A DNA stretch of 64,000 bases, taken from Chryseobacterium sp. SORGH_AS_0447 (GTDB lineage: Bacteria; Bacteroidota; Bacteroidia; Flavobacteriales; Weeksellaceae). Positions 1 through 64,000 of this stretch are shown in pieces. Every line of letters starts with the position of its first letter. Position 1 is the stretch's first letter. The stretch lies in assembly GCF_030818695.1 (NCBI RefSeq), contig NZ_JAUTAR010000001.1:434001-498000 (forward strand), given 5' to 3'. Below the pieces are notes generated by a model. That model did not search any database. It worked only from the letters and a program-made list of their open reading frames with translations, and had not been told where the DNA came from. The position numbers were made by a program, and so were the translations under genes.

Positions 1-2129
1 TGTTTGGCGATCAGATTGGCTTTCACCACTTTAATCTGAACATTGTCTCCGAGCTGATACCTTTTACCATGTCTCGATCCATACACCGCATGGGTTTTTG
101 CATCGTAGGTATAGGAATCATCCATCAAATCCCGTAATTTGATCAGTCCTTCGGCACCGTTCTCAGGGATCTCTACCCAGAAACCGAATTCTGCAACTCC
201 GGAAATCACCCCGTTGAACGTCTCTCCCAGATGTTTTTCCATGAATTTCACCTGCATGTATTTAATGGAATCCCTTTCCGCATCGGCAGCCAGTCTTTCC
301 ATGGAACTGCAGTGCTTTGCTTTTTCCTCCAGTTCGGCTTTATTCGGGGACTTTCCGCCATCCAGATAATGCTGAAGCAACCGGTGGGCAATCAGATCGG
401 GATAACGGCGGATCGGAGAGGTAAAGTGGCTGTAATAGTCGAAACCAAGACCGTAGTGGCCAATCGGTTCGGTAGAATAGACCGCTTTGCTCATACTTCT
501 CATGGCGAGCGTTTCAATCATATTTTCTTCGCCTTTGCCTTTCACGTCATGCAGTAATTTATTTAAAGATTCCGCTACTTTTTTGGTATTGGCAAGATCC
601 ATTTTATATCCGAAAGTGGAAACAAAATCTCTTAAAGATTCCAGTTTTGCCGGATCCGGATCATCGTGAATCCTGTAAATAAAAGTGTTTTGGGAAATTT
701 CGCCTCTTTTGTTCAGCGAAACGAATTCAGATACTTTTTTATTGGCCAGCAACATAAATTCTTCGATCAGGTGATTGGAATCTTTGCTGATCTTAAAGTA
801 TACCCCAATCGGTTCGTTGTTTTCATCAAGATTGAAACGCACTTCGCTTCGGTCAAACGTAATCGCTCCATCTTTAATCCTTTTCTGACGCATGATTTTC
901 GCCAATCCGTCAAGAACAAGAATTTCTTCCTTGAAATCACCGTCTTTCCCTTCAATTCTTTCCTGAGCTTCTTCATAGGTGAATCTCCGGTCGGAATGGA
1001 TTACCGTTCTTCCAAACCACTGTTTTTTAATTTCCGCTTTATCATTAAGCTCAAAAACAGCAGAAAAGGTAAATTTATCTTCATGTGGACGAAGTGAGCA
1101 CACATCATTACTCAATACCTCCGGAAGCATCGGCACTACACGATCTACCAGATAGACAGAGGTAGCACGCTGATACGCTTCATCATCAAGCATGGTTCCC
1201 GGAACTACGTAATGGGAAACGTCTGCGATGTGAACGCCGACTTCCCAGTTCCCATTCTCCAGTTTTCTGATGGATAAAGCGTCATCAAAGTCTTTTGCAT
1301 CTTTCGGGTCGATGGTAAAGGTCGTAATTCCCCGCATATCCCAACGTTTGGCCACTTCATCCTCATTGATGCTTCTGTCGATCTTATCGGCATCCCTTTC
1401 CACTTCTTCAGGGAATTCATAAGGCAATCCGTATTCTGCAAGAATCGAGTGGATCTCTGTTTCATGTTCTCCCGGAGCACCTAAAACCTGTATGATTTCT
1501 CCTTCAGGATTTTTATCACCCGGTCGCCATTCCGTCATCTTTACGATTACCTTATCACCGTCCTGGGCCCCTCCGAATTTACCTTTCGGAATAAAAATAT
1601 CGGTATTGATGGTCTTTTTATCGCAAACCACAAATCCGAAATCTTTATGAGGAACCATCTGCAAGGTCCCGACAAATTCCGTCCTGGTTCTTTCCAGGAC
1701 TTCCAGTACCGAACCTTCCAGCTTCTTTCCTTTATAGGTATAAGTGACAATTAAAACCTTGTCACCCTGTAATGCGTCTTTCACGTTTTTGGAATGGATA
1801 AAGATATCATCTTCCAATCCTTCTACGTTCACATAAGCATTTCCGGACTGGTTGAAATCGATGATTCCCGATAACGTCCCTTTAATATTAAGGTTGATGA
1901 TATACTTTCCTTTTTCGCTTTCCTTGATTCTTCCGTCAGCCTGCAGCCTGTGCAGAGACTGAATTACCAATTCGCGCTGTCTAGGGTTCTTATAATCGAT
2001 TCCGTCTGCAATCTGTTTGTAGTTGTAGACTTTCGTGGAATTCTCATTCATAAATCTAAGGATCAGCTTGCCGATCTCTCTTAATTTATGGTCGTTTTTC
2101 TGACTTATATATTTTCTTTTTTTTGCCAT
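1..2129 (-). CDS. rnr: Ribonuclease R (3'-5' exoribonuclease), 3' end cut by the window
   Basis: RNase R degrades structured RNA processively from the 3' end and takes part in rRNA and mRNA turnover in the cytoplasm. The minus-strand frame is open from the ATG at 2127-2129 to the window edge (709 codons), so only the last few residues are missing relative to the usual length of just over 700. Visible in order are a basic N-terminus and winged-helix region, cold-shock OB folds, and the RNB catalytic core with the aspartate cluster DPKDAKDFDDALS near 1275-1315. The C-terminal S1 domain is at about 1-250, ending YQLGDNVQIKVVKANLIAK. The leader is long (about 300 nt) if the -7-like box at 2430-2437 is its promoter. 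Identification is firm. Confidence 0.96.
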   Translation of the reverse strand, partial: MAKKRKYISQKNDHKLREIGKLILRFMNENSTKVYNYKQIADGIDYKNPRQRELVIQSLHRLQADGRIKESEKGKYIINLNIKGTLSGIIDFNQSGNAYVNVEGLEDDIFIHSKNVKDALQGDKVLIVTYTYKGKKLEGSVLEVLERTRTEFVGTLQMVPHKDFGFVVCDKKTINTDIFIPKGKFGGAQDGDKVIVKMTEWRPGDKNPEGEIIQVLGAPGEHETEIHSILAEYGLPYEFPEEVERDADKIDRSINEDEVAKRWDMRGITTFTIDPKDAKDFDDALSIRKLENGNWEVGVHIADVSHYVVPGTMLDDEAYQRATSVYLVDRVVPMLPEVLSNDVCSLRPHEDKFTFSAVFELNDKAEIKKQWFGRTVIHSDRRFTYEEAQERIEGKDGDFKEEILVLDGLAKIMRQKRIKDGAITFDRSEVRFNLDENNEPIGVYFKISKDSNHLIEEFMLLANKKVSEFVSLNKRGEISQNTFIYRIHDDPDPAKLESLRDFVSTFGYKMDLANTKKVAESLNKLLHDVKGKGEENMIETLAMRSMSKAVYSTEPIGHYGLGFDYYSHFTSPIRRYPDLIAHRLLQHYLDGGKSPNKAELEEKAKHCSSMERLAADAERDSIKYMQVKFMEKHLGETFNGVISGVAEFGFWVEIPENGAEGLIKLRDLMDDSYTYDAKTHAVYGSRHGKRYQLGDNVQIKVVKANLIAK

Positions 2130-2490
2130 TTATTATAATTTTTATTCGGTCATCTGTAAATGACCATTTTCTTCTTCTGATGAAATCACTCTCTATTAAT
2201 TTATAAAAAAACATTTCTACAAAGGAATCGGAGAGTAGAAGCTGTTTCTTATTCATCTATAGAATTGCGACATCAATTTTCCTTCCAATTCTGCTATAAC
2301 GGAAGTTTTAGGTTTGTATAAATGTAATACAAATATGGAGAAGAATGATAAAACCTGGGATGGAAATATAATTTTATTATATCTTCAGGTCTGAATGGAA
2401 ATAACAGGCGGTAAACCTGTCGGACGTTGCAAATATACAAAATAAAAAATAAAATAAGGCTTGCAATATGATTTACAAGCCTTTATCTAT
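2130..2490. other. Gene-free leader between rpiB and rnr
   Basis: This 361-bp stretch contains no convincing coding frame. On its right edge is the rpiB terminator (2440-2484). A minus-strand TATATTTG (CAAATATA at 2430-2437 on plus) matches the Bacteroidota -7 consensus and could start rnr transcription with a leader of about 300 nt. No -33 TTTG at the right distance is visible, so the promoter call is weak. No known riboswitch fold was recognised. Confidence 0.5.
2440..2484 (-). terminator. Intrinsic terminator of rpiB
   Basis: On the minus strand an 8-bp stem, AAGGCTTG paired with CAAGCCTT (arms at 2476-2483 and 2456-2463), is followed by a T/A-rich run. It lies just after the rpiB stop. 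Confidence 0.75.
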
Positions 2491-2925
2491 TTAGCAAAAT
2501 GCAATTTTATCAACTCTTTTCTGGTGTCTGCCTCCTTCAAAGTCTGTAGAAAGGAATTTATCGGCAATTTCCATGGCCAGTTCCTTTGAAATAAACCTTG
2601 CAGGAATGGAAATCATATTCGCGTCGTTATGCTGTCTCGCCAGTACCGCAATTTCCGGCAGCCAGCAAAGCGCGCATCGGATCTTCTGATGTTTGTTGGC
2701 CGTGATCTGTACACCGTTTCCGCTTCCGCAGATTAAAATTCCCAGCTCATTCTCTCCGTTCTCAACGGATGTTGCCGCAGGATGAACAAAGTCCGGATAA
2801 TCCACACTGTCTGTGGAAAACGTTCCAAAATCCTGAATTTCAAATCTTTCTGAAAGATAGTTCTTCACAATCTCTTTATATTCATAGCCTGCATGGTCTG
2901 CAGCGATTGCTATTTTCCGTTTCAT
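2491..2925 (-). CDS. rpiB: Ribose-5-phosphate isomerase B
   Basis: RpiB interconverts ribose 5-phosphate and ribulose 5-phosphate in the non-oxidative pentose phosphate pathway in the cytosol. The 144-residue product has the family landmarks: N-terminal AIAADHAGYEYKE, catalytic Cys in ILICGSGNGVQITANK, and the ARQHNDANM segment with the active-site His. A start 12 codons upstream (2961) is possible in frame. The ATG at 2923-2925 gives MKRKIAIAADHAG, matching the usual family N-terminus, and leaves the DnaA-box region outside the gene. The gene runs divergently from pgk across the candidate origin. Confidence 0.93.
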   Translation of the reverse strand: MKRKIAIAADHAGYEYKEIVKNYLSERFEIQDFGTFSTDSVDYPDFVHPAATSVENGENELGILICGSGNGVQITANKHQKIRCALCWLPEIAVLARQHNDANMISIPARFISKELAMEIADKFLSTDFEGGRHQKRVDKIAFC

Positions 2926-2953
2926 AATTTTTGTATTAAGCCTTTTTTTAGAT

Positions 2954-2962
2954 TTATTCACA
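2954..2962 (+). promoter_or_regulatory. DnaA box, TTATTCACA
   Basis: Perfect match to TTATNCACA, part of the cluster at 2954-3263. Confidence 0.6.
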
Positions 2963-2977
2963 CAAATTTAAGTATAA

Positions 2978-2986
2978 TGTGGATAA
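2978..2986 (-). promoter_or_regulatory. DnaA box, TTATCCACA on minus
   Basis: Perfect match to the strongest DnaA box, read on the minus strand. It lies 15 bp from the box at 2954-2962 and in the opposite orientation. Confidence 0.65.
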
Positions 2987-3448
2987 GTCTTAAATTTTTT
3001 GGGAATTAATTGTGAAATAGGTTGTGAGTAAATGTTGAAAAAAGAAGCAAAATAAATCTTTCGTAACATTGGAAAATTTTGTAATGAAGATTGGCATCAT
3101 AAAATCCAAGATATTTTTTCACAAAGTTTTCTGGAGAAACTCCCGTGGTTTTCCATAGTTACTTTATTCATATTTCATTTTGGGGAAAATTACTCACAAT
3201 TATGGATAACTATTTTAAATTACCTATTTACAATACTTTACAATGTAGATAAATTGTGAATTACGTTACGATTTAATATGAAAAAGTATTTCATTGAAAT
3301 TTATCCCCGAAACTAACAATACTCAACAACAGTACCCATTTATTTTTTTTAAGAGAAAAGAAAATATGTTGATTGATGAATGTTGAGGCTGCGGGAAACT
3401 TTTTGAAAACTTTTGAGAGGCGGTCTCGTTCTGAAAATTTTAAAATCT

Positions 3449-3456
3449 TACATTTG
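3449..3456 (+). promoter_or_regulatory. Putative -7 box of the pgk promoter (TACATTTG)
   Basis: It matches the Bacteroidota -7 consensus TAnnTTTG about 100 nt upstream of pgk. No clear -33 TTTG is present at about 19 bp, so activity is uncertain. Confidence 0.4.
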
Positions 3457-3558
3457 TGAAACGAAAATCGAAAGAAGCGATGAATCGGCCTGGCCGGAAA
3501 TTTTTAGCAAGTTTTCCCGGGAACCGGTCCGTTTGTCCGAAAAATATAAAATGTACAT

Positions 3559-4749
3559 ATGAAAACAATCAATGATTTCAATTTCAACGGCAAGAAGGCT
3601 CTTGTAAGAGTTGATTTTAATGTTCCGCAGGACGACCAGCTGAAGGTTACAGACAATACAAGAATTGTAGCCGTAAAGCCTACCGTGGAAAAAATTCTGA
3701 AAGACGGCGGATCCGTAATTTTAATGGCTCACCTGGGAAGACCGAAAGGAGAAGCAAAGGATGAGTTTTCGCTTAAGCATATTGTTGATGAAGTTTCCAG
3801 TGTATTGGGAAAAGAAGTTAAGTTTGTAGAGGAATCTGTAGGAGAAAATGCTCAACAGGCAGCTGCTGACCTTCAGCCCGGAGAAGTTCTTTTGCTGGAA
3901 AACCTACGTTTTCACAATGAGGAAGAAAAAGGGGATGAAGCATTTGCCGAAAAATTATCGAAGCTGGCTGATGCTTATGTAAACGACGCATTCGGTACTG
4001 CACACCGGGCCCATGCTTCCACCGCGGTTATTGCTAAATTCTTTCCTTCAACTAAATTCTTCGGTTTATTAATGGCTAAAGAGCTTCAGGCAATCGATAA
4101 AGTACTGAAGAGCGGTGAAAAGCCTGTAACGGCTATTTTAGGAGGTTCAAAGGTTTCAACTAAAATTACCATTATAGAAAATATACTTCCGGCAGTTGAT
4201 AATCTGATCATCGGAGGCGGAATGGCATTTACTTTCATCAAAGCATTGGGAGGAAAGATCGGAACTTCATTGGTGGAAGAAGATAAACTTCCTCTGGCTC
4301 TTGAAATTTTAGGAAAAGCGAAAGAGCACAATGTAAAAGTATATCTTCCTTTAGATACTATCGTCGCCGAGAGTTTCAGTAACGATGCAGAAAGAAAGGA
4401 AGCGGATATTTATGCTATTCCTGAAGGATGGATGGGGATGGATGCCGGTCCGAAATCAAGAGATCAGTTCAATGATGTATTGTTGAACTCGAGAACGATT
4501 CTTTGGAATGGTCCGATCGGTGTTTTCGAAATGTCCAACTTTTCTGCGGGAACGGTTGCTTTAGGAGACAGCATTGCCGAAGCTACCAAGCAGGGAGCTT
4601 TTTCTTTAGTAGGAGGGGGAGACAGTGTGGCTTTCGTTAAGCAGTTCGGATATGATGATAAAGTAAGTTATGTTTCTACCGGAGGCGGAGCGATGCTTGA
4701 AAGTCTGGAAGGATTGGAACTTCCTGGAGTTGCTGCAATCAACCAATAA
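3559..4749 (+). CDS. pgk: Phosphoglycerate kinase
   Basis: PGK transfers phosphate from 1,3-bisphosphoglycerate to ADP in glycolysis and works in reverse in gluconeogenesis; it is cytosolic. The 396-residue length is normal. The N-terminal substrate domain begins with VRVDFNVP and has the arginine-containing MAHLGRPKG loop. [10 protein letters not shown] precedes the hinge, and the C-terminal nucleotide domain contains [14 protein letters not shown]. The ATG at 3559 is the only sensible start. It is monocistronic: the candidate origin lies upstream and a strong hairpin terminator follows directly. Identification is firm. Confidence 0.98.
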
Positions 4750-4770
4750 AAAAATATTTTTATAAATAAT

Positions 4771-4799
4771 AGTCCGTTGAAATTTCAGCGGACTTTTTA
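4771..4799 (+). terminator. Intrinsic terminator of pgk
   Basis: AGTCCG...CGGACT forms a near-perfect inverted repeat (4771-4794, one G-T wobble) followed by TTTTTAT, 21 nt after the pgk stop. Confidence 0.85.
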
Positions 4800-5261
4800 T
4801 TTGAGCTTACATTAAGTTTCTGATTTTTTGAATTTGAAAATAGTGTAGGGTTTGTTTTTTCAAATTTCATTTATTGCAACCTTGATTCGTTTGTAAATTG
4901 AAAGATGGCAAGATTGATTTATGTATAAAGTCTTGGCATATCCAATTCTTCTTTATAAAAATTTTTATTTCTTATTTGTTTTTGGTTAATTTTTAATTCT
5001 CTGTCACAGTTTCCATTTTCTTTTTCCATTTTTTAAAATTTGTTTAGGGGGGTGTGGCTGGATTATTATAAGAATTCATGATTGCTTTATATTTCGTCAA
5101 TTTTAACAACCTTTATTTTTATATCCATTTTTTATCTGCTTTTTGATACTTACTAACTTGTTACTAACAATTTTGAGAAACACAGAATGAAATTTTTAAC
5201 GATCACAAAGTTTTACGAAAAATTTCAAAATCTATAAGTGGAGTAGGGGAGGAGATAAAAA
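4800..5261. other. Gene-free AT-rich gap after pgk
   Basis: About 460 bp with no supported gene on either strand. It is very AT-rich, with a G-run at about 5046-5051. No DnaA box, tRNA, known ncRNA fold or promoter consensus was recognised. Its function, if any, is unknown. Confidence 0.5.
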
Positions 5262-5288
5262 TAAAAATCCAGGATTTTTCCCGGATTT
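5262..5288 (-). terminator. Terminator-like hairpin after the methyltransferase
   Basis: On minus, AAATCC pairs with GGATTT around a short loop and is followed by a T-rich run. It lies about 60 nt beyond the stop of the minus-strand methyltransferase. Confidence 0.5.
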
Positions 5289-5291
5289 AAG

Positions 5292-5342
5292 TTTTTTGAG
5301 GCTCAAATAGTGAAAATTTGACCTTCAGAAATGCCTCAAAAA
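5292..5342. repeat. Two-tier inverted repeat downstream of the methyltransferase
   Basis: An outer stem TTTTTGAGGC/GCCTCAAAAA (10 bp) encloses an inner TCAAAT/ATTTGA stem. It could be part of a compound terminator for the minus-strand gene or a structured 3' UTR; the sequence does not decide. Confidence 0.5.
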
Positions 5343-5350
5343 TCGATTTT

Positions 5351-6172
5351 CTATTTTTTTTCGATAATGTATATCAAACTTGAAAATTCGTTGGAAAAAA
5401 GCGCTTTTATGTTAGAAATCGTTCCATAGATTACCGCTTTTACCCAAAAAAGAGATGATTTTTTATATTTTTCGCTTAGCATGGAGATGTAATAGGAATC
5501 CAGAACCAACGGTTTGATTTTTCTCAGTTTCCAGTTTGGCTTTTTGGCAATCAGGTTTTCCATACCGTTTTTAGAAAAATGAAAAATATGCCTTGGTACA
5601 TCGTAAGCAGCCCAATACTCCTTATAATGTTTCGCATCGTAAGAAGTAGGATTGGGAACGGCAATTATCAGCAGTCCTTTTTCCTTTAATTTACTGCTGA
5701 AGATTTCCAGCATTTCATCCTGATTTTCGATATGCTCAAAAACATGCCATAAGGTGATCGCATCAAGGGTTCCATTTTCGACCGTTTGAATATTGTCTAA
5801 AATCCTGGCTTTTGAAATTTTTTGTTGTGCTGCATTTCGGGCATCGGCATCCGGTTCAAATCCGAATGTTTCAAAATCATTCTCGATATATTTTACAAAT
5901 TCTCCTGCACCGCACCCGTAATCCAATACTTTAGATCCTTTTTTAATCCGATCCAGCAGAATGGTCTTCTTGTACTGTAGATTAAATGACTGTAAAAATT
6001 TATAAAGCTTTTCCTTTAAGCTTCCTGAATCCTGATGGTGGGAAATATAATCTTCACTTTCATAGTATCTGGAAATATCCGATGGAATAGGGGAGGTCCT
6101 GAAAACACCTCTTGTATCCGTTTCTTTGATTTCAAATATTTCCTGAGAAAGAAAATGATCTTTTATTTTCAT
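5351..6172 (-). CDS. Class I SAM-dependent methyltransferase
   Basis: A 273-residue Rossmann-fold methyltransferase of the Methyltransf_11/23 type. Motif I is KVLDYGCGAGEFV, an acidic residue in FGFEPDADA follows at the end of strand 2, and the motif IV region reads DAITLWHVFEHIE. LLIIAVPNP is the following strand. Such proteins often sit in cell-surface or polysaccharide loci, but nothing here fixes the substrate. A parS site lies between it and mnmG. The gene starts at the ATG at 6170-6172 with no nearby alternative. Family is confident, substrate unknown. Confidence 0.8.
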   Translation of the reverse strand: MKIKDHFLSQEIFEIKETDTRGVFRTSPIPSDISRYYESEDYISHHQDSGSLKEKLYKFLQSFNLQYKKTILLDRIKKGSKVLDYGCGAGEFVKYIENDFETFGFEPDADARNAAQQKISKARILDNIQTVENGTLDAITLWHVFEHIENQDEMLEIFSSKLKEKGLLIIAVPNPTSYDAKHYKEYWAAYDVPRHIFHFSKNGMENLIAKKPNWKLRKIKPLVLDSYYISMLSEKYKKSSLFWVKAVIYGTISNIKALFSNEFSSLIYIIEKK

Positions 6173-6261
6173 TTGATTTTCTTTTCTTTTATATTAAAAA
6201 ATTAAGATATCCAGAGCTTATCAGAAGCTCATAAATACCTTAATTTTCGTTTTAAATTTCT

Positions 6262-6283
6262 AAATGTTTCACGTGAAACATTT
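6262..6283. promoter_or_regulatory. parS centromere site (ParB binding), copy 1
   Basis: The core TGTTTCACGTGAAACA (6265-6280) is an exact match to the bacterial chromosomal parS consensus TGTTNCACGTGAAACA. The palindrome extends to 22 bp. It lies in the gap between mnmG and the methyltransferase, 9 bp beyond the right-hand end... of the methyltransferase start region and next to the mnmG stop. ParB binding is inferred from the consensus; the site sequence is directly visible. Confidence 0.9.
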
Positions 6284-6288
6284 TTATT

Positions 6289-8151
6289 TTAACGTCCTAA
6301 ATAGACCAGTAAAACATTAATATCTGCCGGCGACGCTCCGCTAATTCTTCCAGCCTGTGCGATGGTCTTTGGTCTTACTTTAGACATTTTCTGTTTCGCT
6401 TCTGCAGAAAGGCTGGAGATCTTGGAATAATCAAAATCTTCCGGAATTTTAATATTTTCCAAACGGTTTAGCTTCGCTACATTTTCTTTTTCCTTTTCAA
6501 TATAGCCTCTGTATTTAATATTTACTTCAGCCTGTTCCCTCACTTCTTCATCATAAGCAGAAGAAACCTCATTAATAAAATCGATTCCATCCAGCTTTTC
6601 CAATGTCATATTTGGTCTTGTAAGAATCTGTGCAGCACGGTAAGCTTGATCTACGGGGCTGCTTTCAATGGTTTCCAGGATTGGGTTAATTATTCCCGGC
6701 TTTAAAGAAGTTTCCCGTAAAAAGATCTCAAGTTCTTCACTTTTAGCTACTTTCTCGTGTACTCTTTTCAGCCTGTCTTCTTTTGCTAATCCCAGATCAT
6801 ATGCTTTCTGCGTTAATCTGATATCAGCATTGTCCTGTCTCAGAAGAAGCCTGTATTCTGCTCTGGAAGTAAACATCCGGTATGGTTCTTCCGTACCTTT
6901 TGTAATCAGGTCATCAATTAAGACACCGATATATGCTTCGTCTCGATTCAGAATAAATTCTTCTTTTTCCTTTACTTTGTTATGGGCATTGATTCCCGCA
7001 ATCAGACCTTGTCCGGCTGCTTCCTCATATCCTGTAGTCCCGTTGATCTGACCTGCAAAATACAAATTGTCGATCAGTTTTGTTTCCAAGGTATGCTTTA
7101 ATTGGGTAGGAGGGAAGTAGTCATATTCAATCGCATAGCCCGGACGGAAAACCTTTACATTTTCAAATCCCGGAATATGTTTCATGGCTTTGATCTGGAC
7201 ATCTTCCGGCAAAGAAGAGCTGAATCCGTTTACATAGATTTCAACGGTTTTCCACCCTTCCGGTTCTACGAAAAGCTGGTGTCTGTTTCTTTCTGCGAAA
7301 CGGTTGATTTTATCTTCAATACTCGGGCAATATCTAGGTCCTAAACTTTGAATGGTCCCGTTGAACATTGGGCTCCTGTCGAAACCTTCCCGCAAAATAT
7401 CGTGCACCGTTTCATTAGTGTAGACGATATGGCAGCTTAATTGTTTGGTTAATTTAGGAGTATCCAGATAACTGAACTTCTGGGGATTTTCATCACCTTT
7501 CTGTTCTTCCATTTTAGAATAGTCCAGGCTTCTTCCATCTACTCTCGGTGGAGTACCGGTCTTCATTCTTCCGGCCTCAAAACCCAGAGAAACCAATTGT
7601 TCGGTAATTCCGAAAGCTCTCGGTTCACCCATTCGTCCACCGCCTAATTGTTTATCACCAACGTGGATCAGACCATTCAGGAAAGTTCCATTGGTAAGAA
7701 CTACGGAACGTCCTTTGATCTCAATTCCTAACGAAGTAACAACGCCTGTTACTTTATTATTTTCAACGATCAGCTGTTTTACCATGTCCTGAAAGAAATC
7801 AAGATTCGGTGTATTTTCCAATGCCAGCCGCCATTCTTCAGCAAAGAACATTCTGTCATTTTGCGTTCTTGGCGACCACATGGCCGGTCCTTTGGAAAGG
7901 TTCAGCATTTTAAACTGGATGGCAGATTTATCTGCTACAATTCCTGAATATCCTCCCATCGCATCGATTTCCCGTACGATCTGTCCTTTCGCAATTCCTC
8001 CCATCGCAGGGTTACAGCTCATCTGCCCGATTGTCTGCATGTTCATGGTAATAAGCAGCGTTTTCGACCCTAAGTTTGCCGCCGCCGCTGCCGCTTCACA
8101 TCCTGCATGGCCTGCGCCGACTACGATTACATCATATATTTCTGAAACCAT
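6289..8151 (-). CDS. mnmG: tRNA uridine-5-carboxymethylaminomethyl(34) synthesis enzyme MnmG
   Basis: MnmG (GidA) is the FAD-binding subunit that, with the GTPase MnmE, installs the cmnm5 modification on wobble U34 of certain tRNAs. The 620-residue length is typical. The N-terminus has the dinucleotide-binding signature VVGAGHAGCEAA, then the conserved MSCNPAMGGIAKGQIV loop and YCPSIEDKI. The GFSSSLPEDVQ region and the helical C-terminal domain that contacts MnmE and tRNA are present. The gene is flanked by two perfect parS palindromes, and gidA is classically close to replication origins. A second modification gene, mnmA, is at 41302-42489. Confidence 0.98.
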   Translation of the reverse strand: MVSEIYDVIVVGAGHAGCEAAAAAANLGSKTLLITMNMQTIGQMSCNPAMGGIAKGQIVREIDAMGGYSGIVADKSAIQFKMLNLSKGPAMWSPRTQNDRMFFAEEWRLALENTPNLDFFQDMVKQLIVENNKVTGVVTSLGIEIKGRSVVLTNGTFLNGLIHVGDKQLGGGRMGEPRAFGITEQLVSLGFEAGRMKTGTPPRVDGRSLDYSKMEEQKGDENPQKFSYLDTPKLTKQLSCHIVYTNETVHDILREGFDRSPMFNGTIQSLGPRYCPSIEDKINRFAERNRHQLFVEPEGWKTVEIYVNGFSSSLPEDVQIKAMKHIPGFENVKVFRPGYAIEYDYFPPTQLKHTLETKLIDNLYFAGQINGTTGYEEAAGQGLIAGINAHNKVKEKEEFILNRDEAYIGVLIDDLITKGTEEPYRMFTSRAEYRLLLRQDNADIRLTQKAYDLGLAKEDRLKRVHEKVAKSEELEIFLRETSLKPGIINPILETIESSPVDQAYRAAQILTRPNMTLEKLDGIDFINEVSSAYDEEVREQAEVNIKYRGYIEKEKENVAKLNRLENIKIPEDFDYSKISSLSAEAKQKMSKVRPKTIAQAGRISGASPADINVLLVYLGR

Positions 8152-8194
8152 TTTTATTGCTTGTTTTAAGCCTTATATTTTACTTTTTTTTACA

Positions 8195-8214
8195 AATGTT
8201 TCACGTGAAACATT
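8195..8214. promoter_or_regulatory. parS centromere site (ParB binding), copy 2
   Basis: TGTTTCACGTGAAACA at 8197-8212 is identical to copy 1, with the palindrome extending to 20 bp. It lies about 45 bp upstream of the mnmG start, so bound ParB could also affect mnmG transcription. Confidence 0.9.
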
Positions 8215-8255
8215 ATCGTTTTTTACAGTCTTGAATCGCCTGTATTGCGGTCTTA

Positions 8256-8342
8256 TCTAGCCCCGATCGCAGCATTTGTCTGAGCTCGTTTTCTTTTTCA
8301 GAAAGAAAACAGCGAGTGCGGAGAGCGGGATAAAGCTCCTGA
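8256..8342. repeat. Structured intergenic element between mnmG and ybeY
   Basis: A long imperfect inverted repeat. The inner arms are TTTTCTTT/AAAGAAAA and CTCG/CGAG, and the outer complementary blocks are GCA/TGC and CCCG/CGGG. The ends read TAGCCCCGAT and GCGGGATAAAGCTCC. It is GC-richer than its surroundings and has no T-tract, so it is not a classical terminator. It resembles, from memory, interspersed structured elements of Chryseobacterium-like genomes. Only one copy was seen in this window. Confidence 0.45.
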
Positions 8343-8351
8343 AAAGTAAGC

Positions 8352-8759
8352 TTATCTGTATTTGGCTAAATAATGATCTTCTTTTCCACGCATCTGTTTT
8401 TCCTCGGCCTCTGTTTTGTCCTTATATCCGCAAAGATGGAGAATGCCGTGAGCCAATACTCTTCTCAGTTCTTCTTCATAGTTTTTGGATAGGGTAGAAG
8501 CATTATCGGAAATGCGCTGCAAAGATACGAAAATCTCCCCGCTTATTGTCCTGCCTTTTACATAGTCAAATGTAATGATATCAGTATAGTAATCATGCTG
8601 AAGATAATCCTGGTTTACTTTCAGCAAATAGTCGTCGTCGCAGAAAATGTAGTTGATTTCACCCAGCTTTTTTTCTTCTGAAAGAATGATGTCTTCCAGC
8701 CATGCGGTATAATCCGTATTTACAGATTCCAGTAAATTTTCGTAAAAAAATTGTATCAT
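8352..8759 (-). CDS. ybeY: Endoribonuclease YbeY (rRNA maturation)
   Basis: YbeY is a metal-dependent RNase for 16S rRNA 3'-end maturation and ribosome quality control. The 135-residue protein has the zinc-binding motif LAHGILHLCGYKDKTEAEEKQM. The first two histidines of HGxLHLxGYxH are present, while the third position reads KDK, a variant I believe is common in Bacteroidota homologues. It lies 5 nt downstream of the patatin-like gene, at the 3' end of a minus-strand block that includes murF-alr. Confidence 0.92.
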   Translation of the reverse strand: MIQFFYENLLESVNTDYTAWLEDIILSEEKKLGEINYIFCDDDYLLKVNQDYLQHDYYTDIITFDYVKGRTISGEIFVSLQRISDNASTLSKNYEEELRRVLAHGILHLCGYKDKTEAEEKQMRGKEDHYLAKYR

Positions 8760-8764
8760 TGTAA

Positions 8765-10924
8765 TTAAAACCAGTGTCCTAAAATAACACTGAATATGCC
8801 TTTTTGATTGTTTTTAAGAGAGTGACTGAAGTTCACTTTGATCTGTCCGAAAGGAGATTTGTATCCAGCCGTAATTCCCAGGGAACTATAATTAAGTTTT
8901 ACCGTGTCTTCAAAAGATATATCATTTGAAAGATTGGCAAAAGAAAAGTTTCCGCTCAAAAAATAGTTTTTATTGAATTTAAACTGAAGATCATTTGAAA
9001 TTAAAATCACGTTGTTGGTGCTCAGCTGTGCAAAATAGAATCCGGAGAAGCTTCTGAAATTAATGATATTCTGTTCGAATATTCCGCCCAGCCTGTATTT
9101 ATAAAATTCAGGCAGATTCTCTCCTAAGGTGATTCCGCCATAAAGATTCAGTCTGTAAGCAAACTGTTTAGACAAGGGAATGTTTATCCTGATATCCGCC
9201 TTGATCTGAACCAGTCTTCTCTCTACTTCAGATTTTAGCAGATCGATTACTTTTCCTTCCGCATTAATGTAAATCCCGCGGGTAGGGAAGTCCCTGTCAT
9301 TTTGAGTATCGCTTTTCAGAAATACGTAAGGATTCAGGAAACGGCTGTATCTTTTGTTGTCGCCATTGAATTCCGCTTCGAAATAATCGTGGCTGATTCC
9401 GCCGCCGACTGCAAATTTATCTTTCCATATCGATTGGATGTACGCTTCGTTTCTGAGCCATTCCCATTTATCGAATTCATTGTTGCTGGTGTCCCTGAGG
9501 CTAAAGCTCATCCCGGAAGAATAGATTCCGAAACCTGGAATATATCCGTTATCGATAAAATAATTTAAATAATATCGTGGTTTGTCTCCTACGATGACAT
9601 CGAGGGAGAGATTGGAATTCCTAAATAAAAGACGCTTTGCTGAGTAATTGATAAGAAGTCCGGTTTTAAAAATTTCATCGTAATGCAGCCCGAATTTAAG
9701 GAAATGCCTGGCTTCATCTTCCGTAACATAAAGCTTAAGATAATTGGCCCTGCTGTCGGAAATAATATCGTAGTTGATGAATTTGTAGTTATTCGTTGCA
9801 ACAAGCTTATCTATTCGTTTATTGATGCTGCCGTAGGTCTGCATGGAGGGAAGGCGTAATCCCATTTTTCCGAGAACATAGTTTTTGCCATAGATTCTGT
9901 TTCCTTCGATGGCAATGCTGTCGATCTTGTAAACATTGGAGTAAATAGGGCTCATTTGCTGTCTGATCCGGTCGAAAGGACGCTTCGGGAGCTCATCCAG
10001 AATATCGGCGTATTTCATACCTTCTGCGTAGCCGCTGTCCAGGATCTTTTTCTTGTCATCGTAGCTTGTGGCAGTCATGCCCTGGAGGTTCGGCTTGATA
10101 TTAATATCGGTATACTTATACTGTCGTTCCGTATCTTTTTTTATCCCGAAATCAATTACCTGGTTCAGGATGGCAATGATGCTGTTCAGATCTTCTCTTT
10201 TAGAAAGGTCCTGATTCAGGTCTACCCCGATTACGATATCAATCCCTTTATCCTTTAAAGGTTTTGAAGGGTAGTTTACCGTCATGGCTCCGTCGATATA
10301 AATACTGTCATTGATTTTTACCGGATCCATGAGCGACGGAAAAGCAGAACTCGCCATAATGGACTGCACCAGATCTCCCTTTTCAAAAATCTGCATATTT
10401 CCGCTTTCCAGATTGGTGGCTACACACATGAAAGGAATCGGCAATTTTGAAAAGTCATCGATGTTCGAAACATTTTTAAAAAGTTCTTTTAACAGGTATA
10501 CGTTTTTCTGCCCGGAACTAATCGAGGAGGGAAGGGTGATCTTCCCGTCTTTCAGCGGGATGGATAAAAGGTATTTGTCTACCGATTTATTGAAGAAAGT
10601 GGTTTCCTGTCGTTTTGCTTTTGGATCTGTGATGAGCGAATAGAAATCCGTATCCATAACAATCTTTTCAATCTCTTTTCCGGAATACCCGGAAGCGTAC
10701 AGACCTCCGACGATGGCCCCCATGCTGGTTCCGGCAATATAATCTACCTTTACTCCTAAAGAATCCAGCACTTTAAGAACGCCTACATGAGAAAATCCTT
10801 TAGCTCCTCCGCCGGCAAGCGAAAGTCCGATTCTTGGGTTTTTCGGAATCACCAGGTCTTTTCTTACTTGAGACTGGATCAGAAGCAATTGAAATGCAAA
10901 TAAAATAATCAGGAGCTTTCTCAT
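8765..10924 (-). CDS. Patatin-like phospholipase fused to an Omp85-type outer-membrane domain
   Basis: A 719-residue protein with signal peptide MRKLLIILFAFQLLLIQSQ. The patatin domain (about residues 30-225) has the oxyanion loop SLAGGGAKG, the nucleophile elbow AGTSMGA (Ser about 67) and the catalytic DGA in IYIDGAMTVNYP. A POTRA-like segment follows at about 320-390, then a C-terminal beta-rich region (about 400-719) of the surface-antigen/BamA type ending in Phe. This architecture matches PlpD-like type Vd proteins, in which the barrel is proposed to carry or anchor the esterase domain. It lies 11 nt from murF-alr and 5 nt from ybeY, so co-transcription is likely. Physiological substrate unknown. 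Confidence 0.9.
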   Translation of the reverse strand: MRKLLIILFAFQLLLIQSQVRKDLVIPKNPRIGLSLAGGGAKGFSHVGVLKVLDSLGVKVDYIAGTSMGAIVGGLYASGYSGKEIEKIVMDTDFYSLITDPKAKRQETTFFNKSVDKYLLSIPLKDGKITLPSSISSGQKNVYLLKELFKNVSNIDDFSKLPIPFMCVATNLESGNMQIFEKGDLVQSIMASSAFPSLMDPVKINDSIYIDGAMTVNYPSKPLKDKGIDIVIGVDLNQDLSKREDLNSIIAILNQVIDFGIKKDTERQYKYTDINIKPNLQGMTATSYDDKKKILDSGYAEGMKYADILDELPKRPFDRIRQQMSPIYSNVYKIDSIAIEGNRIYGKNYVLGKMGLRLPSMQTYGSINKRIDKLVATNNYKFINYDIISDSRANYLKLYVTEDEARHFLKFGLHYDEIFKTGLLINYSAKRLLFRNSNLSLDVIVGDKPRYYLNYFIDNGYIPGFGIYSSGMSFSLRDTSNNEFDKWEWLRNEAYIQSIWKDKFAVGGGISHDYFEAEFNGDNKRYSRFLNPYVFLKSDTQNDRDFPTRGIYINAEGKVIDLLKSEVERRLVQIKADIRINIPLSKQFAYRLNLYGGITLGENLPEFYKYRLGGIFEQNIINFRSFSGFYFAQLSTNNVILISNDLQFKFNKNYFLSGNFSFANLSNDISFEDTVKLNYSSLGITAGYKSPFGQIKVNFSHSLKNNQKGIFSVILGHWF

Positions 10925-10935
10925 AGGCTTAAGGT

Positions 10936-13383
10936 TTAATCTTTCACATAAATCCTTTTCACACGGGGCGAAATGGAGGTTAGAACTTCATAGGTTATTG
11001 TTTGGCAGTAGGCTGCGAATTCTTTTAAGGTTGGCTTGGCATTGAATACCGTTACGGCATCGCCTTCTTTTACATGAGGAATATGGTCTACATTGATCAT
11101 CATCATATCCATACAGATGCTTCCGACGATGGGGGCAAGGGTTTTATTAATTCCTACGCTTCCCACCTGGTTTCCGATCAGTCTTGGAATCCCGTCTGCA
11201 TATCCGACGGGGATGGTAGCAATTTTTGTCTGATGATCTGTTTTGAAACGGCGGCTGTATCCAATTGATTCTCCGCTTTGCACCACGGATATCTGCGAGA
11301 TCACGGTTTTGAAGCTCACTACAGGGCGCAGCTGTTTTTGTATTTCACTATTTGGTGATTCTCCCAGCATCCCGATTCCGATTCTTACCATATCATATTG
11401 ATGATCGGTATAAGAAGTAATTCCTGAAGAGTTCAGGATATGGCGGATAGGTTTGTAGCCCAACTTTTCTATAATATACGATGAATTTTTTTCAAACGTT
11501 TTTAACTGATTCAGTGTAAATTCTTTTTCTCCCGGCATATCAGAAGACGAAAGATGGCTGAAAATACTCTGAACCTTAACGTTCATTGCACTTAAAGTCC
11601 GGCTCAGCTGGTCGAGCTCATCTTCTTTAAAGCCAAGGCGGTGCATTCCCGTTTCCAGTTTGATGTGGATGGGATATTTTTTATCATAACCGGATTTCTG
11701 AACGGCATTATAGAACAATTCCAGTACACGGAAACTATAAATTTCCGGTTCCAGGTTATAGGCAATTACCGTCTCATAGCTGTGCTGTTCCGGGTTCATT
11801 ACAACAATGGGTATGGTAATCCCTTTTTTACGAAGCTCAACGCCTTCATCTACAAAAGCAACCCCTAAATAATCAATGTGGTGATGCTGCAAAAACTCGG
11901 AGATCTCGTAACTTCCCAACCCGTAAGCATTTGCTTTTACCATTGCCATCATCTTGGTAGAAGGTTTCAGCAGAGATTTATGGTAATTGATGTTGTGAAG
12001 AATCGAATTCAGGTTGATTTCCAGCACCGTGTCATGTTTTCTAAGCTCAAGAATATCCTTTATTCTTTCAATTTCAAATTTTCTCGCTCCTTTTAATAAG
12101 ATAAGCTGATTTTCCAGCTCATTAAGGTGTTTGCTGTCAATGAGTTCCTGGGTATTAATGAAAGTGAAAGTTTTAGATTTAAATAATTCACTGAATTTTG
12201 ATATTTCATCTCCTATGAGAAAAACAGAATCGAACCGCTGTTCGTTCACCAGTTCAGAAACTTCTTCATACAGTTCTTTTGAATTGAAATTCACGCCTAC
12301 AATGTCCGTCAGCACCAGAGATTTTTTCGGCTTGTTGTATTCGTTAAGAAATTGCAGAGCGGTTTTCAGTGAATCAAGATCAAGATTAAAGGAATCGTTA
12401 ATAATGATATTGCCTCTGACTCCTTCAATCGCTTCAAGCCTCATTTCAACGGCTTTCAGAGCGTTGATTTTTTCAACGATCTTTTGATTTGGGATGTCCA
12501 GCTCCTTTAAGACCGTGATCAGCGCCAGAGCATTGGTTAATGTCGCTTCGTCTCTCTGATGGACAGGAAACGAAATCTCTTCATCGAAATATTGTACGAC
12601 AACGTCTTCATTTTTCTGAAGGTTGTTTTTATAGCGCACCTCGTTGTTTTCTTTAAAACCGTAACCAATCAGTTTTTTTCCGGAATATAGTTCTTTTATC
12701 TTTTTATCGACTATAGAATTATCTCCGTTATAAATAATCACTTCAGAATTTCTGAACAGTTTGATTTTTTCGTCAATCAGTTCTTCTTCCGAGCTGAAGT
12801 TGGCCAGGTGGGCCGTACCGATATGGGTAAGCAAACCGATCTGTGGATGGAAAACAGATTCCAGTGTTTCCATTTCTTCCGGCTGGGAAATCCCGACTTC
12901 AAAAATTCCCAGCTCATGCGGAAGATTTATCTGAAGAAGTGAAAGCGGAAGACCGATCTGCGAATTGAAACTTTTGGGGCTTTTAACGGTAGAAAATTCA
13001 TTCCACAGACATTGGTACAGCCACTCTTTTAAAATGGTTTTCCCATTGCTGCCCGTAATCCCTATTGATTTTAAATGAGCGTTTTCGAAATGATATTTGG
13101 CTAATTTCTGAAGAAACTTCACTGAGTTCCCGACGATAATCCAGGTAATATTTTCAAACTGCGGATACTGGTGTTCGGAAATAATGATATTGATGCCTCT
13201 GTCAATAGCTGCTTCAATAAATTTCTCGCCGGAATTCTTAGCCGTATTAATAGCAATAAAAGCCGTGTTTTTGGTAGAATAAATAATCCTGCTGTCAAAA
13301 GCGATGTTTCGGATTACCAGACTTCCATTCCCTACAATTTTTGCATCGGTGATTTCTGCGATTTGATTTACACTATAGTCCAT
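10936..13383 (-). CDS. murF-alr: Bifunctional MurF ligase / alanine racemase
   Basis: This 815-residue fusion combines two steps of cell-wall synthesis. MurF adds D-Ala-D-Ala to UDP-MurNAc-tripeptide, and Alr makes D-alanine using PLP. The N-terminal ligase half shows the ATP loop GITGSNGKT (about residue 110). The C-terminal half (from about residue 450) shows the PLP lysine in MAMVKANAYGLG and the catalytic tyrosine loop in IPVGYADGIPR. The fusion is a Bacteroidota trait. The ATG at 13381-13383 is preferred over a TTG one codon upstream. It overlaps the stop of the upstream toxin gene as TGATG, suggesting translational coupling. Confidence 0.96.
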   Translation of the reverse strand: MDYSVNQIAEITDAKIVGNGSLVIRNIAFDSRIIYSTKNTAFIAINTAKNSGEKFIEAAIDRGINIIISEHQYPQFENITWIIVGNSVKFLQKLAKYHFENAHLKSIGITGSNGKTILKEWLYQCLWNEFSTVKSPKSFNSQIGLPLSLLQINLPHELGIFEVGISQPEEMETLESVFHPQIGLLTHIGTAHLANFSSEEELIDEKIKLFRNSEVIIYNGDNSIVDKKIKELYSGKKLIGYGFKENNEVRYKNNLQKNEDVVVQYFDEEISFPVHQRDEATLTNALALITVLKELDIPNQKIVEKINALKAVEMRLEAIEGVRGNIIINDSFNLDLDSLKTALQFLNEYNKPKKSLVLTDIVGVNFNSKELYEEVSELVNEQRFDSVFLIGDEISKFSELFKSKTFTFINTQELIDSKHLNELENQLILLKGARKFEIERIKDILELRKHDTVLEINLNSILHNINYHKSLLKPSTKMMAMVKANAYGLGSYEISEFLQHHHIDYLGVAFVDEGVELRKKGITIPIVVMNPEQHSYETVIAYNLEPEIYSFRVLELFYNAVQKSGYDKKYPIHIKLETGMHRLGFKEDELDQLSRTLSAMNVKVQSIFSHLSSSDMPGEKEFTLNQLKTFEKNSSYIIEKLGYKPIRHILNSSGITSYTDHQYDMVRIGIGMLGESPNSEIQKQLRPVVSFKTVISQISVVQSGESIGYSRRFKTDHQTKIATIPVGYADGIPRLIGNQVGSVGINKTLAPIVGSICMDMMMINVDHIPHVKEGDAVTVFNAKPTLKEFAAYCQTITYEVLTSISPRVKRIYVKD

Positions 13384-13688
13384 CAACTCTTTTTGGTGAT
13401 TAAATTATAATTATGCTCGGGATTTCGGAAATTATTGATCATATGAAGCAGATTGATCTGATGTTCGGTAATTTCATAAATAATAGAGTTATGTTTTGTA
13501 ACCAGTAATCTATGAAAGTCTGTCCCTTCATATTTTTGATGGATTAAATTTTCATTTTCAAGTAGGGCAATCTTTTTTTCTAATATTTCATAAAAATCTT
13601 CGACAACCTTGAAACCCCAGTTTTCTATTAGAAAATCCTCGAGATTTTCTAAATCAGATTTGGCTCTATTTGTCCAGAAGATATTCAT
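13383..13688 (-). CDS. RelE/ParE-family toxin
   Basis: A 101-residue protein whose N-terminus NIFWTNRAKSDLENLEDFL has the ParE/RelE pattern of a short beta strand followed by two helices. A C-terminal strand block (HRLLVTKHNSIIYEIT) follows. Family members either poison gyrase or cleave mRNA; the sequence does not tell which. The start at 13688 (MNIFW) is preferred over one 11 codons upstream, as in the family. It overlaps the antitoxin by 23 nt, and its stop overlaps the murF start. Confidence 0.8.
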   Translation of the reverse strand: MNIFWTNRAKSDLENLEDFLIENWGFKVVEDFYEILEKKIALLENENLIHQKYEGTDFHRLLVTKHNSIIYEITEHQINLLHMINNFRNPEHNYNLITKKS

Positions 13689-14004
13689 TCTTCTTCCTTG
13701 CAAGTCTTTCTTTTGCCTCATTCATTACCTCAGTGTGTTCATGAATTCTACCTTTTTTCGCATCTTCAATGCCTTCTTGAATTGCTTTTAGGATATCATC
13801 CTTTGAATGTTCTTCCGGCTCAATAATCTCCGCGATCTTCAGCAGCTCTTCCGGGAGGAATTTTTTTTCCTTCATCTTCCGGAAAAAAGTAGGTTCGGAA
13901 ATTCCGCTCTTTTCAATAATGTATTTCATTTTGAAAGGAGATTTTTTCAGAATCTCATCAATGGAATTGCTGATCTTTATATAATTTTTGATTTCCAATA
14001 TCAT
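13666..14004 (-). CDS. Putative antitoxin of the RelE/ParE pair
   Basis: A 112-residue protein upstream of and overlapping the toxin. The N-terminal half (KYIIEKSGISEPTFFRKMKE) looks like a helix-turn-helix, which would allow autoregulation. The C-terminal half is a charged helix (AKKGRIHEHTEVMNEAKERL) of the kind that wraps a toxin. The order antitoxin then toxin is the usual type II arrangement. I recognise the architecture and context rather than a named family. Confidence 0.7.
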   Translation of the reverse strand: MILEIKNYIKISNSIDEILKKSPFKMKYIIEKSGISEPTFFRKMKEKKFLPEELLKIAEIIEPEEHSKDDILKAIQEGIEDAKKGRIHEHTEVMNEAKERLARKKNEYLLDK

Positions 14005-14062
14005 TTTCCGATAGTTTTTACTATTAAATTTTAAACAAAAATACGAATAAATTTGATATTTA

Positions 14063-14647
14063 TCAGTGTTTGTCTAAAACTTCATCTACAAAAACCCTTC
14101 TGCTCACTGCTTCGTAAGCTTCTGTTTCTCCGAGTTCTACAAGATCTTTTCCTTCGGAGGTTCTCATGGAATAATTGGCAAGGTTCCCAGTCCTTCGGCA
14201 GATGGCGTGAACCTTCGTCACGTATTCTGCAGTAGCCATCAGGTTGGGCATCGGTCCGAAAGGTCTTCCGAGGAAATCCATATCGAGGCCGGCAATCACT
14301 ACCCGGATGCCGCTGTTGGCAAGCTGGTTGGCAATGTATACAATACTTTCATCAAAAAACTGGGCTTCATCGATCCCTACGACATGGCAGTTGGAAGCCA
14401 GCAGCAGTATTTCGCTAGGGTTTTCTACGGAGGTGCTGCGGATCTTGTTCTGATTGTGGGAAACAACATCTTCGTCCGAATATCTCGTATCCAGTTTCGG
14501 CTTAAAAATTTCCACATTCTGCCCCGCCATTTCGGCCCTTCTCAGCCTCCTGATCAGCTCTTCGGTTTTTCCGGAAAACATTGAGCCACAAATTACTTCC
14601 ATCCAACCGCTTTGTTTGGAATGATTAATTGTATTTTCTAAAAACAT
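14063..14647 (-). CDS. tdk: Thymidine kinase (type II)
   Basis: Thymidine kinase phosphorylates thymidine with ATP in pyrimidine salvage. The 194-residue protein has the P-loop CGSMFSGKTEELIRR, the DEAQFF motif and the lasso-region sequence VHAICRRTGNLANYSMR. Type II enzymes usually hold a zinc ion with two Cys pairs; here only one Cys of the first pair remains and the C-terminal pair is absent, so the zinc site appears lost. It is transcribed from a minus-strand -7 box at about 14677-14684 and may head the block that includes the toxin-antitoxin genes and murF-alr. Confidence 0.95.
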   Translation of the reverse strand: MFLENTINHSKQSGWMEVICGSMFSGKTEELIRRLRRAEMAGQNVEIFKPKLDTRYSDEDVVSHNQNKIRSTSVENPSEILLLASNCHVVGIDEAQFFDESIVYIANQLANSGIRVVIAGLDMDFLGRPFGPMPNLMATAEYVTKVHAICRRTGNLANYSMRTSEGKDLVELGETEAYEAVSRRVFVDEVLDKH

Positions 14648-14676
14648 TTGTTAAATTAGCAGTATATTTTTAAGAT

Positions 14677-14684
14677 CAAAAGTA
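14677..14684 (-). promoter_or_regulatory. Putative -7 box of the tdk promoter (TACTTTTG)
   Basis: CAAAAGTA on plus reads TACTTTTG on minus and matches TAnnTTTG, 30 nt upstream of tdk. No -33 element was confirmed. Confidence 0.45.
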
Positions 14685-14707
14685 AGCAATTTTAACAAGA
14701 TTCCTCT

Positions 14708-16156
14708 ATGCAGAATATCCAAGATTTAAAGGAAAAGATTTTTTTTGAATCCAAGAATATCATTGGTATTCTGGACAAAATAAGCCATGTAGACGAGCTT
14801 TCGTCCAAGCTGGATCTTGTGGAAGAGCTGGCCGAAAGAATTTCTTTCCTTCGTTTGCTGGAAAAAAATATCGCCTACTTCGGAAATGAAAATTTTTCGC
14901 AGGTTGCGCAAAATCCGAAAAAATTTTACACATCCGATGAAAATGATGACCTCACGGAAGAAGAAGCGATTTTCAATAACGAACTGAATGAAATAAATGA
15001 GGAAAGATCCGGGAATTATTCAGACCAGGTTAGTGAAGAAGAGGCGATTTTCAATAATCAGTTAAATGAAATTGTAGAAGGCGAACTTCACGAAACTTTA
15101 GTTAATTTTGCAGAGGAAAATTCAGCGGCCGATATTCCGGAAATACTGAATGAGAATGCAGATGTTTTCAACAGCCAGCTGGATGAAATTGATGAAAATG
15201 AAAGCGCGGATAACAGCGGCAGCCCATTGAATTTTGTGGATGAAGAGAGAATCCTGGCTGATGCTGAGCCTGAAGGTGATGATGACATTCAGCAAGAGAC
15301 ATTCAGTGATGAGAAAACCGAAGAAGAAGCTGTTTTCAATAACCAGCTGAATGAAATCGATGGGTTTGAAAATCAAATTTCGGATACCGACGGGGAAATT
15401 ACAAACTCTTTTGAGGAAGAGGAAAGGATCCTGAATAACTTTGAATCTTCTACAGCAGCTGAAAAGGAAAAACAATCTGCTGAAGAAACCAGTGAACCGT
15501 TTGTTTCGTCCGACAGGATGATGGAACAGGGCGAAATGGCCACCGATACTTCCAATGTAGAAAATGTCCTGAATGACATCAAGAATGAGGCTGCAGAAGA
15601 TGAAAAACAGGAAGAAGCGAAAGCGGTTTTATCCGAAATTAACGACAGGAGGAAAATCGTAGAAATCGAAACGCCGGTTTCCGAAGAAAAAGAAAAAAGG
15701 AAATCTGATGAAAGCTTTGAAAATCTTGAAACGTACAATGCTTATAATCAAGATAAAAAAATAAAACTGGCCAATATCAGAGGCCTGAAAGCCGTACAGT
15801 CGCTTTTCGATGATGATCATCTGGAAAGAGAGCTACCGGCAGAAAAACCTGCTCCTGCAGATAAAAAAGAAGATTTGGGGAGCATTTTAAAAACCAATAT
15901 TCCGACCGACTTTATGGAAGCGGAAAAGAAGAAACCGGAGTTTAAGCTGGATCTGAATGACAGGATTGCGTTTTCCAAAACCTTATTCGGAGGAAGCCAG
16001 TCTGAACTGAATGAAGTGGTGGCTAATCTCAACAGCTTCAAAACTTTGGAAGAGGCCAAAGAATATCTGAGCGACCTCTATTATTCCAAAAAATGGAGTA
16101 AGGTGGATGAATATGCCCAAAGGCTTTGGATATTGGTAGAAAATAAATTTTTATAA
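14708..16156 (+). CDS. Acidic repeat-containing protein of unknown function
   Basis: A 482-residue protein with three parts. The N-terminus (1-75) is helical with leucine-rich heptad-like spacing. The centre (about 80-330) is highly acidic and low in complexity, with a recurring motif of the form EEEAIFNNQLNEI. Clear copies lie near nt 14955, 15028 and 15316, with a degenerate NADVFNSQLDEI copy near 15154. The C-terminal domain of about 65 residues begins LNDRIAFSKTLFGG and ends WILVENKFL; I recall similar tails in Bacteroidota proteins of unknown role. There is no signal peptide or membrane segment, so it is probably cytosolic. rsmI follows after 8 nt, suggesting one transcript. The repeats could be short linear binding motifs. 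Confidence 0.75.
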   Translation: MQNIQDLKEKIFFESKNIIGILDKISHVDELSSKLDLVEELAERISFLRLLEKNIAYFGNENFSQVAQNPKKFYTSDENDDLTEEEAIFNNELNEINEERSGNYSDQVSEEEAIFNNQLNEIVEGELHETLVNFAEENSAADIPEILNENADVFNSQLDEIDENESADNSGSPLNFVDEERILADAEPEGDDDIQQETFSDEKTEEEAVFNNQLNEIDGFENQISDTDGEITNSFEEEERILNNFESSTAAEKEKQSAEETSEPFVSSDRMMEQGEMATDTSNVENVLNDIKNEAAEDEKQEEAKAVLSEINDRRKIVEIETPVSEEKEKRKSDESFENLETYNAYNQDKKIKLANIRGLKAVQSLFDDDHLERELPAEKPAPADKKEDLGSILKTNIPTDFMEAEKKKPEFKLDLNDRIAFSKTLFGGSQSELNEVVANLNSFKTLEEAKEYLSDLYYSKKWSKVDEYAQRLWILVENKFL

Positions 16157-16164
16157 ACTGAATT

Positions 16165-16839
16165 TTGAGCGGAATCTTATATTTTGTTCCTACACCGGTC
16201 GGGAACCTGGAAGATATGACCTTCAGAGCGGTAAACATACTGAAAGAGGTTGATTACATTTTATGCGAAGACACCAGAACTTCCGGAATTCTTCTGAAGC
16301 ATTTCGAGATTTCGAAGCCTTTGAAATCTTATCACCTGCATAATGAGCATCAGGCAACCGATAAGGTAATTACAGATCTTAAAAACGGTCAGAATATAGC
16401 CATTATCACCGATGCGGGTACCCCCGGAATCTCAGATCCCGGTTATTTGCTGGCTAAAGCGGGTGCGGACCACCATATTGAAATGATCTGTCTTCCCGGA
16501 GCAACAGCTTTTGTTCCTGCGCTCGTTGTTTCCGGACTGCCGAACAACGAATTTCTTTTTGCAGGATTTCTCCCTCAGAAAAAAGGCCGCCAGACCAGGC
16601 TGAAGCAGCTTGCTGAGGAAAAAAAGACCATTGTTTTATACGAAAGTCCGCACAAGATCAATACAACACTCGAGCAGATCAGGGAATTCTTCGGTGAAGA
16701 CACCAAAGCGAGCCTGAGCCGCGAAATTTCCAAAAAATTCGAGGAAACCAAGCGCGGAACCATTCTTGAACTTATTGAGTTTTCAAAAAGTAAAACCTTA
16801 AAGGGCGAAATCGTTCTCATTGTAAATAATTCCATTTAA
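16165..16839 (+). CDS. rsmI: 16S rRNA (cytidine(1402)-2'-O)-methyltransferase
   Basis: RsmI methylates the ribose of C1402 in the decoding centre of 16S rRNA using SAM. The 224-residue protein has the tetrapyrrole-methylase-type motifs VPTPVGNLEDMT, LCEDTRTSG, IITDAGTPGISDPG and LYESPHKI. The start is TTG at 16165 (MSGILYFVPTPVG), since no ATG lies before the conserved N-terminus. The stop is directly followed by the TTG start of the WG-repeat gene. Confidence 0.95.
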   Translation: MSGILYFVPTPVGNLEDMTFRAVNILKEVDYILCEDTRTSGILLKHFEISKPLKSYHLHNEHQATDKVITDLKNGQNIAIITDAGTPGISDPGYLLAKAGADHHIEMICLPGATAFVPALVVSGLPNNEFLFAGFLPQKKGRQTRLKQLAEEKKTIVLYESPHKINTTLEQIREFFGEDTKASLSREISKKFEETKRGTILELIEFSKSKTLKGEIVLIVNNSI

Positions 16840-18315
16840 TTGAAAAAATTAATTTTCGTCCTGTTCTCGTCGGTTTGCCTTGGACAGACGGATCAGTATA
16901 AGCAAATCCTTTTAACCAAAAAGCTGGGTAAAGAGGTCCGTTCCTATTCAAAAGGCTACGGCATGTTTACGGATACGAGAACCGGGAAGACCGGGATTGT
17001 AGATTCTATCGGCAATATTACTTTTGATTATCCCTTTAAAAGCGAGATTTCCCATTTATGGAAAAACCGGTTTGTCTTACGGGCCAAATCCGGAAAATCC
17101 AACGGAAAGACGGCTATTATTGATGCCAATGGGAAGGAAATTATTCCGATGGATATATTTAAATTCAGGACGTGGGAAAATAAGGACCGCCTGATTTATA
17201 GTAAGCAGGGAAAAGACTGCGTCTATGATTTCAACGGAAATCAGATCATTCCGTTTTCAGAAAAGATCGTGTTCGGAAGCGAGAACAGGTTCTTTGTGAA
17301 AAATGACGGAGTATGGAAAATTTATGATCTCAACGGAAAAAAAATTTCGGACAGGGAATTTACAGAAGATCTGCGCTTTTATAAAGGCAGGACTTATCTT
17401 TCCAAAGGAGAGAAATCGGGTGAAGTTATTGATAACAACGGGACTACGATCAGCACAATTTCCAGCCATAATGTAGACAATATCAATGCTTTTCCTTATC
17501 TCATTACCCTGGATGCTTCTACAGAAAAATACGGAATTATTGATGAAAAGGAAAAAGTAGTTGCTGATGAAATCTATGAACAGGCTTTTGTAGGAAGAGA
17601 ATATATCTACCTTACGAAAGATGATAAAGTAAGCATATTTTCGAAGAAGGAAGGGAAGCTGTATGATCTTGATTACCATTATGTAAACCCTATTTTTAAT
17701 GGTCTTTTCAAAACCTCCCAGGATCAGAAAAATCCTAAAACTGCCGTTGTAAAGCTGAACGGAGAAGTTGTTTTCCCGAAAGAATATGACAGGGTGGAAG
17801 GGCTTACCATTTCCGGCGAAAAATACCTGTACCTGAGAAAGGACGATGAAGAACAAATTTTAAATAAAGATTTAAAAAATATCCTGAACGGAGAGTACGG
17901 AATTGAAAAAATATTCCCGAATACCCTTATTCTGAACAAAGACAATAGCTATTATACTTTTACACCGAAAACGGGACTTTATAAAGAACTGAAACAGCTG
18001 AAAGAGGTTAGGGAATCTGAACTTTATCCCGCACTTATCGGACAAAATACTGATAATTTTTACGGCGTAATGGATGAAAACGGCAACGAAATCGTTCCTT
18101 TTGCATACGATGACATCACGACTTTCCTGGGCGCTAATGAATTTATCGTTAAAAAAGACGGCAAATTTGGAGTAACCAACCATGAAAATGAGCCGCTGAC
18201 GGAAGTGAAATATGATCAGTTCCTCAATGAGAAAAAAGGAATAAGACTTACAAGAGGTAAAGAAACTGAATTTATCTACTTCACGGAACAGAAGGACCGG
18301 AATTCTATCGATTAG
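16840..18315 (+). CDS. Secreted WG-repeat protein
   Basis: A 491-residue protein with a short signal peptide (MKKLIFVLFSSVCLGQ) and tandem WG-type repeats. Repeats are visible as recurring KYGVMDENGNEIVP-like and IIDANGKEIIP segments of about 40-60 residues through the whole chain. WG-repeat proteins are predicted beta-rich and periplasmic or surface-exposed, with mostly unknown binding partners. The TTG start abuts the rsmI TAA stop, so it belongs to the same transcript. No terminator was identified before fabG. Confidence 0.82.
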   Translation: MKKLIFVLFSSVCLGQTDQYKQILLTKKLGKEVRSYSKGYGMFTDTRTGKTGIVDSIGNITFDYPFKSEISHLWKNRFVLRAKSGKSNGKTAIIDANGKEIIPMDIFKFRTWENKDRLIYSKQGKDCVYDFNGNQIIPFSEKIVFGSENRFFVKNDGVWKIYDLNGKKISDREFTEDLRFYKGRTYLSKGEKSGEVIDNNGTTISTISSHNVDNINAFPYLITLDASTEKYGIIDEKEKVVADEIYEQAFVGREYIYLTKDDKVSIFSKKEGKLYDLDYHYVNPIFNGLFKTSQDQKNPKTAVVKLNGEVVFPKEYDRVEGLTISGEKYLYLRKDDEEQILNKDLKNILNGEYGIEKIFPNTLILNKDNSYYTFTPKTGLYKELKQLKEVRESELYPALIGQNTDNFYGVMDENGNEIVPFAYDDITTFLGANEFIVKKDGKFGVTNHENEPLTEVKYDQFLNEKKGIRLTRGKETEFIYFTEQKDRNSID

Positions 18316-18400
18316 GCAATCATAATCATTTTATGACAAAAAACAACTGAAAAATTTCGCTAAAAGAGTGATTTAAAATGCAATGAATAACATTTTGTAA

Positions 18401-18408
18401 TATCTTTG
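18401..18408 (+). promoter_or_regulatory. Putative -7 box of the fabG promoter (TATCTTTG)
   Basis: Match to TAnnTTTG about 92 nt upstream of fabG. A second near-match, TATCTTCG, lies downstream near 18441. No clear -33 TTTG was seen. Confidence 0.5.
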
Positions 18409-18499
18409 CGCACTGTTTTATTTCAGTAAAGCTAAATAATGTATCTTCGCGCAAATTTCAAGGAGCGAGTAAGTTATAAAGAAAATAATTGTCATACAT

Positions 18500-19243
18500 A
18501 TGAAACTATTAGAAGGAAAAGTAGCGCTAATAACGGGAGCTACACGAGGAATCGGTAAAGGAATTGCTGAAATGTACGCTCAACAAGGGGCAAAAGTAGC
18601 ATTCACCTATGCCGGCTCTGTAGACAAAGCTAGGGAATTAGAAGCAGCTTTAAGTTCTGTAACTCAAATTAAAGGGTACCAGTCGGATGCATCGGATTTT
18701 GATGCTGCACAAACTTTGGTGGATGAAGTAATCGCCGAGTTTGGTAAAATCGATATTCTGATTAACAACGCAGGAATTACCAAAGACAACCTGTTGTTGA
18801 GAATGTCTAAAGAAGACTGGGACAAAGTAATCAATGTAAACCTGGATTCCGTATTTAACCTTACTAAGGCGGTAATTAAGCCGATGATGAAGGCCAAAGC
18901 AGGATCTATTATCAATATGACATCGGTAGTTGGGATCAGCGGAAATGCAGGACAGGCCAATTATGCCGCTTCGAAAGCAGGAGTGATCGGTTTTACAAAA
19001 TCGGTAGCTTTGGAATTAGGTTCTAGAAATATCCGTTGCAACGCTATTGCGCCGGGATTCATCCAGACTGAAATGACGGATGCTTTGGATGACAAGGCTA
19101 AAGAAAAATGGAATGAATCGATCCCGATGAAAAAACTTGGCCATACCCAGGATGTAGCCAATGCGTGTGTATTTTTAGGAAGCGAAATGTCTTCTTACGT
19201 GACCGGGCAGACGCTGAACGTAGACGGAGGTTTATTAACATAA
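18500..19243 (+). CDS. fabG: 3-oxoacyl-[acyl-carrier-protein] reductase
   Basis: FabG reduces beta-ketoacyl-ACP with NADPH in fatty acid elongation. The 247-residue SDR protein has the cofactor loop TGATRGIGKGIA, the NNAG motif in INNAGITKDN, and the catalytic Ser-Tyr-Lys set in MTSVVG and GQANYAASKAG. The C-terminal VTGQTLNVDGG is typical of FabG rather than a generic SDR. It is monocistronic, with its own terminator, and convergent with guaC. Confidence 0.93.
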   Translation: MKLLEGKVALITGATRGIGKGIAEMYAQQGAKVAFTYAGSVDKARELEAALSSVTQIKGYQSDASDFDAAQTLVDEVIAEFGKIDILINNAGITKDNLLLRMSKEDWDKVINVNLDSVFNLTKAVIKPMMKAKAGSIINMTSVVGISGNAGQANYAASKAGVIGFTKSVALELGSRNIRCNAIAPGFIQTEMTDALDDKAKEKWNESIPMKKLGHTQDVANACVFLGSEMSSYVTGQTLNVDGGLLT

Positions 19244-19269
19244 GAATCTTTAAGAGTAAAATATAAATG

Positions 19270-19300
19270 AAAATCCGTCGTACTGACGGATTTTCTGTTT
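19270..19300 (+). terminator. Intrinsic terminator of fabG
   Basis: AAAATCCGTC/GACGGATTTT stem with a short loop followed by T-rich sequence, about 27 nt after the fabG stop. Confidence 0.85.
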
Positions 19301-19350
19301 TAAAGGTATCAAATATTTCAGGCTGAACCGTTCAACGTTTTATTCAGTTG

Positions 19351-20391
19351 CTACTCTTTAAATATCTGGTTTTCCTGTTCCTGAACCCGGATAAATGTTG
19401 TTCTTTTAGAAAGCTGTTTCAGGGTAGATGCGCCTACATAAGTACAGGTCGAACGCACTCCGCCGAGAATGTCTTTTACCGTTTCGGAAACCGGACCTTT
19501 GTACGGGACACGTACGGTTTTCCCTTCAGAGGCACGGTATTCTGCCACACCTCCCGAATGTTTATCCATTGCCGTTTTCGAACTCATTCCGTAAAACAAC
19601 CGGTATCTTTTGCCATTTTCTTCTACAATTTCGCCACCGCTTTCATCGTGGCCAGCAAACATTCCGCCCAGCATTACGAAATCGGCTCCGCCACCGAAAG
19701 CTTTAGCCACATCTCCGGGCACTTTACAGCCGCCGTCTGCGATAATATGGCCGCCAAGTCCGTGCGCGGCATCCGCACATTCGATAATGGCAGAAAGCTG
19801 AGGATAGCCCACGCCGGTTTTTATACGGGTGGTACAAACGGAACCCGGACCGATTCCAACTTTAATGATGTCTGCACCTACTAAAAGCAGCTCTTCCACC
19901 ATTTCTCCAGTCACCACATTTCCGGCCATAATAATTTTATCCGGGAAATTTGCCCTTGCCTTCTTCACAAACTCCACAAAATGCTCGGAATAGCCATTGG
20001 CTACGTCGATACAGAGAAACTCGATTTTTGGGTGGTTGTTGAGGATTCTTTTTAATTTTTCTTCATCTGCCTTTCCGGTTCCGGTGCTTAGAGCAATATA
20101 CTGATGAATATTTTCCGGCTGGCTGTCCAGAAATTCCGTCCATTCTTCCACGGAATAATGTTTATGAACGGCGGTAATGATCTTCTCTTTTGCCAGCTCC
20201 AGCGCCATTTCGAAAGTTCCGACCGTATCCATATTGGCGGCAATCAGGGGAATGCCTTTCCATTTTTTTTGGGTATGCTTAAAGGTAAATTCTCTTTCCA
20301 GATCCACTTCCGAACGGGATTTCAGCGTAGAACGCTTCGGGCGGAACATCACATCCTTAAATCCCAGTTTAATATCATATTCTATTCTCAT
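19351..20391 (-). CDS. guaC: GMP reductase
   Basis: GMP reductase deaminates GMP to IMP with NADPH, linking guanine and adenine nucleotide pools. The 346-residue length equals the classical GuaC form (about 347). Visible motifs are [16 protein letters not shown] near the N-terminus and the catalytic Cys loop [10 protein letters not shown]. The phosphate-binding [16 protein letters not shown] and the flap [12 protein letters not shown] are also present. Unlike IMP dehydrogenase it lacks CBS domains. It is convergent with fabG and transcribed alone. Confidence 0.95.
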
Positions 20392-20560
20392 AATTTGGAA
20401 AATTATTTTACTTAAATGTATGAAAAAAAGTCAATAGATTCCCTTTTTAAGGGTTTTATAAACAGTACAAATTATTTTTCCTCTTCCGGATCTGAATGAC
20501 AAACCGGATTAAAATACGATTTCATTGGCTGCTTTCATAAAAACCGGTATTTTTGAAACC

Positions 20561-21322
20561 ATGGATTTTCCTGTTACTTTTCATCTATTCGGTAAAACGG
20601 TTCTCGCGCATCCGCTTTTTGAAGCTTTGGGGATGTTTGTCGGGATGCGGTATTATTTTTATTTAAAAAGAAAATCGAAGGAAAAAACCTCGTTCAATAC
20701 TTCGGCGGCTGTTCTTATCGGAGCGACGGCCGGGGCTTTATTCGGTTCCAAGCTCATCGGAAACCTGGAAAACCCATACAGGCTTTTGGAACATTTCGAT
20801 TTCCCATCACTCTGGACCAGCAATACGATTGTCGGAGGGTTGGCTTTCGGCTTGCTGGGAGTAGAGCTGGCCAAGAAAGTAGTCGGTCACAAGGAAAGCA
20901 CCGGCGACCTGATTGTTTTTCCATTAATCCTGGCCATGATCATCGGAAGGATTGGCTGCTTTCTTACCGGGATCTATGAAGAGACGTATGGAGTACCAAC
21001 CGATTCCGTTTTCGGGATGTATCTGGGAGATCAGTACCGCAGACATCCGGTAGCCTTGTATGAAATTGCTTTTCTCATTGTTTTATGGATGGTTTTAAAA
21101 GTTATTCAGCGAAAAAACAGATCTCCTTCAGGGTTTATTTTTCAGATCTTTATGTTGGCTTATTTCACCTTCAGGCTGATGCTGGATTTCATTAAGCCAA
21201 GACTGGAAATCATCGGGAATGTAGGAACTATTCAAATCGTATGTATTTGCGTAATTATTTATTACATTTATAAAATAAAAAACACGGTTCATCTTTATCA
21301 CCATAAAAATCAAAACCTATGA
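20561..21322 (+). CDS. Divergent prolipoprotein diacylglyceryl transferase (Lgt)-family membrane protein
   Basis: A multi-pass membrane protein of 253 residues from ATG 20561 (a TTG at 20525 is possible). It resembles Lgt in the segments GRIGCFLTGIYEETYG and RRHPVALYEI and in the late FRLMLDFIKPR helix. Two positions important in true Lgt differ: the HGGL histidine reads VGGL, and the GRxGNF asparagine is Cys. It may therefore act on a different lipid or acceptor. Its stop overlaps the next gene by 4 nt (ATGA), and a Tes-like radical SAM gene follows, which hints at lipid modification. Family membership is good; lipoprotein maturation is doubtful. Confidence 0.75.
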   Translation: MDFPVTFHLFGKTVLAHPLFEALGMFVGMRYYFYLKRKSKEKTSFNTSAAVLIGATAGALFGSKLIGNLENPYRLLEHFDFPSLWTSNTIVGGLAFGLLGVELAKKVVGHKESTGDLIVFPLILAMIIGRIGCFLTGIYEETYGVPTDSVFGMYLGDQYRRHPVALYEIAFLIVLWMVLKVIQRKNRSPSGFIFQIFMLAYFTFRLMLDFIKPRLEIIGNVGTIQIVCICVIIYYIYKIKNTVHLYHHKNQNL

Positions 21323-21555
21323 AAATTCTGACACTTTTGGAAGTTGGCAATCTCGGAGGCCTAGTCCTGATGATTATTCTCATCATTCTGTTTGCTGCTT
21401 CCGTTTTTTCTCTGATTGTTACGGTTATTGTTAAAGTCATTTACGAATCAAAAGACAACCGGAAATTTTCCAGGAAACAGTTTATTCAGACGATGCTGAT
21501 TTGCCTGCTATTCTGTGGATTGGTGAGCGGATTTATTTGTGGAGGAGGAATTTAA
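21319..21555 (+). CDS. Small two-helix membrane protein
   Basis: A 78-residue protein of unknown family with two hydrophobic segments, about residues 14-40 (LGGLVLMIILIILF...) and 57-75. A short basic loop (ESKDNRKFSRKQF) lies between them. Its start overlaps the Lgt-like stop and the radical SAM gene follows 9 nt later, so the three genes are almost certainly one operon. It may be an accessory subunit; no function can be assigned from sequence. Confidence 0.75.
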   Translation: MKILTLLEVGNLGGLVLMIILIILFAASVFSLIVTVIVKVIYESKDNRKFSRKQFIQTMLICLLFCGLVSGFICGGGI

Positions 21556-21564
21556 AATAAAATT

Positions 21565-22968
21565 ATGCCGGTAAGAAATTATACGTACTACGATTACACG
21601 ATCAGCCTGTGCCCCGAATGCCTGAAAAGGGTAGGTGCTAAAATTATTATTGAGGATGAAGCAGTCTTTATGACCAAAAGATGCCCTGATCACGGATTTT
21701 TCAAAACCAAAATCGCTTCGGACGTCCATTACTACAAGAACATCAGAAATTACAATAAAGCTTCGGAAATGCCGGTGCATTTCGGGACAGAAGTAGAATA
21801 TGGCTGCCCTTACGATTGCGGCCTGTGTGTGGATCATGAGCAGCACAGTTGTCTTTCCATCGTTGAGGTGACGGACCGCTGCAATCTGACCTGCCCGACC
21901 TGCTACGCCATGTCCTCTCCGCACTACGGAAGCCACCGCACCCTGGAAGAAATCGAAGCGATGTTTGATATCATTGTTAAAAATGAAGGAGAGCCCGATG
22001 TCGTCCAGATCAGCGGAGGAGAGCCGACCATTCATCCCGAGTTCTTTAAAATCATGGATATTGCCAAATCGAAGCCCATCAAACATTTAATGCTGAATAC
22101 CAACGGCGTGAGAATTGCGAACGATCCGGGATTTGCCGAGAAGCTGGCAACCTACGCACCGGAATTTGAGATTTATCTTCAGTTTGATTCGTTTAAACCG
22201 GAAGTATTGCAGGATTTCAGGGGAAAAGACCTTGCTGACGTCCGGATGAAAGCTCTTGAGAAATTAAATGCTTTGAATCTTTCGACAACACTCGTTATCG
22301 TATTGCAGAAAGATAAAAATATTGATGAAATCGGGCAGATTATCGAGTTTGCTTTAAAACAGAAATGCGTCCGCGGGATTACCTTCCAGCCGGTGGAAAT
22401 TGCCGGGAGAAACCGTGACGATTCTTCAAACGAAAAAATTACGTTAACAGAAGTAAGACAGGAAATCTTAAACCAGTTTCCGCTGCTGAATTCAGATGAT
22501 ATTATTCCGGTTCCGTGTAATCCTGACGCTCTGGCGATGGGATATATCTTAAAGCTGGAAGGAGAAACCATTCCTTTAACCCGATACATCAATCCTGCTG
22601 ATCTGCTGAACAATGAAACCCGGAATACCATCGTCTACGAACAGGATACCGGATTGCAGATGCAGCTGCTGGATATTTTCAGTACAGGGATTTCCGTGGA
22701 TAAAGTACAGCCTAAAGTCAACCAGCTATTGTGCTGTCTTCCTGAGGTTTCCGCGCCCAATCTGGATTATGATAACCTGTTCAGGATCATCATTATGAAC
22801 TTTATGGATGCCCATGATTTTGACGTACGGGCAGTAAAGAAATCCTGCGTTCATATCGTAAATAAAGATTTAAAGCTTATTCCTTTTGAAACAATGAATC
22901 TTTTTTACCGGGATGATAAAAGCAAATATCTGGAAGAATTAAGAAGAGAGGATAAAGTGCTGTTTTGA
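21565..22968 (+). CDS. Radical SAM protein of the MJ0619/Tes (tetraether synthase)-like group
   Basis: A 467-residue radical SAM enzyme with the cluster motif C106-x3-C110-x2-C113 (RCNLTCPTC) and the SAM-binding QISGGEPTIHPEF. It carries further cysteines: C16/C19 and C40 near the N-terminus, and C81-x3-C85-x2-C88 plus C96 (YGCPYDCGLCVDHEQHSC). This layout matches the archaeal MJ0619/Tes-like family, whose members modify pterins or join lipid chains, and related bacterial membrane-spanning-lipid synthases. With the Lgt-like neighbour, a lipid substrate is plausible but inferred. A hairpin terminator overlaps its last codons. Confidence 0.8.
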   Translation: MPVRNYTYYDYTISLCPECLKRVGAKIIIEDEAVFMTKRCPDHGFFKTKIASDVHYYKNIRNYNKASEMPVHFGTEVEYGCPYDCGLCVDHEQHSCLSIVEVTDRCNLTCPTCYAMSSPHYGSHRTLEEIEAMFDIIVKNEGEPDVVQISGGEPTIHPEFFKIMDIAKSKPIKHLMLNTNGVRIANDPGFAEKLATYAPEFEIYLQFDSFKPEVLQDFRGKDLADVRMKALEKLNALNLSTTLVIVLQKDKNIDEIGQIIEFALKQKCVRGITFQPVEIAGRNRDDSSNEKITLTEVRQEILNQFPLLNSDDIIPVPCNPDALAMGYILKLEGETIPLTRYINPADLLNNETRNTIVYEQDTGLQMQLLDIFSTGISVDKVQPKVNQLLCCLPEVSAPNLDYDNLFRIIIMNFMDAHDFDVRAVKKSCVHIVNKDLKLIPFETMNLFYRDDKSKYLEELRREDKVLF

Positions 22969-22985
22969 TTTAGCACTTTTTCTCA
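22954..22985 (+). terminator. Intrinsic terminator overlapping the radical SAM stop codon
   Basis: AAAGTGCT (22954-22961) pairs with AGCACTTT (22972-22979), followed by TTTTCT. The stop codon lies in the loop. Confidence 0.8.
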
Positions 22986-23015
22986 TAGTTCAAGACAAGA
23001 AAATGGTCTAAAAAG

Positions 23016-23049
23016 AAAAGAGGCGAAAAATTTTCACCTCTTTATTTTT
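23016..23049. terminator. Bidirectional terminator before surE
   Basis: AAAGAGG/CCTCTTT with an inner GAAAA/TTTTC stem, flanked by A- and T-rich runs. It serves mainly the minus-strand surE. Confidence 0.8.
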
Positions 23050-23052
23050 TAT

Positions 23053-23823
23053 TTAATCAAATTTCATCACCTCGTTCAGCGTATTCATGTATTCATACGC
23101 AGTAAGGTCAAACTTTACCGGAACAATAGAGATATATCCGTTGGCAAGAGCTGTTTCGTCGGCATCTTCGGATTCATCCATGTTATTGAAATAACCGGTC
23201 AGCCAGTAATATTTTTTACCGTGAGGATTTACCCTTTCATCAAAACTCTCTTCCCATTTGGCATGTGCCTGCTTGCAGACTTTTACCCCTTTGATTTCTT
23301 CTTTTGCAAGCTTCGGGATATTTACGTTTAAAACAATCCCTTTAGGCATCGGATTCTCCAGGGTTCTTTTAACGATATTCTGAATGTATTCTTTAGCTTG
23401 TGTAAAATCGGCTTCCCAGCTGAAATCCAAAAGCGAAAAGCCAATGGCCGGAAGATTTTCTACTCCTGCTTCCACTGCGGCAGACATCGTCCCCGAATAG
23501 ATAACATTAATGGATGAATTCGCTCCGTGATTGATTCCGGAAACTACAATGTCCGGTCTTCTCGGCAGAATTTTATCAAGTGCCATTTTTACGCAGTCCA
23601 CCGGTGTTCCGCTGCAGGAAAAATCGGTCTGTGGACCTTCCAGATGAACTTCTTCATAGCTTAAAGTAGAATTGATGGTAATGGCATGGCCTTTACCGCT
23701 TTGTGGAGAATTGGGCGCTACCACCACGACATCTCCGATTTCGTTCATAAAACTGACAAGATTTCTGATACCCGGTGCTGTAATTCCGTCGTCATTAGTT
23801 ACCAGAATAAGAGGTCTTTCCAT
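23053..23823 (-). CDS. surE: 5'/3'-nucleotidase SurE
   Basis: SurE is a metal-dependent nucleoside monophosphate phosphatase linked to stationary-phase survival. The product (256 residues from the chosen start) has LVTNDDGITAPGIRNL, APNSPQSGKGHAIT, SGTPVDCVKMAL and SGINHGANS, which carry the metal and substrate ligands. Three in-frame Met codons lie at 23844, 23829 and 23823. A -7 box at 23842-23849 puts transcription just upstream of 23836, so 23829 or 23823 is the likely start; 23823 (MERPLILVTNDDG) was chosen for fit to the family. Confidence 0.94.
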   Translation of the reverse strand: MERPLILVTNDDGITAPGIRNLVSFMNEIGDVVVVAPNSPQSGKGHAITINSTLSYEEVHLEGPQTDFSCSGTPVDCVKMALDKILPRRPDIVVSGINHGANSSINVIYSGTMSAAVEAGVENLPAIGFSLLDFSWEADFTQAKEYIQNIVKRTLENPMPKGIVLNVNIPKLAKEEIKGVKVCKQAHAKWEESFDERVNPHGKKYYWLTGYFNNMDESEDADETALANGYISIVPVKFDLTAYEYMNTLNEVMKFD

Positions 23824-24215
23824 ATACATTTTTAATTTTAACAAATATACTATAAAAGCTTTTCTTTAAAACCTTTGTATTTAAATATTATCTGAATATT
23901 CCATCGGTTTATTTAATCATTAATGATCAGCTATAATTGGATACTCGGCTAAAATTTTTACAGTTTACATTCATTTTATTATCTAAAATTTCAGTCAAAG
24001 AGACTGCAATCATAACTTTCTAAATTTATCATTTATTCTTTTTATTCTGAATTTTAACAGTCTGAATTTATGAAAACCTTCGTATTAATAAAATCTCTTA
24101 AAAGTAATTGTTAATTGCAAATAAGGTATTAAATTTGATAGTTTGTAACGGGACGTAAAAAAGTACGACCTATCAAAGAACTTTTTTAAATTTAATAAAA
24201 ATACATTACAGATTT
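23824..24215. other. Gene-free gap between surE and prc
   Basis: About 390 bp, AT-rich. A minus-strand -7 box for surE (TATATTTG; CAAATATA at 23842-23849) is visible. On plus, TTTGATAGTTTG near 24136 only approximates TAnnTTTG. No RNA gene or small protein could be supported. Confidence 0.45.
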
Positions 24216-26345
24216 ATGTGGAAAAATTTTAAGCTGAATAAATTTTTACTCCTAATTCCATTAACAAGTCTAATGTTTTGTTTCAACTCGCCTAAAAATG
24301 ATGACGAAAAGATGCAGACGATAATGGTGAGCGTAAAAAATACACTTTCTTATTTACATTACAGCCCAAAACCGATTAACGATGCTTATTCCAAAGATGT
24401 GTACAAGCATTATTTCGAATTGGTAGATCCGGGCAAAAGATACTTTATTCAGTCGGATATGGATGAGTTCGGTAAGCATGAAACCAAACTGGACGATTAT
24501 ATCAACCAGGGAGACCTTACGTTCTATAAACTGACGATCGACAGATTGTATCAGCGTGTGGATGAAATCGATAAAATCACCCAAGATATTTTCAGCAAGC
24601 CGATCAACCTTGAAGAGGACGAAACGCTTATTTTGGAGCCGAAAGCTAAAAAAGTTCCGGCTAACAAACAAGAGCAGTACAATGAATGGAAGAAGTTCAT
24701 CAAGTACAACATCCTTCAGGAAATTGAATCGATGAACAGCAAGGAAGAAGCTCAGAAAGAGAAGAAAGACTCCGTTCAGAAATACAACCTGAAAGATACT
24801 ATTAAATATCAGCCGCTTGCTGCGGACCAGAAGCTTAAAAAAGCAACGGACGAGGTGAAAGATCTTGTAAAAGAGACTTTTACAAGATTTAAGAAGAGAA
24901 AGAAAATGGATTGGTTTACCGTGTACATGAACGCTTATACGGAAGTTTTTGATCCGCACACCAACTATTATTCTCCGAAAGACAAAGAAGATTTTGATAC
25001 CAATTTTACCGGAAAAGTAATCGGAATCGGTGCCATCATCCAGGAGAAAAAAGGAAACCTTTATTTAGGGGCTCTTACCATCGGTGCGCCGGCATGGAAA
25101 TCCAAGCAGCTTTCTGAAGGCGATAAGATTTTGAAAGTAAAATCCAAGCCGAAGGAAGATGCTGTGAATGTTGTGGGAATGCTTTCCGACGAAGCGGTAC
25201 GGTTGATCAGAGGAGAGAAAGGTACACCGGTAACCCTTACGGTTCAGAAGAAAGACGGAACGATAAAAGATGTGACCATGATCCGTGAAGAAGTAGCCAT
25301 TGAAGATACATTTGCGAGAAGTATTGTGGTAAACTCTCCGAACGGAAAGAAATACGGATTCATTAACTTACCAAGCTTCAATGCCGATTTTGAAAACCCG
25401 AACGGCAGAAATGCTTCTGATGATATTAAAAATGAAATCGTAAAGCTGAAAGCACAGGGAATTCAGGGAATTGTTCTGGATCTTAGAAACAATGGAGGAG
25501 GATCTTTAACGGAAGTAGGAGATATTATGGGACTGTTTATGCAGGCCGGACCTTATGTTCAGGTGAAAGACGGAAACGGGAAAATTCAGACCTTAAAGAA
25601 TAAAAACGAAACGCCGATCTGGACAGGTCCGTTGGTGATCATGCAGAACGAATTGTCGGCATCTGCATCGGAAATTTTAGCTGGTGTTATGCAAGATTAC
25701 GGCAGAGCAATGATCATTGGTTCGCCTCAGTCTTTCGGAAAAGGTACGGTTCAAACGTTTGTAGATCTTAACAGGTTTCTGAATACGGAAGATGATTTCG
25801 GATCTTTAAAGCTGACCATTCAGAAATTCTACAGAATAACCGGAGAATCTACGCAGAGAAAAGGGATTGTATCTGACATCCAGATGAAAGACTTCTTCAC
25901 CTATGCTGAAATAGGAGAGCGATATGACGAATATGCCCTTGCCTGGGATAAAATTCCTTCCACCAACTTCCAGAAACTGAATTATTTCAATATTCAGGCG
26001 TTAGAAAAAGCCAGCAACGACAGAATGGCGAAGAATGCGAAGTACCAGCTTCTACTGGAATCGGCGCAATGGAGAGAGCAGCTGGATAAAGAAGAGACGA
26101 TTACTCTGAACATCAACAAGTTTAACGAATTGATGAAACAGAGAAAAGCGCAGATCGAAAAATTCAAATCGCTGACGAAATTTGAGAACGGACTTCAGTT
26201 TACCCTTTACCAAAACGAAATCGAAAGGGAGAAAAAGGACGAAGCCTTCAAGAAGAAATCCGAGATCTGGATTAAAAATCTTAAAAAAGACCTTTACCTT
26301 CAGGAAGCGATGAACATTATTGCAGACATGAGTGTAAAATCATAA
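24216..26345 (+). CDS. prc: Carboxy-terminal processing (tail-specific) protease
   Basis: A 709-residue S41-family serine protease of the periplasm or envelope. The N-terminus has a hydrophobic stretch with a lipobox-like ending (LTSLMFCFNS), suggesting a lipoprotein or uncleaved anchor. The Tsp N-terminal domain includes VFDPHTNYYSPKD, and a PDZ domain lies at about 260-350 (GAIIQEKKGNLYLGALTIG onward). The S41 core shows the nucleophile in ELSASASEILAGVMQDYGRA and the general-base lysine in SPQSFGKGTVQ. The Tsp C-terminal domain follows. It is monocistronic with its own terminator. Confidence 0.95.
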   Translation: MWKNFKLNKFLLLIPLTSLMFCFNSPKNDDEKMQTIMVSVKNTLSYLHYSPKPINDAYSKDVYKHYFELVDPGKRYFIQSDMDEFGKHETKLDDYINQGDLTFYKLTIDRLYQRVDEIDKITQDIFSKPINLEEDETLILEPKAKKVPANKQEQYNEWKKFIKYNILQEIESMNSKEEAQKEKKDSVQKYNLKDTIKYQPLAADQKLKKATDEVKDLVKETFTRFKKRKKMDWFTVYMNAYTEVFDPHTNYYSPKDKEDFDTNFTGKVIGIGAIIQEKKGNLYLGALTIGAPAWKSKQLSEGDKILKVKSKPKEDAVNVVGMLSDEAVRLIRGEKGTPVTLTVQKKDGTIKDVTMIREEVAIEDTFARSIVVNSPNGKKYGFINLPSFNADFENPNGRNASDDIKNEIVKLKAQGIQGIVLDLRNNGGGSLTEVGDIMGLFMQAGPYVQVKDGNGKIQTLKNKNETPIWTGPLVIMQNELSASASEILAGVMQDYGRAMIIGSPQSFGKGTVQTFVDLNRFLNTEDDFGSLKLTIQKFYRITGESTQRKGIVSDIQMKDFFTYAEIGERYDEYALAWDKIPSTNFQKLNYFNIQALEKASNDRMAKNAKYQLLLESAQWREQLDKEETITLNINKFNELMKQRKAQIEKFKSLTKFENGLQFTLYQNEIEREKKDEAFKKKSEIWIKNLKKDLYLQEAMNIIADMSVKS

Positions 26346-26350
26346 AATAA

Positions 26351-26384
26351 AAAAAACCGCTGATGAAAGTCAGCGGTTTTTTTA
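26351..26384. terminator. Bidirectional terminator between prc and sodC
   Basis: AAAAAACCGCTGA...TCAGCGGTTTTTTT: perfect stem with A-run and T-run on both sides, located between convergent genes. Confidence 0.9.
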
Positions 26385-26397
26385 TTGAAAGATGCCG

Positions 26398-26901
26398 TTA
26401 CTTTATCTCTACGCATCCCACTCGTCCTCCGGCATTTCCCGTTGGCTGAGTGTGAAAATCGTCGGCTGCCGCATGAATAATCAGGCCTTTTCCGATGATG
26501 TTTTTAGAAGCATCCGTACATCCTAAGCACCATTTATCGGTTTTGAAGGTCAGCATGGCATTTCCGCTCTGGTCGGCGGTAAGGTTTCCGATATCGCCCA
26601 TGTGGAAGTGTTCCGCACCCCATTTTCCGTGGTCGTCCTTCGCAGGGTTCCAGTGTCCTCCTGTTGAGGTTCCGTCCGCTGCCGAACAGTCGCCTTTCTC
26701 ATGGATGTGCACGGCATGAATTCCCGGAGTAAGGTTGGTGACATCGAGTTTCATCACCACTTCGTTGCCTTTCTGGGTGAATCTAGCCGTTCCTCCCGTT
26801 TGGGTGTTGCTTTTAGACAGCACCGGATACGTATTTGTGGTTCCGCATGAAACCGCAAAAAGCGTACAGCCTGCCAATAATGCTAATGTTTTACTTTTCA
26901 T
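26398..26901 (-). CDS. sodC: Cu/Zn superoxide dismutase, lipoprotein
   Basis: SodC disproportionates superoxide in the periplasm. The 167-residue precursor has a lipoprotein signal (ALLAGCTLFAVSC, lipid Cys near 19). The metal ligands appear as HAVHIHEKGDCS, GGHWNP, GAEHFHMGDIGN and the late IIHAAADDFHTQPTGN. The paired Cys in GDCS and GGRVGCVEIK form the conserved disulfide. An extra Cys pair in KWCLGCTDAS is noticeable. It is transcribed alone, convergent with prc. Confidence 0.94.
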   Translation of the reverse strand: MKSKTLALLAGCTLFAVSCGTTNTYPVLSKSNTQTGGTARFTQKGNEVVMKLDVTNLTPGIHAVHIHEKGDCSAADGTSTGGHWNPAKDDHGKWGAEHFHMGDIGNLTADQSGNAMLTFKTDKWCLGCTDASKNIIGKGLIIHAAADDFHTQPTGNAGGRVGCVEIK

Positions 26902-27021
26902 TTTTAAATGATTTAAAGTGATTGTAGCATAAATTTAAAAAACATTTACCGAAAAGCTTTACGTTTTCAGGATTTTTTACAAATTAGCAATAAATGACAA
27001 AACACTTTTCTCCATACTTTA

Positions 27022-27029
27022 TACCTTTG
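27022..27029 (+). promoter_or_regulatory. Putative -7 box of the araC-family gene (TACCTTTG)
   Basis: Match to TAnnTTTG with predicted initiation about 10 nt before the TTG start at 27047, so this promoter would give a near-leaderless message. Confidence 0.5.
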
Positions 27030-27046
27030 TTTTAAATACCCGGAAT

Positions 27047-27949
27047 TTGGAGGAATATAAAAAGAGGATCGTAAAAGCGATTCAGTATATTGATGATCAT
27101 CTCGATACAGATCTTTCCCTACAGAAAGTTTCTGACATCGGAGCCTATTCGCCATTCCATTTTCACAGGATTTTCAGGCTTATTACGGGCGAAACGGTTC
27201 AGCAGTATATCAGCAGGAAAAGGATGGAAAGAGCAGCGTTTTACCTGGCTTTAAGAAAGCAGGTGAGCCTGAAGGAAATTTATCTCCAATTCGGTTTCTC
27301 AAGCCATTCCACTTTTACCAAAACATTTAAAAATCATTACGGGAAGTCACCTTCGGCATTCAGGAAATCCGTGCCGGAAAACTTTCATCAGATCCGGTTA
27401 CAGGAAAGCAAGAACGGACAAGCCGATGCGGTTTTCAGCAGCTACATTTGCAACATCGAAAACCTGTTAAACTGGACAACAATGAATTTAAAAATTGAAG
27501 TTACCCATCTCCCGGAGATGAATCTCGCCGCCGTAATGAGCTTAGGAATAGCGAATGTAGAACCGGCTTATAATGTTCTGATCCGCTGGGCAGAAGGAAA
27601 ACATCTGTTTCCCGATGAAAATGTAAAAATGATCTCTGTGTATCACGACAGCTTTAAAGTAACGCCTCCTGACAAAGTAAGGATCCATGCCTGTATGCTT
27701 CTGAACGAAAAATTAGAGAAGCAGGAAGGCGAAGTGTTTGGTGAAACCATCGAAGCCGGAAAATTCATCGTCGGAAGTGGGGAAGTCACATTACATGATT
27801 TCGAAAAAAGCTGGGTCTCTCTGTTTCTGTGGATGAAAGAAAATAACTATTCCGTCCGTAAAGCTTTTCCGTTTGAAATCTATCACACCAATTTCAAAGA
27901 ACACCCGGAAGGAAAAATGATCGTGGATTTCTGCATTCCGATCCATTAA
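27047..27949 (+). CDS. AraC-family regulator with GyrI-like effector domain
   Basis: A 300-residue regulator. The N-terminal AraC DNA-binding region has two helix-turn-helix units, the first around YSPFHFHRIFRLITGETVQQ and the second in LQFGFSSHSTFTKTFKNHYG. The C-terminal half (about 145-300) has the GyrI-like/SRPBCC-type pattern beginning IEVTHLPEMNLAAVMSLG, a small-molecule binding fold in the SoxS/Rob/BmrR group. No ATG exists before the conserved N-terminus; TTG at 27047 (MEEYKKRIVKAIQYI) fits the family. A target cannot be inferred, since the next gene has its own LytTR-type promoter. Confidence 0.88.
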   Translation: MEEYKKRIVKAIQYIDDHLDTDLSLQKVSDIGAYSPFHFHRIFRLITGETVQQYISRKRMERAAFYLALRKQVSLKEIYLQFGFSSHSTFTKTFKNHYGKSPSAFRKSVPENFHQIRLQESKNGQADAVFSSYICNIENLLNWTTMNLKIEVTHLPEMNLAAVMSLGIANVEPAYNVLIRWAEGKHLFPDENVKMISVYHDSFKVTPPDKVRIHACMLLNEKLEKQEGEVFGETIEAGKFIVGSGEVTLHDFEKSWVSLFLWMKENNYSVRKAFPFEIYHTNFKEHPEGKMIVDFCIPIH

Positions 27950-27963
27950 ACAATGATTCACAA

Positions 27964-27990
27964 AAATTCCCCTCTGCCGGAGGGGTTTAG
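27964..27990 (+). terminator. Terminator-like hairpin after the araC-family gene
   Basis: CCCCTC...GGAGGGG stem followed by a short TTT run, 14 nt after the stop. Confidence 0.6.
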
Positions 27991-28087
27991 TATTCCCCAA
28001 TTTTGACCGAGCGATCCGTATTCCATCCCCTAACCTAAGATGATGCTCATGTTTACGTCTCTAATTTTTCTCAAAAGGATAAAATTT

Positions 28088-28117
28088 ACGGTTCGGGTTT
28101 CAAAATCTACCGCTCGG
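28088..28117 (+). promoter_or_regulatory. LytTR-type operator, site A
   Basis: Direct 9-mers ACGGTTCGG (28088-28096) and ACCGCTCGG (28109-28117) are spaced 21 bp start to start. They resemble the LytTR repeat [TA][AC][CA]GTTN[AG][TG]. Exactly 33 nt separate the second repeat from the -7 box TACTTTTG at 28151-28158. Confidence 0.75.
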
Positions 28118-28150
28118 TAACAAAAATTAAACATCCCCAGAATTTCGATC

Positions 28151-28158
28151 TACTTTTG
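28151..28158 (+). promoter_or_regulatory. -7 box of the TonB-receptor promoter (TACTTTTG)
   Basis: Matches TAnnTTTG; no -33 TTTG, as expected for a promoter that depends on the upstream LytTR site. Initiation is predicted about 12 nt before the ATG at 28177. Confidence 0.65.
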
Positions 28159-28176
28159 AACCGAAATAAAACAGCT

Positions 28177-30393
28177 ATGAAAACAAAACTATTATTTCTT
28201 ACCGCACTTTTTTCTTTTGCTTTACATATGGCACAGATTAAAATTTCAGGTAAAGTCACCTATAAAAATAAAGAACTGGATCAGGTAAACGTAACCCTGA
28301 AAGATACCTATGACGGTGCTACAACAGATGTTAACGGAAATTTCTCTTTTGAAACTTCAGAAAAAGGAAATCATGCGGTTGTCTTTACCCATCCGAAATA
28401 TGTGCCGGTTGAAAAGGCGATTCTCATCGGGAATCAGGATCTGGTTATCAATACGGAAATGAAAGAGCAGATCAGCGAGATCGATGCGGTTGTTATTTCC
28501 GTAGGTTCTATTGAAGCCAGCGACAGGAAGAGAGCGACCGCAGCCCTCACGCCAATGGATGTTTACACTACAGCAGGATCTCAGGGACAAACCACTACAG
28601 GATACAAATTTTTGCCTGGCGTCCAGAATGCCGGAGACAGCGAAGGCCTTTTTGTAAGAGGTGGAACGGGTGCAGAAACCAAGTTTTATATCGACGGGAA
28701 TCTGGTCAACAACTATTTCAGCAGTTCGGTTTCGGGCCTTGCGGGAAGGGAACGTTTCAATACCTCTATCTTTAAAGGGAGCGTATTCTCCAGCGGCGGT
28801 TATTCTGCCTTGTACGGTCAGGCCCTCTCTTCGGTGCTGCTGTTGGAAAGTGTGGATATGCCGGACGAAAGTTCCTACACATTCAGTATTTTCCCTTTTT
28901 CTTTAGGAGGAAATTATCAGCATCTCAATGAAAATAAAACCTTCAGCTATGGGGTTGATGCCAATATTTCAGATTTGGGATTAGTGACAAAAGTCCTTCA
29001 TTTTGAAACGGATTTTATTAAGGCCCCGAGAAATATTTCGGTAAACGGAAACTTCAGAATTAAAACAAAGTCCGGTGGATTCCTGAAATATTACGGAAGC
29101 TTTGATACGAATTCTCTAGCCGTTTCGCAGCCGAGCCTGGAACAGAATTACGACGAACAGCAGCCTTCGGTAAACGGAAAAAATACCTTTCACAGCCTTA
29201 CCTACAAAAAGAAAATGGGGCGTTACCTGATGAATCTGGGTTCTTCCTTCAGCATCAACAAAAACGACCTTGAAATAGGAATCATCAATGAAGGAAACAG
29301 GATCGGAAATGTAAATATGAATACGGAAGGGCTGTACTGGAACAGCAGGGCGGTTTTTGAAAGAAAGATTGCAGCAGTGAGCAACATTAAGGCAGGCTTT
29401 GAACTTCTTTCGGAACATGATAAAACCAACTTTTCGGTCTTCAACGCTCCACAGCAGCAAACCACGATCAGTAATTTTACCACCGCTTTATTTGCAGAAA
29501 ACAACCTGGCTTTCGGGCGTAATTTCTCTACAAGCTTAGGCATCAGAGCAGAAAATTCAAGCTTTCTGAACCAGTGGAATCTGGCCCCGCGCTTTTCAGC
29601 AGCATACCGCCTGTCAGAAAAATGGGTAACTTCCTTTGCCTACGGTATTTTTTACCAGACTCCGGAATCCAAATATTTAACGCAGAATTTTAAGCAGAAT
29701 TTCCAAAAGGCGACCCATTATATTTTTCAGATCCAACGCAGTGAGGAAAACAGGACCTTACGGATGGAAGCATTTTATAAAGAGTATAAAAATCTGGTGA
29801 AGACCTCGGCGTCGGGCTTTCAGAACTTTGTACTTCCCGATTACGGAAATGGTTTTGCAAAAGGGGTAGAGGTTCTGTGGAGAGATAAGAAGAGTATAAA
29901 AAATGTAGATTACTGGATCTCTTATTCTTATCTCGACAGTAAAAGGGAATTTTTAAATTATCCTACGGAGCTGTATCCGAGCTTCGCGGCAAAGCATAAT
30001 GTTTCCCTGGTCGCAAAGAAATTCGTGACTTCATGGAAAACAGGCTTTAATTTTTCCTACACATATACTTCCGGGAGGCCTTTTTACAATATCATCGCAC
30101 AAAACGGGGAAAATATCCTGAAATCGGAAGGTAAGGTGAAAGATTTCAATTCATTGAATTTCAGCCTGAATTACCTGCCAAATCTCGGAAAAAAAGATGC
30201 TAAAGCATTTACCATTCTGGTAGCCGGGGTAAATAATATTTTAGGAAACAAAAACATCTACGGCTACCGTTTCTCTTCCAACGGCGACAGGAGTGCTCCC
30301 GTTCTGCCTGCAGCCCAGACCTTTGTCTACATCGGTGCATTGATCAGTTTCGGGATTGACAAGACCCAGGAAGCTATAGACAATAATCTTTAA
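28177..30393 (+). CDS. TonB-dependent receptor with N-terminal carboxypeptidase-like domain
   Basis: A 738-residue outer-membrane receptor. A signal peptide (MKTKLLFLTALFSFALHMAQ) is followed by a carboxypeptidase regulatory-like beta domain (about 23-105, KISGKVTYKNKELDQVNVTL). A plug domain contains GYKFLPGVQNAGDSEGLFVRGG and FYIDGNLV, and the 22-strand-type barrel fills the rest. Such receptors import siderophores, vitamins or glycans using TonB-ExbBD; the substrate is not evident. The start at 28177 is chosen because an upstream TTG at 28156 falls inside the -7 box. It is preceded by LytTR operator A and followed after 51 nt by a small secreted protein gene. Confidence 0.9.
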   Translation: MKTKLLFLTALFSFALHMAQIKISGKVTYKNKELDQVNVTLKDTYDGATTDVNGNFSFETSEKGNHAVVFTHPKYVPVEKAILIGNQDLVINTEMKEQISEIDAVVISVGSIEASDRKRATAALTPMDVYTTAGSQGQTTTGYKFLPGVQNAGDSEGLFVRGGTGAETKFYIDGNLVNNYFSSSVSGLAGRERFNTSIFKGSVFSSGGYSALYGQALSSVLLLESVDMPDESSYTFSIFPFSLGGNYQHLNENKTFSYGVDANISDLGLVTKVLHFETDFIKAPRNISVNGNFRIKTKSGGFLKYYGSFDTNSLAVSQPSLEQNYDEQQPSVNGKNTFHSLTYKKKMGRYLMNLGSSFSINKNDLEIGIINEGNRIGNVNMNTEGLYWNSRAVFERKIAAVSNIKAGFELLSEHDKTNFSVFNAPQQQTTISNFTTALFAENNLAFGRNFSTSLGIRAENSSFLNQWNLAPRFSAAYRLSEKWVTSFAYGIFYQTPESKYLTQNFKQNFQKATHYIFQIQRSEENRTLRMEAFYKEYKNLVKTSASGFQNFVLPDYGNGFAKGVEVLWRDKKSIKNVDYWISYSYLDSKREFLNYPTELYPSFAAKHNVSLVAKKFVTSWKTGFNFSYTYTSGRPFYNIIAQNGENILKSEGKVKDFNSLNFSLNYLPNLGKKDAKAFTILVAGVNNILGNKNIYGYRFSSNGDRSAPVLPAAQTFVYIGALISFGIDKTQEAIDNNL

Positions 30394-30444
30394 TCAGAAA
30401 TAATTAAAATCAAATACAATAATCAATTTTAAAATTTAGAAATC

Positions 30445-31092
30445 ATGAGAAAATACGTTTTAAGTTTCGCTTTAGGCCTGATGAGTTTAGTAACTTATGC
30501 ACAGGCTAATTATGAAAAAGTAATGACTGAAAAAATAAGCAGGCTGGAAGACACAAGATCCCCTGAAGATCTGCAGATCCTGGCCAACGATTTTCAGAGA
30601 ATCGCCGAAAAAGAGAAAGACAAATGGCAGCCAAATTATTACACCGCACTGGCTTACATCCAAAAAGGCAGATCCCAGATGCAAAACGGCAATAATGCAG
30701 CACTGGAAGAAACGGCAGACCAGGCCCAGAAATTTGTAGATGCTGCCGAATCTCTTGAAAAAAACAACTCCGAAATTCATCTGTTGCAGAAGATGATCTA
30801 TTCACTGAAAATGATGGTCAATCCGATGGAAAGATTCAGGACTTTCGGTGCAAAAGCGGAAGAAGAGCTGAAAAAAGCAGAGCAGCTGGATCCTTCGAAC
30901 CCAAGAGTAACCCTGATCAAAGCAGAAGATGTTTACTATACACCAGAGCAGTTCGGAGGAAGCAAGACAAAAGGGATGGAGCTTTTTAAAACCGCTTTGG
31001 AGAAATTCAATGCCTTCAAACCGAAAACAGCCCTGGATCCGAACTGGGGGAAGATGGAAGCGCAGTATTTTTTAAGCGGCGCTGCGAAATAA
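30445..31092 (+). CDS. Secreted TPR-like protein of unknown function
   Basis: A 215-residue exported protein (signal peptide MRKYVLSFALGLMSLVTYAQA). The mature part is all-helical with TPR-like spacing, for example WQPNYYTALAYIQKGR and AEEELKKAEQLDPSNPRV. It follows the TonB receptor by 51 nt, so it is probably made from the LytTR-controlled transcript. It has no Cys and no lipobox. A periplasmic partner or scaffold role is a guess. Confidence 0.78.
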   Translation: MRKYVLSFALGLMSLVTYAQANYEKVMTEKISRLEDTRSPEDLQILANDFQRIAEKEKDKWQPNYYTALAYIQKGRSQMQNGNNAALEETADQAQKFVDAAESLEKNNSEIHLLQKMIYSLKMMVNPMERFRTFGAKAEEELKKAEQLDPSNPRVTLIKAEDVYYTPEQFGGSKTKGMELFKTALEKFNAFKPKTALDPNWGKMEAQYFLSGAAK

Positions 31093-31110
31093 TTCCGAAA
31101 TATACTTTAA

Positions 31111-31136
31111 AACCTTCTATTGCAGAAGGTTTTTTT
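31111..31136 (+). terminator. Intrinsic terminator of the TonB-receptor operon
   Basis: AACCTTCT/AGAAGGTT stem plus T7 tract. It ends only 3 nt before LytTR operator B, so the promoter region is tightly packed. Confidence 0.85.
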
Positions 31137-31138
31137 AT

Positions 31139-31168
31139 CCCGTTCAGCCACAAAAAACAACCGTTCGG
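31139..31168 (+). promoter_or_regulatory. LytTR-type operator, site B
   Basis: Direct 9-mers CCCGTTCAG (31139-31147) and ACCGTTCGG (31160-31168), spaced 21 bp. The second matches the LytTR consensus at every position. It lies 33 nt upstream of the -7 box TATTTTTG at 31202-31209, in front of the sensor kinase, implying autoregulation. Confidence 0.8.
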
Positions 31169-31201
31169 AAAAAAATAATTTTTAGTCCCTGCAATATAGC
31201 C

Positions 31202-31209
31202 TATTTTTG
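31202..31209 (+). promoter_or_regulatory. -7 box of the kinase promoter (TATTTTTG)
   Basis: Matches TAnnTTTG 33 nt downstream of operator B, with a predicted leader of about 10 nt before the ATG at 31227. Confidence 0.65.
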
Positions 31210-31226
31210 AAATAAGAAAACCGAAA

Positions 31227-32543
31227 ATGAAACGGAAAAACCTTATAACATTATGCTGGATCTCATTCGTGACCTCGATGATTTTTTTCTTTGGGTTCAC
31301 GGATGAAAAAACGCTGGAAAATTTCATGATCAACCTGGTGGTGTGCTTTATGTATTCATTTGTGTTGGGAATGGGCAACGGCCTGATCAACGACTTTCTC
31401 AACAAAAGGTTTCCCTGGTCGGAAGCAACTACCAAAAGGGCCATCATCAGTGTGGTTTCCATTTTAATTGCCAATATTATCCTGGTATATTTCTGCAATT
31501 ACATGAACTTCGTGGTATTTCAGAAAGGAGCAACAACGGAAGAGTTTTTCTCAGGAAAGTATGGGTTTATGAACTGGTTTACCATCAATATCGCATTGCT
31601 GATCTCTGCTTTTCTTCATGCCAAAGGCTTTATGGAAGAGCTGAAGAAGACCTCCAAAAAAGAAGTGGTTGAGCAGAAACTGATTGCCAAATCGGCCAAT
31701 GCCCAGTTTGAAAGCCTCAAAAATCAGCTGGACCCGCATTTCCTTTTCAATTCTTTAAATGTACTGAGCTCGCTGATCGATGAAAATCCGAAGCAGGCAC
31801 AGAAGTTTACGGCCTCGATGTCAAAGATTTACCGCTATGTTTTAGAGCAGAAAGATAAGGAACTTGTAACCGTTGAAGATGAGCTGGAATTTGCGAAAAC
31901 CTATTGTGATTTATTAAAAACACGGTTTGAAGACAGTGTAGATTTTATTTTTGATGTTAAAAAAGAAGATTACAGAAGGTTTGTGGTTCCGTTGTCATTA
32001 CAGCTGCTTTTGGAGAACTGCATCAAGCATAATTTTGCAACTTCCTCTAAACCTTTGATCATTAAAATTTTCTCCGAAAACGATACCCTTTGTATTGAGA
32101 ATAACCTGCAGGTAAGGGAACAGATCAAGGAAAGTTCAGGAATTGGTCTGGCGAATATCGTGCAGCGGTATTCTTTGCTGACGAAAAAGAATGTTTTTAT
32201 TGAAAAGTCCGAAGACTATTTTAAAGTAAAGCTTCCGGTACTTTCTTCCAAGCCCAATACAGTAAGTGCAGTACCGGAAGATAAAAATGAATCCTATGAG
32301 CGGGCGCAGAAACGGGTAAAAGAGATTAAAAGCTTTTACGGAAACCTGATTTCATACTGCATCATTATTCCTTTTTTAATCATTGTGAATTTGATGACAA
32401 GTCCGGAAGACCTTTGGTTCATCTTTCCGATGCTGGGCTGGGGAATCGGTTTGGCGGCACACGGAATGGGGGTTTTCGGTATCGGTAAACAGTGGGAAGA
32501 AAAAAAGATCAGGCAGATTCTAGAAAAACAAAATAAAAGATAA
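31227..32543 (+). CDS. LytS-type sensor histidine kinase fused to a 2TM domain
   Basis: A 438-residue membrane kinase. About four hydrophobic segments lie in residues 8-130. The His_kinase block follows with the phospho-acceptor in QLDPHFLFNSLN (His about 171), the N-box LLLENCIKHNF and the G-box SGIGLANIVQRY. The C-terminus (about 353-438) is a 2TM domain. Its segment LGWGIGLAAHGMGVFGIGK closely parallels the stand-alone 2TM protein at 35134. The fusion ties the kinase to the 2TM proteins downstream, and the partner regulator is probably the LytTR protein at 35793. Its promoter carries LytTR operator B. Confidence 0.92.
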   Translation: MKRKNLITLCWISFVTSMIFFFGFTDEKTLENFMINLVVCFMYSFVLGMGNGLINDFLNKRFPWSEATTKRAIISVVSILIANIILVYFCNYMNFVVFQKGATTEEFFSGKYGFMNWFTINIALLISAFLHAKGFMEELKKTSKKEVVEQKLIAKSANAQFESLKNQLDPHFLFNSLNVLSSLIDENPKQAQKFTASMSKIYRYVLEQKDKELVTVEDELEFAKTYCDLLKTRFEDSVDFIFDVKKEDYRRFVVPLSLQLLLENCIKHNFATSSKPLIIKIFSENDTLCIENNLQVREQIKESSGIGLANIVQRYSLLTKKNVFIEKSEDYFKVKLPVLSSKPNTVSAVPEDKNESYERAQKRVKEIKSFYGNLISYCIIIPFLIIVNLMTSPEDLWFIFPMLGWGIGLAAHGMGVFGIGKQWEEKKIRQILEKQNKR

Positions 32544-32552
32544 TTTAAAGCC

Positions 32553-32695
32553 ATGGAAAACATAAGTAAAGACGATATCAGGTATAAAGAAGCCGAAAGA
32601 CAGGTACAGAGAATTAAAAAGTTCTATATTTTCCTGTTCATTTACCTCGTAGTAAATATTTTTATTCTGGTACTGAACTATAGAGAGCTAAAGCC
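32553..32695 (+). pseudogene. 5' part of a 2TM-domain gene broken by the IS element
   Basis: The frame starts MENISKDDIRYKEAERQVQR, contains the first transmembrane helix (FYIFLFIYLVVNIFILVLNY), and reaches ELKP, where the IS begins. The remainder is at 34109-34281. Read-through into the IS adds a short foreign tail ending at 32735. Deleting the IS and one copy of the 10-bp duplication restores one continuous frame of about 106 codons. The gene follows the kinase by 9 nt and was probably co-transcribed. Confidence 0.88.
32686..32695. repeat. Left target-site duplication, AGCTAAAGCC
   Basis: A 10-bp sequence identical to 34109-34118 on the other side of the IS. Confidence 0.9.
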
Positions 32696-34108
32696 CAATG
32701 TCATTAAGTTAAGGTCTTATAGATTTTTTTTATAGTTTTTAGTGACCTTTGGTTTCGCTCTGACTCTGTATTTTAAAATATTCCTTTTAAAGGATCTTTT
32801 GGGTCTGACGGGGATCATATGAGAAGCAAAAAGAATTTTAAGCTCTGCCACTATATCCTCTTTTTTTACATTGCTAAAGAGCAAATTCAAAATTCTGTTT
32901 TTCATCAAGCTGTAAGAAAGGGAAGTATTGACTTTGTACCGGTACTTCTTTTTCGTATCAACTTCATTAAGCTCCTGTTCGAGTTCTCTGACAATAAGGG
33001 TCTGTATATTGCTTACAAGCAAAGTAGAATAGAAATCCTGTAAGATGCTGTTGTTTGAGTAACCGGAAAATTCCTCCAGGTGAAGCTTGTTTTTGATTTC
33101 ATCAAAATAGGTTTCTATGCCCCAGCGTTCAAAATATAGGGCTTTGAAAATCTCCGAAGGATAACAAGCCTCATCTAAAAGAGAGGTTGCAAGAACTTCG
33201 ATGGTGCCATTATCCAGTACGACACGCAACAATCTTACCTTAAAAGTATAGTCTCTACCATAATCTTTTCCTGACAGATCTACGTTGGGAGAAGGCTTAA
33301 AGTCTGTTATCATACTGGATATTCCGCTTTTGACGAAATCTTTTATGGTTTGGTTCAAACCTACTTTTACGCGCATAAGGTAGTTAAAATTTCTTTTGTG
33401 ATGCTGATAAAAGAAATCAAATGAAGCAAAACCACGGTCATATAGCAGCAGATCATTATGGCAACAATGAGCCAACAGCTCAAGAGCCTGTAAACGTTCA
33501 TCAGTATCTATAGAAGAAAGTACCCCTTTTAAACAGATTTTATTGATTGTATCATACAGTACGCAGGCTTTGGCCTGTACGCAGGTATGAGAAGTCTGGT
33601 TTTTGGATACACCATAAATCTCTTCCAGCTCTCGGGTTTGAGGTAGATTAATTCTCGAACCATCAATAGCCAACAGACGAAGACCATTGAATTTGGTCTG
33701 TACTGCAGAATTATCTGTATAGAATTCTTCCACAAGCCGCTTGTTCAGATGAATAAAAACCTCGGGCTTTATCTTTTTTCTGTTCTGTACGTATGCACTT
33801 TTTGTAAAAGTATTCTGTGTCTGGCCCAAAGATCTTATATAGTGAATGAAATTTACAATCTCACAGGACAGGCTTTTGGTAATGAAGTTGAGCATAAACA
33901 AAAGCGTATTTGAAAAGCTCAACTTCCTTTTGCGGGTGAAATCTCTGCTACTCATCCTGTATTCATTACAAATAGCCACGCTGTGGATTTCCTCCTCCAA
34001 TGATAATAAAATATCTGAAACATTTTTTTTGCATAATAAGAAAATGAAAGATTAAATCTCAAATTTAGCAAAAACATAACACTAAAAAATACTAACTTAA
34101 TGACATTG
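32696..34108 (-). mobile_element. IS4-family insertion sequence, complete
   Basis: A 1413-bp element bounded by perfect 16-bp terminal inverted repeats, CAATGTCATTAAGTTA at 32696-32711 and its complement at 34093-34108. It is flanked by the 10-bp direct duplication AGCTAAAGCC. It contains one intact transposase gene on minus. The 10-bp duplication and the YREK signature fit the IS4 family. Perfect ends and duplication suggest a recent insertion. It interrupts a 2TM-domain gene next to the LytS kinase and could have polar effects on anything downstream in that transcript. Confidence 0.95.
32717..34000 (-). CDS. IS4-family DDE transposase
   Basis: A 427-residue transposase. The first catalytic Asp lies in LLAIDGSRINLP, the second in LLLYDRGFASFDF, and the glutamate in the YREK motif Y-x2-R-x3-E-x6-K, read as YFERWGIETYFDEIK. 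A basic C-terminal tail (KRSFKRNILKYRVRAKPK) follows. The frame is intact and fills nearly the whole element, so it is probably active. Confidence 0.93.
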   Translation of the reverse strand: MEEEIHSVAICNEYRMSSRDFTRKRKLSFSNTLLFMLNFITKSLSCEIVNFIHYIRSLGQTQNTFTKSAYVQNRKKIKPEVFIHLNKRLVEEFYTDNSAVQTKFNGLRLLAIDGSRINLPQTRELEEIYGVSKNQTSHTCVQAKACVLYDTINKICLKGVLSSIDTDERLQALELLAHCCHNDLLLYDRGFASFDFFYQHHKRNFNYLMRVKVGLNQTIKDFVKSGISSMITDFKPSPNVDLSGKDYGRDYTFKVRLLRVVLDNGTIEVLATSLLDEACYPSEIFKALYFERWGIETYFDEIKNKLHLEEFSGYSNNSILQDFYSTLLVSNIQTLIVRELEQELNEVDTKKKYRYKVNTSLSYSLMKNRILNLLFSNVKKEDIVAELKILFASHMIPVRPKRSFKRNILKYRVRAKPKVTKNYKKNL

Positions 34109-34118
34109 AGCTAAAGCC
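34109..34118. repeat. Right target-site duplication, AGCTAAAGCC
   Basis: Second copy of the 10-bp duplication that marks the IS insertion. Confidence 0.9.
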
Positions 34119-34281
34119 GGGTCAAACAATATGGCAGCTGAAATATTTTACGCTTCCTATTTTTTGGGGAATTGCAGTCGTCATTCAGGGTTTGAGAGCT
34201 TTTGTTCCTAATTTTATGCTGGGAAGCAAGTGGGAAGACCGGAAGATCAAAGAACTGATGGAGAAAGAAAAGCAATCCTGA
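34109..34281 (+). pseudogene. 3' part of the IS-interrupted 2TM-domain gene
   Basis: The frame resumes inside the duplicated target and continues through the second transmembrane helix (FWGIAVVIQGLRAFVPNF). It ends with the conserved tail MLGSKWEDRKIKELMEKEKQ and a TGA at 34279-34281. It lacks its own start codon. The tail parallels DWEERKIQELMEEERK of the protein at 35134. Confidence 0.88.
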
Positions 34282-34324
34282 TTCCCTGTTTATAACCTTA
34301 AGTAAATCTATAATCCCTCATGAT

Positions 34325-34894
34325 ATGAAAACTTTACAAATCCTGTTTACCGTTTCTATGTTTGCCTGGTTCATCACGGAAATTCTGTACAAGAATATCC
34401 TGAAGTCCGGCGAAAATGATAAAAAAGACAAAGACCGGTCTACCCTCAATATTCTTTGGATGGCCATTCCGGTTTCCATTATCAGTGCCGTGTCGGTTTC
34501 TTATCTTACAAGATTCCCTATTTCTGGAGAGATGTGGATTCATTATCTGGGAGCAGCCTGCATCTGGATCGGGATTATTGTAAGATACGTTATCATCCGC
34601 TCTTTGGGTAAATATTTCACGGTGGATGTCACGATCCGCGAAGATCACAAGATCAAAAGGGAAGGGTTTTATAAATACCTGAGGCACCCTTCCTACGCTT
34701 TTTCGCTGCTTACTTCACTGGGACTCGGATTGTATCTCAACAACTGGCTTTCCCTGATTCTGGCTTTCGGTATTCCTTTTGTTGCTTTCAGCTACCGGAT
34801 CAGCGTGGAAGAAAAAGCTTTAATTGAACAATTCGGCGAAGAATATCTGGAATATCGTAAGAAAACAAAGAAGCTGATCCCGTTTATTTATTAG
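34325..34894 (+). CDS. Isoprenylcysteine carboxyl methyltransferase (ICMT)-family membrane protein
   Basis: A 189-residue multi-pass protein with the ICMT/PEMT-type C-terminal signature REGFYKYLRHPSYAF, then RISVEEKALIEQFGEEYLEYRKKT. These form the SAM and membrane-interface elements of the family. Bacterial members methylate diverse lipid-linked or small-molecule acceptors; the substrate here is unknown. It lies 43 nt after the broken 2TM gene and may have belonged to the same transcript, so the IS could reduce its expression. A terminator follows. Confidence 0.82.
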   Translation: MKTLQILFTVSMFAWFITEILYKNILKSGENDKKDKDRSTLNILWMAIPVSIISAVSVSYLTRFPISGEMWIHYLGAACIWIGIIVRYVIIRSLGKYFTVDVTIREDHKIKREGFYKYLRHPSYAFSLLTSLGLGLYLNNWLSLILAFGIPFVAFSYRISVEEKALIEQFGEEYLEYRKKTKKLIPFIY

Positions 34895-34989
34895 GCTTTG
34901 ATGAGGTAATATTAATTAGGCCTAAAACCAAAACCATCTACCTTAATGCCACTTGAAGTCTTAAAAAATCTTATTGATTAAACTGATTT

Positions 34990-35020
34990 AATCCCGATTC
35001 TCTGTTGAGTCGGGATTTTT
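34990..35020 (+). terminator. Intrinsic terminator before the 2TM genes
   Basis: AATCCCGA/TCGGGATT stem with T5, ending directly at LytTR operator C (35021). Confidence 0.85.
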
Positions 35021-35050
35021 ACGGTTCAGTATCCATATTCTACCGTTCGG
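35021..35050 (+). promoter_or_regulatory. LytTR-type operator, site C
   Basis: Direct 9-mers ACGGTTCAG (35021-35029) and ACCGTTCGG (35042-35050), 21 bp apart. 34 nt separate the second repeat from the -7 box TACATTTG. Confidence 0.8.
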
Positions 35051-35084
35051 TTATATAAAGTTGATTTGAGAATGCTTCCTGTGC

Positions 35085-35092
35085 TACATTTG
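35085..35092 (+). promoter_or_regulatory. -7 box of the 2TM operon promoter (TACATTTG)
   Basis: Matches TAnnTTTG. A possible -33 TTG at 35061-35063 is 21 bp upstream. Predicted leader is about 35 nt before the ATG at 35134. Confidence 0.65.
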
Positions 35093-35133
35093 TATCAACA
35101 AAAACAAACAATTCATCTTTAAAATAAAAAAAT

Positions 35134-35427
35134 ATGGAAACTTTCATCAACAAAGAAACCCAGGCTTACGAAAAAGCATCAAGAAGAGTAAAAGAACTTA
35201 AAGGGTTCTACGGAAACCTTACTTCCTATGTATTGGTTATTTCTTTTTTAGCCATTCTTAACATCATAACGTCACCGGAATATCTTTGGTTTTTATGGCC
35301 GATGATGGGTTGGGGAATCGGGATTGCTGCACACGCTGCAAGTACGTTCGGAATTGGAAAAGACTGGGAAGAAAGAAAGATCCAGGAGCTGATGGAGGAA
35401 GAAAGAAAGCACAACAAAACATTATAA
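35134..35427 (+). CDS. 2TM-domain protein
   Basis: A 97-residue protein consisting only of a 2TM domain. A charged N-terminal helix (YEKASRRVKELKGFYGN) precedes two transmembrane helices, about 28-46 and 52-72, the second containing MGWGIGIAAHAASTFGIGK. A charged tail (DWEERKIQELMEEERK) ends the protein. It is strikingly similar to the C-terminal domain of the sensor kinase at 31227, so it may pair with or modulate that kinase in the membrane. It is driven by LytTR operator C and followed after 32 nt by another 2TM gene. Confidence 0.88.
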   Translation: METFINKETQAYEKASRRVKELKGFYGNLTSYVLVISFLAILNIITSPEYLWFLWPMMGWGIGIAAHAASTFGIGKDWEERKIQELMEEERKHNKTL

Positions 35428-35459
35428 TCAAATTAATCAAAACTTAAAAACATATTACA

Positions 35460-35735
35460 ATGGACTACAATCAGGCACAACAAAAGGTAAAAGATCTTAA
35501 AAAATTCTACAAAAGCGTTTTATGGTTCGCTATCGTAGCTTTCATCATATTTTTCAATGATATTTTTGAAAAGGGAATCTTCAATTTTTCATTGTGGGAC
35601 GGTTCGGTAATCCTGGCGATCTGGGGAATTATCTTAACCGTAAGAGCCGTAAAGCTGTTCCTTCTGGATGAAGAATGGGAAAGGGGAGTCGTAGAAAAGG
35701 AAATGCGAAAATCCAAGCAGCCGATTAAATTTTAA
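35460..35735 (+). CDS. 2TM-domain protein, second copy
   Basis: A 91-residue relative of the preceding protein: N-terminal helix YNQAQQKVKDLKKFYKSV, two hydrophobic segments with a longer lumenal loop (FEKGIFNFSLWDG), and the tail DEEWERGVVEKEMRKSKQ. It is more divergent than the 35134 copy and lacks the GWGIG motif. It is in the same operon as that copy and 57 nt upstream of the LytTR regulator gene. Confidence 0.82.
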   Translation: MDYNQAQQKVKDLKKFYKSVLWFAIVAFIIFFNDIFEKGIFNFSLWDGSVILAIWGIILTVRAVKLFLLDEEWERGVVEKEMRKSKQPIKF

Positions 35736-35792
35736 AACTAATTATTTTTGCTTACTTTTATTCGGAATTTTAAAAACTAAATCTGGAACTCA

Positions 35793-36536
35793 ATGATTAA
35801 GACAGTCATTATCGAAGACGAAAAACCGGCTTCAAGGAAATTGGAAAGAATGCTCAGTGAATTTTCTGATATTGAAGTGGTTGCCAAAATAGAATCTGTA
35901 GAAGAAGGCATCGACTGGTTTTCGGCAAATGAACATCCGCAACTGATCTTTTCGGATATTGTGCTCGGTGACGGCCTGTCGTTCGATATTTTTGAGACAG
36001 TCCGGACCAAAGCATTCATCATCTATACCACTGCTTTTGACCAGTACACATTGAAAGCCTTTAAGCTGAACAGCATCGATTATCTCCTGAAGCCGATTCT
36101 GGATGAAGACCTTACAGCAGCAGTGGAAAAATTCAGGTCATTTATCCCTTCCGATAATGCGGTCAATTCGCAGGAAATTAAGCAGTTAATTAAAAAAGAT
36201 AAATCTACGCTTTCCAGGATCCTGGTAAAAATCGGGTACAACCTTAAAATTGTACAGACCCACGAAGTAAGCTGCTTTTTCAGCGAGAATAAAATCGTTT
36301 ACCTGCAGACCCGGGAAAGAACATATCCTTCAGACTTCACTCTGGACGAACTGGAAGATGTGCTGGATGAAAAGAAATTCTTCCGGGTAAACCGCCAGTT
36401 TATCATCAATTCCGATTATATCAAAAACATTCATACTTCACCGACTTACAAAGTGGAGCTGGACTTTCAGCCGCAGGAAGAGATTACCGTCAGCCGCGAG
36501 CGGGTAAAAGACTTCAAAGACTGGCTGGTAAGCTAA
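35793..36536 (+). CDS. LytTR-family response regulator
   Basis: A 247-residue two-component regulator. The receiver domain (1-120) has the acidic pocket VIIEDE, phospho-acceptor Asp about 55 in LIFSDIVLGDG, and the switch region TTAFDQYTLKAFKLN. The LytTR DNA-binding domain (about 145-245) includes NKIVYLQTRERTYPSD and KKFFRVNRQFIINSDYI. It is the natural partner of the LytS-type kinase at 31227. The three paired LytTR-like 9-mers in this window are its probable binding sites, so it should control the receptor operon, its own kinase and the 2TM operon. Confidence 0.95.
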   Translation: MIKTVIIEDEKPASRKLERMLSEFSDIEVVAKIESVEEGIDWFSANEHPQLIFSDIVLGDGLSFDIFETVRTKAFIIYTTAFDQYTLKAFKLNSIDYLLKPILDEDLTAAVEKFRSFIPSDNAVNSQEIKQLIKKDKSTLSRILVKIGYNLKIVQTHEVSCFFSENKIVYLQTRERTYPSDFTLDELEDVLDEKKFFRVNRQFIINSDYIKNIHTSPTYKVELDFQPQEEITVSRERVKDFKDWLVS

Positions 36537-36586
36537 TCAGATTTAAATAAACTTATCTGTCATCATTTATCATTTATCAATCATAA

Positions 36587-37483
36587 CTATTTGTAGTCAA
36601 TACGATTAGCCTCCGTATCTTCAAGCTGTTGTACAATAGATTTCGGGATCTCATCGCTGTCGATCGGAAAGCTGATGGAATCGCTGACGAATGTCTTGCG
36701 GTCTGCTTTCTGAAAGATTTCGAAGAGGGCGATTGGTTCCTGGTTAAAACTGATACACGTACTTATAAAATGCAACTCATGGAGCTTATATTCTGGATTT
36801 TTGAGCTTTTCCTTGATATCTTTTATTCTTGAGATAAAATGCCGCTGCCGGATAAAGGTGTTGCTGTTCATAATGATGAACACATAATCGGAATACGCCG
36901 TTACTTTTCCGAAATACTTATGTCGGTCTCCGCCGCTCCTCTCAATAAAATATTCGCCGGTCGTTTCGGATTTGTAGATTTCCGTTGCGGAACGCCAGAT
37001 CCGGTTGTCTTTCGCCTGCAAAGGATTTTCCGGAAGGTTGCGGTTATAGGAATACCAGCAGCCGACCAGCCGGTCCAGCAGTTGCGTATTCTGCTTTACA
37101 TTGTTCATCTCGATCCTCAGATCGTTGAAATTGAACGATTCCGTATTGGAATTAATAAAATCGATATAACTGGAGTATCCCAATATCTTGACGATCTGGC
37201 TCATCTTGGCAAGGTTAGGTTTGCTGAGGACAGCATTTTCGTTTTGCTTGTATTTCTTTAATTTATTGATGATCAGGTGCTCATAAAGATAATTAGAGCC
37301 TAAAAGATCAGGGCTTTTCTTAATTTCTTTTTCCTCATGTTCTTTCCTGATTAACTCGTTAAGTTCATCAACAATATAAGCCCATTCCGTCTTTGAGACA
37401 TCTTCCCAATAATTTTTCTTCAGGAACTGCATGCCTAAAAAATTCATCAGCTTTTCCAGATGAAGAACGTCTTCTTTTTTCAT
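36587..37483 (-). CDS. Hypothetical protein, family not recognised
   Basis: A 298-residue soluble protein with no signal peptide or membrane segment. The start at 37483 (MKKEDVLHLEKLMNFLGMQF) is preferred over 37609, whose extra 42 residues look like translated leader. The N-terminal third is helical and charged. The segment SKPNLAKMSQIVKILGYSSYIDFI may be DNA-binding-like, and the C-terminal half is mixed alpha/beta. It is transcribed toward the LytTR regulator and divergent from the WHLHL/Cys-Gly-rich gene at 37596. No function assigned. Confidence 0.7.
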   Translation of the reverse strand: MKKEDVLHLEKLMNFLGMQFLKKNYWEDVSKTEWAYIVDELNELIRKEHEEKEIKKSPDLLGSNYLYEHLIINKLKKYKQNENAVLSKPNLAKMSQIVKILGYSSYIDFINSNTESFNFNDLRIEMNNVKQNTQLLDRLVGCWYSYNRNLPENPLQAKDNRIWRSATEIYKSETTGEYFIERSGGDRHKYFGKVTAYSDYVFIIMNSNTFIRQRHFISRIKDIKEKLKNPEYKLHELHFISTCISFNQEPIALFEIFQKADRKTFVSDSISFPIDSDEIPKSIVQQLEDTEANRIDYK

Positions 37484-37595
37484 TTGAATAAATTTAAGAC
37501 GAATATAAGATTTATTTAAAACCAAAAGAGACTTTGCCAAGACTTTTATATTTCTGAATTCAATGATATTTGAAAAGAAACTAAAAGTTGAAACA

Positions 37596-38312
37596 ATGAA
37601 AACATTCATCTTACCTGAAAACGATCCGCTCTGGAACAGGCTCTGCCATTTTTCGCCGGATCAGCCAAATGCAGAAATTCCTTTTTCCAAAAAGCTGGCG
37701 AAAGAAGAAAAATGGACGGAAAGCTTCACTAAAAGAGCGATTGAAGAGTATAAAAAGTTTGTTTACCTCTGTTGTACCCTGCCTGGTGGTGCTTCACCAA
37801 GTGAAACCGTAGATAAGGTCTGGCATCTTCACCTCACCTATACCGAAAATTACTGGGAAGAATTCTGTCCCGATATTTTGCAGCGAAAACTGCATCATCA
37901 CCCGTCAAATGGAAGCAAAAGTGAAAACGAAAAGCACAGAAGCTGGTTAAGAGAAACACTGAAAAGCTATCAGGAAGTTTTCGGGGAAATGCCGCCGGAA
38001 GAAATCTGGTTCAGAAAAGATACCGGGAAAACTTTCAATTTCTTTAAGAAATATCTTCATTTCATAGCACTTTTGCCACTGTTGCTTATGGTAATATCCT
38101 GCTCGGGAAACGTCGATAGGGCTTTCACTGGAGCTTTTCTCATTTTTATCGTCTGGATTATCATTAAATCGGTAAAGGGAAATAATAAAGATAATGATTC
38201 TGGTGGAAGTTCCTGTTTTTCGGGAACCTGCGGTGGGCACGATTCATCCGGTTCCGGAGATTCCTGTGGAAGCAGCTGCGGAGGATGTGGAGGATGCGGC
38301 GGTGGAGATTAA
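37596..38312 (+). CDS. WHLHL-motif membrane protein with Cys/Gly-rich C-terminus
   Basis: A 238-residue protein. The N-terminal soluble domain (1-145) has ETVDKVWHLHLTYTENYWEEF, in which the VDxxWHxH pattern recalls glycine-rich-domain (GRDP-like) proteins. Two adjacent hydrophobic helices (about 150-190) follow. The tail is rich in Gly, Ser and Cys, ending CGSSCGGCGGCGGGD. Low-complexity Cys/Gly tails of this kind occur in TIGR04222-like membrane proteins, whose role is unknown. The ATG at 37596 is preferred to 37563. A small membrane protein gene follows after 15 nt. Confidence 0.75.
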   Translation: MKTFILPENDPLWNRLCHFSPDQPNAEIPFSKKLAKEEKWTESFTKRAIEEYKKFVYLCCTLPGGASPSETVDKVWHLHLTYTENYWEEFCPDILQRKLHHHPSNGSKSENEKHRSWLRETLKSYQEVFGEMPPEEIWFRKDTGKTFNFFKKYLHFIALLPLLLMVISCSGNVDRAFTGAFLIFIVWIIIKSVKGNNKDNDSGGSSCFSGTCGGHDSSGSGDSCGSSCGGCGGCGGGD

Positions 38313-38327
38313 TTTAAATCGAAAGCA

Positions 38328-38624
38328 ATGAAGAAAGTTATTATTCATATTCTTCCGGTCGCACTTGGTTTTACATGGCTTATTTTAGTTAACCGTACCT
38401 TCAATCCTTTATTTTTAAAAGGCCCTGATTTCCTGAAATTTTATCTGATACTCATCTTCGGGTTCTGCGCTTCGTTTCTTGTCCTGAAATTTTTTAAAGA
38501 AACCATTTCGGGAACGACCTATTGTTTTATGGCGCTTATTTTTTTTCTGGGCATCGTGAAAATGATCAGAGGGATTTTATTAGGGAAACCGGTCGGCTTT
38601 TTGATCCTGATTTTAGTGCTGTAA
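38328..38624 (+). CDS. Small multi-pass membrane protein
   Basis: A 98-residue hydrophobic protein with about three transmembrane helices (residues 5-20, 35-55, 65-95) and no recognised family. It sits 15 nt after the Cys/Gly-rich protein gene, so the two are likely co-transcribed and may act together. Confidence 0.7.
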   Translation: MKKVIIHILPVALGFTWLILVNRTFNPLFLKGPDFLKFYLILIFGFCASFLVLKFFKETISGTTYCFMALIFFLGIVKMIRGILLGKPVGFLILILVL

Positions 38625-38738
38625 TTTATTGTTTTATTGGCAATTAACAGGCCTGATGTCAACCATCGCATCAAATAAATTCCGGATGAATTCAAAAATA
38701 AACCCGAAACAAAAGAGCTTCGGGTTACTATTCATCGC

Positions 38739-39035
38739 TTATCTTCTGAAAGGTCTGTTTTGGGCAACATCCCTATCTTGGCGGTAATCCTTTCTCTGGT
38801 ATTGCGCATATTGTTCTCTTGAGAGAATTCTTCGCAGTTTCGCATCGTATTCCCTGGCGTTCAGCCTTTGTTTTGAAAGAGCAAAGATTTCTCTTTCCTG
38901 GCGTGGAGATAACCTCAGTTTTCCGAAATCGTTTTGATGCCATTCCATCTTATCTCCTCTGAAGCCCTCTTGTCTGTATTGTGCATTTGTAGCGAATGCT
39001 GTAAATAAACCTGCTACTAAAATCAACTTTTTCAT
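38739..39035 (-). CDS. Small exported protein, basic
   Basis: A 98-residue protein with signal peptide MKKLILVAGLFTAFATNAQ. Its mature part is strongly charged and rich in Arg, Gln and Tyr (LSPRQEREIFALSKQRLNAR, RREYAQYQ-like tail). Spacing suggests one long helix. The start at 39035 is chosen over a Met three codons upstream because it begins the classical signal peptide. Function unknown. Confidence 0.7.
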   Translation of the reverse strand: MKKLILVAGLFTAFATNAQYRQEGFRGDKMEWHQNDFGKLRLSPRQEREIFALSKQRLNAREYDAKLRRILSREQYAQYQRKDYRQDRDVAQNRPFRR

Positions 39036-39180
39036 AATAATCAAATTTTAAAATTTATATTCTGTTAATTGATATAGAATAAACAATAGATATGCCTGGA
39101 ATGCTCATGAATAAAGGCTTATAGAAGTATAAGCCTTTTCTGTAGATGAATGATGGAATTGAATCGACGAACAGGAAAAT

Positions 39181-39951
39181 CTATTTCATCAGACTAATGT
39201 TGGTTAATCCTCCATCTGCAAGAATTTCGGTTCCTACGATGAAAGAAGACTCATCCGAAGCCAGAAATACCGCTGCATTTCCGATATCGGAAGGCAGTCC
39301 CTGTCTGCCAACCGGTGTGATGTCTACCCATGCTTGTTTTACCTGATTCAACTGTTCCTGGGGAACCAGTTTTCCAAAAACGGGAGTGTCGATAGATCCC
39401 GGGGAAAGGGTATTCACTCTTATCTTTCTATGTAGTAAATCGAGGGACAGCCCTTTTGCCAATGAAATAACCGCTGATTTTGCAGCCCCGTAAATTGCCA
39501 TTCCCGGAGCGGCACGATGAGCTGCACTGGATCTGATCAGAATAACAGATGCTCCATCATTAAGGTATGGTAATGCTTTCTGTACCGAGAAGTAAGCGCT
39601 TTTGAGGTTGAGCTCCATGTATCTGTCATAACCTTCTTCCGTTATATTTTCAATGCGGTCTAATGGAATTCCATCAACTACGCCGCCTGCGTTGGCGACC
39701 AAAACATCAATCTTACCGAATGTTTCAGCGGTTTTTCTGAAAATATTTTCCAGATCGTCAAGGTTCGTGACATCACCTTTAATTCCGATAAATTCTGAGC
39801 CTAACGCTTTTAAAGAGTTTTGTAAAGTTGTTTCGTTTCTGCCCGTAATGGTACCGACGGCACCTTCATTTTTGAAAGCTTCTGCAATTCCGAATCCGAT
39901 ACCGCTGTTTCCGCCTGTAACGACGACCACTTTATTTTTTAATCTATCCAT
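39181..39951 (-). CDS. SDR-family oxidoreductase
   Basis: A 256-residue classical short-chain dehydrogenase. The cofactor loop is VVVTGGNSGIGFGIA, the NAG motif is in VANAGGVVDG, and the catalytic Ser-Tyr-Lys set lies in IRSSAAHRA and MAIYGAAKSAV. The C-terminus reads VGTEILADGGL. It prefers NAD(P)H by family; substrate unknown. It lies 17 nt downstream of a second SDR gene (39969), in one operon controlled by the divergent HxlR regulator. Confidence 0.88.
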   Translation of the reverse strand: MDRLKNKVVVVTGGNSGIGFGIAEAFKNEGAVGTITGRNETTLQNSLKALGSEFIGIKGDVTNLDDLENIFRKTAETFGKIDVLVANAGGVVDGIPLDRIENITEEGYDRYMELNLKSAYFSVQKALPYLNDGASVILIRSSAAHRAAPGMAIYGAAKSAVISLAKGLSLDLLHRKIRVNTLSPGSIDTPVFGKLVPQEQLNQVKQAWVDITPVGRQGLPSDIGNAAVFLASDESSFIVGTEILADGGLTNISLMK

Positions 39952-39968
39952 AGTTAATCTTTAACTTA

Positions 39969-40724
39969 TTATAAACCATAAATCCCTCCTGAAACCGCAA
40001 TTTGCTCACCCGTAATCCAACCTGCGCCATCAGATGCTAAAAATACCGCTGCTTTAGCAATGTCTTCCGGTTGTCCGGTGCGTCCTAAAGGAGTCGTAGC
40101 GATCAGTTTTGCTTCAAATTCGCTGCCGATAAAACCTCCGCTGCGGGAACCTTCCGTTTCTACTACGCCGGGCAGAATAGAATTGATCCTGATATTTCTG
40201 CCTGAAAATTCTTTCGACAGAGCCACGGTAAATGCATCTAATGCTGCTTTGGTGGCAGAATAAACTGAGCCTGTAGGAAGAGGTGTTCTGCTGACTCCTG
40301 AACTGATGTTGATAATGTTTCCGCCTTTGGCTCCAAATAGCTTTAAAGCAGATTGAATAGCAAAGACCACTCCCAGAACATTGATGTTGAATTGCTGATG
40401 GAATGTTTCGGCAGATACTTGTTCTATAGGCTCGTAATTGTAGGTTCCTGCATTGTTTATCAAAATATCCAGCGTTCCGAATGCCTTCTCCGTTTCTTCG
40501 AAAAGCCGGGCTACATCTTCCTGGTTTGAAACATCACCCTGTACGGCAATGGCTGATCCACCCAAACTTGTAATTTCATGTACTACTTTATCAGCATCTG
40601 TTTTGCTTGATGCATAATTCACGACCACTTTTGCGCCTTCTGCTGCAAAATGCTTGGCGATAGAAGCACCTATTCCTTTTGAAGCACCTGTAACGACAGC
40701 GACTTTATTTTCTAATTTACTCAT
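39969..40724 (-). CDS. SDR-family oxidoreductase
   Basis: A 251-residue SDR protein with the loop VVTGASKGIGASIA, the motif INNAGTYNYEP, the catalytic residues in NISSGVSRT and GSVYSATKAAL, and the end ITGEQIAVSGGIYGL. Its closest general type is the 3-ketoacyl/glucose-dehydrogenase-like SDR group. It is the first gene after the shared control region with the HxlR regulator, so it is likely repressed by, or induced through, that regulator. Confidence 0.88.
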   Translation of the reverse strand: MSKLENKVAVVTGASKGIGASIAKHFAAEGAKVVVNYASSKTDADKVVHEITSLGGSAIAVQGDVSNQEDVARLFEETEKAFGTLDILINNAGTYNYEPIEQVSAETFHQQFNINVLGVVFAIQSALKLFGAKGGNIINISSGVSRTPLPTGSVYSATKAALDAFTVALSKEFSGRNIRINSILPGVVETEGSRSGGFIGSEFEAKLIATTPLGRTGQPEDIAKAAVFLASDGAGWITGEQIAVSGGIYGL

Positions 40725-40748
40725 TGTTTTTTATTTAAAACTCTTAAG

Positions 40749-40756
40749 CAAAATTA
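40749..40756 (-). promoter_or_regulatory. -7 box of the SDR operon promoter (TAATTTTG)
   Basis: CAAAATTA on plus, read on minus, matches TAnnTTTG; initiation is predicted about 20 nt upstream of the 40724 start. The -33 region falls on the dyad at 40777-40789. Confidence 0.55.
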
Positions 40757-40776
40757 GTACATCAAAATTTATTTTA

Positions 40777-40824
40777 GTAACTTTGTTACGAAAAGTAACA
40801 GTAACGATGGAGTAACACTGTTAC
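40777..40824. promoter_or_regulatory. Probable HxlR operator: paired GTAACnnnGTTAC dyads
   Basis: Two 13-bp palindromes, GTAACTTTGTTAC (40777-40789) and GTAACACTGTTAC (40812-40824), are separated by 35 bp start to start. Further GTAAC half-sites lie between and after them. The left dyad contains TAACTTTG (40778-40785), a plus-strand -7 box for the regulator, and covers the -33 region of the SDR promoter. Binding there could control both directions. Confidence 0.6.
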
Positions 40825-40841
40825 CTAAAAGTAACCGATAT

Positions 40842-41222
40842 ATGAGTTGTGAGCCCTTAAAAACAGAAGAGCACCGAAAAGAGATCATGGCCGTTCAGGA
40901 TTCTATGGATGTGTTGAATGGAAAATGGAAAATATCCATTATCTCCTCGATCTGTTATTATAATAAAAGAAGGTTTTCTGATATCCTGAATGATGTAACC
41001 GGAATTTCCAATAAGATGTTGAGTAAGGAATTAAAGGAATTGGAAATCAATAAATTAATTAAAAGAACCGTTTTGGATACTCAGCCTATAACCGTGCGGT
41101 ATGAGCTTACCGAACACGGAAATTCCCTGAAGACAATCATTAATAATCTGAAAGACTGGGGAATAAAGCACCGGAAAGAAATTATAGGAAATAGTACAGA
41201 AGAAACGGATAAAAATATTTAG
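40842..41222 (+). CDS. HxlR-family transcriptional regulator
   Basis: A 126-residue winged-helix regulator: MDVLNGKWKISIISSICYYN, then RFSDILNDVTGISNKMLSKE as recognition helices, and the wing VRYELTEHG. Cys3 and Cys37 could serve redox or aldehyde sensing, as in some HxlR proteins. It is divergent from the two SDR genes and probably regulates them, using the GTAAC dyads in the shared promoter. A terminator shared with mnmA follows. Confidence 0.9.
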   Translation: MSCEPLKTEEHRKEIMAVQDSMDVLNGKWKISIISSICYYNKRRFSDILNDVTGISNKMLSKELKELEINKLIKRTVLDTQPITVRYELTEHGNSLKTIINNLKDWGIKHRKEIIGNSTEETDKNI

Positions 41223-41265
41223 TGGAAGATCATATTTAAATTCTGTAGACCAGGATATATAAAAC

Positions 41266-41292
41266 AAAAAAGACCTTACAAAGGTCTTTTTT
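41266..41292. terminator. Bidirectional terminator between the HxlR gene and mnmA
   Basis: AAAAAGACCTT/AAGGTCTTTTT stem with a 3-nt loop, with A- and T-runs on both sides. Confidence 0.88.
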
Positions 41293-41301
41293 ACTTGTAA
41301 T

Positions 41302-42489
41302 TTATGCAATCACACCGCTGCCTAACAATTCTTCGCCATCATACCAGGCGGCAAACTGTCCTTCGGCAATCGCAGATTGAGGGTCTTCAAATTCAATATA
41401 GAAAGCCTCTTCAAATTGGTATAAAGTTGCTTTTTGCAAGGGTTGGCGGTATCTGAATCTCGCCATGACCTCCATCGATTCCCCGTTTTTCAGCTTCAGA
41501 TCCTCACGCACCCAGTGAAGCTCGGAATTGTCGATTTTTAAGGCTCTTTTCAACAGCCCCGGAAACTGATGCCCTTCTCCTACGAAAAGGATGTTGTTTT
41601 CCATATCTCTGGAGACGATAAAACAGCTTTCCTTATGTCCGCCGATTCCCAGGCCTTTGCTTTGCCCGATTGTAAAAAATTGAGCGCCCTGATGCTTTCC
41701 GATCACTTTTCCGTCAGATTTTTTATAATCGATTTTACGGCTCAAATAATCCAGCTCTTCCTGCTTGGAAGAAAATTCAGGTGTTTCTTGCGCAAAAATT
41801 GGAGAATCTTTGAAAATTTCCACAATTTCCCCTTCCTTTGGAACAAGCTGTTGCTGCAAAAACTGGGGAAGGCTTACTTTTCCGATAAAGCATAATCCCT
41901 GCGAATCCTTTTTATCAGCCGTTACCAGCCCGATTTCTTTTGCAATTTCTCTTACCTGGGGCTTTGTGAGTTCACCAATCGGAAAAAGGGCTTTAGACAG
42001 TTGATCCTGGCTTAACTGGCATAAGAAATACGACTGATCTTTATTATTATCCTTTCCGGCTAACAAATGAAAAATTTCTTTTCCGTTCTCATCGGTTGTG
42101 GAATCTACTCTGGCGTAATGGCCGGTTGCCACTTTATCCGCTCCCAGCGACATCGCCGTCTTCATAAAAACATCGAATTTCACCTCCCGGTTGCACAGAA
42201 CATCAGGATTCGGCGTACGCCCTTTCTGGTATTCGTCGAACATGTAATCTACGATTCTTTCTTTGTACAGATCACTCATATCAATTACCTGGAAAGGGAT
42301 TCCAAGCTTTTGAGCGACCATTAAAGCATCATTGCTGTCTTCGATCCAGGGACATTCGTCTTCCAGGGTTACGGATGCATCATTCCAGTTTCTCATAAAC
42401 AAAGCCACCACCTCGTGCCCTTGCTGCTGTAACAGATAGGCTGTTACACTGGAGTCTACGCCTCCGGAGAGGCCTACTACTACTTTCAT
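41302..42489 (-). CDS. mnmA: tRNA-specific 2-thiouridylase MnmA
   Basis: MnmA inserts sulfur at position 2 of wobble uridine U34 in tRNA-Lys, -Glu and -Gln, using ATP and a sulfur relay. The 395-residue protein has the PP-loop [12 protein letters not shown]. The catalytic cysteines lie in [12 protein letters not shown] and [10 protein letters not shown], and the [10 protein letters not shown] region precedes the C-terminal beta-barrel. It acts on the same tRNAs as MnmG. It is monocistronic. Confidence 0.97.
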
Positions 42490-42604
42490 TGTATTTCAAT
42501 TTTACGAAACTCTTAACGGGAGTTCTTAGTTTGACGCTGCAAAAGTACAATTAAAAAGATTCGTAAAAAAATGATAATTTAGACATCGATAAAAACAATG
42601 TCTT

Positions 42605-43132
42605 ATGAAAAAGCTTATTATTTCTTTATCCGTCTTTTGCTCAGGTTTTCTGTTTTCGCAGGAAGTTACAGAAATGCCGGTGCAAAATAACAACCGTTGG
42701 ACGTTCGGAGGCGGGGTCGGCTTCGGCTTCGGAAGCAATAGTTATTTTAATCTTTCAGCGGCACCCAGAGTAGGGTATATGCTTACCAATGATCTTGAAG
42801 GCGGAGTGTTGGGAAGTGTTTCATGGCAGAAATCCAATGCTTACAGCTCAACCACGTTTGGAGTTGGCCCGTTTCTAAATTATTATATCGCCAGAACTTT
42901 TTTCGTAAGTGCCAATTACCAGCATTACTTCATCAATTATAAAGATAAATTTTACGATTTTAAAGCCAATGCAGACGAAGACGCTTTATATCTTGGCGGA
43001 GGCTATATGCAGAGAATCGGGAATAATTCATTTTTACAGCTGGGCCTGATGTACAATGTCCTCTGGAAAGAAAACTCTAGTATTTTTTCAAGCGGACTGG
43101 TTCCTAATATTGGTTTTGTGGTAGGACTGTAA
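42605..43132 (+). CDS. Outer-membrane beta-barrel protein
   Basis: A 175-residue exported protein with a signal peptide (MKKLIISLSVFCSGFLFSQ). The mature region alternates in beta-strand fashion with frequent aromatic residues (RWTFGGGVGFGFGSNSYFNL, FFVSANYQHYFINY) and ends in a hydrophobic strand (LVPNIGFVVGL). This suggests an eight-stranded porin-like barrel of the OmpA/OprF type. Function unknown; monocistronic. Confidence 0.82.
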   Translation: MKKLIISLSVFCSGFLFSQEVTEMPVQNNNRWTFGGGVGFGFGSNSYFNLSAAPRVGYMLTNDLEGGVLGSVSWQKSNAYSSTTFGVGPFLNYYIARTFFVSANYQHYFINYKDKFYDFKANADEDALYLGGGYMQRIGNNSFLQLGLMYNVLWKENSSIFSSGLVPNIGFVVGL

Positions 43133-43136
43133 AATT

Positions 43137-43168
43137 AAAATTCCCGGATCAGATTTTCCGGGAATTTC
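43137..43168 (+). terminator. Intrinsic terminator after the beta-barrel gene
   Basis: AATTCCCGGA...TCCGGGAATT stem around a short loop, 5 nt after the stop. Confidence 0.75.
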
Positions 43169-43194
43169 ATATTAGATTGATAAATTCTTTAATA

Positions 43195-43758
43195 TTAGTA
43201 AAAAATCATCCATGTATCGCCGCCGAGCATAAATACCGTACCATTGAACGGCTGTGCAGGGTCAGAACTTGAAACATTGGGGACACCGTTAGATGGTCCA
43301 CCACATCCAATAAACATAGTAAATCCTCCAATAGGATCTCCGGCAGGAGTTCGCAGATAGAACTTGGAACCTGTCCAAGTTGTAACATTGCTGAATATGA
43401 CAGGAATTTGCTGAGGAGGATTTACACCCAGGTTATACTGGGTTCCATTAAATATCCAGCCATCTATCAAAGGAGTATCCGGATAAAGCGGATTGAATGT
43501 ATTCGATAAGTTAACATTTCCCTCATAATAGGCTTCAACAGCAATATTTCCGGGATCTGGAGAAGCCGGTAAAATAGGTACAGTTCCAGCAACAAGCTTA
43601 GACTCTATTAAAGGAGTACATCCTGTACTGGGGCTCCCAAGATTCGATTTCCAGATGGTGAACTCAATATTGTATTTCGACAAATTCTGCATGTGGAGGG
43701 CTTGCGCAGAAGTGAAATAAGACGTTAATCCTGCGGCTAACAATAAAAGCTTTTTCAT
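43195..43758 (-). CDS. Secreted protein of unknown function
   Basis: A 187-residue exported protein (signal peptide MKKLLLLAAGLTSYFTSAQA). The mature chain is rich in Pro, Gly, Ser and Asn, with beta-strand alternation and two cysteines (STGCTPLI and FIGCGGPSN) that could pair. It follows the lipoprotein gene at 43763 by only 4 nt, so the two form an operon. No family recognised. Confidence 0.72.
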   Translation of the reverse strand: MKKLLLLAAGLTSYFTSAQALHMQNLSKYNIEFTIWKSNLGSPSTGCTPLIESKLVAGTVPILPASPDPGNIAVEAYYEGNVNLSNTFNPLYPDTPLIDGWIFNGTQYNLGVNPPQQIPVIFSNVTTWTGSKFYLRTPAGDPIGGFTMFIGCGGPSNGVPNVSSSDPAQPFNGTVFMLGGDTWMIFY

Positions 43759-43762
43759 AGTT

Positions 43763-44140
43763 TTAGTTTTGGGATTTGTAGTTTTGGTTCATTTGCCTGT
43801 TGTAGTCTCCATAAACCTTTACGGCCCATTTCAGGATTTTCTCCCTGTCGTTGGCCGTTTGCCGCTCGATTTCAGCCATGCTAACGCCCGAAGAGACGAT
43901 AAGTTCTTTAGCGGCCGGAAGCAGAAGGTCTTTTTTTTCGTCGCTTAATTCTGCAGAGGTTCTAGGCGCAGGATTCGGTTCTTTCATCATCGCTACTCTC
44001 CTGATTTCAGCATTGAATTTTCCTATAGCTTCAGATTGACTGATTTGGGTAGCAGCAGTACTGGCTGCCGTTTCATTGGTACATGAAAAAGTGGTGATTA
44101 ATGGGATGGCCATCACCAAAAGCATTTTGTTGATTCTCAT
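43763..44140 (-). CDS. Small lipoprotein of unknown function
   Basis: A 125-residue precursor with a lipoprotein signal (MLLVMAIPLITTFSC; lipid Cys about 20). A Thr/Ser/Ala-rich linker follows, then a helical region containing LSDEKKDLLLPAAKELIVSS and a C-terminal DREKILKWAVKVYGDYN. A second in-frame Met five codons in could also serve as start. It is co-transcribed with the secreted protein at 43195. Confidence 0.72.
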   Translation of the reverse strand: MRINKMLLVMAIPLITTFSCTNETAASTAATQISQSEAIGKFNAEIRRVAMMKEPNPAPRTSAELSDEKKDLLLPAAKELIVSSGVSMAEIERQTANDREKILKWAVKVYGDYNRQMNQNYKSQN

Positions 44141-44225
44141 ATTAATTAATTTTGTCCGGTAAAATTAATCAATTTTAATAATTAATCATTGTTTAGTGAA
44201 TAAAATGCATTATTTATGGTATCTA

Positions 44226-44260
44226 AAATAAAAAAGCACCGGAAAATTTTCCGATGCTTT
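44226..44260 (-). terminator. Intrinsic terminator of clpC
   Basis: On minus, AAAGCATCGGAAAA pairs with TTTTCCGGTGCTTT and is followed by a T-rich tract. Confidence 0.8.
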
Positions 44261-44281
44261 CAATATGATTAAATTATTTAT

Positions 44282-46816
44282 CTAAGACTGAGACTTTTCA
44301 GCCGCTGATTTTTTGGTTTTTGAACTTTTCCCGGCCAATCCGTCCTTAGCTTCGTTCACATCCAATACTACGGTTTCTCCTTCAGTTAATTGCTTGTTTA
44401 CCAGCATTTCTGCCAATAAATCTTCAATATATTTCTGAATAGCTCGTTTCAATGGTCTTGCTCCGAAATCTTTATCCCATCCTTTTTCAGAAATGAAATC
44501 TTTGGCTTCATCCGTTAATTCAACTTTGTAGCCTAGCTTTTCAAGTCTGCTGTACAATTTGTTCAGCTCAAGATCAATGATTCTCTTAATATCGTCTTTT
44601 TCAAGAGAATTAAAGATCACGATATCATCAATTCTGTTAAGGAATTCCGGAGAGAATGCTTTCTTCAAAGCATTTTCAATGGTACTTCTCGCTCTAGAAT
44701 CGGATGTGGATTTCTTGGCTGAAGTTCCGAATCCTACACCGTCTCCGAAATCTTTAAGATCTCTTGTTCCGATGTTAGAAGTAAGGATAATGATCGTATT
44801 TCTGAAGTCGATTTTTCTTCCTAAGCTGTCAGTAACGTGACCTTCATCCAGAATCTGTAACAGGATATTGAATACATCCGGGTGAGCTTTTTCAATCTCA
44901 TCCAAAAGAACCACAGCATAAGGTTTTCTTCTTACCGCTTCCGTTAATTGTCCGCCCTCTTCATATCCTACGTATCCCGGAGGCGCACCCACTAATCGGG
45001 AAACCGCAAATTTTTCCATGTATTCACTCATGTCGATTCTGATTAACGATTCATCAGATTCGAATAATTCTCTGGCCATTACTTTAGCCAGCTCGGTCTT
45101 ACCAACCCCGGTGGTTCCCAGGAATATAAAGGTACCGATCGGACGGTTAGGATCTTTCAGTCCGGCTCTGTTTCTCTGGATGGCTTTCACCACTTTTTTC
45201 ACGGCATCTTCCTGACCGATTACTTTTCCATTCAGATTTCCATCCATTCCGGCAAGTTTATCAAGCTCATTTTTACCGACTTTCGTTACCGGAACACCAC
45301 TCATCATAGAAACTACTTCTGCAACATTTTCTTCGCTAACGGTTTCTTTTTTCTCCTTCACATCTTTGTCCCACTTGTCCTGAGCTGCATTTAATTCCAT
45401 TTGAAGCCTTTCTTCTTCATCTTTCAGCTTTCTTGCCTCAAGATAATCCTGAGCCTTCACTGCTTTCTGCTTCAGTTCCTTAATTTCCTCGATTTTCTTT
45501 TCAAAATCAATGATCTCAGTAGGAACTTTCATATTTTTAATATATACACGGGAACCGGCTTCGTCCATGGCATCAATCGCCTTGTCTGGTAAAAAACGGT
45601 CCGTAATATATCTTGAAGTCAGATTCACACACGCCGCAATTGCTTCCGGTGTATAAATTACATTGTGATGCTCTTCGTACTTATCTTTAATCTGATTTAG
45701 GATCTGAATGGTTTCATCGATAGAAGTAGGCTCTACCATCACCTTCTGGAATCTTCTTTCCAAAGCTCCATCCTTTTCGATGTACTGACGGTATTCATCC
45801 AGCGTTGTTGCTCCGATGCATTGAATTTCTCCTCGTGCCAAAGCAGGCTTAAACATATTGGAAGCATCAAGACTTCCTGTAGAGCTTCCTGCTCCTACGA
45901 TTGTATGAAGCTCATCAATGAATAAGATTACGTCTCTGTTTTTTTCCAGTTCCGTCATGATCGCCTTCATTCTCTCCTCAAACTGCCCACGGTATTTTGT
46001 TCCCGCAACAAGACTGGCAAGATCAAGCGTAATTACTCTTTTATTGTAAAGTACCCTTGATACTTTTTTCTGCTGAATTCTCAAAGCCAGCCCTTCCGCA
46101 ATAGCAGATTTACCAACACCCGGCTCCCCGATAAGAAGCGGATTGTTTTTCTTTCTACGCGATAAGATCTGAGAAACCCTTTCGATTTCTTTTTCACGGC
46201 CGATTACAGGATCCAATTTTCCGTCTCTGGCCAATGAAGTAAGATCTCTACCGAAATTATCCAGGGTAGGGGTTTTGCTTTTTGCAGAACCCAGATTTCC
46301 CGTAGGCTTTCTCATCTGCTCAAAATCTTCCCGCTCATCGTCGTCGTCGTAAGCACTCATCTGCGGTGCCTGTCCTGAATTTTTAAGCATGGTCTGGTAT
46401 TCTTTTGAAACGCCTTCATAGTCAACGTCATAAGCTCCTAATATGTTTGAAGTAGGGTCCTCATATTTATAAAGAATGCCTAAAAGCAAATGAACGGTAT
46501 TAATCTCGTTGCTTTTGTACTGCCTGCATTCAAGTTCAGCACGTTTTACGGCATGATCTGCCATTTTCGTGAAAGAAATATTGGTAACCTCCTCAGAAAT
46601 AGGATTTAGACTTGCTGTATTTAAAGTTTCAATTTTTCTTCTGATTTGTGTTAGATCCGCATTAAGGTTTTGAAGGATTTCTTTTGCAGAGTTTTCTGTT
46701 TTTATAATACCTAAAAGTAGATGTTCTGTATTAAGAAATTCACTTTTGAGCCTCTTCGCTTCGCTCTTGCTTTGTTTGAACACCTGGCTCAAACCTTGTG
46801 AAAACTTATAATCCAT
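44282..46816 (-). CDS. clpC: ATP-dependent Clp protease ATP-binding subunit ClpC
   Basis: ClpC is a hexameric AAA+ unfoldase that feeds proteins to ClpP or acts as a chaperone. The 844-residue protein has two N-terminal Clp repeats (FLNTEHLLLGIIKTENSAKE; EINTVHLLLGILYKYEDP). AAA domain 1 has Walker A IGEPGVGKSAIAE, a central UVR-containing coiled coil follows (DYLEARKLKDEEERLQ), and AAA domain 2 has Walker A GTTGVGKTELAK and the SNIG sensor. The start at 46816 (MDYKFSQGL) is preferred over a Met four codons upstream. The last residues are basic (KSSKTKKSAAEKS). It is monocistronic. Confidence 0.95.
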   Translation of the reverse strand: MDYKFSQGLSQVFKQSKSEAKRLKSEFLNTEHLLLGIIKTENSAKEILQNLNADLTQIRRKIETLNTASLNPISEEVTNISFTKMADHAVKRAELECRQYKSNEINTVHLLLGILYKYEDPTSNILGAYDVDYEGVSKEYQTMLKNSGQAPQMSAYDDDDEREDFEQMRKPTGNLGSAKSKTPTLDNFGRDLTSLARDGKLDPVIGREKEIERVSQILSRRKKNNPLLIGEPGVGKSAIAEGLALRIQQKKVSRVLYNKRVITLDLASLVAGTKYRGQFEERMKAIMTELEKNRDVILFIDELHTIVGAGSSTGSLDASNMFKPALARGEIQCIGATTLDEYRQYIEKDGALERRFQKVMVEPTSIDETIQILNQIKDKYEEHHNVIYTPEAIAACVNLTSRYITDRFLPDKAIDAMDEAGSRVYIKNMKVPTEIIDFEKKIEEIKELKQKAVKAQDYLEARKLKDEEERLQMELNAAQDKWDKDVKEKKETVSEENVAEVVSMMSGVPVTKVGKNELDKLAGMDGNLNGKVIGQEDAVKKVVKAIQRNRAGLKDPNRPIGTFIFLGTTGVGKTELAKVMARELFESDESLIRIDMSEYMEKFAVSRLVGAPPGYVGYEEGGQLTEAVRRKPYAVVLLDEIEKAHPDVFNILLQILDEGHVTDSLGRKIDFRNTIIILTSNIGTRDLKDFGDGVGFGTSAKKSTSDSRARSTIENALKKAFSPEFLNRIDDIVIFNSLEKDDIKRIIDLELNKLYSRLEKLGYKVELTDEAKDFISEKGWDKDFGARPLKRAIQKYIEDLLAEMLVNKQLTEGETVVLDVNEAKDGLAGKSSKTKKSAAEKSQS

Positions 46817-46968
46817 AATATATCTCATTAGAATAACAGCAGCATTGCCGTTTATTCATTATCTAAATTACAAATATTTTACCAAAATTCAATAAATGAC
46901 TTTATGGCAGAAAAAATTTTATTATCTTATTGAAAATGATTAAGTTTGTTGTCCTTTAAAAATTTCTC

Positions 46969-47193
46969 ATGATTCCCGAAATTGCCACTTACATAGGATA
47001 TTCCGCATCTCTGTTTATCGTATTGAGCTTTATACTGAAAGACATCAGGAAAATCAGAATCGTAAACATGATCGGCTGTATCTGCTTCGTAATCTATGGA
47101 ATCTTCAGCGGTATGCTGTGGCCGGTAATCATTCCGAACGGATTGATCTGTTTTATACAAATTTACCATCTTCTGGCGGATAAAAAGAAATAA
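46969..47193 (+). CDS. Small multi-pass membrane protein (YgjV-like)
   Basis: A 74-residue protein with three hydrophobic helices (about 8-26, 33-50, 50-68) and short polar loops (KDIRKIR). Length, helix spacing and the YIGYSASLFIVLSFILKD start resemble the YgjV-type inner membrane family; the resemblance is moderate. The stop overlaps the start of the glycosyltransferase gene by 1 nt (TAATG), so the two are coupled. Confidence 0.68.
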   Translation: MIPEIATYIGYSASLFIVLSFILKDIRKIRIVNMIGCICFVIYGIFSGMLWPVIIPNGLICFIQIYHLLADKKK

Positions 47194-48294
47194 TGAGGAG
47201 GAAAAAAATCATTACTTCTGCCTTCAGCAACCTGTATACTGATCAGCGAATCGAAAAGGTCTGTGGAACATTGTATGAGAACGGGTATGAGGTTGAACTG
47301 ATTGGCAATGACTGGAAAGGAGCTGAAAACATGTCACGGCCTTATCCTTTTTCAAGAATTTCACTGATTTCTAAAAGTCTAAAAACCGCTTATTTTGAAT
47401 TTAATTGGAAGTTATATCGACAATTAAAGGAGAAAGCGGATCGTAATACCATCCTTCATGCCAATGATCTGGATGCTTTGCTTCCAAATTATTTGCTGGC
47501 TAAGAAATTAAATATCCCGCTGGTTTTCGACAGCCATGAAATTTTTTCCGAAATGCCGGCGATCCAGGGCAAAATGTCACAAAAGCTATGGCGTTATCTG
47601 GAAAGAAAATTGGTTCCCAACGTAAAGTTGATGATTACGGCAAGCACGGGTTATGCCGCATGGTTCAAAAACAAATACGGTGTTGAGCCTCAGGTGGTTC
47701 AGAACGCTCCTCGAAAATTAGCTATGGACTGGAAGATTCCTGATAATCATCCGAAAATACTTTTGTACCAGGGAGCTATAAATCCGTTTCGTGGGATTGA
47801 TAAAGCCATTCTGGCGATGAAGCATCTGGATGATGTGATTTTTAAAATAGCAGGGGACGGGCCTATGAAAGGGGAATATGAAAATTTTGTTTTAAAAGAA
47901 AATCTACAGCATAAAGTGGAATTTTTGGGCAAATTACTACCGGAAGATCTCCGGAAGGTTACACTCACTGCCGATTGCGGGATGAGCATCGAAGAAAAAT
48001 GGGGGAGAGAGCTATTATTATTCTTTACCGAATAAAGTCCTGGACAGCATTCAGGCGCGCGTTCCGGTCATTCTGTCAAATCTTCCTGAAATGCAGAATA
48101 TTAAACGACATTTTGACATTGGTGAAATAATAGCCAGCCACCAGCCTGAAGATATTGCACAAGCCATTCAGACTGTTTTGTCTAAAGGAAGAAAAAAATA
48201 TCAGCCTGAACTTGAAAAGGCAGCCGATGTTTACTGCTGGGAAAATGAAGAAATGAAATTGCTGGATGTTTTTGAAAAAGCCTCCAAGCTTTAA
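47193..48294 (+). pseudogene. GT4-type glycosyltransferase with a frameshift
   Basis: The upstream part (47193-48035) encodes a typical glycosyltransferase N-terminal half with LHANDLDALLPNYLLAKKL, FDSHEIFSEMPA and the donor-site segment IAGDGPMKGEYENFV. After GMSIEE the frame is wrong: 48003-48294 continues in another frame as GESYYYSLPNKVLDSIQARVP and ends at 48294 with the usual helix. Removing one A from the A5 run at 47995-47999 restores a single frame of about 367 codons. Either the gene is inactive, the base is a sequencing error, or the tract varies. Substrate unknown. Confidence 0.85.
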
Positions 48295-48360
48295 CTTCTG
48301 AAAATAAATGATAAATTGTTTTCAAGCATCTCCGGATTATATTATCTTTTTTAAATTGGC

Positions 48361-48368
48361 TATCTTTG
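48361..48368 (+). promoter_or_regulatory. Putative -7 box of the sufE promoter (TATCTTTG)
   Basis: Match to TAnnTTTG about 20 nt upstream of sufE; no clear -33 TTTG. Confidence 0.5.
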
Positions 48369-48388
48369 CATAAAGAAATTAGTTTAGA

Positions 48389-48808
48389 ATGACCATTAAA
48401 GAAAAACAGCAGGAAATCATCGATGAATTTGCGTTTCTTGAAGATTGGGAGCAGAAATACGAATATATTATTGATCTTGGAAAGGAGCTGAAAGGCCTTC
48501 CGGAAGATCGGAAAACGGAGGAGAATCTGATTAAAGGCTGCCAGAGTAAAGTCTGGATCGATGCTGAATTCCGGGACGGAAAATTATTTTTCAATGCCGA
48601 TTCCGACGGAATTTTACCGAAGGGCATTGTTTCCCTGTTGGTAAGTATTTACAGCGGGCATTCCACGCAGGAAATCTTAGATTCCGATTTTGATTTTATT
48701 TCGGAAATTGGGTTACAGGAGTTTCTTTCTCCTTCAAGAGCCAATGGATTAATGGCCATGACCAAGCAAATTAAATTCTACGCAGTAGCTTATCAACTGA
48801 AGTCTTAG
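48389..48808 (+). CDS. sufE: Sulfur acceptor protein SufE
   Basis: SufE takes sulfur from the cysteine desulfurase SufS and passes it to Fe-S cluster assembly. The 139-residue protein has the catalytic loop IKGCQSKVWIDAEF with its active Cys, the downstream ADSDGILPKGIVSLLVSIY segment and the C-terminal LSPSRANGLMAM helix. The GT9 gene follows directly, its TTG start 3 nt beyond the sufE stop, so both share a transcript. Confidence 0.95.
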   Translation: MTIKEKQQEIIDEFAFLEDWEQKYEYIIDLGKELKGLPEDRKTEENLIKGCQSKVWIDAEFRDGKLFFNADSDGILPKGIVSLLVSIYSGHSTQEILDSDFDFISEIGLQEFLSPSRANGLMAMTKQIKFYAVAYQLKS

Positions 48809-48810
48809 TT

Positions 48811-49779
48811 TTGACACGAATTTTAGCATATCGATTTTCTGCATTCGGTGATGTTGCGATGACGGCACCGGTCTTCCGTGAGTTCCTGGAGCAAAATCCC
48901 GAAGTGGAAATCATCATGGTTTCCCGAAAAAATTTTGAAAGCTTATTCGCTGATATTCCGAACCTTATATTCAAAGGTGTGAACCTTGATGATTATAAGG
49001 GAATCTTCGGACTGCGACGACTCGCGAACGAATTGGTACGAGAATTCAAGCCTGATATTATTGCCAATCTTCATGATGTAATCAGAACCAAAATATTGGA
49101 TAAGATTTATCGGCGAAAAGGACTTAAAGTATTCAAAATCGATAAAGGAAAAGAGGAGAAAGAACAGCTTACCGATATCTGGAATCTTAACAAAGTCCAG
49201 TTAAAAAGTACGGTAGAGCGTTATGCCGATGTTTTCCGTGAAATGGGTTTTAAGGTGCAGCTTTCCCACCAATTACGTCCTGCTCCCGGCGAGAAGTCAG
49301 GAATCGGATTTGCTCCTTTTGCGCAGCACCGAGGGAAAATGCTTCCGCTGGAAAAGTCGTATGAACTGGCCAGAATTTTAGCTCAGAAGTATACTCTTTA
49401 TTTTTTCGGAGGCGGAAAAGACGAAATTGAAACATTGGAAAAGTGGCAACAGGAAATCCCGAATACCTTCAGCCTGGCCGGAAAATTAAGCCTTACCGAA
49501 GAATTGAAAAAGATCTCCCAGCTGGAACTGATGATTTCCATGGACTCCGCAAACATGCACCTGGCAAGCCTGATGGGAACACGGTGTATTTCTGTCTGGG
49601 GACAGACGCATCCGTATGCCGGATTTCTGGGTTTCGGACAAAGTGAAGACGATGTGGTGCAGATCAAAGACCTTACCTGCCGGCCATGTTCTGTTTTCGG
49701 GGATAAAGAATGTTACCGGGGAGACTGGGCATGTCTGGAAGAATTGGAGGTAAAAAAGATTGTGGAAAAGATAAATTAG
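48811..49779 (+). CDS. Glycosyltransferase family 9 (heptosyltransferase-like)
   Basis: A 322-residue GT9 protein, inverting transferase of the heptosyltransferase group that builds lipopolysaccharide core. The N-terminus ILAYRFSAFGDVAMTAPVFR carries the conserved (S)xxGD(V/I) loop. The nucleotide-sugar domain has ISMDSANMHLASLMGTRCIS and the WGQTHPY motif, and the end reads CRPCSVFGDKECYRGDWACL. The start is TTG at 48811 as no ATG precedes the conserved N-terminus. Acceptor unknown. Confidence 0.9.
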   Translation: MTRILAYRFSAFGDVAMTAPVFREFLEQNPEVEIIMVSRKNFESLFADIPNLIFKGVNLDDYKGIFGLRRLANELVREFKPDIIANLHDVIRTKILDKIYRRKGLKVFKIDKGKEEKEQLTDIWNLNKVQLKSTVERYADVFREMGFKVQLSHQLRPAPGEKSGIGFAPFAQHRGKMLPLEKSYELARILAQKYTLYFFGGGKDEIETLEKWQQEIPNTFSLAGKLSLTEELKKISQLELMISMDSANMHLASLMGTRCISVWGQTHPYAGFLGFGQSEDDVVQIKDLTCRPCSVFGDKECYRGDWACLEELEVKKIVEKIN

Positions 49780-49793
49780 AACTAATCTAGAAC

Positions 49794-50333
49794 TTATATC
49801 TTAATAATGGTTACGTTACCATCAATATTATCAAAATCATTATCTGATGTAACCAATATCCAATTATTCAATTTACATTGTTGATAATAATAAGAGTCAT
49901 TAAAATCAATTTCAAAACAATCAAAAATATCTTTTAAATTTATTGAGTTAAAATTGTCAGGATACGGTGAAACTACCTTTAAGCTTAAGATTTCATTAAT
50001 TAATGTTTTAGCTTCATCTAATGAATCTTTGAAATCATTCGTGCTTTTATAATCACGTTTATAGTTTGCTAATGGATTTTTAACTAATTTTTTCCACTGT
50101 TCAAATCTAAACCTTAAATAAGTATTTGAAAACTCACTTAAAAGTAAACTAGTTATTACTATTTGTGGATTATAAGATAGAAGATTCTTTAAAAAATTAC
50201 TTGCTTTGCTTTGTTGAACTTTATTTAAATTTATTAATGGAGCAAATAGATTTATCCAAACATTATTATCAAAAAAATAAGTTTTATTTGATATAAATTT
50301 ATAATCTTTAACGGAAATTATTTTATTTGGCAT
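49794..50333 (-). CDS. PIN-domain protein, third gene of an accessory operon
   Basis: A 179-residue protein with the acidic residues of a PIN nuclease: Asp22 (YFFDNNVWINLF), Glu67 (LLLSEFSN), Asp143 and Asp146 (EIDFNDSYYY), and Asp164/Asp166 (VTSDNDFDNI). It is likely a metal-dependent RNase. The start at 50333 (MPNKIIS) lies 1 nt after the stop of the DUF4325 gene, so translation is coupled. Unlike VapC, no small antitoxin is next to it; instead the partners are STAS- and HATPase-type proteins. AT content is much higher than in neighbouring genes, suggesting transfer. Confidence 0.75.
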   Translation of the reverse strand: MPNKIISVKDYKFISNKTYFFDNNVWINLFAPLINLNKVQQSKASNFLKNLLSYNPQIVITSLLLSEFSNTYLRFRFEQWKKLVKNPLANYKRDYKSTNDFKDSLDEAKTLINEILSLKVVSPYPDNFNSINLKDIFDCFEIDFNDSYYYQQCKLNNWILVTSDNDFDNIDGNVTIIKI

Positions 50334-50334
50334 A

Positions 50335-50688
50335 TTAAAAGGCTCTGTTTGCAGAATCTTCAAATCCTTTTTTATCTAAAAAATACTCTTTCGCTCTTTG
50401 TACAACTTTTCTAAAAAGAATTCTATCTTCTGGTGCAACATTAGTTAATTTTAAATTATTATTTAAAAAATCACCTTTATAATTTTCATACAATCTTCCA
50501 ATAGCAGAATTTAAAAAAGCTGTAATCATGATAGTTATACCTTTAAAATCTAATTCTACTATAAGGTTATTTTGAAATGCAGTATTAATATTTTCAAATA
50601 CTTTATTTCCATCATCTGCAGAAACTGCAAGTTCAGAATCAATAATGTCTTTTACTGATATGTGCATTGTATTGATTTTATTTTTCAT
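50335..50688 (-). CDS. STAS-like DUF4325 protein, second gene of an accessory operon
   Basis: A 117-residue protein with a DUF4325/STAS-like pattern. A central strand VELDFKGITIMITAFLNSAIG (Asp followed by a helix) is typical of this fold, with a helical C-terminus FRKVVQRAKEYFLDK. STAS domains bind partner proteins or nucleotides and are often controlled by HATPase-type kinases, which here is the gene 35 nt upstream. The PIN gene starts 1 nt after the stop. AT-rich. Confidence 0.7.
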   Translation of the reverse strand: MKNKINTMHISVKDIIDSELAVSADDGNKVFENINTAFQNNLIVELDFKGITIMITAFLNSAIGRLYENYKGDFLNNNLKLTNVAPEDRILFRKVVQRAKEYFLDKKGFEDSANRAF

Positions 50689-50723
50689 GTAAATATAATT
50701 TATTCTATAAAAAAATGACTAAT

Positions 50724-51602
50724 TTAAAATATATTTTCAAAAGAATCTTCCTCTACTAATTTGTAATGGTTAGAATCATTAAGGTTAAATGCAATATTGA
50801 CCATCGTACCTTCAAAACAGTAATCCAATTCCTTAGTAATAACATTTCCATTAGCAAACTCATAAAATCCATCAGAGGATATAACTTGTATTTTCCCTCT
50901 ATTTTTTTTAATAAATTCGAAAATAACAGCTAATCCCAAACCTCCTGGATTGCTTCCTGTTTTAGTTGTGTTTCCCATCTGCATTGCCCAGTAAATTGCA
51001 TATTTTGCTTTAATATCTCTATTAAAAAAAATCGAAACATTTTCTTTAATATTTATACCTTTGTCTACAATTGTAAAATGTAAAGGTTTATTAGTTTTAT
51101 TAGGAAAAAACTGGCCGCATATATGTATATATTCACATTGGCCATGTGTTCTAGCATTTTCATACAATTCAAATATATTTTCTGTAATCTTTTTTCCTAA
51201 CATTTTACTATGCGAAGGAAAGTCAACTTTATTTAATAATTGTTCTTGAATATATTTATTAAATTCTTTGTCAGAATATGGGCTAAACTTTTTATAAACC
51301 AATGTTGTATCATAACTATCATAAGCCTTTGTATATCCATATGGAAGCAGAAATTCATTCTTTCTTAAAATATTTAATATTCTACTATCAATATTAGATA
51401 GGGTTATCGTATTGTTATTATTTTCTAAATACTCAAATACTGCACCAAAAATAGCACATAAATTAGCTTCAAAAAATCTAACATTTTTAAAATCAAATAT
51501 TATAATAGTATTACTACAGTCTTTTAAATTTTGCATTAAGGATGCAAGATAGTTGTATCCATAAAATTCACTTTTAATATTATTAGGTAATAAAATATTC
51601 AT
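50724..51602 (-). CDS. STAS-HATPase protein, first gene of an accessory operon
   Basis: A 292-residue soluble protein. The N-terminal part (1-95) has a STAS-like strand-helix pattern (NTIIIFDFKNVRFFEANLCA). The C-terminal half is a GHKL-type ATPase: N-box ENIFELYENARTHG (Asn149), G1 region DKGINI, and G2 loop SNPGGLGLAV (218-226). No phospho-acceptor domain is seen, so it more resembles anti-sigma-type kinases such as SpoIIAB/RsbW than sensor kinases. It leads an AT-rich operon whose promoter is at 51665-51698. Function unknown. Confidence 0.75.
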   Translation of the reverse strand: MNILLPNNIKSEFYGYNYLASLMQNLKDCSNTIIIFDFKNVRFFEANLCAIFGAVFEYLENNNNTITLSNIDSRILNILRKNEFLLPYGYTKAYDSYDTTLVYKKFSPYSDKEFNKYIQEQLLNKVDFPSHSKMLGKKITENIFELYENARTHGQCEYIHICGQFFPNKTNKPLHFTIVDKGINIKENVSIFFNRDIKAKYAIYWAMQMGNTTKTGSNPGGLGLAVIFEFIKKNRGKIQVISSDGFYEFANGNVITKELDYCFEGTMVNIAFNLNDSNHYKLVEEDSFENIF

Positions 51603-51664
51603 TATTTATTTTATTATCAAAACTAATAAATTATTTAATATTACCCTTCCCAATTCAACTATAG

Positions 51665-51672
51665 CAAAGATA
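51665..51672 (-). promoter_or_regulatory. -7 box of the STAS-HATPase operon (TATCTTTG)
   Basis: CAAAGATA on plus, read on minus, matches TAnnTTTG. It lies 62 nt upstream of the first gene of the accessory operon. Confidence 0.55.
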
Positions 51673-51683
51673 AAAGTGTAAAG

Positions 51684-51698
51684 CGTCAAAACTTGACG
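51684..51698. promoter_or_regulatory. Dyad at the -33 position of the accessory operon promoter
   Basis: CGTCAA (51684-51689) and TTGACG (51693-51698) form a 15-bp dyad with a 3-nt centre. It takes the place of the -33 element, 11 bp upstream of the -7 box, so a regulator bound here could control the operon. Confidence 0.5.
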
Positions 51699-51739
51699 TA
51701 AAATATTTTTTTATTTAAAAGAGTTGATTTTTTATTAAA

Positions 51740-51771
51740 ACAAAAAAATCTCCCTTAAAAAAGAGAGATTT
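51740..51771 (-). terminator. Intrinsic terminator of the tRNA-Val pair
   Basis: On minus, AAATCTC pairs with GAGATTT around a loop, followed by TTTTGTTTT, right after the second tRNA. Confidence 0.8.
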
Positions 51772-51774
51772 CTG

Positions 51775-51849
51775 TGGGTCCTGAGGGATTCGAACCCCCG
51801 ACCCTCTGGGTGTAAACCAGATGCTCTGAACCAACTGAGCTAAGAACCC
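51775..51849 (-). tRNA. tRNA-Val (anticodon UAC), copy 2
   Basis: A 75-nt cloverleaf on minus: acceptor GGGTTCT/AGGACCC, D-arm with GCTCAGTTGGTTCAGAGC, anticodon arm TCTGG-TTTACAC-CCAGA (UAC, complement at 51812-51814), and T-arm GGGGGTTCGAATCCC. CCA is not encoded; the 3' flank reads A-CA. Identical to the copy at 51883-51957, 33 nt upstream in transcription order. It abuts the AT-rich accessory operon. Confidence 0.95.
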
Positions 51850-51882
51850 GAATTTTTTTGAAAGGTTTCGTTTCCTTTTCTG

Positions 51883-51957
51883 TGGGTCCTGAGGGATTCG
51901 AACCCCCGACCCTCTGGGTGTAAACCAGATGCTCTGAACCAACTGAGCTAAGAACCC
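51883..51957 (-). tRNA. tRNA-Val (anticodon UAC), copy 1
   Basis: Same sequence and length as copy 2. Both copies probably come from one precursor starting near 51983, driven by the promoter that overlaps the folC 3' end. Confidence 0.95.
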
Positions 51958-51989
51958 TCTTTATCGTTGTTTCCTCGATTAGAGTGGTG

Positions 51990-52020
51990 CAAATATACGA
52001 CTTATTTAGAAATCTCCAAA
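51990..52020 (-). promoter_or_regulatory. Promoter of the tRNA-Val pair
   Basis: On minus, -33 TTTG (CAAA at 52017-52020 on plus), a 19-bp spacer and -7 TATATTTG (CAAATATA at 51990-51997). This is the best match to the Bacteroidota consensus in the window. It overlaps the last codons of folC. Confidence 0.8.
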
Positions 52021-53246
52021 TTTTTTTCTAAAAATTCTCCTACAACAAAGTTGCTTCCGCCGATAAAAATCATTTCTTCATTTCTACATTCCTCTTTTGC
52101 AGAAAGATACGCTTCCTGCACCGAATCGAAAATTTTATAAGAAATTTTTGCCTGTACCAGTAAATCTTCGTACTCCTGAGGCGGTCTTCCCCTATGGATA
52201 GCCGGTTTTGCAAAATAAAATGTGGCATTGTGAGGTAAGATCTTCATCACATCATCGATCTTCTTGTCATTCACAAAACCTAAAATAATGTGTTTGTACT
52301 TATCGATAGAATTTAACTGTGAAAAAACATATTCCAATCCGGCCTGGTTGTGCCCTGTATCGCAGATGGTAAGCGGATCTCTGGAAAATTCAAACCAACG
52401 GCCGATAAAACCGGTATTTTGATGGACATGTAAGAGTCCTTCTTTAATATTATCATCCGAAACAGGATAATGTAAGTTTTTTAACTCTTCAATTAAAGCC
52501 AGCACCACCTTGATGTTTTTCTGCTGATAGTTTCCCTTCAGATCAGATTTTAATGAGGTCTCCAATAAAGAAGCATCAATAAAAGGCGCGTGCTCATTCT
52601 CTGCTTTATCTTTAATGATTTTTTTCACCGTTTCGTTTTCATCTCCTGAAATAATGGGAGTATGAGGCTTTACAATTCCTGCTTTTTCAGCCGCAATTTC
52701 TTCAATGGTATCGCCTAAAATATTCTGATGATCCAACTGAACGTTGGTAATCGCCGAAACCAGCGGTCTGATAATATTGGTTGAATCCAGTCTCCCGCCT
52801 AAACCCACTTCAATGATGGCAAAATCAACCTGCTGCTGATAAAAATATTCGAAAGCCATAATCGTGGTAAACTCAAAAAAAGAAGGGCGGATGTCATCCG
52901 GCAGGCTTTTTAGCTTTTGAATAAAATTAAAAACAAATTCCTTATCGCAATTGTTGCCGTTTACCTTAATGCGTTCTGTAAAATCAATAAGGTGGGGAGA
53001 ATTATAAAGGCCTACTTTATATCCCGCTTCCTGCAGGACAGAAGCCAGCATGTTGCTGGAAGAACCTTTGCCGTTCGTACCTCCGATGTGGATGCATTTT
53101 ATTTTTTCCTGCGGGTTTCTAAAAAAACCGCAAAGTCTTTCAATATTATCCAGCCCGGGCTTATAGGCTTTCTGCCCGTCGGTCTGGTAATTGGGAGCCT
53201 GTACAAAAAGCCAGTCAACAGCTTCCCGGTATTGTTCCTGAGTCAT
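52002..53246 (-). CDS. folC: Bifunctional folylpolyglutamate synthase / dihydrofolate synthase
   Basis: FolC joins glutamate to dihydropteroate and extends the polyglutamate tail of folates in the cytosol. The 414-residue Mur-ligase-like protein has the P-loop IGGTNGKGSSSNML, the NSPHLIDFTERI motif and the catalytic region IIEVGLGGRLDSTN. The C-terminal domain contains CDTGHNQAGLEYVFSQL. The start at 53246 (MTQEQYREAVDWLF) fits the family. Its 3' end overlaps the tRNA-Val promoter. Confidence 0.96.
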   Translation of the reverse strand: MTQEQYREAVDWLFVQAPNYQTDGQKAYKPGLDNIERLCGFFRNPQEKIKCIHIGGTNGKGSSSNMLASVLQEAGYKVGLYNSPHLIDFTERIKVNGNNCDKEFVFNFIQKLKSLPDDIRPSFFEFTTIMAFEYFYQQQVDFAIIEVGLGGRLDSTNIIRPLVSAITNVQLDHQNILGDTIEEIAAEKAGIVKPHTPIISGDENETVKKIIKDKAENEHAPFIDASLLETSLKSDLKGNYQQKNIKVVLALIEELKNLHYPVSDDNIKEGLLHVHQNTGFIGRWFEFSRDPLTICDTGHNQAGLEYVFSQLNSIDKYKHIILGFVNDKKIDDVMKILPHNATFYFAKPAIHRGRPPQEYEDLLVQAKISYKIFDSVQEAYLSAKEECRNEEMIFIGGSNFVVGEFLEKNLEISK

Positions 53247-53334
53247 GATACAAAATTCTCAAAAGTTTTTTAAAAAGAAATACTAAAGTGTAACTTTTTT
53301 ATATTTACTTCGTCTAATAGGGAAAAATATTTCT

Positions 53335-54675
53335 ATGAAAAGAGTTTTGACTATTGTTTTGGGATTAACGTGCCTGGCTGTCAATGCCCAGAAAAAATGG
53401 TCTTTGAGAGAGTGCATGGATTATGCGACCGAGCATAATCTTCAGGTGATCCAAAATGAATATTCAAAACAGGTGCAGGATCTCAACCTTAAAATTGCGA
53501 AAAAGAATTACCTTCCGTCCGTTTCGGCAAATGTCGGAAATACGGTGAGCTTTGGGCAAACCTCTTTCGGTACAGGAAGTTTAAGGAACGATCGTTTCAG
53601 CAACAGTGCCAATCTGGGTGCGGATATTTTGGTTTTTAATTACGGAAGATTAGAGAAAACGGTAAGAAAAACAGAATTTGATGTAGAAGCCAGCCAGTAC
53701 GATATTGAAACGATTAAGAATGATATTTCACTCCAGATTGCCCAGCAATATTTAACAACATTACTCAATAAAGAAATTGTAAAAATTTCGCAGGCTGCCG
53801 TAGAAAATGCCCAGAAGCAGTATGACCGATCAAAAATCACGACAGAAGTTGGAACAACTGCCCAGACGGTACTGGCCGAGGCCGAAGCAGGGCTTGCACG
53901 AGAAAAACAAAACCTGAAAACGGCAGAAATTAATGTGGGAAGGAGCTTATTTGCATTGGCTCAGCTTTTACAGCTTCAGGAATATAAAGATTTTGATGTG
54001 GAAAATGTCGATATTCCGGATCAGCTTGCTCCTCAACTGAAAGGAGTAGATGAAGTGCTGGCGACCGCTTATGAAAATCAGCCTCAGATCAAAGCAGCAG
54101 AAAGCCGGATCAAATCGGCGGTTGTCCAAACCGAAATTAATAAGACCGCTTTTTGGCCTACTTTGACGGCAAGTGTAGGAATTGGATCTTTCTATAACAA
54201 TCTGTTGAATACCAATAATACCGGATCATCACTTTTCTACGTACAAGAGCAGGGATTCTTTTCCCAATATAAAGACAATTTTGGCCAGCAGGCGGCTGTA
54301 TCTTTAAATATCCCGATTTTTAATAAAGGAATCACAAAACTTCAGGTAGAGCAATCAAAAGTAAATGAGAATATCGCAAAAGTTACGCTGCAGCAACAGA
54401 GGCAGGTGATCCGCGAAAATGTTCAGAAGGCACAGTTTGATGTAGATGCCAATTATGAAATTTACTTGTCTGCCGTTCAGGCCGAAAAAAGTACCAAGCT
54501 GGCACTGGACTTTGCAGATAAAAGCTATGCCGCAGGAAGATCAACGATCTATGATGTGAACATTGCAAGAAACAACTACGCCAATGCCCAGGGATCTGTG
54601 GCACAGGCCAAATATAATTATGTTTTCAGTCTTAAATTGCTGAATTTCTACGCAGGAATTCCGTTGAGTTTATAA
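53335..54675 (+). CDS. TolC-family outer-membrane efflux protein
   Basis: A 446-residue protein with a signal peptide (MKRVLTIVLGLTCLAVNAQ). It has the two-fold TolC layout: long helices with heptad spacing (LNLKIAKKNYLPSVSANVG; then in the second half IKAAESRIKSAVVQTEINK). TolC proteins form trimeric outer-membrane channels for RND or ABC exporters. No pump or adaptor gene lies next to it here. It is followed after 2 nt by the SprT-like gene. Confidence 0.88.
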   Translation: MKRVLTIVLGLTCLAVNAQKKWSLRECMDYATEHNLQVIQNEYSKQVQDLNLKIAKKNYLPSVSANVGNTVSFGQTSFGTGSLRNDRFSNSANLGADILVFNYGRLEKTVRKTEFDVEASQYDIETIKNDISLQIAQQYLTTLLNKEIVKISQAAVENAQKQYDRSKITTEVGTTAQTVLAEAEAGLAREKQNLKTAEINVGRSLFALAQLLQLQEYKDFDVENVDIPDQLAPQLKGVDEVLATAYENQPQIKAAESRIKSAVVQTEINKTAFWPTLTASVGIGSFYNNLLNTNNTGSSLFYVQEQGFFSQYKDNFGQQAAVSLNIPIFNKGITKLQVEQSKVNENIAKVTLQQQRQVIRENVQKAQFDVDANYEIYLSAVQAEKSTKLALDFADKSYAAGRSTIYDVNIARNNYANAQGSVAQAKYNYVFSLKLLNFYAGIPLSL

Positions 54676-54677
54676 AA

Positions 54678-55268
54678 ATGTCAATCCAAACCCTAGAAAA
54701 ATACTTACCTCAAAATACCCTTCAATATTTAAAGATATGGTTTGCAGATTATTACATCCATATTAAAATAACGCGTAACCGGGATTCAAAACTGGGTGAT
54801 TATCGGAAGCTTCCTGATAACTCGCATGAAATTACCCTCAATTCTACATTGGTTCCGCAGCTTTTTTTCTTTGTATTAACCCATGAGCTTGCGCATCTTA
54901 TTGCATTCGAAAAGTACGGGCGGAGAATTTTGCCGCATGGCAACGAATGGAAAGACACCTTTAGGAAGATGCTGTTGCAGAGTCTTGAAGTATACGAAGA
55001 AGATTTAAGGCCAATTATCATAAAATTTTCAAAATCTCCGAAAGCCAATTTTATGGCCAGCCCCGAGCTGGTAAAATATTTTCATATTGAAAAGCAGGAT
55101 GATAAACTCGTTTTTATCGAGACCTTACAGAAAGGGGATTTTTTTATTTACCGAAATGAAAAGTATGTTTTAGAGGGTCTGATTAAAAAAAACTATCTTT
55201 GTAAACACCTGGCTACGGGAAGAAAGTATTCTTTCAAACCATTGGCAAGGGTAGAAAAATATACTTAA
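54678..55268 (+). CDS. SprT-like metalloprotease-domain protein
   Basis: A 196-residue cytosolic protein with the zinc motif THELAHLIAFEKYG (HExxH) and a third ligand His probably in LPHGNEWK, the SprT-like arrangement. The C-terminal part contains LCKHLATGRKYSFKPL, a possible zinc-ribbon remnant with one cysteine. In eukaryotes the fold acts in DNA-protein crosslink repair; the bacterial role is unclear. Its start is 2 nt after the TolC-family stop, and manC follows 2 nt after its own stop, so all three are co-transcribed. Confidence 0.85.
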   Translation: MSIQTLEKYLPQNTLQYLKIWFADYYIHIKITRNRDSKLGDYRKLPDNSHEITLNSTLVPQLFFFVLTHELAHLIAFEKYGRRILPHGNEWKDTFRKMLLQSLEVYEEDLRPIIIKFSKSPKANFMASPELVKYFHIEKQDDKLVFIETLQKGDFFIYRNEKYVLEGLIKKNYLCKHLATGRKYSFKPLARVEKYT

Positions 55269-55270
55269 GA

Positions 55271-56356
55271 ATGTTACAATCAGATAGATATTGTGTAATT
55301 ATGGCAGGAGGAATCGGCAGCAGATTCTGGCCTATGAGTACACAGAAATTTCCGAAGCAGTTTCAGGACATTTTAGGAGTCGGGCGTACCATGATTCAGC
55401 AGACCTATGACAGAATCAGTAAAATTATTCCCAACGAAAATATATTTGTCATTACCAATAAAGAGTATGTGGAGCTTTCGCATCAGCAGCTTCCAGAAAT
55501 CCCACAGGATAATATCGTAGGAGAACCGTTGCTGAAGAATACTGCGCCCTGCAATCTTTATATGGCGAACAAAATTGCCGGAATTAATCCGAATGCAACA
55601 ATGATCGTGTTACCGGCGGATCATTTGATTTTAAAAGAAGAAACCTTTCTTGAAAAAGTAAAGCTGGCTTTTGATATTGCCTCTGACAACGAATACCTTA
55701 TTACATTGGGAATTACTCCGACAAGGCCGGATACAGGCTACGGATACATTCAGTTTGTCGATAAGCATGATTCTGAATATTATAAAGTAAAAACGTTTAC
55801 GGAAAAGCCCATTCTTGAAATTGCAAAAAGTTTTCTTGAAAGCGGTGATTTTCTTTGGAATGCCGGAATTTTTATCTGGAATGTTAAAAGCATCCATCAC
55901 GCTTTTGAAACCTATCTTCCTGAAATGACCCAGCATTTTATGGCTTGTGAGTATAATGCAGGCAGTGAAAAAGACTGTATCGAACTCATTTATCCGAAAG
56001 TTCAGAAAATTTCTATCGACAACGGAATTCTGGAAAAAGCGACGAATGTCTATGTCATTCCAGCCGATCTGGGATGGAGCGATCTCGGAACCTGGACTTC
56101 CGTATACGAGAATGCAGACAAAGATGAAAATTTTAATGCTTTAAAAGCCAAGCAGCCTATTCTCACCTATAATGCAAAAGGAAATGTTATACGGATGAAA
56201 AGCAATAATAAAGCAGTGATTATCGATGGATTGGAAAATTACATTATCGTAGATACGGATAAAGCCTTGCTGATCTGCCCCAGAGATCATGATCAACTGA
56301 TAAAAGATTATGTGCTCGATCTGAAAAACCTTAAGAAAGGAGATCGGTTCATATAA
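55271..56356 (+). CDS. manC: Mannose-1-phosphate guanylyltransferase
   Basis: The enzyme makes GDP-mannose from mannose 1-phosphate and GTP, a precursor for surface polysaccharides and fucose sugars. The 361-residue product is the short form with only the nucleotidyltransferase domain. It shows VIMAGGIGSRFWPMS, the FPKQFQ loop and FTEKP. Also present are WNAGIFIWNVKS and the late SDLGTWTSVYE. The isomerase domain of the long ManC/AlgA form is absent. The start at 55271 is a Met just after the SprT-like stop. Confidence 0.93.
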   Translation: MLQSDRYCVIMAGGIGSRFWPMSTQKFPKQFQDILGVGRTMIQQTYDRISKIIPNENIFVITNKEYVELSHQQLPEIPQDNIVGEPLLKNTAPCNLYMANKIAGINPNATMIVLPADHLILKEETFLEKVKLAFDIASDNEYLITLGITPTRPDTGYGYIQFVDKHDSEYYKVKTFTEKPILEIAKSFLESGDFLWNAGIFIWNVKSIHHAFETYLPEMTQHFMACEYNAGSEKDCIELIYPKVQKISIDNGILEKATNVYVIPADLGWSDLGTWTSVYENADKDENFNALKAKQPILTYNAKGNVIRMKSNNKAVIIDGLENYIIVDTDKALLICPRDHDQLIKDYVLDLKNLKKGDRFI

Positions 56357-56388
56357 AATAATCCGCGGGTTTTCTGCGTTCTTTTACT

Positions 56389-57066
56389 ATGTTTAAACTT
56401 ACCACCAAATTTCATATTGTTATTTTTCTGTTTTTGGGATTTCTTGTATTTTCTCAGGAAAAAAAGCAGTTTTCCAGTGTTTCGGGCCTCTTACAGAGAA
56501 TTGTTCCGAATATGAAGATCGATTCCTGGCTATTGGTTCATAAAAGCTATGGCAAGGATAATGTTTTAAAGCAGGTAGGCACAGTAAAAGATTATAGCTC
56601 TCCATCTTCAGGATTTAATATCGGAATTGCAGAAGAGGATGAGTTTTATTACATTGTATATTCGGCGGGAGGAAAGACTGAATACGTTACCGATCTTGAC
56701 GGACTAAAAAGGTTTATCGGTAAGGCGGATGATGTTCAGGAAGCGGCAGTTCTTGCCGCGACAGACGGATATATTATCGATGAAGAATTCAAAGATATGG
56801 CCGGCAATTATTACGAAGATAAGTCAAACTATTATCTGGATCTGGGAAAGCTAACCTCAACGGAATGCCCTTATCAGAAAAAACATTACACTTTAACGGT
56901 CGGTAAATCTTCAGGAACCATTACCGATGTAAAAGACAACGGTGCTTATATAGAGCTCTATAATAAGAAATGCACCAACAACCCGAGGCTTTTAAAAATC
57001 GAGAAAAAAGAAGAACCAAAAGATGAGCCCAAAAAGAAACCTTCAAGATCCGCAAAAAGGCGCTGA
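56389..57066 (+). CDS. Exported protein of unknown function
   Basis: A 225-residue protein with a signal peptide (MFKLTTKFHIVIFLFLGFLVFSQ). The mature part is mixed, with two cysteines (STECPYQKKH and NKKCTNNPR) and a very basic tail (KKPSRSAKRR). No family recognised. It is 32 nt after manC, and its 3' end overlaps the next gene by 44 nt in another frame. Confidence 0.7.
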   Translation: MFKLTTKFHIVIFLFLGFLVFSQEKKQFSSVSGLLQRIVPNMKIDSWLLVHKSYGKDNVLKQVGTVKDYSSPSSGFNIGIAEEDEFYYIVYSAGGKTEYVTDLDGLKRFIGKADDVQEAAVLAATDGYIIDEEFKDMAGNYYEDKSNYYLDLGKLTSTECPYQKKHYTLTVGKSSGTITDVKDNGAYIELYNKKCTNNPRLLKIEKKEEPKDEPKKKPSRSAKRR

Positions 57067-57568
57067 TTTCTATGAAACAGAACGTCTGATTCTCCGCCCG
57101 ATGTCTTTGGAAGATGCCGAATTTATCCTGGATCTATACAGCAGGCCGAAATTTATTCAATTTATTGGAAACCGCAATCTGAAGACGGTTGCCGATGCGG
57201 AAGACTATATCAGAAACAGATTTCTTTCTCAATTTAAGAAATTGGGCTACGGAAATTATGTGATGATTACAAAAGAAGGAAACCATAAGATCGGCGGAGT
57301 GGGAATTTTCGAAAGAGAAGGGTTGGATGTCGTCGATATCGGGTTTTCTTTACTGGACGAATTTGAAGGAAAAGGGTATGCCTATGAAGCAGCTTCAAAG
57401 ATAAAATCGGTCGGAATGGATGAATTCGGCTTAACCAAAATTTCCGCGATCACCACACAAGATAACTTCTCTTCTCAAAAATTAATTGAAAAGCTAGGTT
57501 TACAATTCCGAAAACTGATTACCATTCCAAACGATACGGAGGAATTAAGGTATTATGAAACGGAATAA
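57023..57568 (+). CDS. GNAT-family N-acetyltransferase
   Basis: A 181-residue acetyltransferase of the RimJ/RimL type: YETERLILRPMSLEDAEFI at the N-terminus, then GGVGIFEREGLDVVDIGFSL. LDEFEGKGYAYEAASKI (acetyl-CoA loop) and SSQKLIEKLGLQ follow. The substrate may be a protein N-terminus or an amino acid. The only Met before the conserved part is at 57023, so the gene overlaps its upstream neighbour by 44 nt, which suggests coupling. Confidence 0.88.
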   Translation: MSPKRNLQDPQKGADFYETERLILRPMSLEDAEFILDLYSRPKFIQFIGNRNLKTVADAEDYIRNRFLSQFKKLGYGNYVMITKEGNHKIGGVGIFEREGLDVVDIGFSLLDEFEGKGYAYEAASKIKSVGMDEFGLTKISAITTQDNFSSQKLIEKLGLQFRKLITIPNDTEELRYYETE

Positions 57569-57637
57569 TTTTATTTACTGCCTGAAAATAATCTTTTAAT
57601 TTTGTTTTCCGGCTTTGTATAGTAAACCGGAATCAGA

Positions 57638-58087
57638 TTATGCTTCCAGGATCTGGGCCGCATGATCTTTCGTCTTCACTTTATCAATCACCTGGGTACA
57701 GATTCCGTTTTCATCAAAAACAAAAGTCGTTCTAACGATTCCCATAAATTCCCTGCCCATAAATTTTTTCAGCTGCCATACCCCGAATTTTTCGATGATG
57801 TCGCGGTTTTCATCAGCGATAATATCAAATGGCAGTTCAAATTTGGTACTGAAACTTTTCTGGCTTTTCACAGGATCAGCGCTCACGCCCAACAGTTGGA
57901 ATCCCTGGCTTTTCAGCTCCGAGTAATGATCCCGTAGATTACAGGCTTCCGCAGTACATCCGGGTGTATTGGCTTTAGGATAGAAAAAAACCACCAGCTT
58001 TTTGCCGATGAATGATTTTGAATCTATCGTAGCACCGTCCTGATTTGTTCCTTCAAATTGTGGCAATTTATCTCCGATTTTCAACAT
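57638..58087 (-). CDS. bcp: Thioredoxin-dependent thiol peroxidase (Bcp-type peroxiredoxin)
   Basis: The 149-residue peroxiredoxin reduces hydroperoxides using thioredoxin. FFYPKANTPGCTAEACNLRD carries the peroxidatic Cys and the resolving Cys five residues on, the Bcp/PrxQ pattern. LLGVSADPVKSQKSF and GVWQLKKFMGREFMGI are also conserved. It is divergent from nth, with the start codons 34 bp apart. Confidence 0.95.
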   Translation of the reverse strand: MLKIGDKLPQFEGTNQDGATIDSKSFIGKKLVVFFYPKANTPGCTAEACNLRDHYSELKSQGFQLLGVSADPVKSQKSFSTKFELPFDIIADENRDIIEKFGVWQLKKFMGREFMGIVRTTFVFDENGICTQVIDKVKTKDHAAQILEA

Positions 58088-58120
58088 AATGATTTATTTT
58101 TGTTCAAATTTAATAGTTAC

Positions 58121-58741
58121 ATGACAAAAAAGCAAAGAGCCGAAACCGTTCTTACAGAATTGGAAAAATTATATCCGCAGGTGCCTGTACCACTCGACCA
58201 TACCGATCCGTTTACGCTATTGGTTGCGGTCGCCCTTTCTGCGCAGACTACGGATAAAAAGGTGAATCAGGTAACGCCCGAGCTTTTCCGGGTCGCCGGA
58301 ACACCCCAAAGGATGGCGCGTCTGGAAGTTTTTGAAATCAAAGAACTGATTAAAGAGATCGGGCTTTCCAACCAGAAGGCTAAAAATCTGAAAAGAATGG
58401 CCGAGCTGCTGCTGGAAAAACATGATGGAGTAGTGCCTCAAACTTATGAAGAACTGGAAGCATTACCGGGCGTGGGACATAAAACCGCCTCTGTAGTGAT
58501 GAGCCAGGCTTTCGGATTTCCTGCTTTTCCGGTAGATACGCATATTCATCGCTTGATGACAAAGTGGAAGCTGACTTCGGGTAAAAATGTGGTGGAAACA
58601 GAAAAAGATGCAAAATCCCTCTGGCCGGCTACTGCCTGGAATAAGCTGCACCTTCAGATCATTTACTACGGCAGGGAATATTCTCCGGCCCGTGGAAGCG
58701 GAGAAAAGGATTTCATTACCAAAATGCTGTTCGAAAAATAG
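58121..58741 (+). CDS. nth: Endonuclease III homologue without Fe-S cluster ligands
   Basis: A 206-residue DNA glycosylase/AP lyase for oxidised pyrimidines. The helix-hairpin-helix carries the catalytic lysine in LPGVGHKTASVV, and the essential Asp is in PVDTHIHRLM. The usual C-terminal C-x6-C-x2-C-x5-C [4Fe-4S] motif is missing: the tail reads YYGREYSPARGSGEKDF with no cysteine. Start at 58121 (MTKKQRAETVL) is chosen over 58058, whose extra 21 residues overlap the divergent bcp. Confidence 0.92.
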   Translation: MTKKQRAETVLTELEKLYPQVPVPLDHTDPFTLLVAVALSAQTTDKKVNQVTPELFRVAGTPQRMARLEVFEIKELIKEIGLSNQKAKNLKRMAELLLEKHDGVVPQTYEELEALPGVGHKTASVVMSQAFGFPAFPVDTHIHRLMTKWKLTSGKNVVETEKDAKSLWPATAWNKLHLQIIYYGREYSPARGSGEKDFITKMLFEK

Positions 58742-58796
58742 TTACTTTCTTCTGCAGCAATCTGAAACAATCTTAAAGGTTGCCTGAAGGGTATGG

Positions 58797-59243
58797 CTAT
58801 TCAACATCCAGCAGCCTACGGTGATAATTGATCTGCCCCAGGTGATAGCCCAAATGCCCGAAAAGATGAATCAGGAAATATCCTGTCGTCATTTTGTATC
58901 CTAACGATTCCAGAGGAAATTCTTGTTCAAGATCTGCTGCGGACAATTTTTCCAGTGAGCGGTTTATGGTCTCAATGGTGCTGTCAATTTGCCCGATCAA
59001 TTCCGTTCTGGGAATATCCTTCTGCGAAAATTCCAGCTCCCTGTTTCTTACATAGTCTGAATTTCCAAGAATTGCGCCGACAAAATGATTGAGGTTTCCG
59101 ACAAGGTGAAGGCAAAGATTCCCTGCGGAATTTGAAATATTTTTGTCTATTTGCCAGATTACCTCTTCATTCCGGTACGCTTCTATTTCTGTTTTTAATT
59201 TTGTTAAATCCCTGACGAAAAGAGATTGCAGACTTTGTATCAT
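58797..59243 (-). CDS. DinB-family protein
   Basis: A 148-residue four-helix-bundle protein of the DinB/YfiT type. Metal-ligand histidines are seen in LCLHLVGNLNHFVGAIL and in the C-terminal FLIHLFGHLGYHLGQINYHR. Members act as thiol-dependent transferases or have unknown roles. It lies 9 nt downstream of the exported protein gene at 59253. Confidence 0.88.
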   Translation of the reverse strand: MIQSLQSLFVRDLTKLKTEIEAYRNEEVIWQIDKNISNSAGNLCLHLVGNLNHFVGAILGNSDYVRNRELEFSQKDIPRTELIGQIDSTIETINRSLEKLSAADLEQEFPLESLGYKMTTGYFLIHLFGHLGYHLGQINYHRRLLDVE

Positions 59244-59252
59244 ATTGTATAT

Positions 59253-60125
59253 TTATTGATTTTTTAAAGCTAAAATTGTGTCGTAAAGTTTGCGGAGTCC
59301 TCTGGTTCCCATTCCTCCGTAATCTCGTATGGTTTTCACTTTTAAATGATCATAAGTAACCTTCAGATGGGTAGTTCCTGCATCGGAATAAGATACATTG
59401 TACTCGTCATGAAGATTTTCAAAATCAATATAATTTAACAGGTCAATAATTTCTTTAAACTTCTCTTTTGAAAGCTTGGAAGAATAAACGTGGGAATGAT
59501 CATCTTTAGTAACCGTCCAGGCGATATCCCGGTTTGAGACTATTTCTATTTTGGTATTGGAATTAATCCAGTGCGAGCCTCCCATTTCAAATTCTATTTC
59601 TAAAATATGATGTCTTTGGACATCAGGATTTTCTTCAATAAAACTCCCGTTCTTGTAAATCAACCCTTGTTTTATTAATTTACTCAGATTTCCATATCGA
59701 TCAAGTATTTTTATGCTGTAATATGTTATCTTATTATTGTTTGGTATAGCAAAAGAGCACTGCTCGTAAAGATTACCCATGCTTAAATTTTTCAATTCAA
59801 AAGAATTACCGGTGTCTAGGATGTAAACCGTTTCAGGTCCATTATAAGTATTTCTTGTTATCAGCAGATCTGTTAATCCATTAAGATCAAAATCGGCTTT
59901 CCACCAGGCTTTTTGCGGTTTTAAACTGTCGTTGATCACATTACAGTACCAGTCGTACTTAAGTTTATCTTCCAGACTCAAACGATAATTAATTTTATTT
60001 TTTTCATTATTAACAAAATTTTCAACATCTTCTGCTGTTATCAATGAGTCAATGCGGTTAAATTTTTGAGATTTAACATTCGATAAAAGACACAAAAATA
60101 GAATGGCAAAAAACAGTCTGTTCAT
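59253..60125 (-). CDS. Exported protein with VCBS-like segment
   Basis: A 290-residue exported protein (signal peptide MNRLFFAILFLCLLSNVKSQ, start at 60125 rather than 60155). The N-terminal half has DFDLNGLTDLLITRN, a DxNGxxDL pattern like VCBS or FG-GAP repeats. The C-terminal half (about 175-290, ending GGMGTRGLRKLYDTILAL) is strand-rich and recalls the DUF6438 type, with moderate confidence. It is transcribed with the DinB-family gene. Confidence 0.7.
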   Translation of the reverse strand: MNRLFFAILFLCLLSNVKSQKFNRIDSLITAEDVENFVNNEKNKINYRLSLEDKLKYDWYCNVINDSLKPQKAWWKADFDLNGLTDLLITRNTYNGPETVYILDTGNSFELKNLSMGNLYEQCSFAIPNNNKITYYSIKILDRYGNLSKLIKQGLIYKNGSFIEENPDVQRHHILEIEFEMGGSHWINSNTKIEIVSNRDIAWTVTKDDHSHVYSSKLSKEKFKEIIDLLNYIDFENLHDEYNVSYSDAGTTHLKVTYDHLKVKTIRDYGGMGTRGLRKLYDTILALKNQ

Positions 60126-60179
60126 AATTAAGTGTAAAGCTAAACAAAAAGCCACGATTTACTTCGTGGCTTTCCTTTT

Positions 60180-60569
60180 TTAATGAGGAATTTCTTCCGT
60201 TAAAATTTCATTTCCGGCTTTGTCATAATACATGCAGGTATATGCATTAAGATCAACGATCCATTTTTCAACTCCAGTTGCGGCGCAGTCTTCACAAAAC
60301 TTCATATAATCCGTTTCCCCTTTCTGGTGGCTTTTCAACTGCCGTATAAATGTATCTTGATCCGTTTCATCGGCGACGGTCAGCTCAGCATATCTGGGCT
60401 GTGATTTCGTCCTGAAACCGTTTTCTCCGAAATATTCGGTATGGCTGTCTTTCACCCAGGTTTCGAAAGACTGTACGCCGAGTTGTTTTATTTCTTCAAT
60501 ATAATCCGGAAAATCGGCTCCGGATTTTACTTTAGCATGTGCGGTTTCAATTTGTTCTACGGTAAACAT
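60180..60569 (-). CDS. DUF1398 family protein
   Basis: A 129-residue cytosolic protein: MFTVEQIETAHAKVKSGADF at the start, then IEEIKQLGVQSFETWVKDSH and DYMKFCEDCAATGVEKWIVD, which match DUF1398 (YbcV-like). The start at 60569 is chosen; longer frames read through sequence that overlaps the DUF885 gene. Role unknown. Confidence 0.82.
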   Translation of the reverse strand: MFTVEQIETAHAKVKSGADFPDYIEEIKQLGVQSFETWVKDSHTEYFGENGFRTKSQPRYAELTVADETDQDTFIRQLKSHQKGETDYMKFCEDCAATGVEKWIVDLNAYTCMYYDKAGNEILTEEIPH

Positions 60570-60595
60570 CTGTTTATGAGTTATTAGTAATAAAA

Positions 60596-62392
60596 TTACT
60601 TCTGTTTTTTCGCCCAGAGCTCCATTTTCCGGTTCAGGACATCGAGAGGAAGGCATCCCTGGCTCAGTACTTCATCATGGAATTTTGCCAGGCTGAACTT
60701 GCTGCCCAGTTCTTTCTGGTACTTTTCCCTCAATTCCCGGATTCTCAATGAACCGATTTTATAGCCCAAAGCCTGTCCGGGCATGGCCATGTATCTTTCC
60801 ACTTCGGCCGTGGCTCCGGCTTCATCATAGGAAATATTGCTGAGGAAATATTGGATAGCCTGTTCCCTGGTCATTCTTCCGGTATGAATGCCGGTGTCCA
60901 CGACTAATCGTACGGCTCTCAGCATTTGGTCGCTCAGGTAGCCCATTTTCTGGTAAGGATCGGTATAAAGACCAAATTCAGGACCGAGGGTCTCACAGTA
61001 ATGTGCCCAGCCTTCACCGTAGGCTCCGAACCATCCGAATCTCATAAATTTAGGAAGCCTGGTATTCTCCTGTTGCAGGGAAACCTGGTAATGATGTCCG
61101 GGAATGGCTTCGTGCAAAAACAGCGATTCCATACCGGAGGTTACATTGAATTTGGCAGGATCGGGAAGGGGAACATAAAAAATTCCGGGTCTTTTCCCGT
61201 CCGGTGTTCCCTGGATGTATTCCGCACTCGCACTGGCCTCGCGGAACTTTTCCGTCTGCCTGATCTCAAAACCGGTTTTGGGAGTCACCGAGAACATGGT
61301 TTTCAGTTTCGGGGTGATTTTCGTTAAAATCCCATTGAAAGCATCCAATACTTCTTTTGAAGTTTTGTAAGGCATGGCTTTGGGATCTGTTTTTACATAA
61401 TTGATGAATTCTTCCAGCGTTCCGGTAAAGCCCACCTGCTGTTTTACCTTTTCCATTTCAGCACGGAGCATGGCTACCTGCTGAAGCCCGATTTTATTGA
61501 TTTCCTCAGGCGTTTTATTGGTTGTTGTCCAGCTTTTTGCATAATACCGGTAAATTTCTTTTCCGTTCGGCAGGCTGTTATAGCCATCTGTATCCCTTGC
61601 TTTAGGCAGGTATTCGTTTTCCAGGAAATCACCCATTTTGGTATAAGCAGGAATGATTTTCTGGGTAACAGCATCTTTGTATAGCTCTGTAAATCTGTCT
61701 TTTTGCTCTTTGGTAAAATCTTTCGGGAATTTCCTGATCGGGCCGAAGAAAATATTTTTATCCGGATCTGTTGTGGTGATCTCTTCCGCTCTCATTTGCG
61801 GAATCATTTTTACCACCAGCTTTTTCGGCAGAACCATCTTATTATTAATGCCCTCCCTGAAATTTTCTGTAGCGGCTTCCATCAATTCCGGGAATTTCTC
61901 CATTCTTTTCAGCCAGTCGTAATAATCTTTTTCGGTTTTAAAGGGCTGGCTCCCTTCTCCGCTTCCGTACAGCGGAAAATTCAGCGGAAGCCCGCCAAAC
62001 TGGGTAAAAGGGATATATTCCGGATGATAATAAGAAGCCTGGATTTTATCTTCCAGGGTAAAATTCAGCACATCATAAACCACTTTATTTTCGTCGGAAA
62101 GATTTTTATAGTCTACATTTTCGAGCTGCTTCTGCACCGAAGTGTAAAAAGCCACTTCTCCGGAGATGAAATCTTTGTCGATATTAATAGGCAGCTGGTC
62201 ATTATACCTCAGGTCTCCCTGGGAAGTTGCTTCCAGCGGATATAATTTCAGATACTGTTCGTAGTAATTGGAGGCAATGGAATCTAAATTAGACGGCGTT
62301 ACTTTCGTCAAAGGCGAATCCGACTTCTTGCAGGAAGCAAGTCCGGCAATCAGGCTGAATCCTATAATTCCTTTTGCTAAAATATTTTTCAT
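60596..62392 (-). CDS. DUF885 family lipoprotein (predicted metallopeptidase)
   Basis: A 598-residue lipoprotein with signal sequence ending LIAGLASC (lipid Cys about 21). The mature protein is largely helical, with the zinc-binding motif LFLHEAIPGHHYQ (HExxxHH-like), followed by GWAHYCETLGPEFG, as in DUF885 gluzincin-type peptidases. It is likely anchored in the envelope. The DUF1398 gene follows after a 26-nt gap. Substrate unknown. Confidence 0.9.
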   Translation of the reverse strand: MKNILAKGIIGFSLIAGLASCKKSDSPLTKVTPSNLDSIASNYYEQYLKLYPLEATSQGDLRYNDQLPINIDKDFISGEVAFYTSVQKQLENVDYKNLSDENKVVYDVLNFTLEDKIQASYYHPEYIPFTQFGGLPLNFPLYGSGEGSQPFKTEKDYYDWLKRMEKFPELMEAATENFREGINNKMVLPKKLVVKMIPQMRAEEITTTDPDKNIFFGPIRKFPKDFTKEQKDRFTELYKDAVTQKIIPAYTKMGDFLENEYLPKARDTDGYNSLPNGKEIYRYYAKSWTTTNKTPEEINKIGLQQVAMLRAEMEKVKQQVGFTGTLEEFINYVKTDPKAMPYKTSKEVLDAFNGILTKITPKLKTMFSVTPKTGFEIRQTEKFREASASAEYIQGTPDGKRPGIFYVPLPDPAKFNVTSGMESLFLHEAIPGHHYQVSLQQENTRLPKFMRFGWFGAYGEGWAHYCETLGPEFGLYTDPYQKMGYLSDQMLRAVRLVVDTGIHTGRMTREQAIQYFLSNISYDEAGATAEVERYMAMPGQALGYKIGSLRIRELREKYQKELGSKFSLAKFHDEVLSQGCLPLDVLNRKMELWAKKQK

Positions 62393-62614
62393 TTTTCAGA
62401 ATTCTTTATCAAACAAATGTAATATTTAAAACAGAAAGTCGGAAAGATTATTTGCAATCATCCGGGTGTTTTATATTTAGGCGTCAGGTCTTGGATTTAT
62501 CTTTTATATTCAGTGCTTTCCCGGATTTTATCAGGAAAATATACAGCCGTAATGAATTATCAATGATTTTCCTAAAAATAGTTTCAAAAAATTTTTCACA
62601 TTCAATCTATTTTT

Positions 62615-62622
62615 TATCTTTG
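62615..62622 (+). promoter_or_regulatory. Putative -7 box (TATCTTTG) of the acidic protein gene
   Basis: Matches TAnnTTTG 50 nt upstream of the gene at 62673. No clear -33 element. The rest of the 280-bp gap (62393-62672) shows nothing recognisable. Confidence 0.5.
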
Positions 62623-62672
62623 TTGAAAACGTTTAACAATCATAGTATTACAGCTCTTTTTTTTAAGAAATA

Positions 62673-63134
62673 ATGAAAGGGATTTTAAAAATTTACCATC
62701 CGGAGGAAACGCTAAAGTACAATATCAGAAACACTTATTGTAAAGCGGTTTACAGCAACCAGCAACATTTACTAGAGGTTGAGATTATCACGGATGACGG
62801 GTTGGATCATGTAGAAGATGATTCTTTGCAGTATAACTTTCCACAGCTTTCTCTTGAGGTTTTCGATTTTCCTATCGATTCTGCGGAGATTGAGGGAAAA
62901 ACCATTACCATTAATGATTCAGATGAGGATACCTACACGGAGGTAGACCTATTTGATGATGAAGATGCCTTTATTTACGACAATGAGCTTCAGTTCGAAA
63001 AAAATGAGGAAGGTGAGCTTCAGGTGATCTGGAAAGGGACAATCGACGACTTCTACACAGGTTCGGAAACACCGATTCCTTTCAGGCTGAAATGCGAGTT
63101 TAAGCAGGAGGAAATTGAGATCGACGAGGATTAA
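62673..63134 (+). CDS. Acidic protein of unknown function
   Basis: A 153-residue soluble, highly acidic protein (for example DSDEDTYTEVDLFDDEDAFI and a final EEIEIDED). It has beta-strand alternation in the N-terminal half (YNIRNTYCKAVYSN, LLEVEIITDDGLDHVEDD) and no signal peptide. I do not recognise the family. It is followed by the exbB gene but separated by 174 bp containing a -7 box, so probably not co-transcribed. Confidence 0.72.
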   Translation: MKGILKIYHPEETLKYNIRNTYCKAVYSNQQHLLEVEIITDDGLDHVEDDSLQYNFPQLSLEVFDFPIDSAEIEGKTITINDSDEDTYTEVDLFDDEDAFIYDNELQFEKNEEGELQVIWKGTIDDFYTGSETPIPFRLKCEFKQEEIEIDED

Positions 63135-63270
63135 TTAATCTTCTGCCATATCCATCATATTCAGATTTCTTTTCAAATGTATTTTTGGAAAGAAATCTGC
63201 TGTTTTATGGAAGAACAAAAATTAAGTTGTTTTTAAGTAATTTTTAAGGCTTCAATTCATAATATTCCAT

Positions 63271-63278
63271 TATTTTTG
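63271..63278 (+). promoter_or_regulatory. Putative -7 box of the exbB promoter (TATTTTTG)
   Basis: Matches TAnnTTTG 30 nt upstream of the ATG at 63309. No -33 TTTG at the expected distance. Confidence 0.5.
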
Positions 63279-63308
63279 TCGTTACAACTTTTATAAAAAT
63301 ACACATTA

Positions 63309-64000
63309 ATGCTGTTAACGGAACTTACTCAGATTTTATTTGCCCAGGCCGCGGTGCCATCGGTGGCGGCAGAAGATTTAGAATTCTCATTTTGGAAAAT
63401 CATGTTCCACGGAGGCGCTTTCGCTAAGATAGTGATGGTAACCGTGTTACTGCTTGGTGTATTTTCCGTGTACCTTTTCTTTGAGCGCTTTTTCTTTATT
63501 AAAAGGATAACGTCAAAAACGGATTCCAATTTCATGGATAATATCGAAGACTTTATCCGGGAAGGAAAGATGGAAGCTGCCCTGGATTACTGCAAAAGGC
63601 AGAATTCTCCGGAAGGAAGGATCCTGGAAAAGGGAATTTCAAGACTGGGGCGTCCGGTTTCCGATATTGTAAGCGCGATGGAATCCCAGGCACAGGTGGA
63701 GGTAGCCAATATGGAGAAAAACCTAAACCTATTAGCCGTAGTTCCGAGTATTGCGCCGATGTTAGGGCTTTTGGGAACGGTAATCGGGATGATTATTGCA
63801 TTCTTCAACCTGTCGCATGCCAGCGGATCTTTCTCTCCGAAAACATTGTCTGAAGGGATCTATACGGCATTAGGACAAACGGCAGTAGGACTTGCTGTAG
63901 CAATCCCGGCCAACTTCTTCTACAATTTATTATTAACGAGAATTGATAAATTTGTATTGAAAGCCCAGAATATGTCGGGAGAATTTTTAGACCTTATCAA
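63309..64000 (+). CDS. exbB: MotA/TolQ/ExbB proton channel family protein, 3' end cut by the window
   Basis: An inner-membrane proton-channel protein that powers TonB. The frame is open from ATG 63309 to the edge (230 codons). The N-terminal helix is KIVMVTVLLLGVFSVYLFFE. A cytoplasmic loop follows (EGKMEAALDYCKRQNSPEGR), then the core LLAVVPSIAPMLGLLGTVIGM and a late helix with TALGQTAVGLAVAIPANFFY. The conserved polar Thr positions of ExbB are in GTVIGM and TALGQTA. Genes for ExbD or TonB are expected just beyond the window. Confidence 0.92.
   Translation, partial: MLLTELTQILFAQAAVPSVAAEDLEFSFWKIMFHGGAFAKIVMVTVLLLGVFSVYLFFERFFFIKRITSKTDSNFMDNIEDFIREGKMEAALDYCKRQNSPEGRILEKGISRLGRPVSDIVSAMESQAQVEVANMEKNLNLLAVVPSIAPMLGLLGTVIGMIIAFFNLSHASGSFSPKTLSEGIYTALGQTAVGLAVAIPANFFYNLLLTRIDKFVLKAQNMSGEFLDLI

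Follow-up and report, generated by a model that had tools for sequence, protein, structure and literature searches.

What do the LytS-type histidine kinase and the LytTR response regulator encoded side by side with a TonB-dependent receptor in Chryseobacterium sp. SORGH_AS_0447 control, and through which DNA sites? The locus lies in a stretch of 64,000 nucleotides (the window), in which an original prediction had placed three paired operators and had read them as a self-regulating circuit with a membrane receptor as output. Comparative evidence supports a predicted self-regulation and the receptor as a likely target, but the prediction overlooked a HusA-like partner of the receptor. With a probability of roughly three in four, the kinase and regulator would activate their own expression together with that of a HusA/HusB-like uptake pair, with stand-alone 2TM proteins probably acting as tuners.

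Gene content of the cluster

The cluster is encoded on the forward strand apart from an insertion sequence. It begins with the TonB-dependent receptor (28177..30393), HusB-like by position and carrying an N-terminal CarbopepD_reg_2 domain; ATG 28177 is the likely start because the listed open reading frame start, TTG 28156, overlaps the -7 box. Beyond the N-terminal domain, Pfam and NCBIfam detected nothing in the window's receptor, nor did a search of the PDB by sequence, while a Plug domain was detected in the receptor homologue of locus L036. The receptor is followed by a 215-aa HusA-like protein of a TPR-like family with a signal-peptide-like start (30445..31092), and by the LytS-type kinase (31227..32543), which combines His_kinase PF06580 with a C-terminal 2TM domain (PF13239). 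The next 2TM-domain gene (32553..34281) is split by an insertion sequence of ~1.4 kb (32697..34107, reverse strand), which encodes a DDE_Tnp_1 transposase (32717-34000, reverse strand) and is flanked by GAGCTAAAGCC at 32685-32695 and 34108-34118; the gene is intact in relatives, for example in L033. A PEMT/ICMT-family methyltransferase gene (34325..34894) is retained in many related clusters, and the pair-pattern scan of the window found no operator upstream of it. Two stand-alone 2TM proteins, a (35134..35427) and b (35460..35735), precede the response regulator (35793..36536), the proposed operator binder, which consists of a receiver and a LytTR domain (PF04397, 76 bits against a cut-off of 22.6). 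By domain search, a PF06580 kinase together with a receiver-LytTR regulator corresponds to the definition of a LytS/LytTR two-component system, and a relative of the regulator was found in 118/118 genomes of the genus.

Three operators with a shared promoter geometry

Operator 1, ACGGTTCGG-N12-ACCGCTCGG (28088..28117), stands 5' of the receptor operon, and its second 9-mer is followed after 33 nt by the -7 box TACTTTTG (28151..28158). Operator 2, CCCGTTCAG-N12-ACCGTTCGG (31139..31168), stands 5' of the kinase gene with the -7 box TATTTTTG (31202..31209) at the same distance, and operator 3, ACGGTTCAG-N12-ACCGTTCGG (35021..35050), precedes the 2TM-2TM-regulator operon with a -33 element TTG (35061..35063) 10 bp past its second 9-mer and the -7 box TACATTTG (35085..35092) at 34 nt; all of these are on the forward strand. 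The predicted positions, the spacing of 21 bp and the three distances to a TAnnTTTG box were correct. When as many as 3 mismatches were allowed, the window contained no match to the pattern other than these 3 sites, and 100 dinucleotide shuffles of the window gave a mean of 0.11 matches and never reached 3, a test that is circular on its own because the pattern was derived from the sites themselves. The layout of 9-mers with 12 bp between them falls within the range given for LytTR sites in the available text of PMC4847170 (two repeats of 9-11 nt each, 11-13 nt apart), and the geometry is of the known LytTR kind; the -7 box is of the TAnnTTTG type described in PMC9723704.

Conservation within Chryseobacterium

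The operators were followed through a genus set of the window and 80 Chryseobacterium loci (L031-L110), excluding regions that were absent or at most 150 bp from the end of a locus. All three promoter classes named in the prediction are conserved: 79/79 2TM-operon regions, 72/72 receptor regions, and 62/80 kinase regions reached a best-pair score of at least 14/18, compared with 33/4620 shuffled regions, which argues against a random motif. At a score of at least 15, 75 2TM-operon, 69 receptor and 53 kinase regions remained against 3/4620 shuffles, and no other spacing in the range 14-33 gave more than 10 regions in any class. A further control of 4050 random pieces yielded 157 at this score, but these pieces could contain real operators and the control is therefore not clean, leaving the shuffles as the usable null. 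In 208 of 213 sites the TAnnTTTG box lay 33 or 34 nt away. Among the 18/80 kinase regions scoring below 14, the kinase was missing from the fetched stretch in 5 loci and present in 13. Two receptor types that are only 53-59% alike bear the same kind of operator.

The prediction had also stated that the 9-mer agrees with the LytTR repeat throughout. ACCGTTCGG does match the LytTR consensus with its conserved GTT core, and C2, T6, C7, and G9 of the repeat are kept in 99-100% of the 213 sites, but conservation is lacking at position 4, canonically G, which is A in 60% and G in 33% of first repeats, and G in 43%, A in 22%, T in 18% and C in 15% of second repeats.

Operators in the remaining genome and in other genera

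Two models were used for wider searches, an operator-only model (R1, 60 training rows) and a promoter model (R2, 40 rows), and the window's three sites were included in both. In the strain's own genome, R2 gave the three sites E values of 6e-15 to 2e-13 and the next match one of 0.005, so that nothing comparable stood out among the candidates scored (150 of 7169 first-look candidates for R2 and 150 of 3668 for R1, by which weak extra sites could escape). R1 was weak genome-wide; it found operators 2 and 3 (24.1 and 27.8 bits), but operator 1 came out merely as fragments (14.1 and 9.3 bits). Apart from these, the top match of R1 was an imperfect 21-bp pair at 3860429 (17.5 bits), located in a 459-aa open frame, and that of R2 lay at 2424404 (E 0.005) in a 486-aa open frame; neither match is followed by a TAnnTTTG box on its strand.

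Outside the genus, the 21-bp spacing was seen in 50 pairs from 32 of 40 loci, without exception on the strand of the regulator, compared with 0-6 pairs for each of the other spacings (15-20, 22-30). Where a TAnnTTTG box followed within 60 nt of a pair, it sat at 33-34 nt in 29/34 cases. Most pairs (43/50) lie no more than 600 bp upstream of a match to the kinase, the HusA-like protein or the receptor; the remaining 7 have no regulon gene close downstream, and 5 of them are inside or behind genes. Eight loci (L217, L219-L225) had no pair at the scoring threshold, with L217 showing a weaker pair with a box at 33 nt. At E<=1e-3, model matches occurred in 18/20 other-genus genomes with the regulator and 1/20 without it (the latter 56% complete), and at a looser E<=0.01 in 19/20 and 7/20. 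The operator accompanies its genes even when they are unlinked from the regulator: in genome G125 the receptor and HusA-like genes are 45-48 kb away from it, each with an operator 33 nt before the box, and the operator is also kept at an unlinked HusA-like gene (L239), at a receptor on the opposite strand (L240), and at one on another contig (L241). This behaviour, the co-occurrence with the regulator across genera, and the isolation of the three sites in their own genome support a dedicated LytTR operator, the predicted self-regulation and the receptor as a likely output.

A HusA-like protein as part of the probable output

HusA, a haem and porphyrin haemophore, functions together with a TonB receptor. 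The 215-aa protein is homologous to HusA of Porphyromonas gingivalis (6bqs/6crl) with a profile E of 6.3e-35 over 191 positions, and its gene adjoins the receptor gene both in the window and in 15/19 loci fetched elsewhere in the class. LytS-LytTR genes are next door in 4 of these 15 adjacent loci, while 11 showed no LytTR pair within the 10.5 kb inspected. Four distant TonB-HusA-LytS-LytTR loci are suggestive with regard to the operator: in L291 a 21-bp repeat is clearly recognisable upstream of the receptor, L288 and L289 have imperfect repeats seen by eye only, L290 has no repeat, and the TAnnTTTG box is absent from all four. As for the regulation of husA in P. gingivalis, a fold change of only -2.1 to 1.3 on iron and haem starvation is given in the available text of PMC10913741, and strong upregulation under iron limitation in that of PMC6173696.

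The proposed circuit and its alternatives

In the proposed circuit, the LytS-type kinase (31227-32543) would phosphorylate the LytTR regulator (35793-36536), a dimer of which would bind both 9-mers, direct repeats of the ACCRTTCRG type that lie two helical turns from each other and 5' of the -33 element, and would activate promoters with TAnnTTTG boxes. The targets would be its own 2TM-2TM-regulator operon, the kinase, and the TonB receptor with the HusA-like protein, so that the loop would be positively autoregulated and would serve to take up a ligand resembling haem or a porphyrin. Stand-alone 2TM proteins belong to the same family as the C-terminal domain of the kinase and occur in 100/105 loci in which the kinase has a 2TM tail and in 1/9 without the tail; they would probably pair with the kinase and tune it. 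What the sequences themselves show is the operator with its geometry, conservation and targets, the homologies of the domains and to HusA, and the joint occurrence of 2TM tail and 2TM genes, whereas binding by this particular regulator, the activating direction, the ligand and the part played by 2TM proteins are inferred.

The ligand is the part of the circuit with the strongest competitor. The same circuit could serve a HusA-like protein with a cargo that is neither haem nor porphyrin, a serious possibility to which I give clearly less than even odds. F80 and Q160 of the HusA porphyrin groove are not kept in the window protein, and TPR-fold proteins often bind peptides (PMC6173696, available text). 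The HusA homology is nevertheless strong, and of the nine groove residues described in the same source three are identical (M116, P126, Y164) and four similar (L122, L123, W130, L157).

It is unlikely that the sites, while being real LytTR-type sites, are mainly bound by another LytTR regulator or by several. The genome does encode nine LytTR domains, and repeats of different LytTR systems resemble each other according to the available text of PMC6193735; however, the sites are largely missing where this regulator is missing, and while operator matches were found in 59/59 genus genomes, 149/150 among the matches listed were within 20 kb of it. Slightly less probable still is repression instead of activation. 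A third, inverted half-site in 17/72 receptor promoters forms a dyad that extends into the spacer ahead of the -7 box, a position that would suit a repressor, but in 78/79 2TM-operon promoters the -33 TTG follows the second repeat after 10 bp, as in LytTR-activated LRS promoters (PMC6193735, available text). This spacing occurs in only 3/62 kinase and 5/72 receptor promoters, and the arrangement of repeats upstream of -33 is therefore clear for the 2TM-operon class only. Chance or structural DNA, for which the shortness of the motif speaks, is ruled out for practical purposes by the genus conservation, the own-genome model, the co-occurrence with the regulator, and the 21-bp spacing in other genera, a fixed spacing that is conserved at unlinked loci.

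The proposed circuit provides a Flavobacteriales two-component system with a sharply bounded predicted regulon in which the promoter geometry is fixed. Its probable output is HusA/HusB-like uptake, and the role of the uncharacterised 2TM domain becomes testable: do stand-alone copies tune a kinase carrying the same domain? A broader view can be offered only tentatively, at somewhat below even odds: Bacteroidia may possess a previously undescribed porphyrin/haem-responsive circuit, in which a LytS kinase (in many lineages with a 2TM tail and with stand-alone 2TM copies as exchangeable membrane modulators) drives an autoactivating LytTR regulator in command of a HusB/HusA-type pair that may be swapped horizontally while keeping its operator.

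Comparison with known systems

YpdA/YpdB and BtsS/BtsR each control a transporter, and BtsS/BtsR consists of a LytS-type kinase and a LytTR response regulator. This architecture is shared with both systems, whereas the output here is an outer-membrane receptor with a HusA-like protein and the kinase is extended by a 2TM domain; with the NCBIfam model of BtsR, the score was 114.8, the cut-off being 246. According to the available text of PMC4847170, extracellular pyruvate is what YpdAB responds to. In Flavobacterium johnsoniae, FJOH_RS09515 (LytTR) or FJOH_RS09520 (kinase) was mutated in all five coevolved lines of a coevolution experiment (PMC10197871, available text); the tag numbers suggest adjacent genes, and therefore probably a different pair.

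The original prediction knew of no published description of the operator in Bacteroidota. Neither the motif nor the regulon was found among the papers listed by searches of the open-licence PMC literature, but LytTR repeats as such have been reported from the phylum: the available text of Zou et al. 2018 (PMC6193735) describes LRS-like operons of Bacteroides thetaiotaomicron and B. ovatus with direct repeats of 11 bp, an 11-bp spacer, and 11 bp to TGTA-19-TATCTTTG. Repeats before a TATCTTTG promoter and a membrane gene upstream of the regulator are shared, whereas repeat length, spacer, and motif differ, the membrane protein is NfeD/DUF2154, and the regulator has membrane segments, with a kinase not mentioned in that text. 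With the LRS of Streptococcus mutans (HdrRM, BrsRM), as described there, the locus shares 9-bp direct repeats with a 12-bp spacer ~10 bp upstream of -35 and an operon of membrane protein and LytTR regulator that is autoregulated, here by prediction, and the 2TM-regulator promoter has the layout by which LRS promoters are defined (9-bp repeats, 11-13-bp spacer, ~10 bp from -35). In contrast to LRS, in which the regulator gene is upstream of its membrane inhibitor, the 2TM genes here lie upstream of the regulator, a departure from the LRS gene order; furthermore, a receiver domain is present in the regulator and a LytS kinase accompanies it, the promoter belongs to the Bacteroidota type with the repeat ACCRTTCRG, and the uptake pair is an extra predicted target.

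The proposed circuit resembles HaeSR of P. gingivalis in that a two-component system of Bacteroidota would govern haem acquisition; in the available text of PMC3764172, the confirmed targets of HaeSR differ (hmuY, gingipains, ragA and others), and the terms LytTR and PG2227 are absent. The closest counterpart of the output is HusA/HusB of P. gingivalis, with a TPR-like HusA homologue adjoining a TonB receptor. A direct regulator of hus is not named in the available portions of the hus literature, and the uptake pair described here, under predicted LytS/LytTR control, offers a probable controller for this haemophore family.

Operators and target genes in the window

The window was taken from G000, the 4.37 Mb single-contig genome of this strain (C1:434001-498000), and the nearest relatives found for its regulator, a receiver-LytTR protein (35793-36536), were from Chryseobacterium. 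Re-reading the sequence reproduced exactly the three predicted sites, each with two direct 9-mers at 21-bp spacing and a TAnnTTTG (-7) box downstream. Operator 1 (28088-28117, ACGGTTCGG-N12-ACCGCTCGG, box 33 nt on) precedes the genes for a TonB-dependent receptor (28177-30393) and a 215-aa protein (30445-31092), operator 2 (31139-31168, CCCGTTCAG-N12-ACCGTTCGG, box 33 nt on) the gene of a LytS-type kinase with a C-terminal 2TM domain (31227-32543), and operator 3 (35021-35050, ACGGTTCAG-N12-ACCGTTCGG, box 34 nt on) the operon that encodes the regulator together with two small 2TM proteins. Directly 3' of the kinase, a 2TM gene that is intact in relatives is split in the window by a ~1.4-kb insertion sequence between two copies of GAGCTAAAGCC (32685-34118), and the window's count of four stand-alone 2TM genes may include pieces of it.

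Conservation within and beyond the genus

Genes were mapped in the window and the best 80 of 276 genus loci around the regulator, and upstream regions were tested for pairs at 21-bp spacing scoring at least 14 of 18, leaving out regions absent or less than 150 bp from a locus end. Such pairs preceded the 2TM operon in 79/79 regions, the receptor in 72/72 and the kinase in 62/80; for five of the 18 failing kinase regions (L060, L062, L079, L086, L088) the sequence fetched contains no kinase. Shuffled regions reached this score in 33 of 4620 cases. The box stood at 33 or 34 nt behind 208 of 213 sites. Across the same 80 loci, a strict nine-letter motif paired eight times at 21 bp and at no other spacing from 10 to 60. 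Within the half-site, C2, T6, C7 and G9 were nearly invariant and position 4 was variable, which weakens the match to the GTT core of the LytTR consensus.

At 16 loci compared, the receptor came in two types (the window, L032, L033, L035 and L091 versus eleven loci between L036 and L107), 85-93% alike inside type A, 77-95% inside type B and 53-59% between them. Since the regulators of the same loci are 82-98% alike, this suggests that receptor alleles have been replaced while the operator was kept.

The regulator was found at E<=1e-60 in 87/120 family genomes and 23/33 genera (own genus counted), and in 11/295 class genomes. Pairs were also counted on both strands of 40 loci from other genera and families, for each spacing between 15 and 30. 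A spacing of 21 bp gave 50 pairs in 32 loci, every one of them on the same strand as the regulator; the other spacings gave from 0 to 6 apiece. Where a box followed within 60 nt, it lay at 33 or 34 nt in 29/34 cases. Forty-three of the 50 pairs (29 loci) stood no more than 600 bp upstream of a match to a kinase, a HusA-like protein or a receptor; five of the remaining seven fell within genes or downstream of them and appear to be chance matches. No pair reached threshold in 8/40 loci, including L219-L225, the seven family loci in the set that had diverged furthest. In L197, L199, L203 and L205 a separate pair serves the HusA-like gene (without a box in L205); in the window this gene follows the receptor gene and has none.

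A single predicted regulon with sites in trans

In a search of the window's own genome, which encodes nine LytTR domains, with a model of operator plus promoter, the three window sites stood out (E 6e-15, 4e-14 and 2e-13) and no match elsewhere was better than E 0.005. Matches were found in 59/59 genus genomes searched; among those listed, 149/150 lay within 20 kb of the regulator and the remaining one at a contig end. I then chose 40 genomes of other genera: at E<=1e-3 the operator model matched 18/20 with the regulator versus 1/20 without it, that one being 56% complete, and at E<=0.01 19/20 versus 7/20.

In genome G125, 45-48 kb separate the receptor and 215-aa genes from the regulator, and both have retained an operator with a box 33 nt further on; such operators are also retained by an unlinked 215-aa gene (L239), a receptor on the opposite strand (L240) and one on another contig (L241). 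By these sequence comparisons, the operator therefore tracks the genes, not their genomic place. At a distance of ~150 kb from its regulator, G125 has an extra operator (L237, 8078 minus), followed by a box at 33 nt, ahead of a 264-aa alpha/beta hydrolase gene, a possible lineage-specific regulon member.

Promoter geometry and proposed mechanism

In 78/79 2TM-operon promoters, 10 bp separate the end of the repeats from a -33 TTG downstream, the position also reported for LytTR-activated LRS promoters relative to their -35 element (PMC6193735). A TTG at -33 is rare in kinase (3/62) and receptor (5/72) promoters, so these may depend more on an activator than the 2TM-operon promoter does. The phosphorylated regulator would bind both direct repeats, which are offset by two helical turns, and would thereby raise expression of the operon that contains its gene, of the kinase and of the uptake pair. 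The sequence comparisons show the sites, their geometry and conservation, the target genes and the homologies; binding, activation, the ligand and the role of the 2TM proteins are deduced from them. In 17/72 receptor promoters, for example L072 and L107, the second half-site forms one arm of a dyad (such as AATGCCTTTCAGTAA...TTACAGAAAGGCATT) extending towards the -7 box; this was seen in 0/79 2TM-operon and 0/62 kinase promoters.

Among 114 loci with kinase and regulator at most 4 kb apart, the kinase carried a 2TM tail at 105, of which 100 also had at least one stand-alone 2TM gene, versus one of the nine loci whose kinase had no tail. This co-occurrence, together with the operator being kept at five loci without any 2TM (L209, L212, L213, L216, L235), points to the kinase, not the DNA step, as the putative partner of the stand-alone 2TM proteins.

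A HusA-like protein and its receptor as probable output

The original prediction named a membrane receptor as output; the receptor stands as a target, and the predicted output is wider, as its 215-aa partner had been missed. This protein scored below every Pfam cut-off, and a profile of 23 homologues matched P. gingivalis PG_2227 (PDB 6bqs/6crl) with E 6e-35. PG2227 is identified as husA in PMC10913741; HusA, a haemophore with a TPR-like fold, binds both porphyrins and haem and presumably passes them to the TonB receptor HusB (PMC6173696). Of nine groove residues given there, with numbering read from the alignment, three are identical in the 215-aa protein, four similar and two not kept.

Homologues of the 215-aa protein occurred at E<=1e-8 in 47/295 class genomes. 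At 15 of 19 HusA-like loci fetched from outside the genus and order, the gene adjoins one homologous to the window's receptor gene; at four of the 15 (L288-L291), genes for a LytS-type kinase and a LytTR regulator come next. Upstream of the receptor, L291 has a repeat of 13 bases or more, with a single mismatch and a spacing of exactly 21 bp, and no TAnnTTTG box behind it. The window's receptor gave no Pfam Plug match; its homologue in L036 did. The pair resembles HusA/HusB, by profile for HusA and by position beside a HusA-like gene for HusB, and its ligand may be haem- or porphyrin-like.

A second HusA-like gene in the same genome (G000:C1:109262-109915, L293) has neither a homologue of the window's receptor beside it nor an operator match. 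At 6/11 class HusA-receptor loci without a LytTR-pair neighbour (L274, L276, L278, L281, L284, L285), a palindrome near GTTTATATTATAAACTA (15-17 of 17) lies upstream of the receptor, directly before the -7 box, and is perhaps a candidate site of another regulator on the same genes.

Comparison with known systems

The reading that a conserved LytS/LytTR regulon would command a HusA/HusB-like uptake system is judged sound, and its reach extends past what was first seen. In F. johnsoniae coevolved with B. thailandensis, each of the five lines had a mutation either in a LytTR gene or in the gene with the next tag, which encodes the kinase (FJOH_RS09515/09520; Table 2 of PMC10197871). Searches of open-access literature turned up no account of this operator, of 2TM proteins associated with LytTR in Flavobacteriales, or of hus being under LytTR control. 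The original statement that this operator is undescribed in Bacteroidota calls for a qualification: a Bacteroides LRS-like operon, the nearest precedent found, has LytTR repeats of a different motif (PMC6193735). LytTR sites in general comprise two repeats of 9-11 nt with 11-13 nt between and no common consensus (PMC4847170). The geometry is ordinary for LytTR, and the motif, promoter setting, 2TM companions and output are, as far as the searches show, new within that literature.
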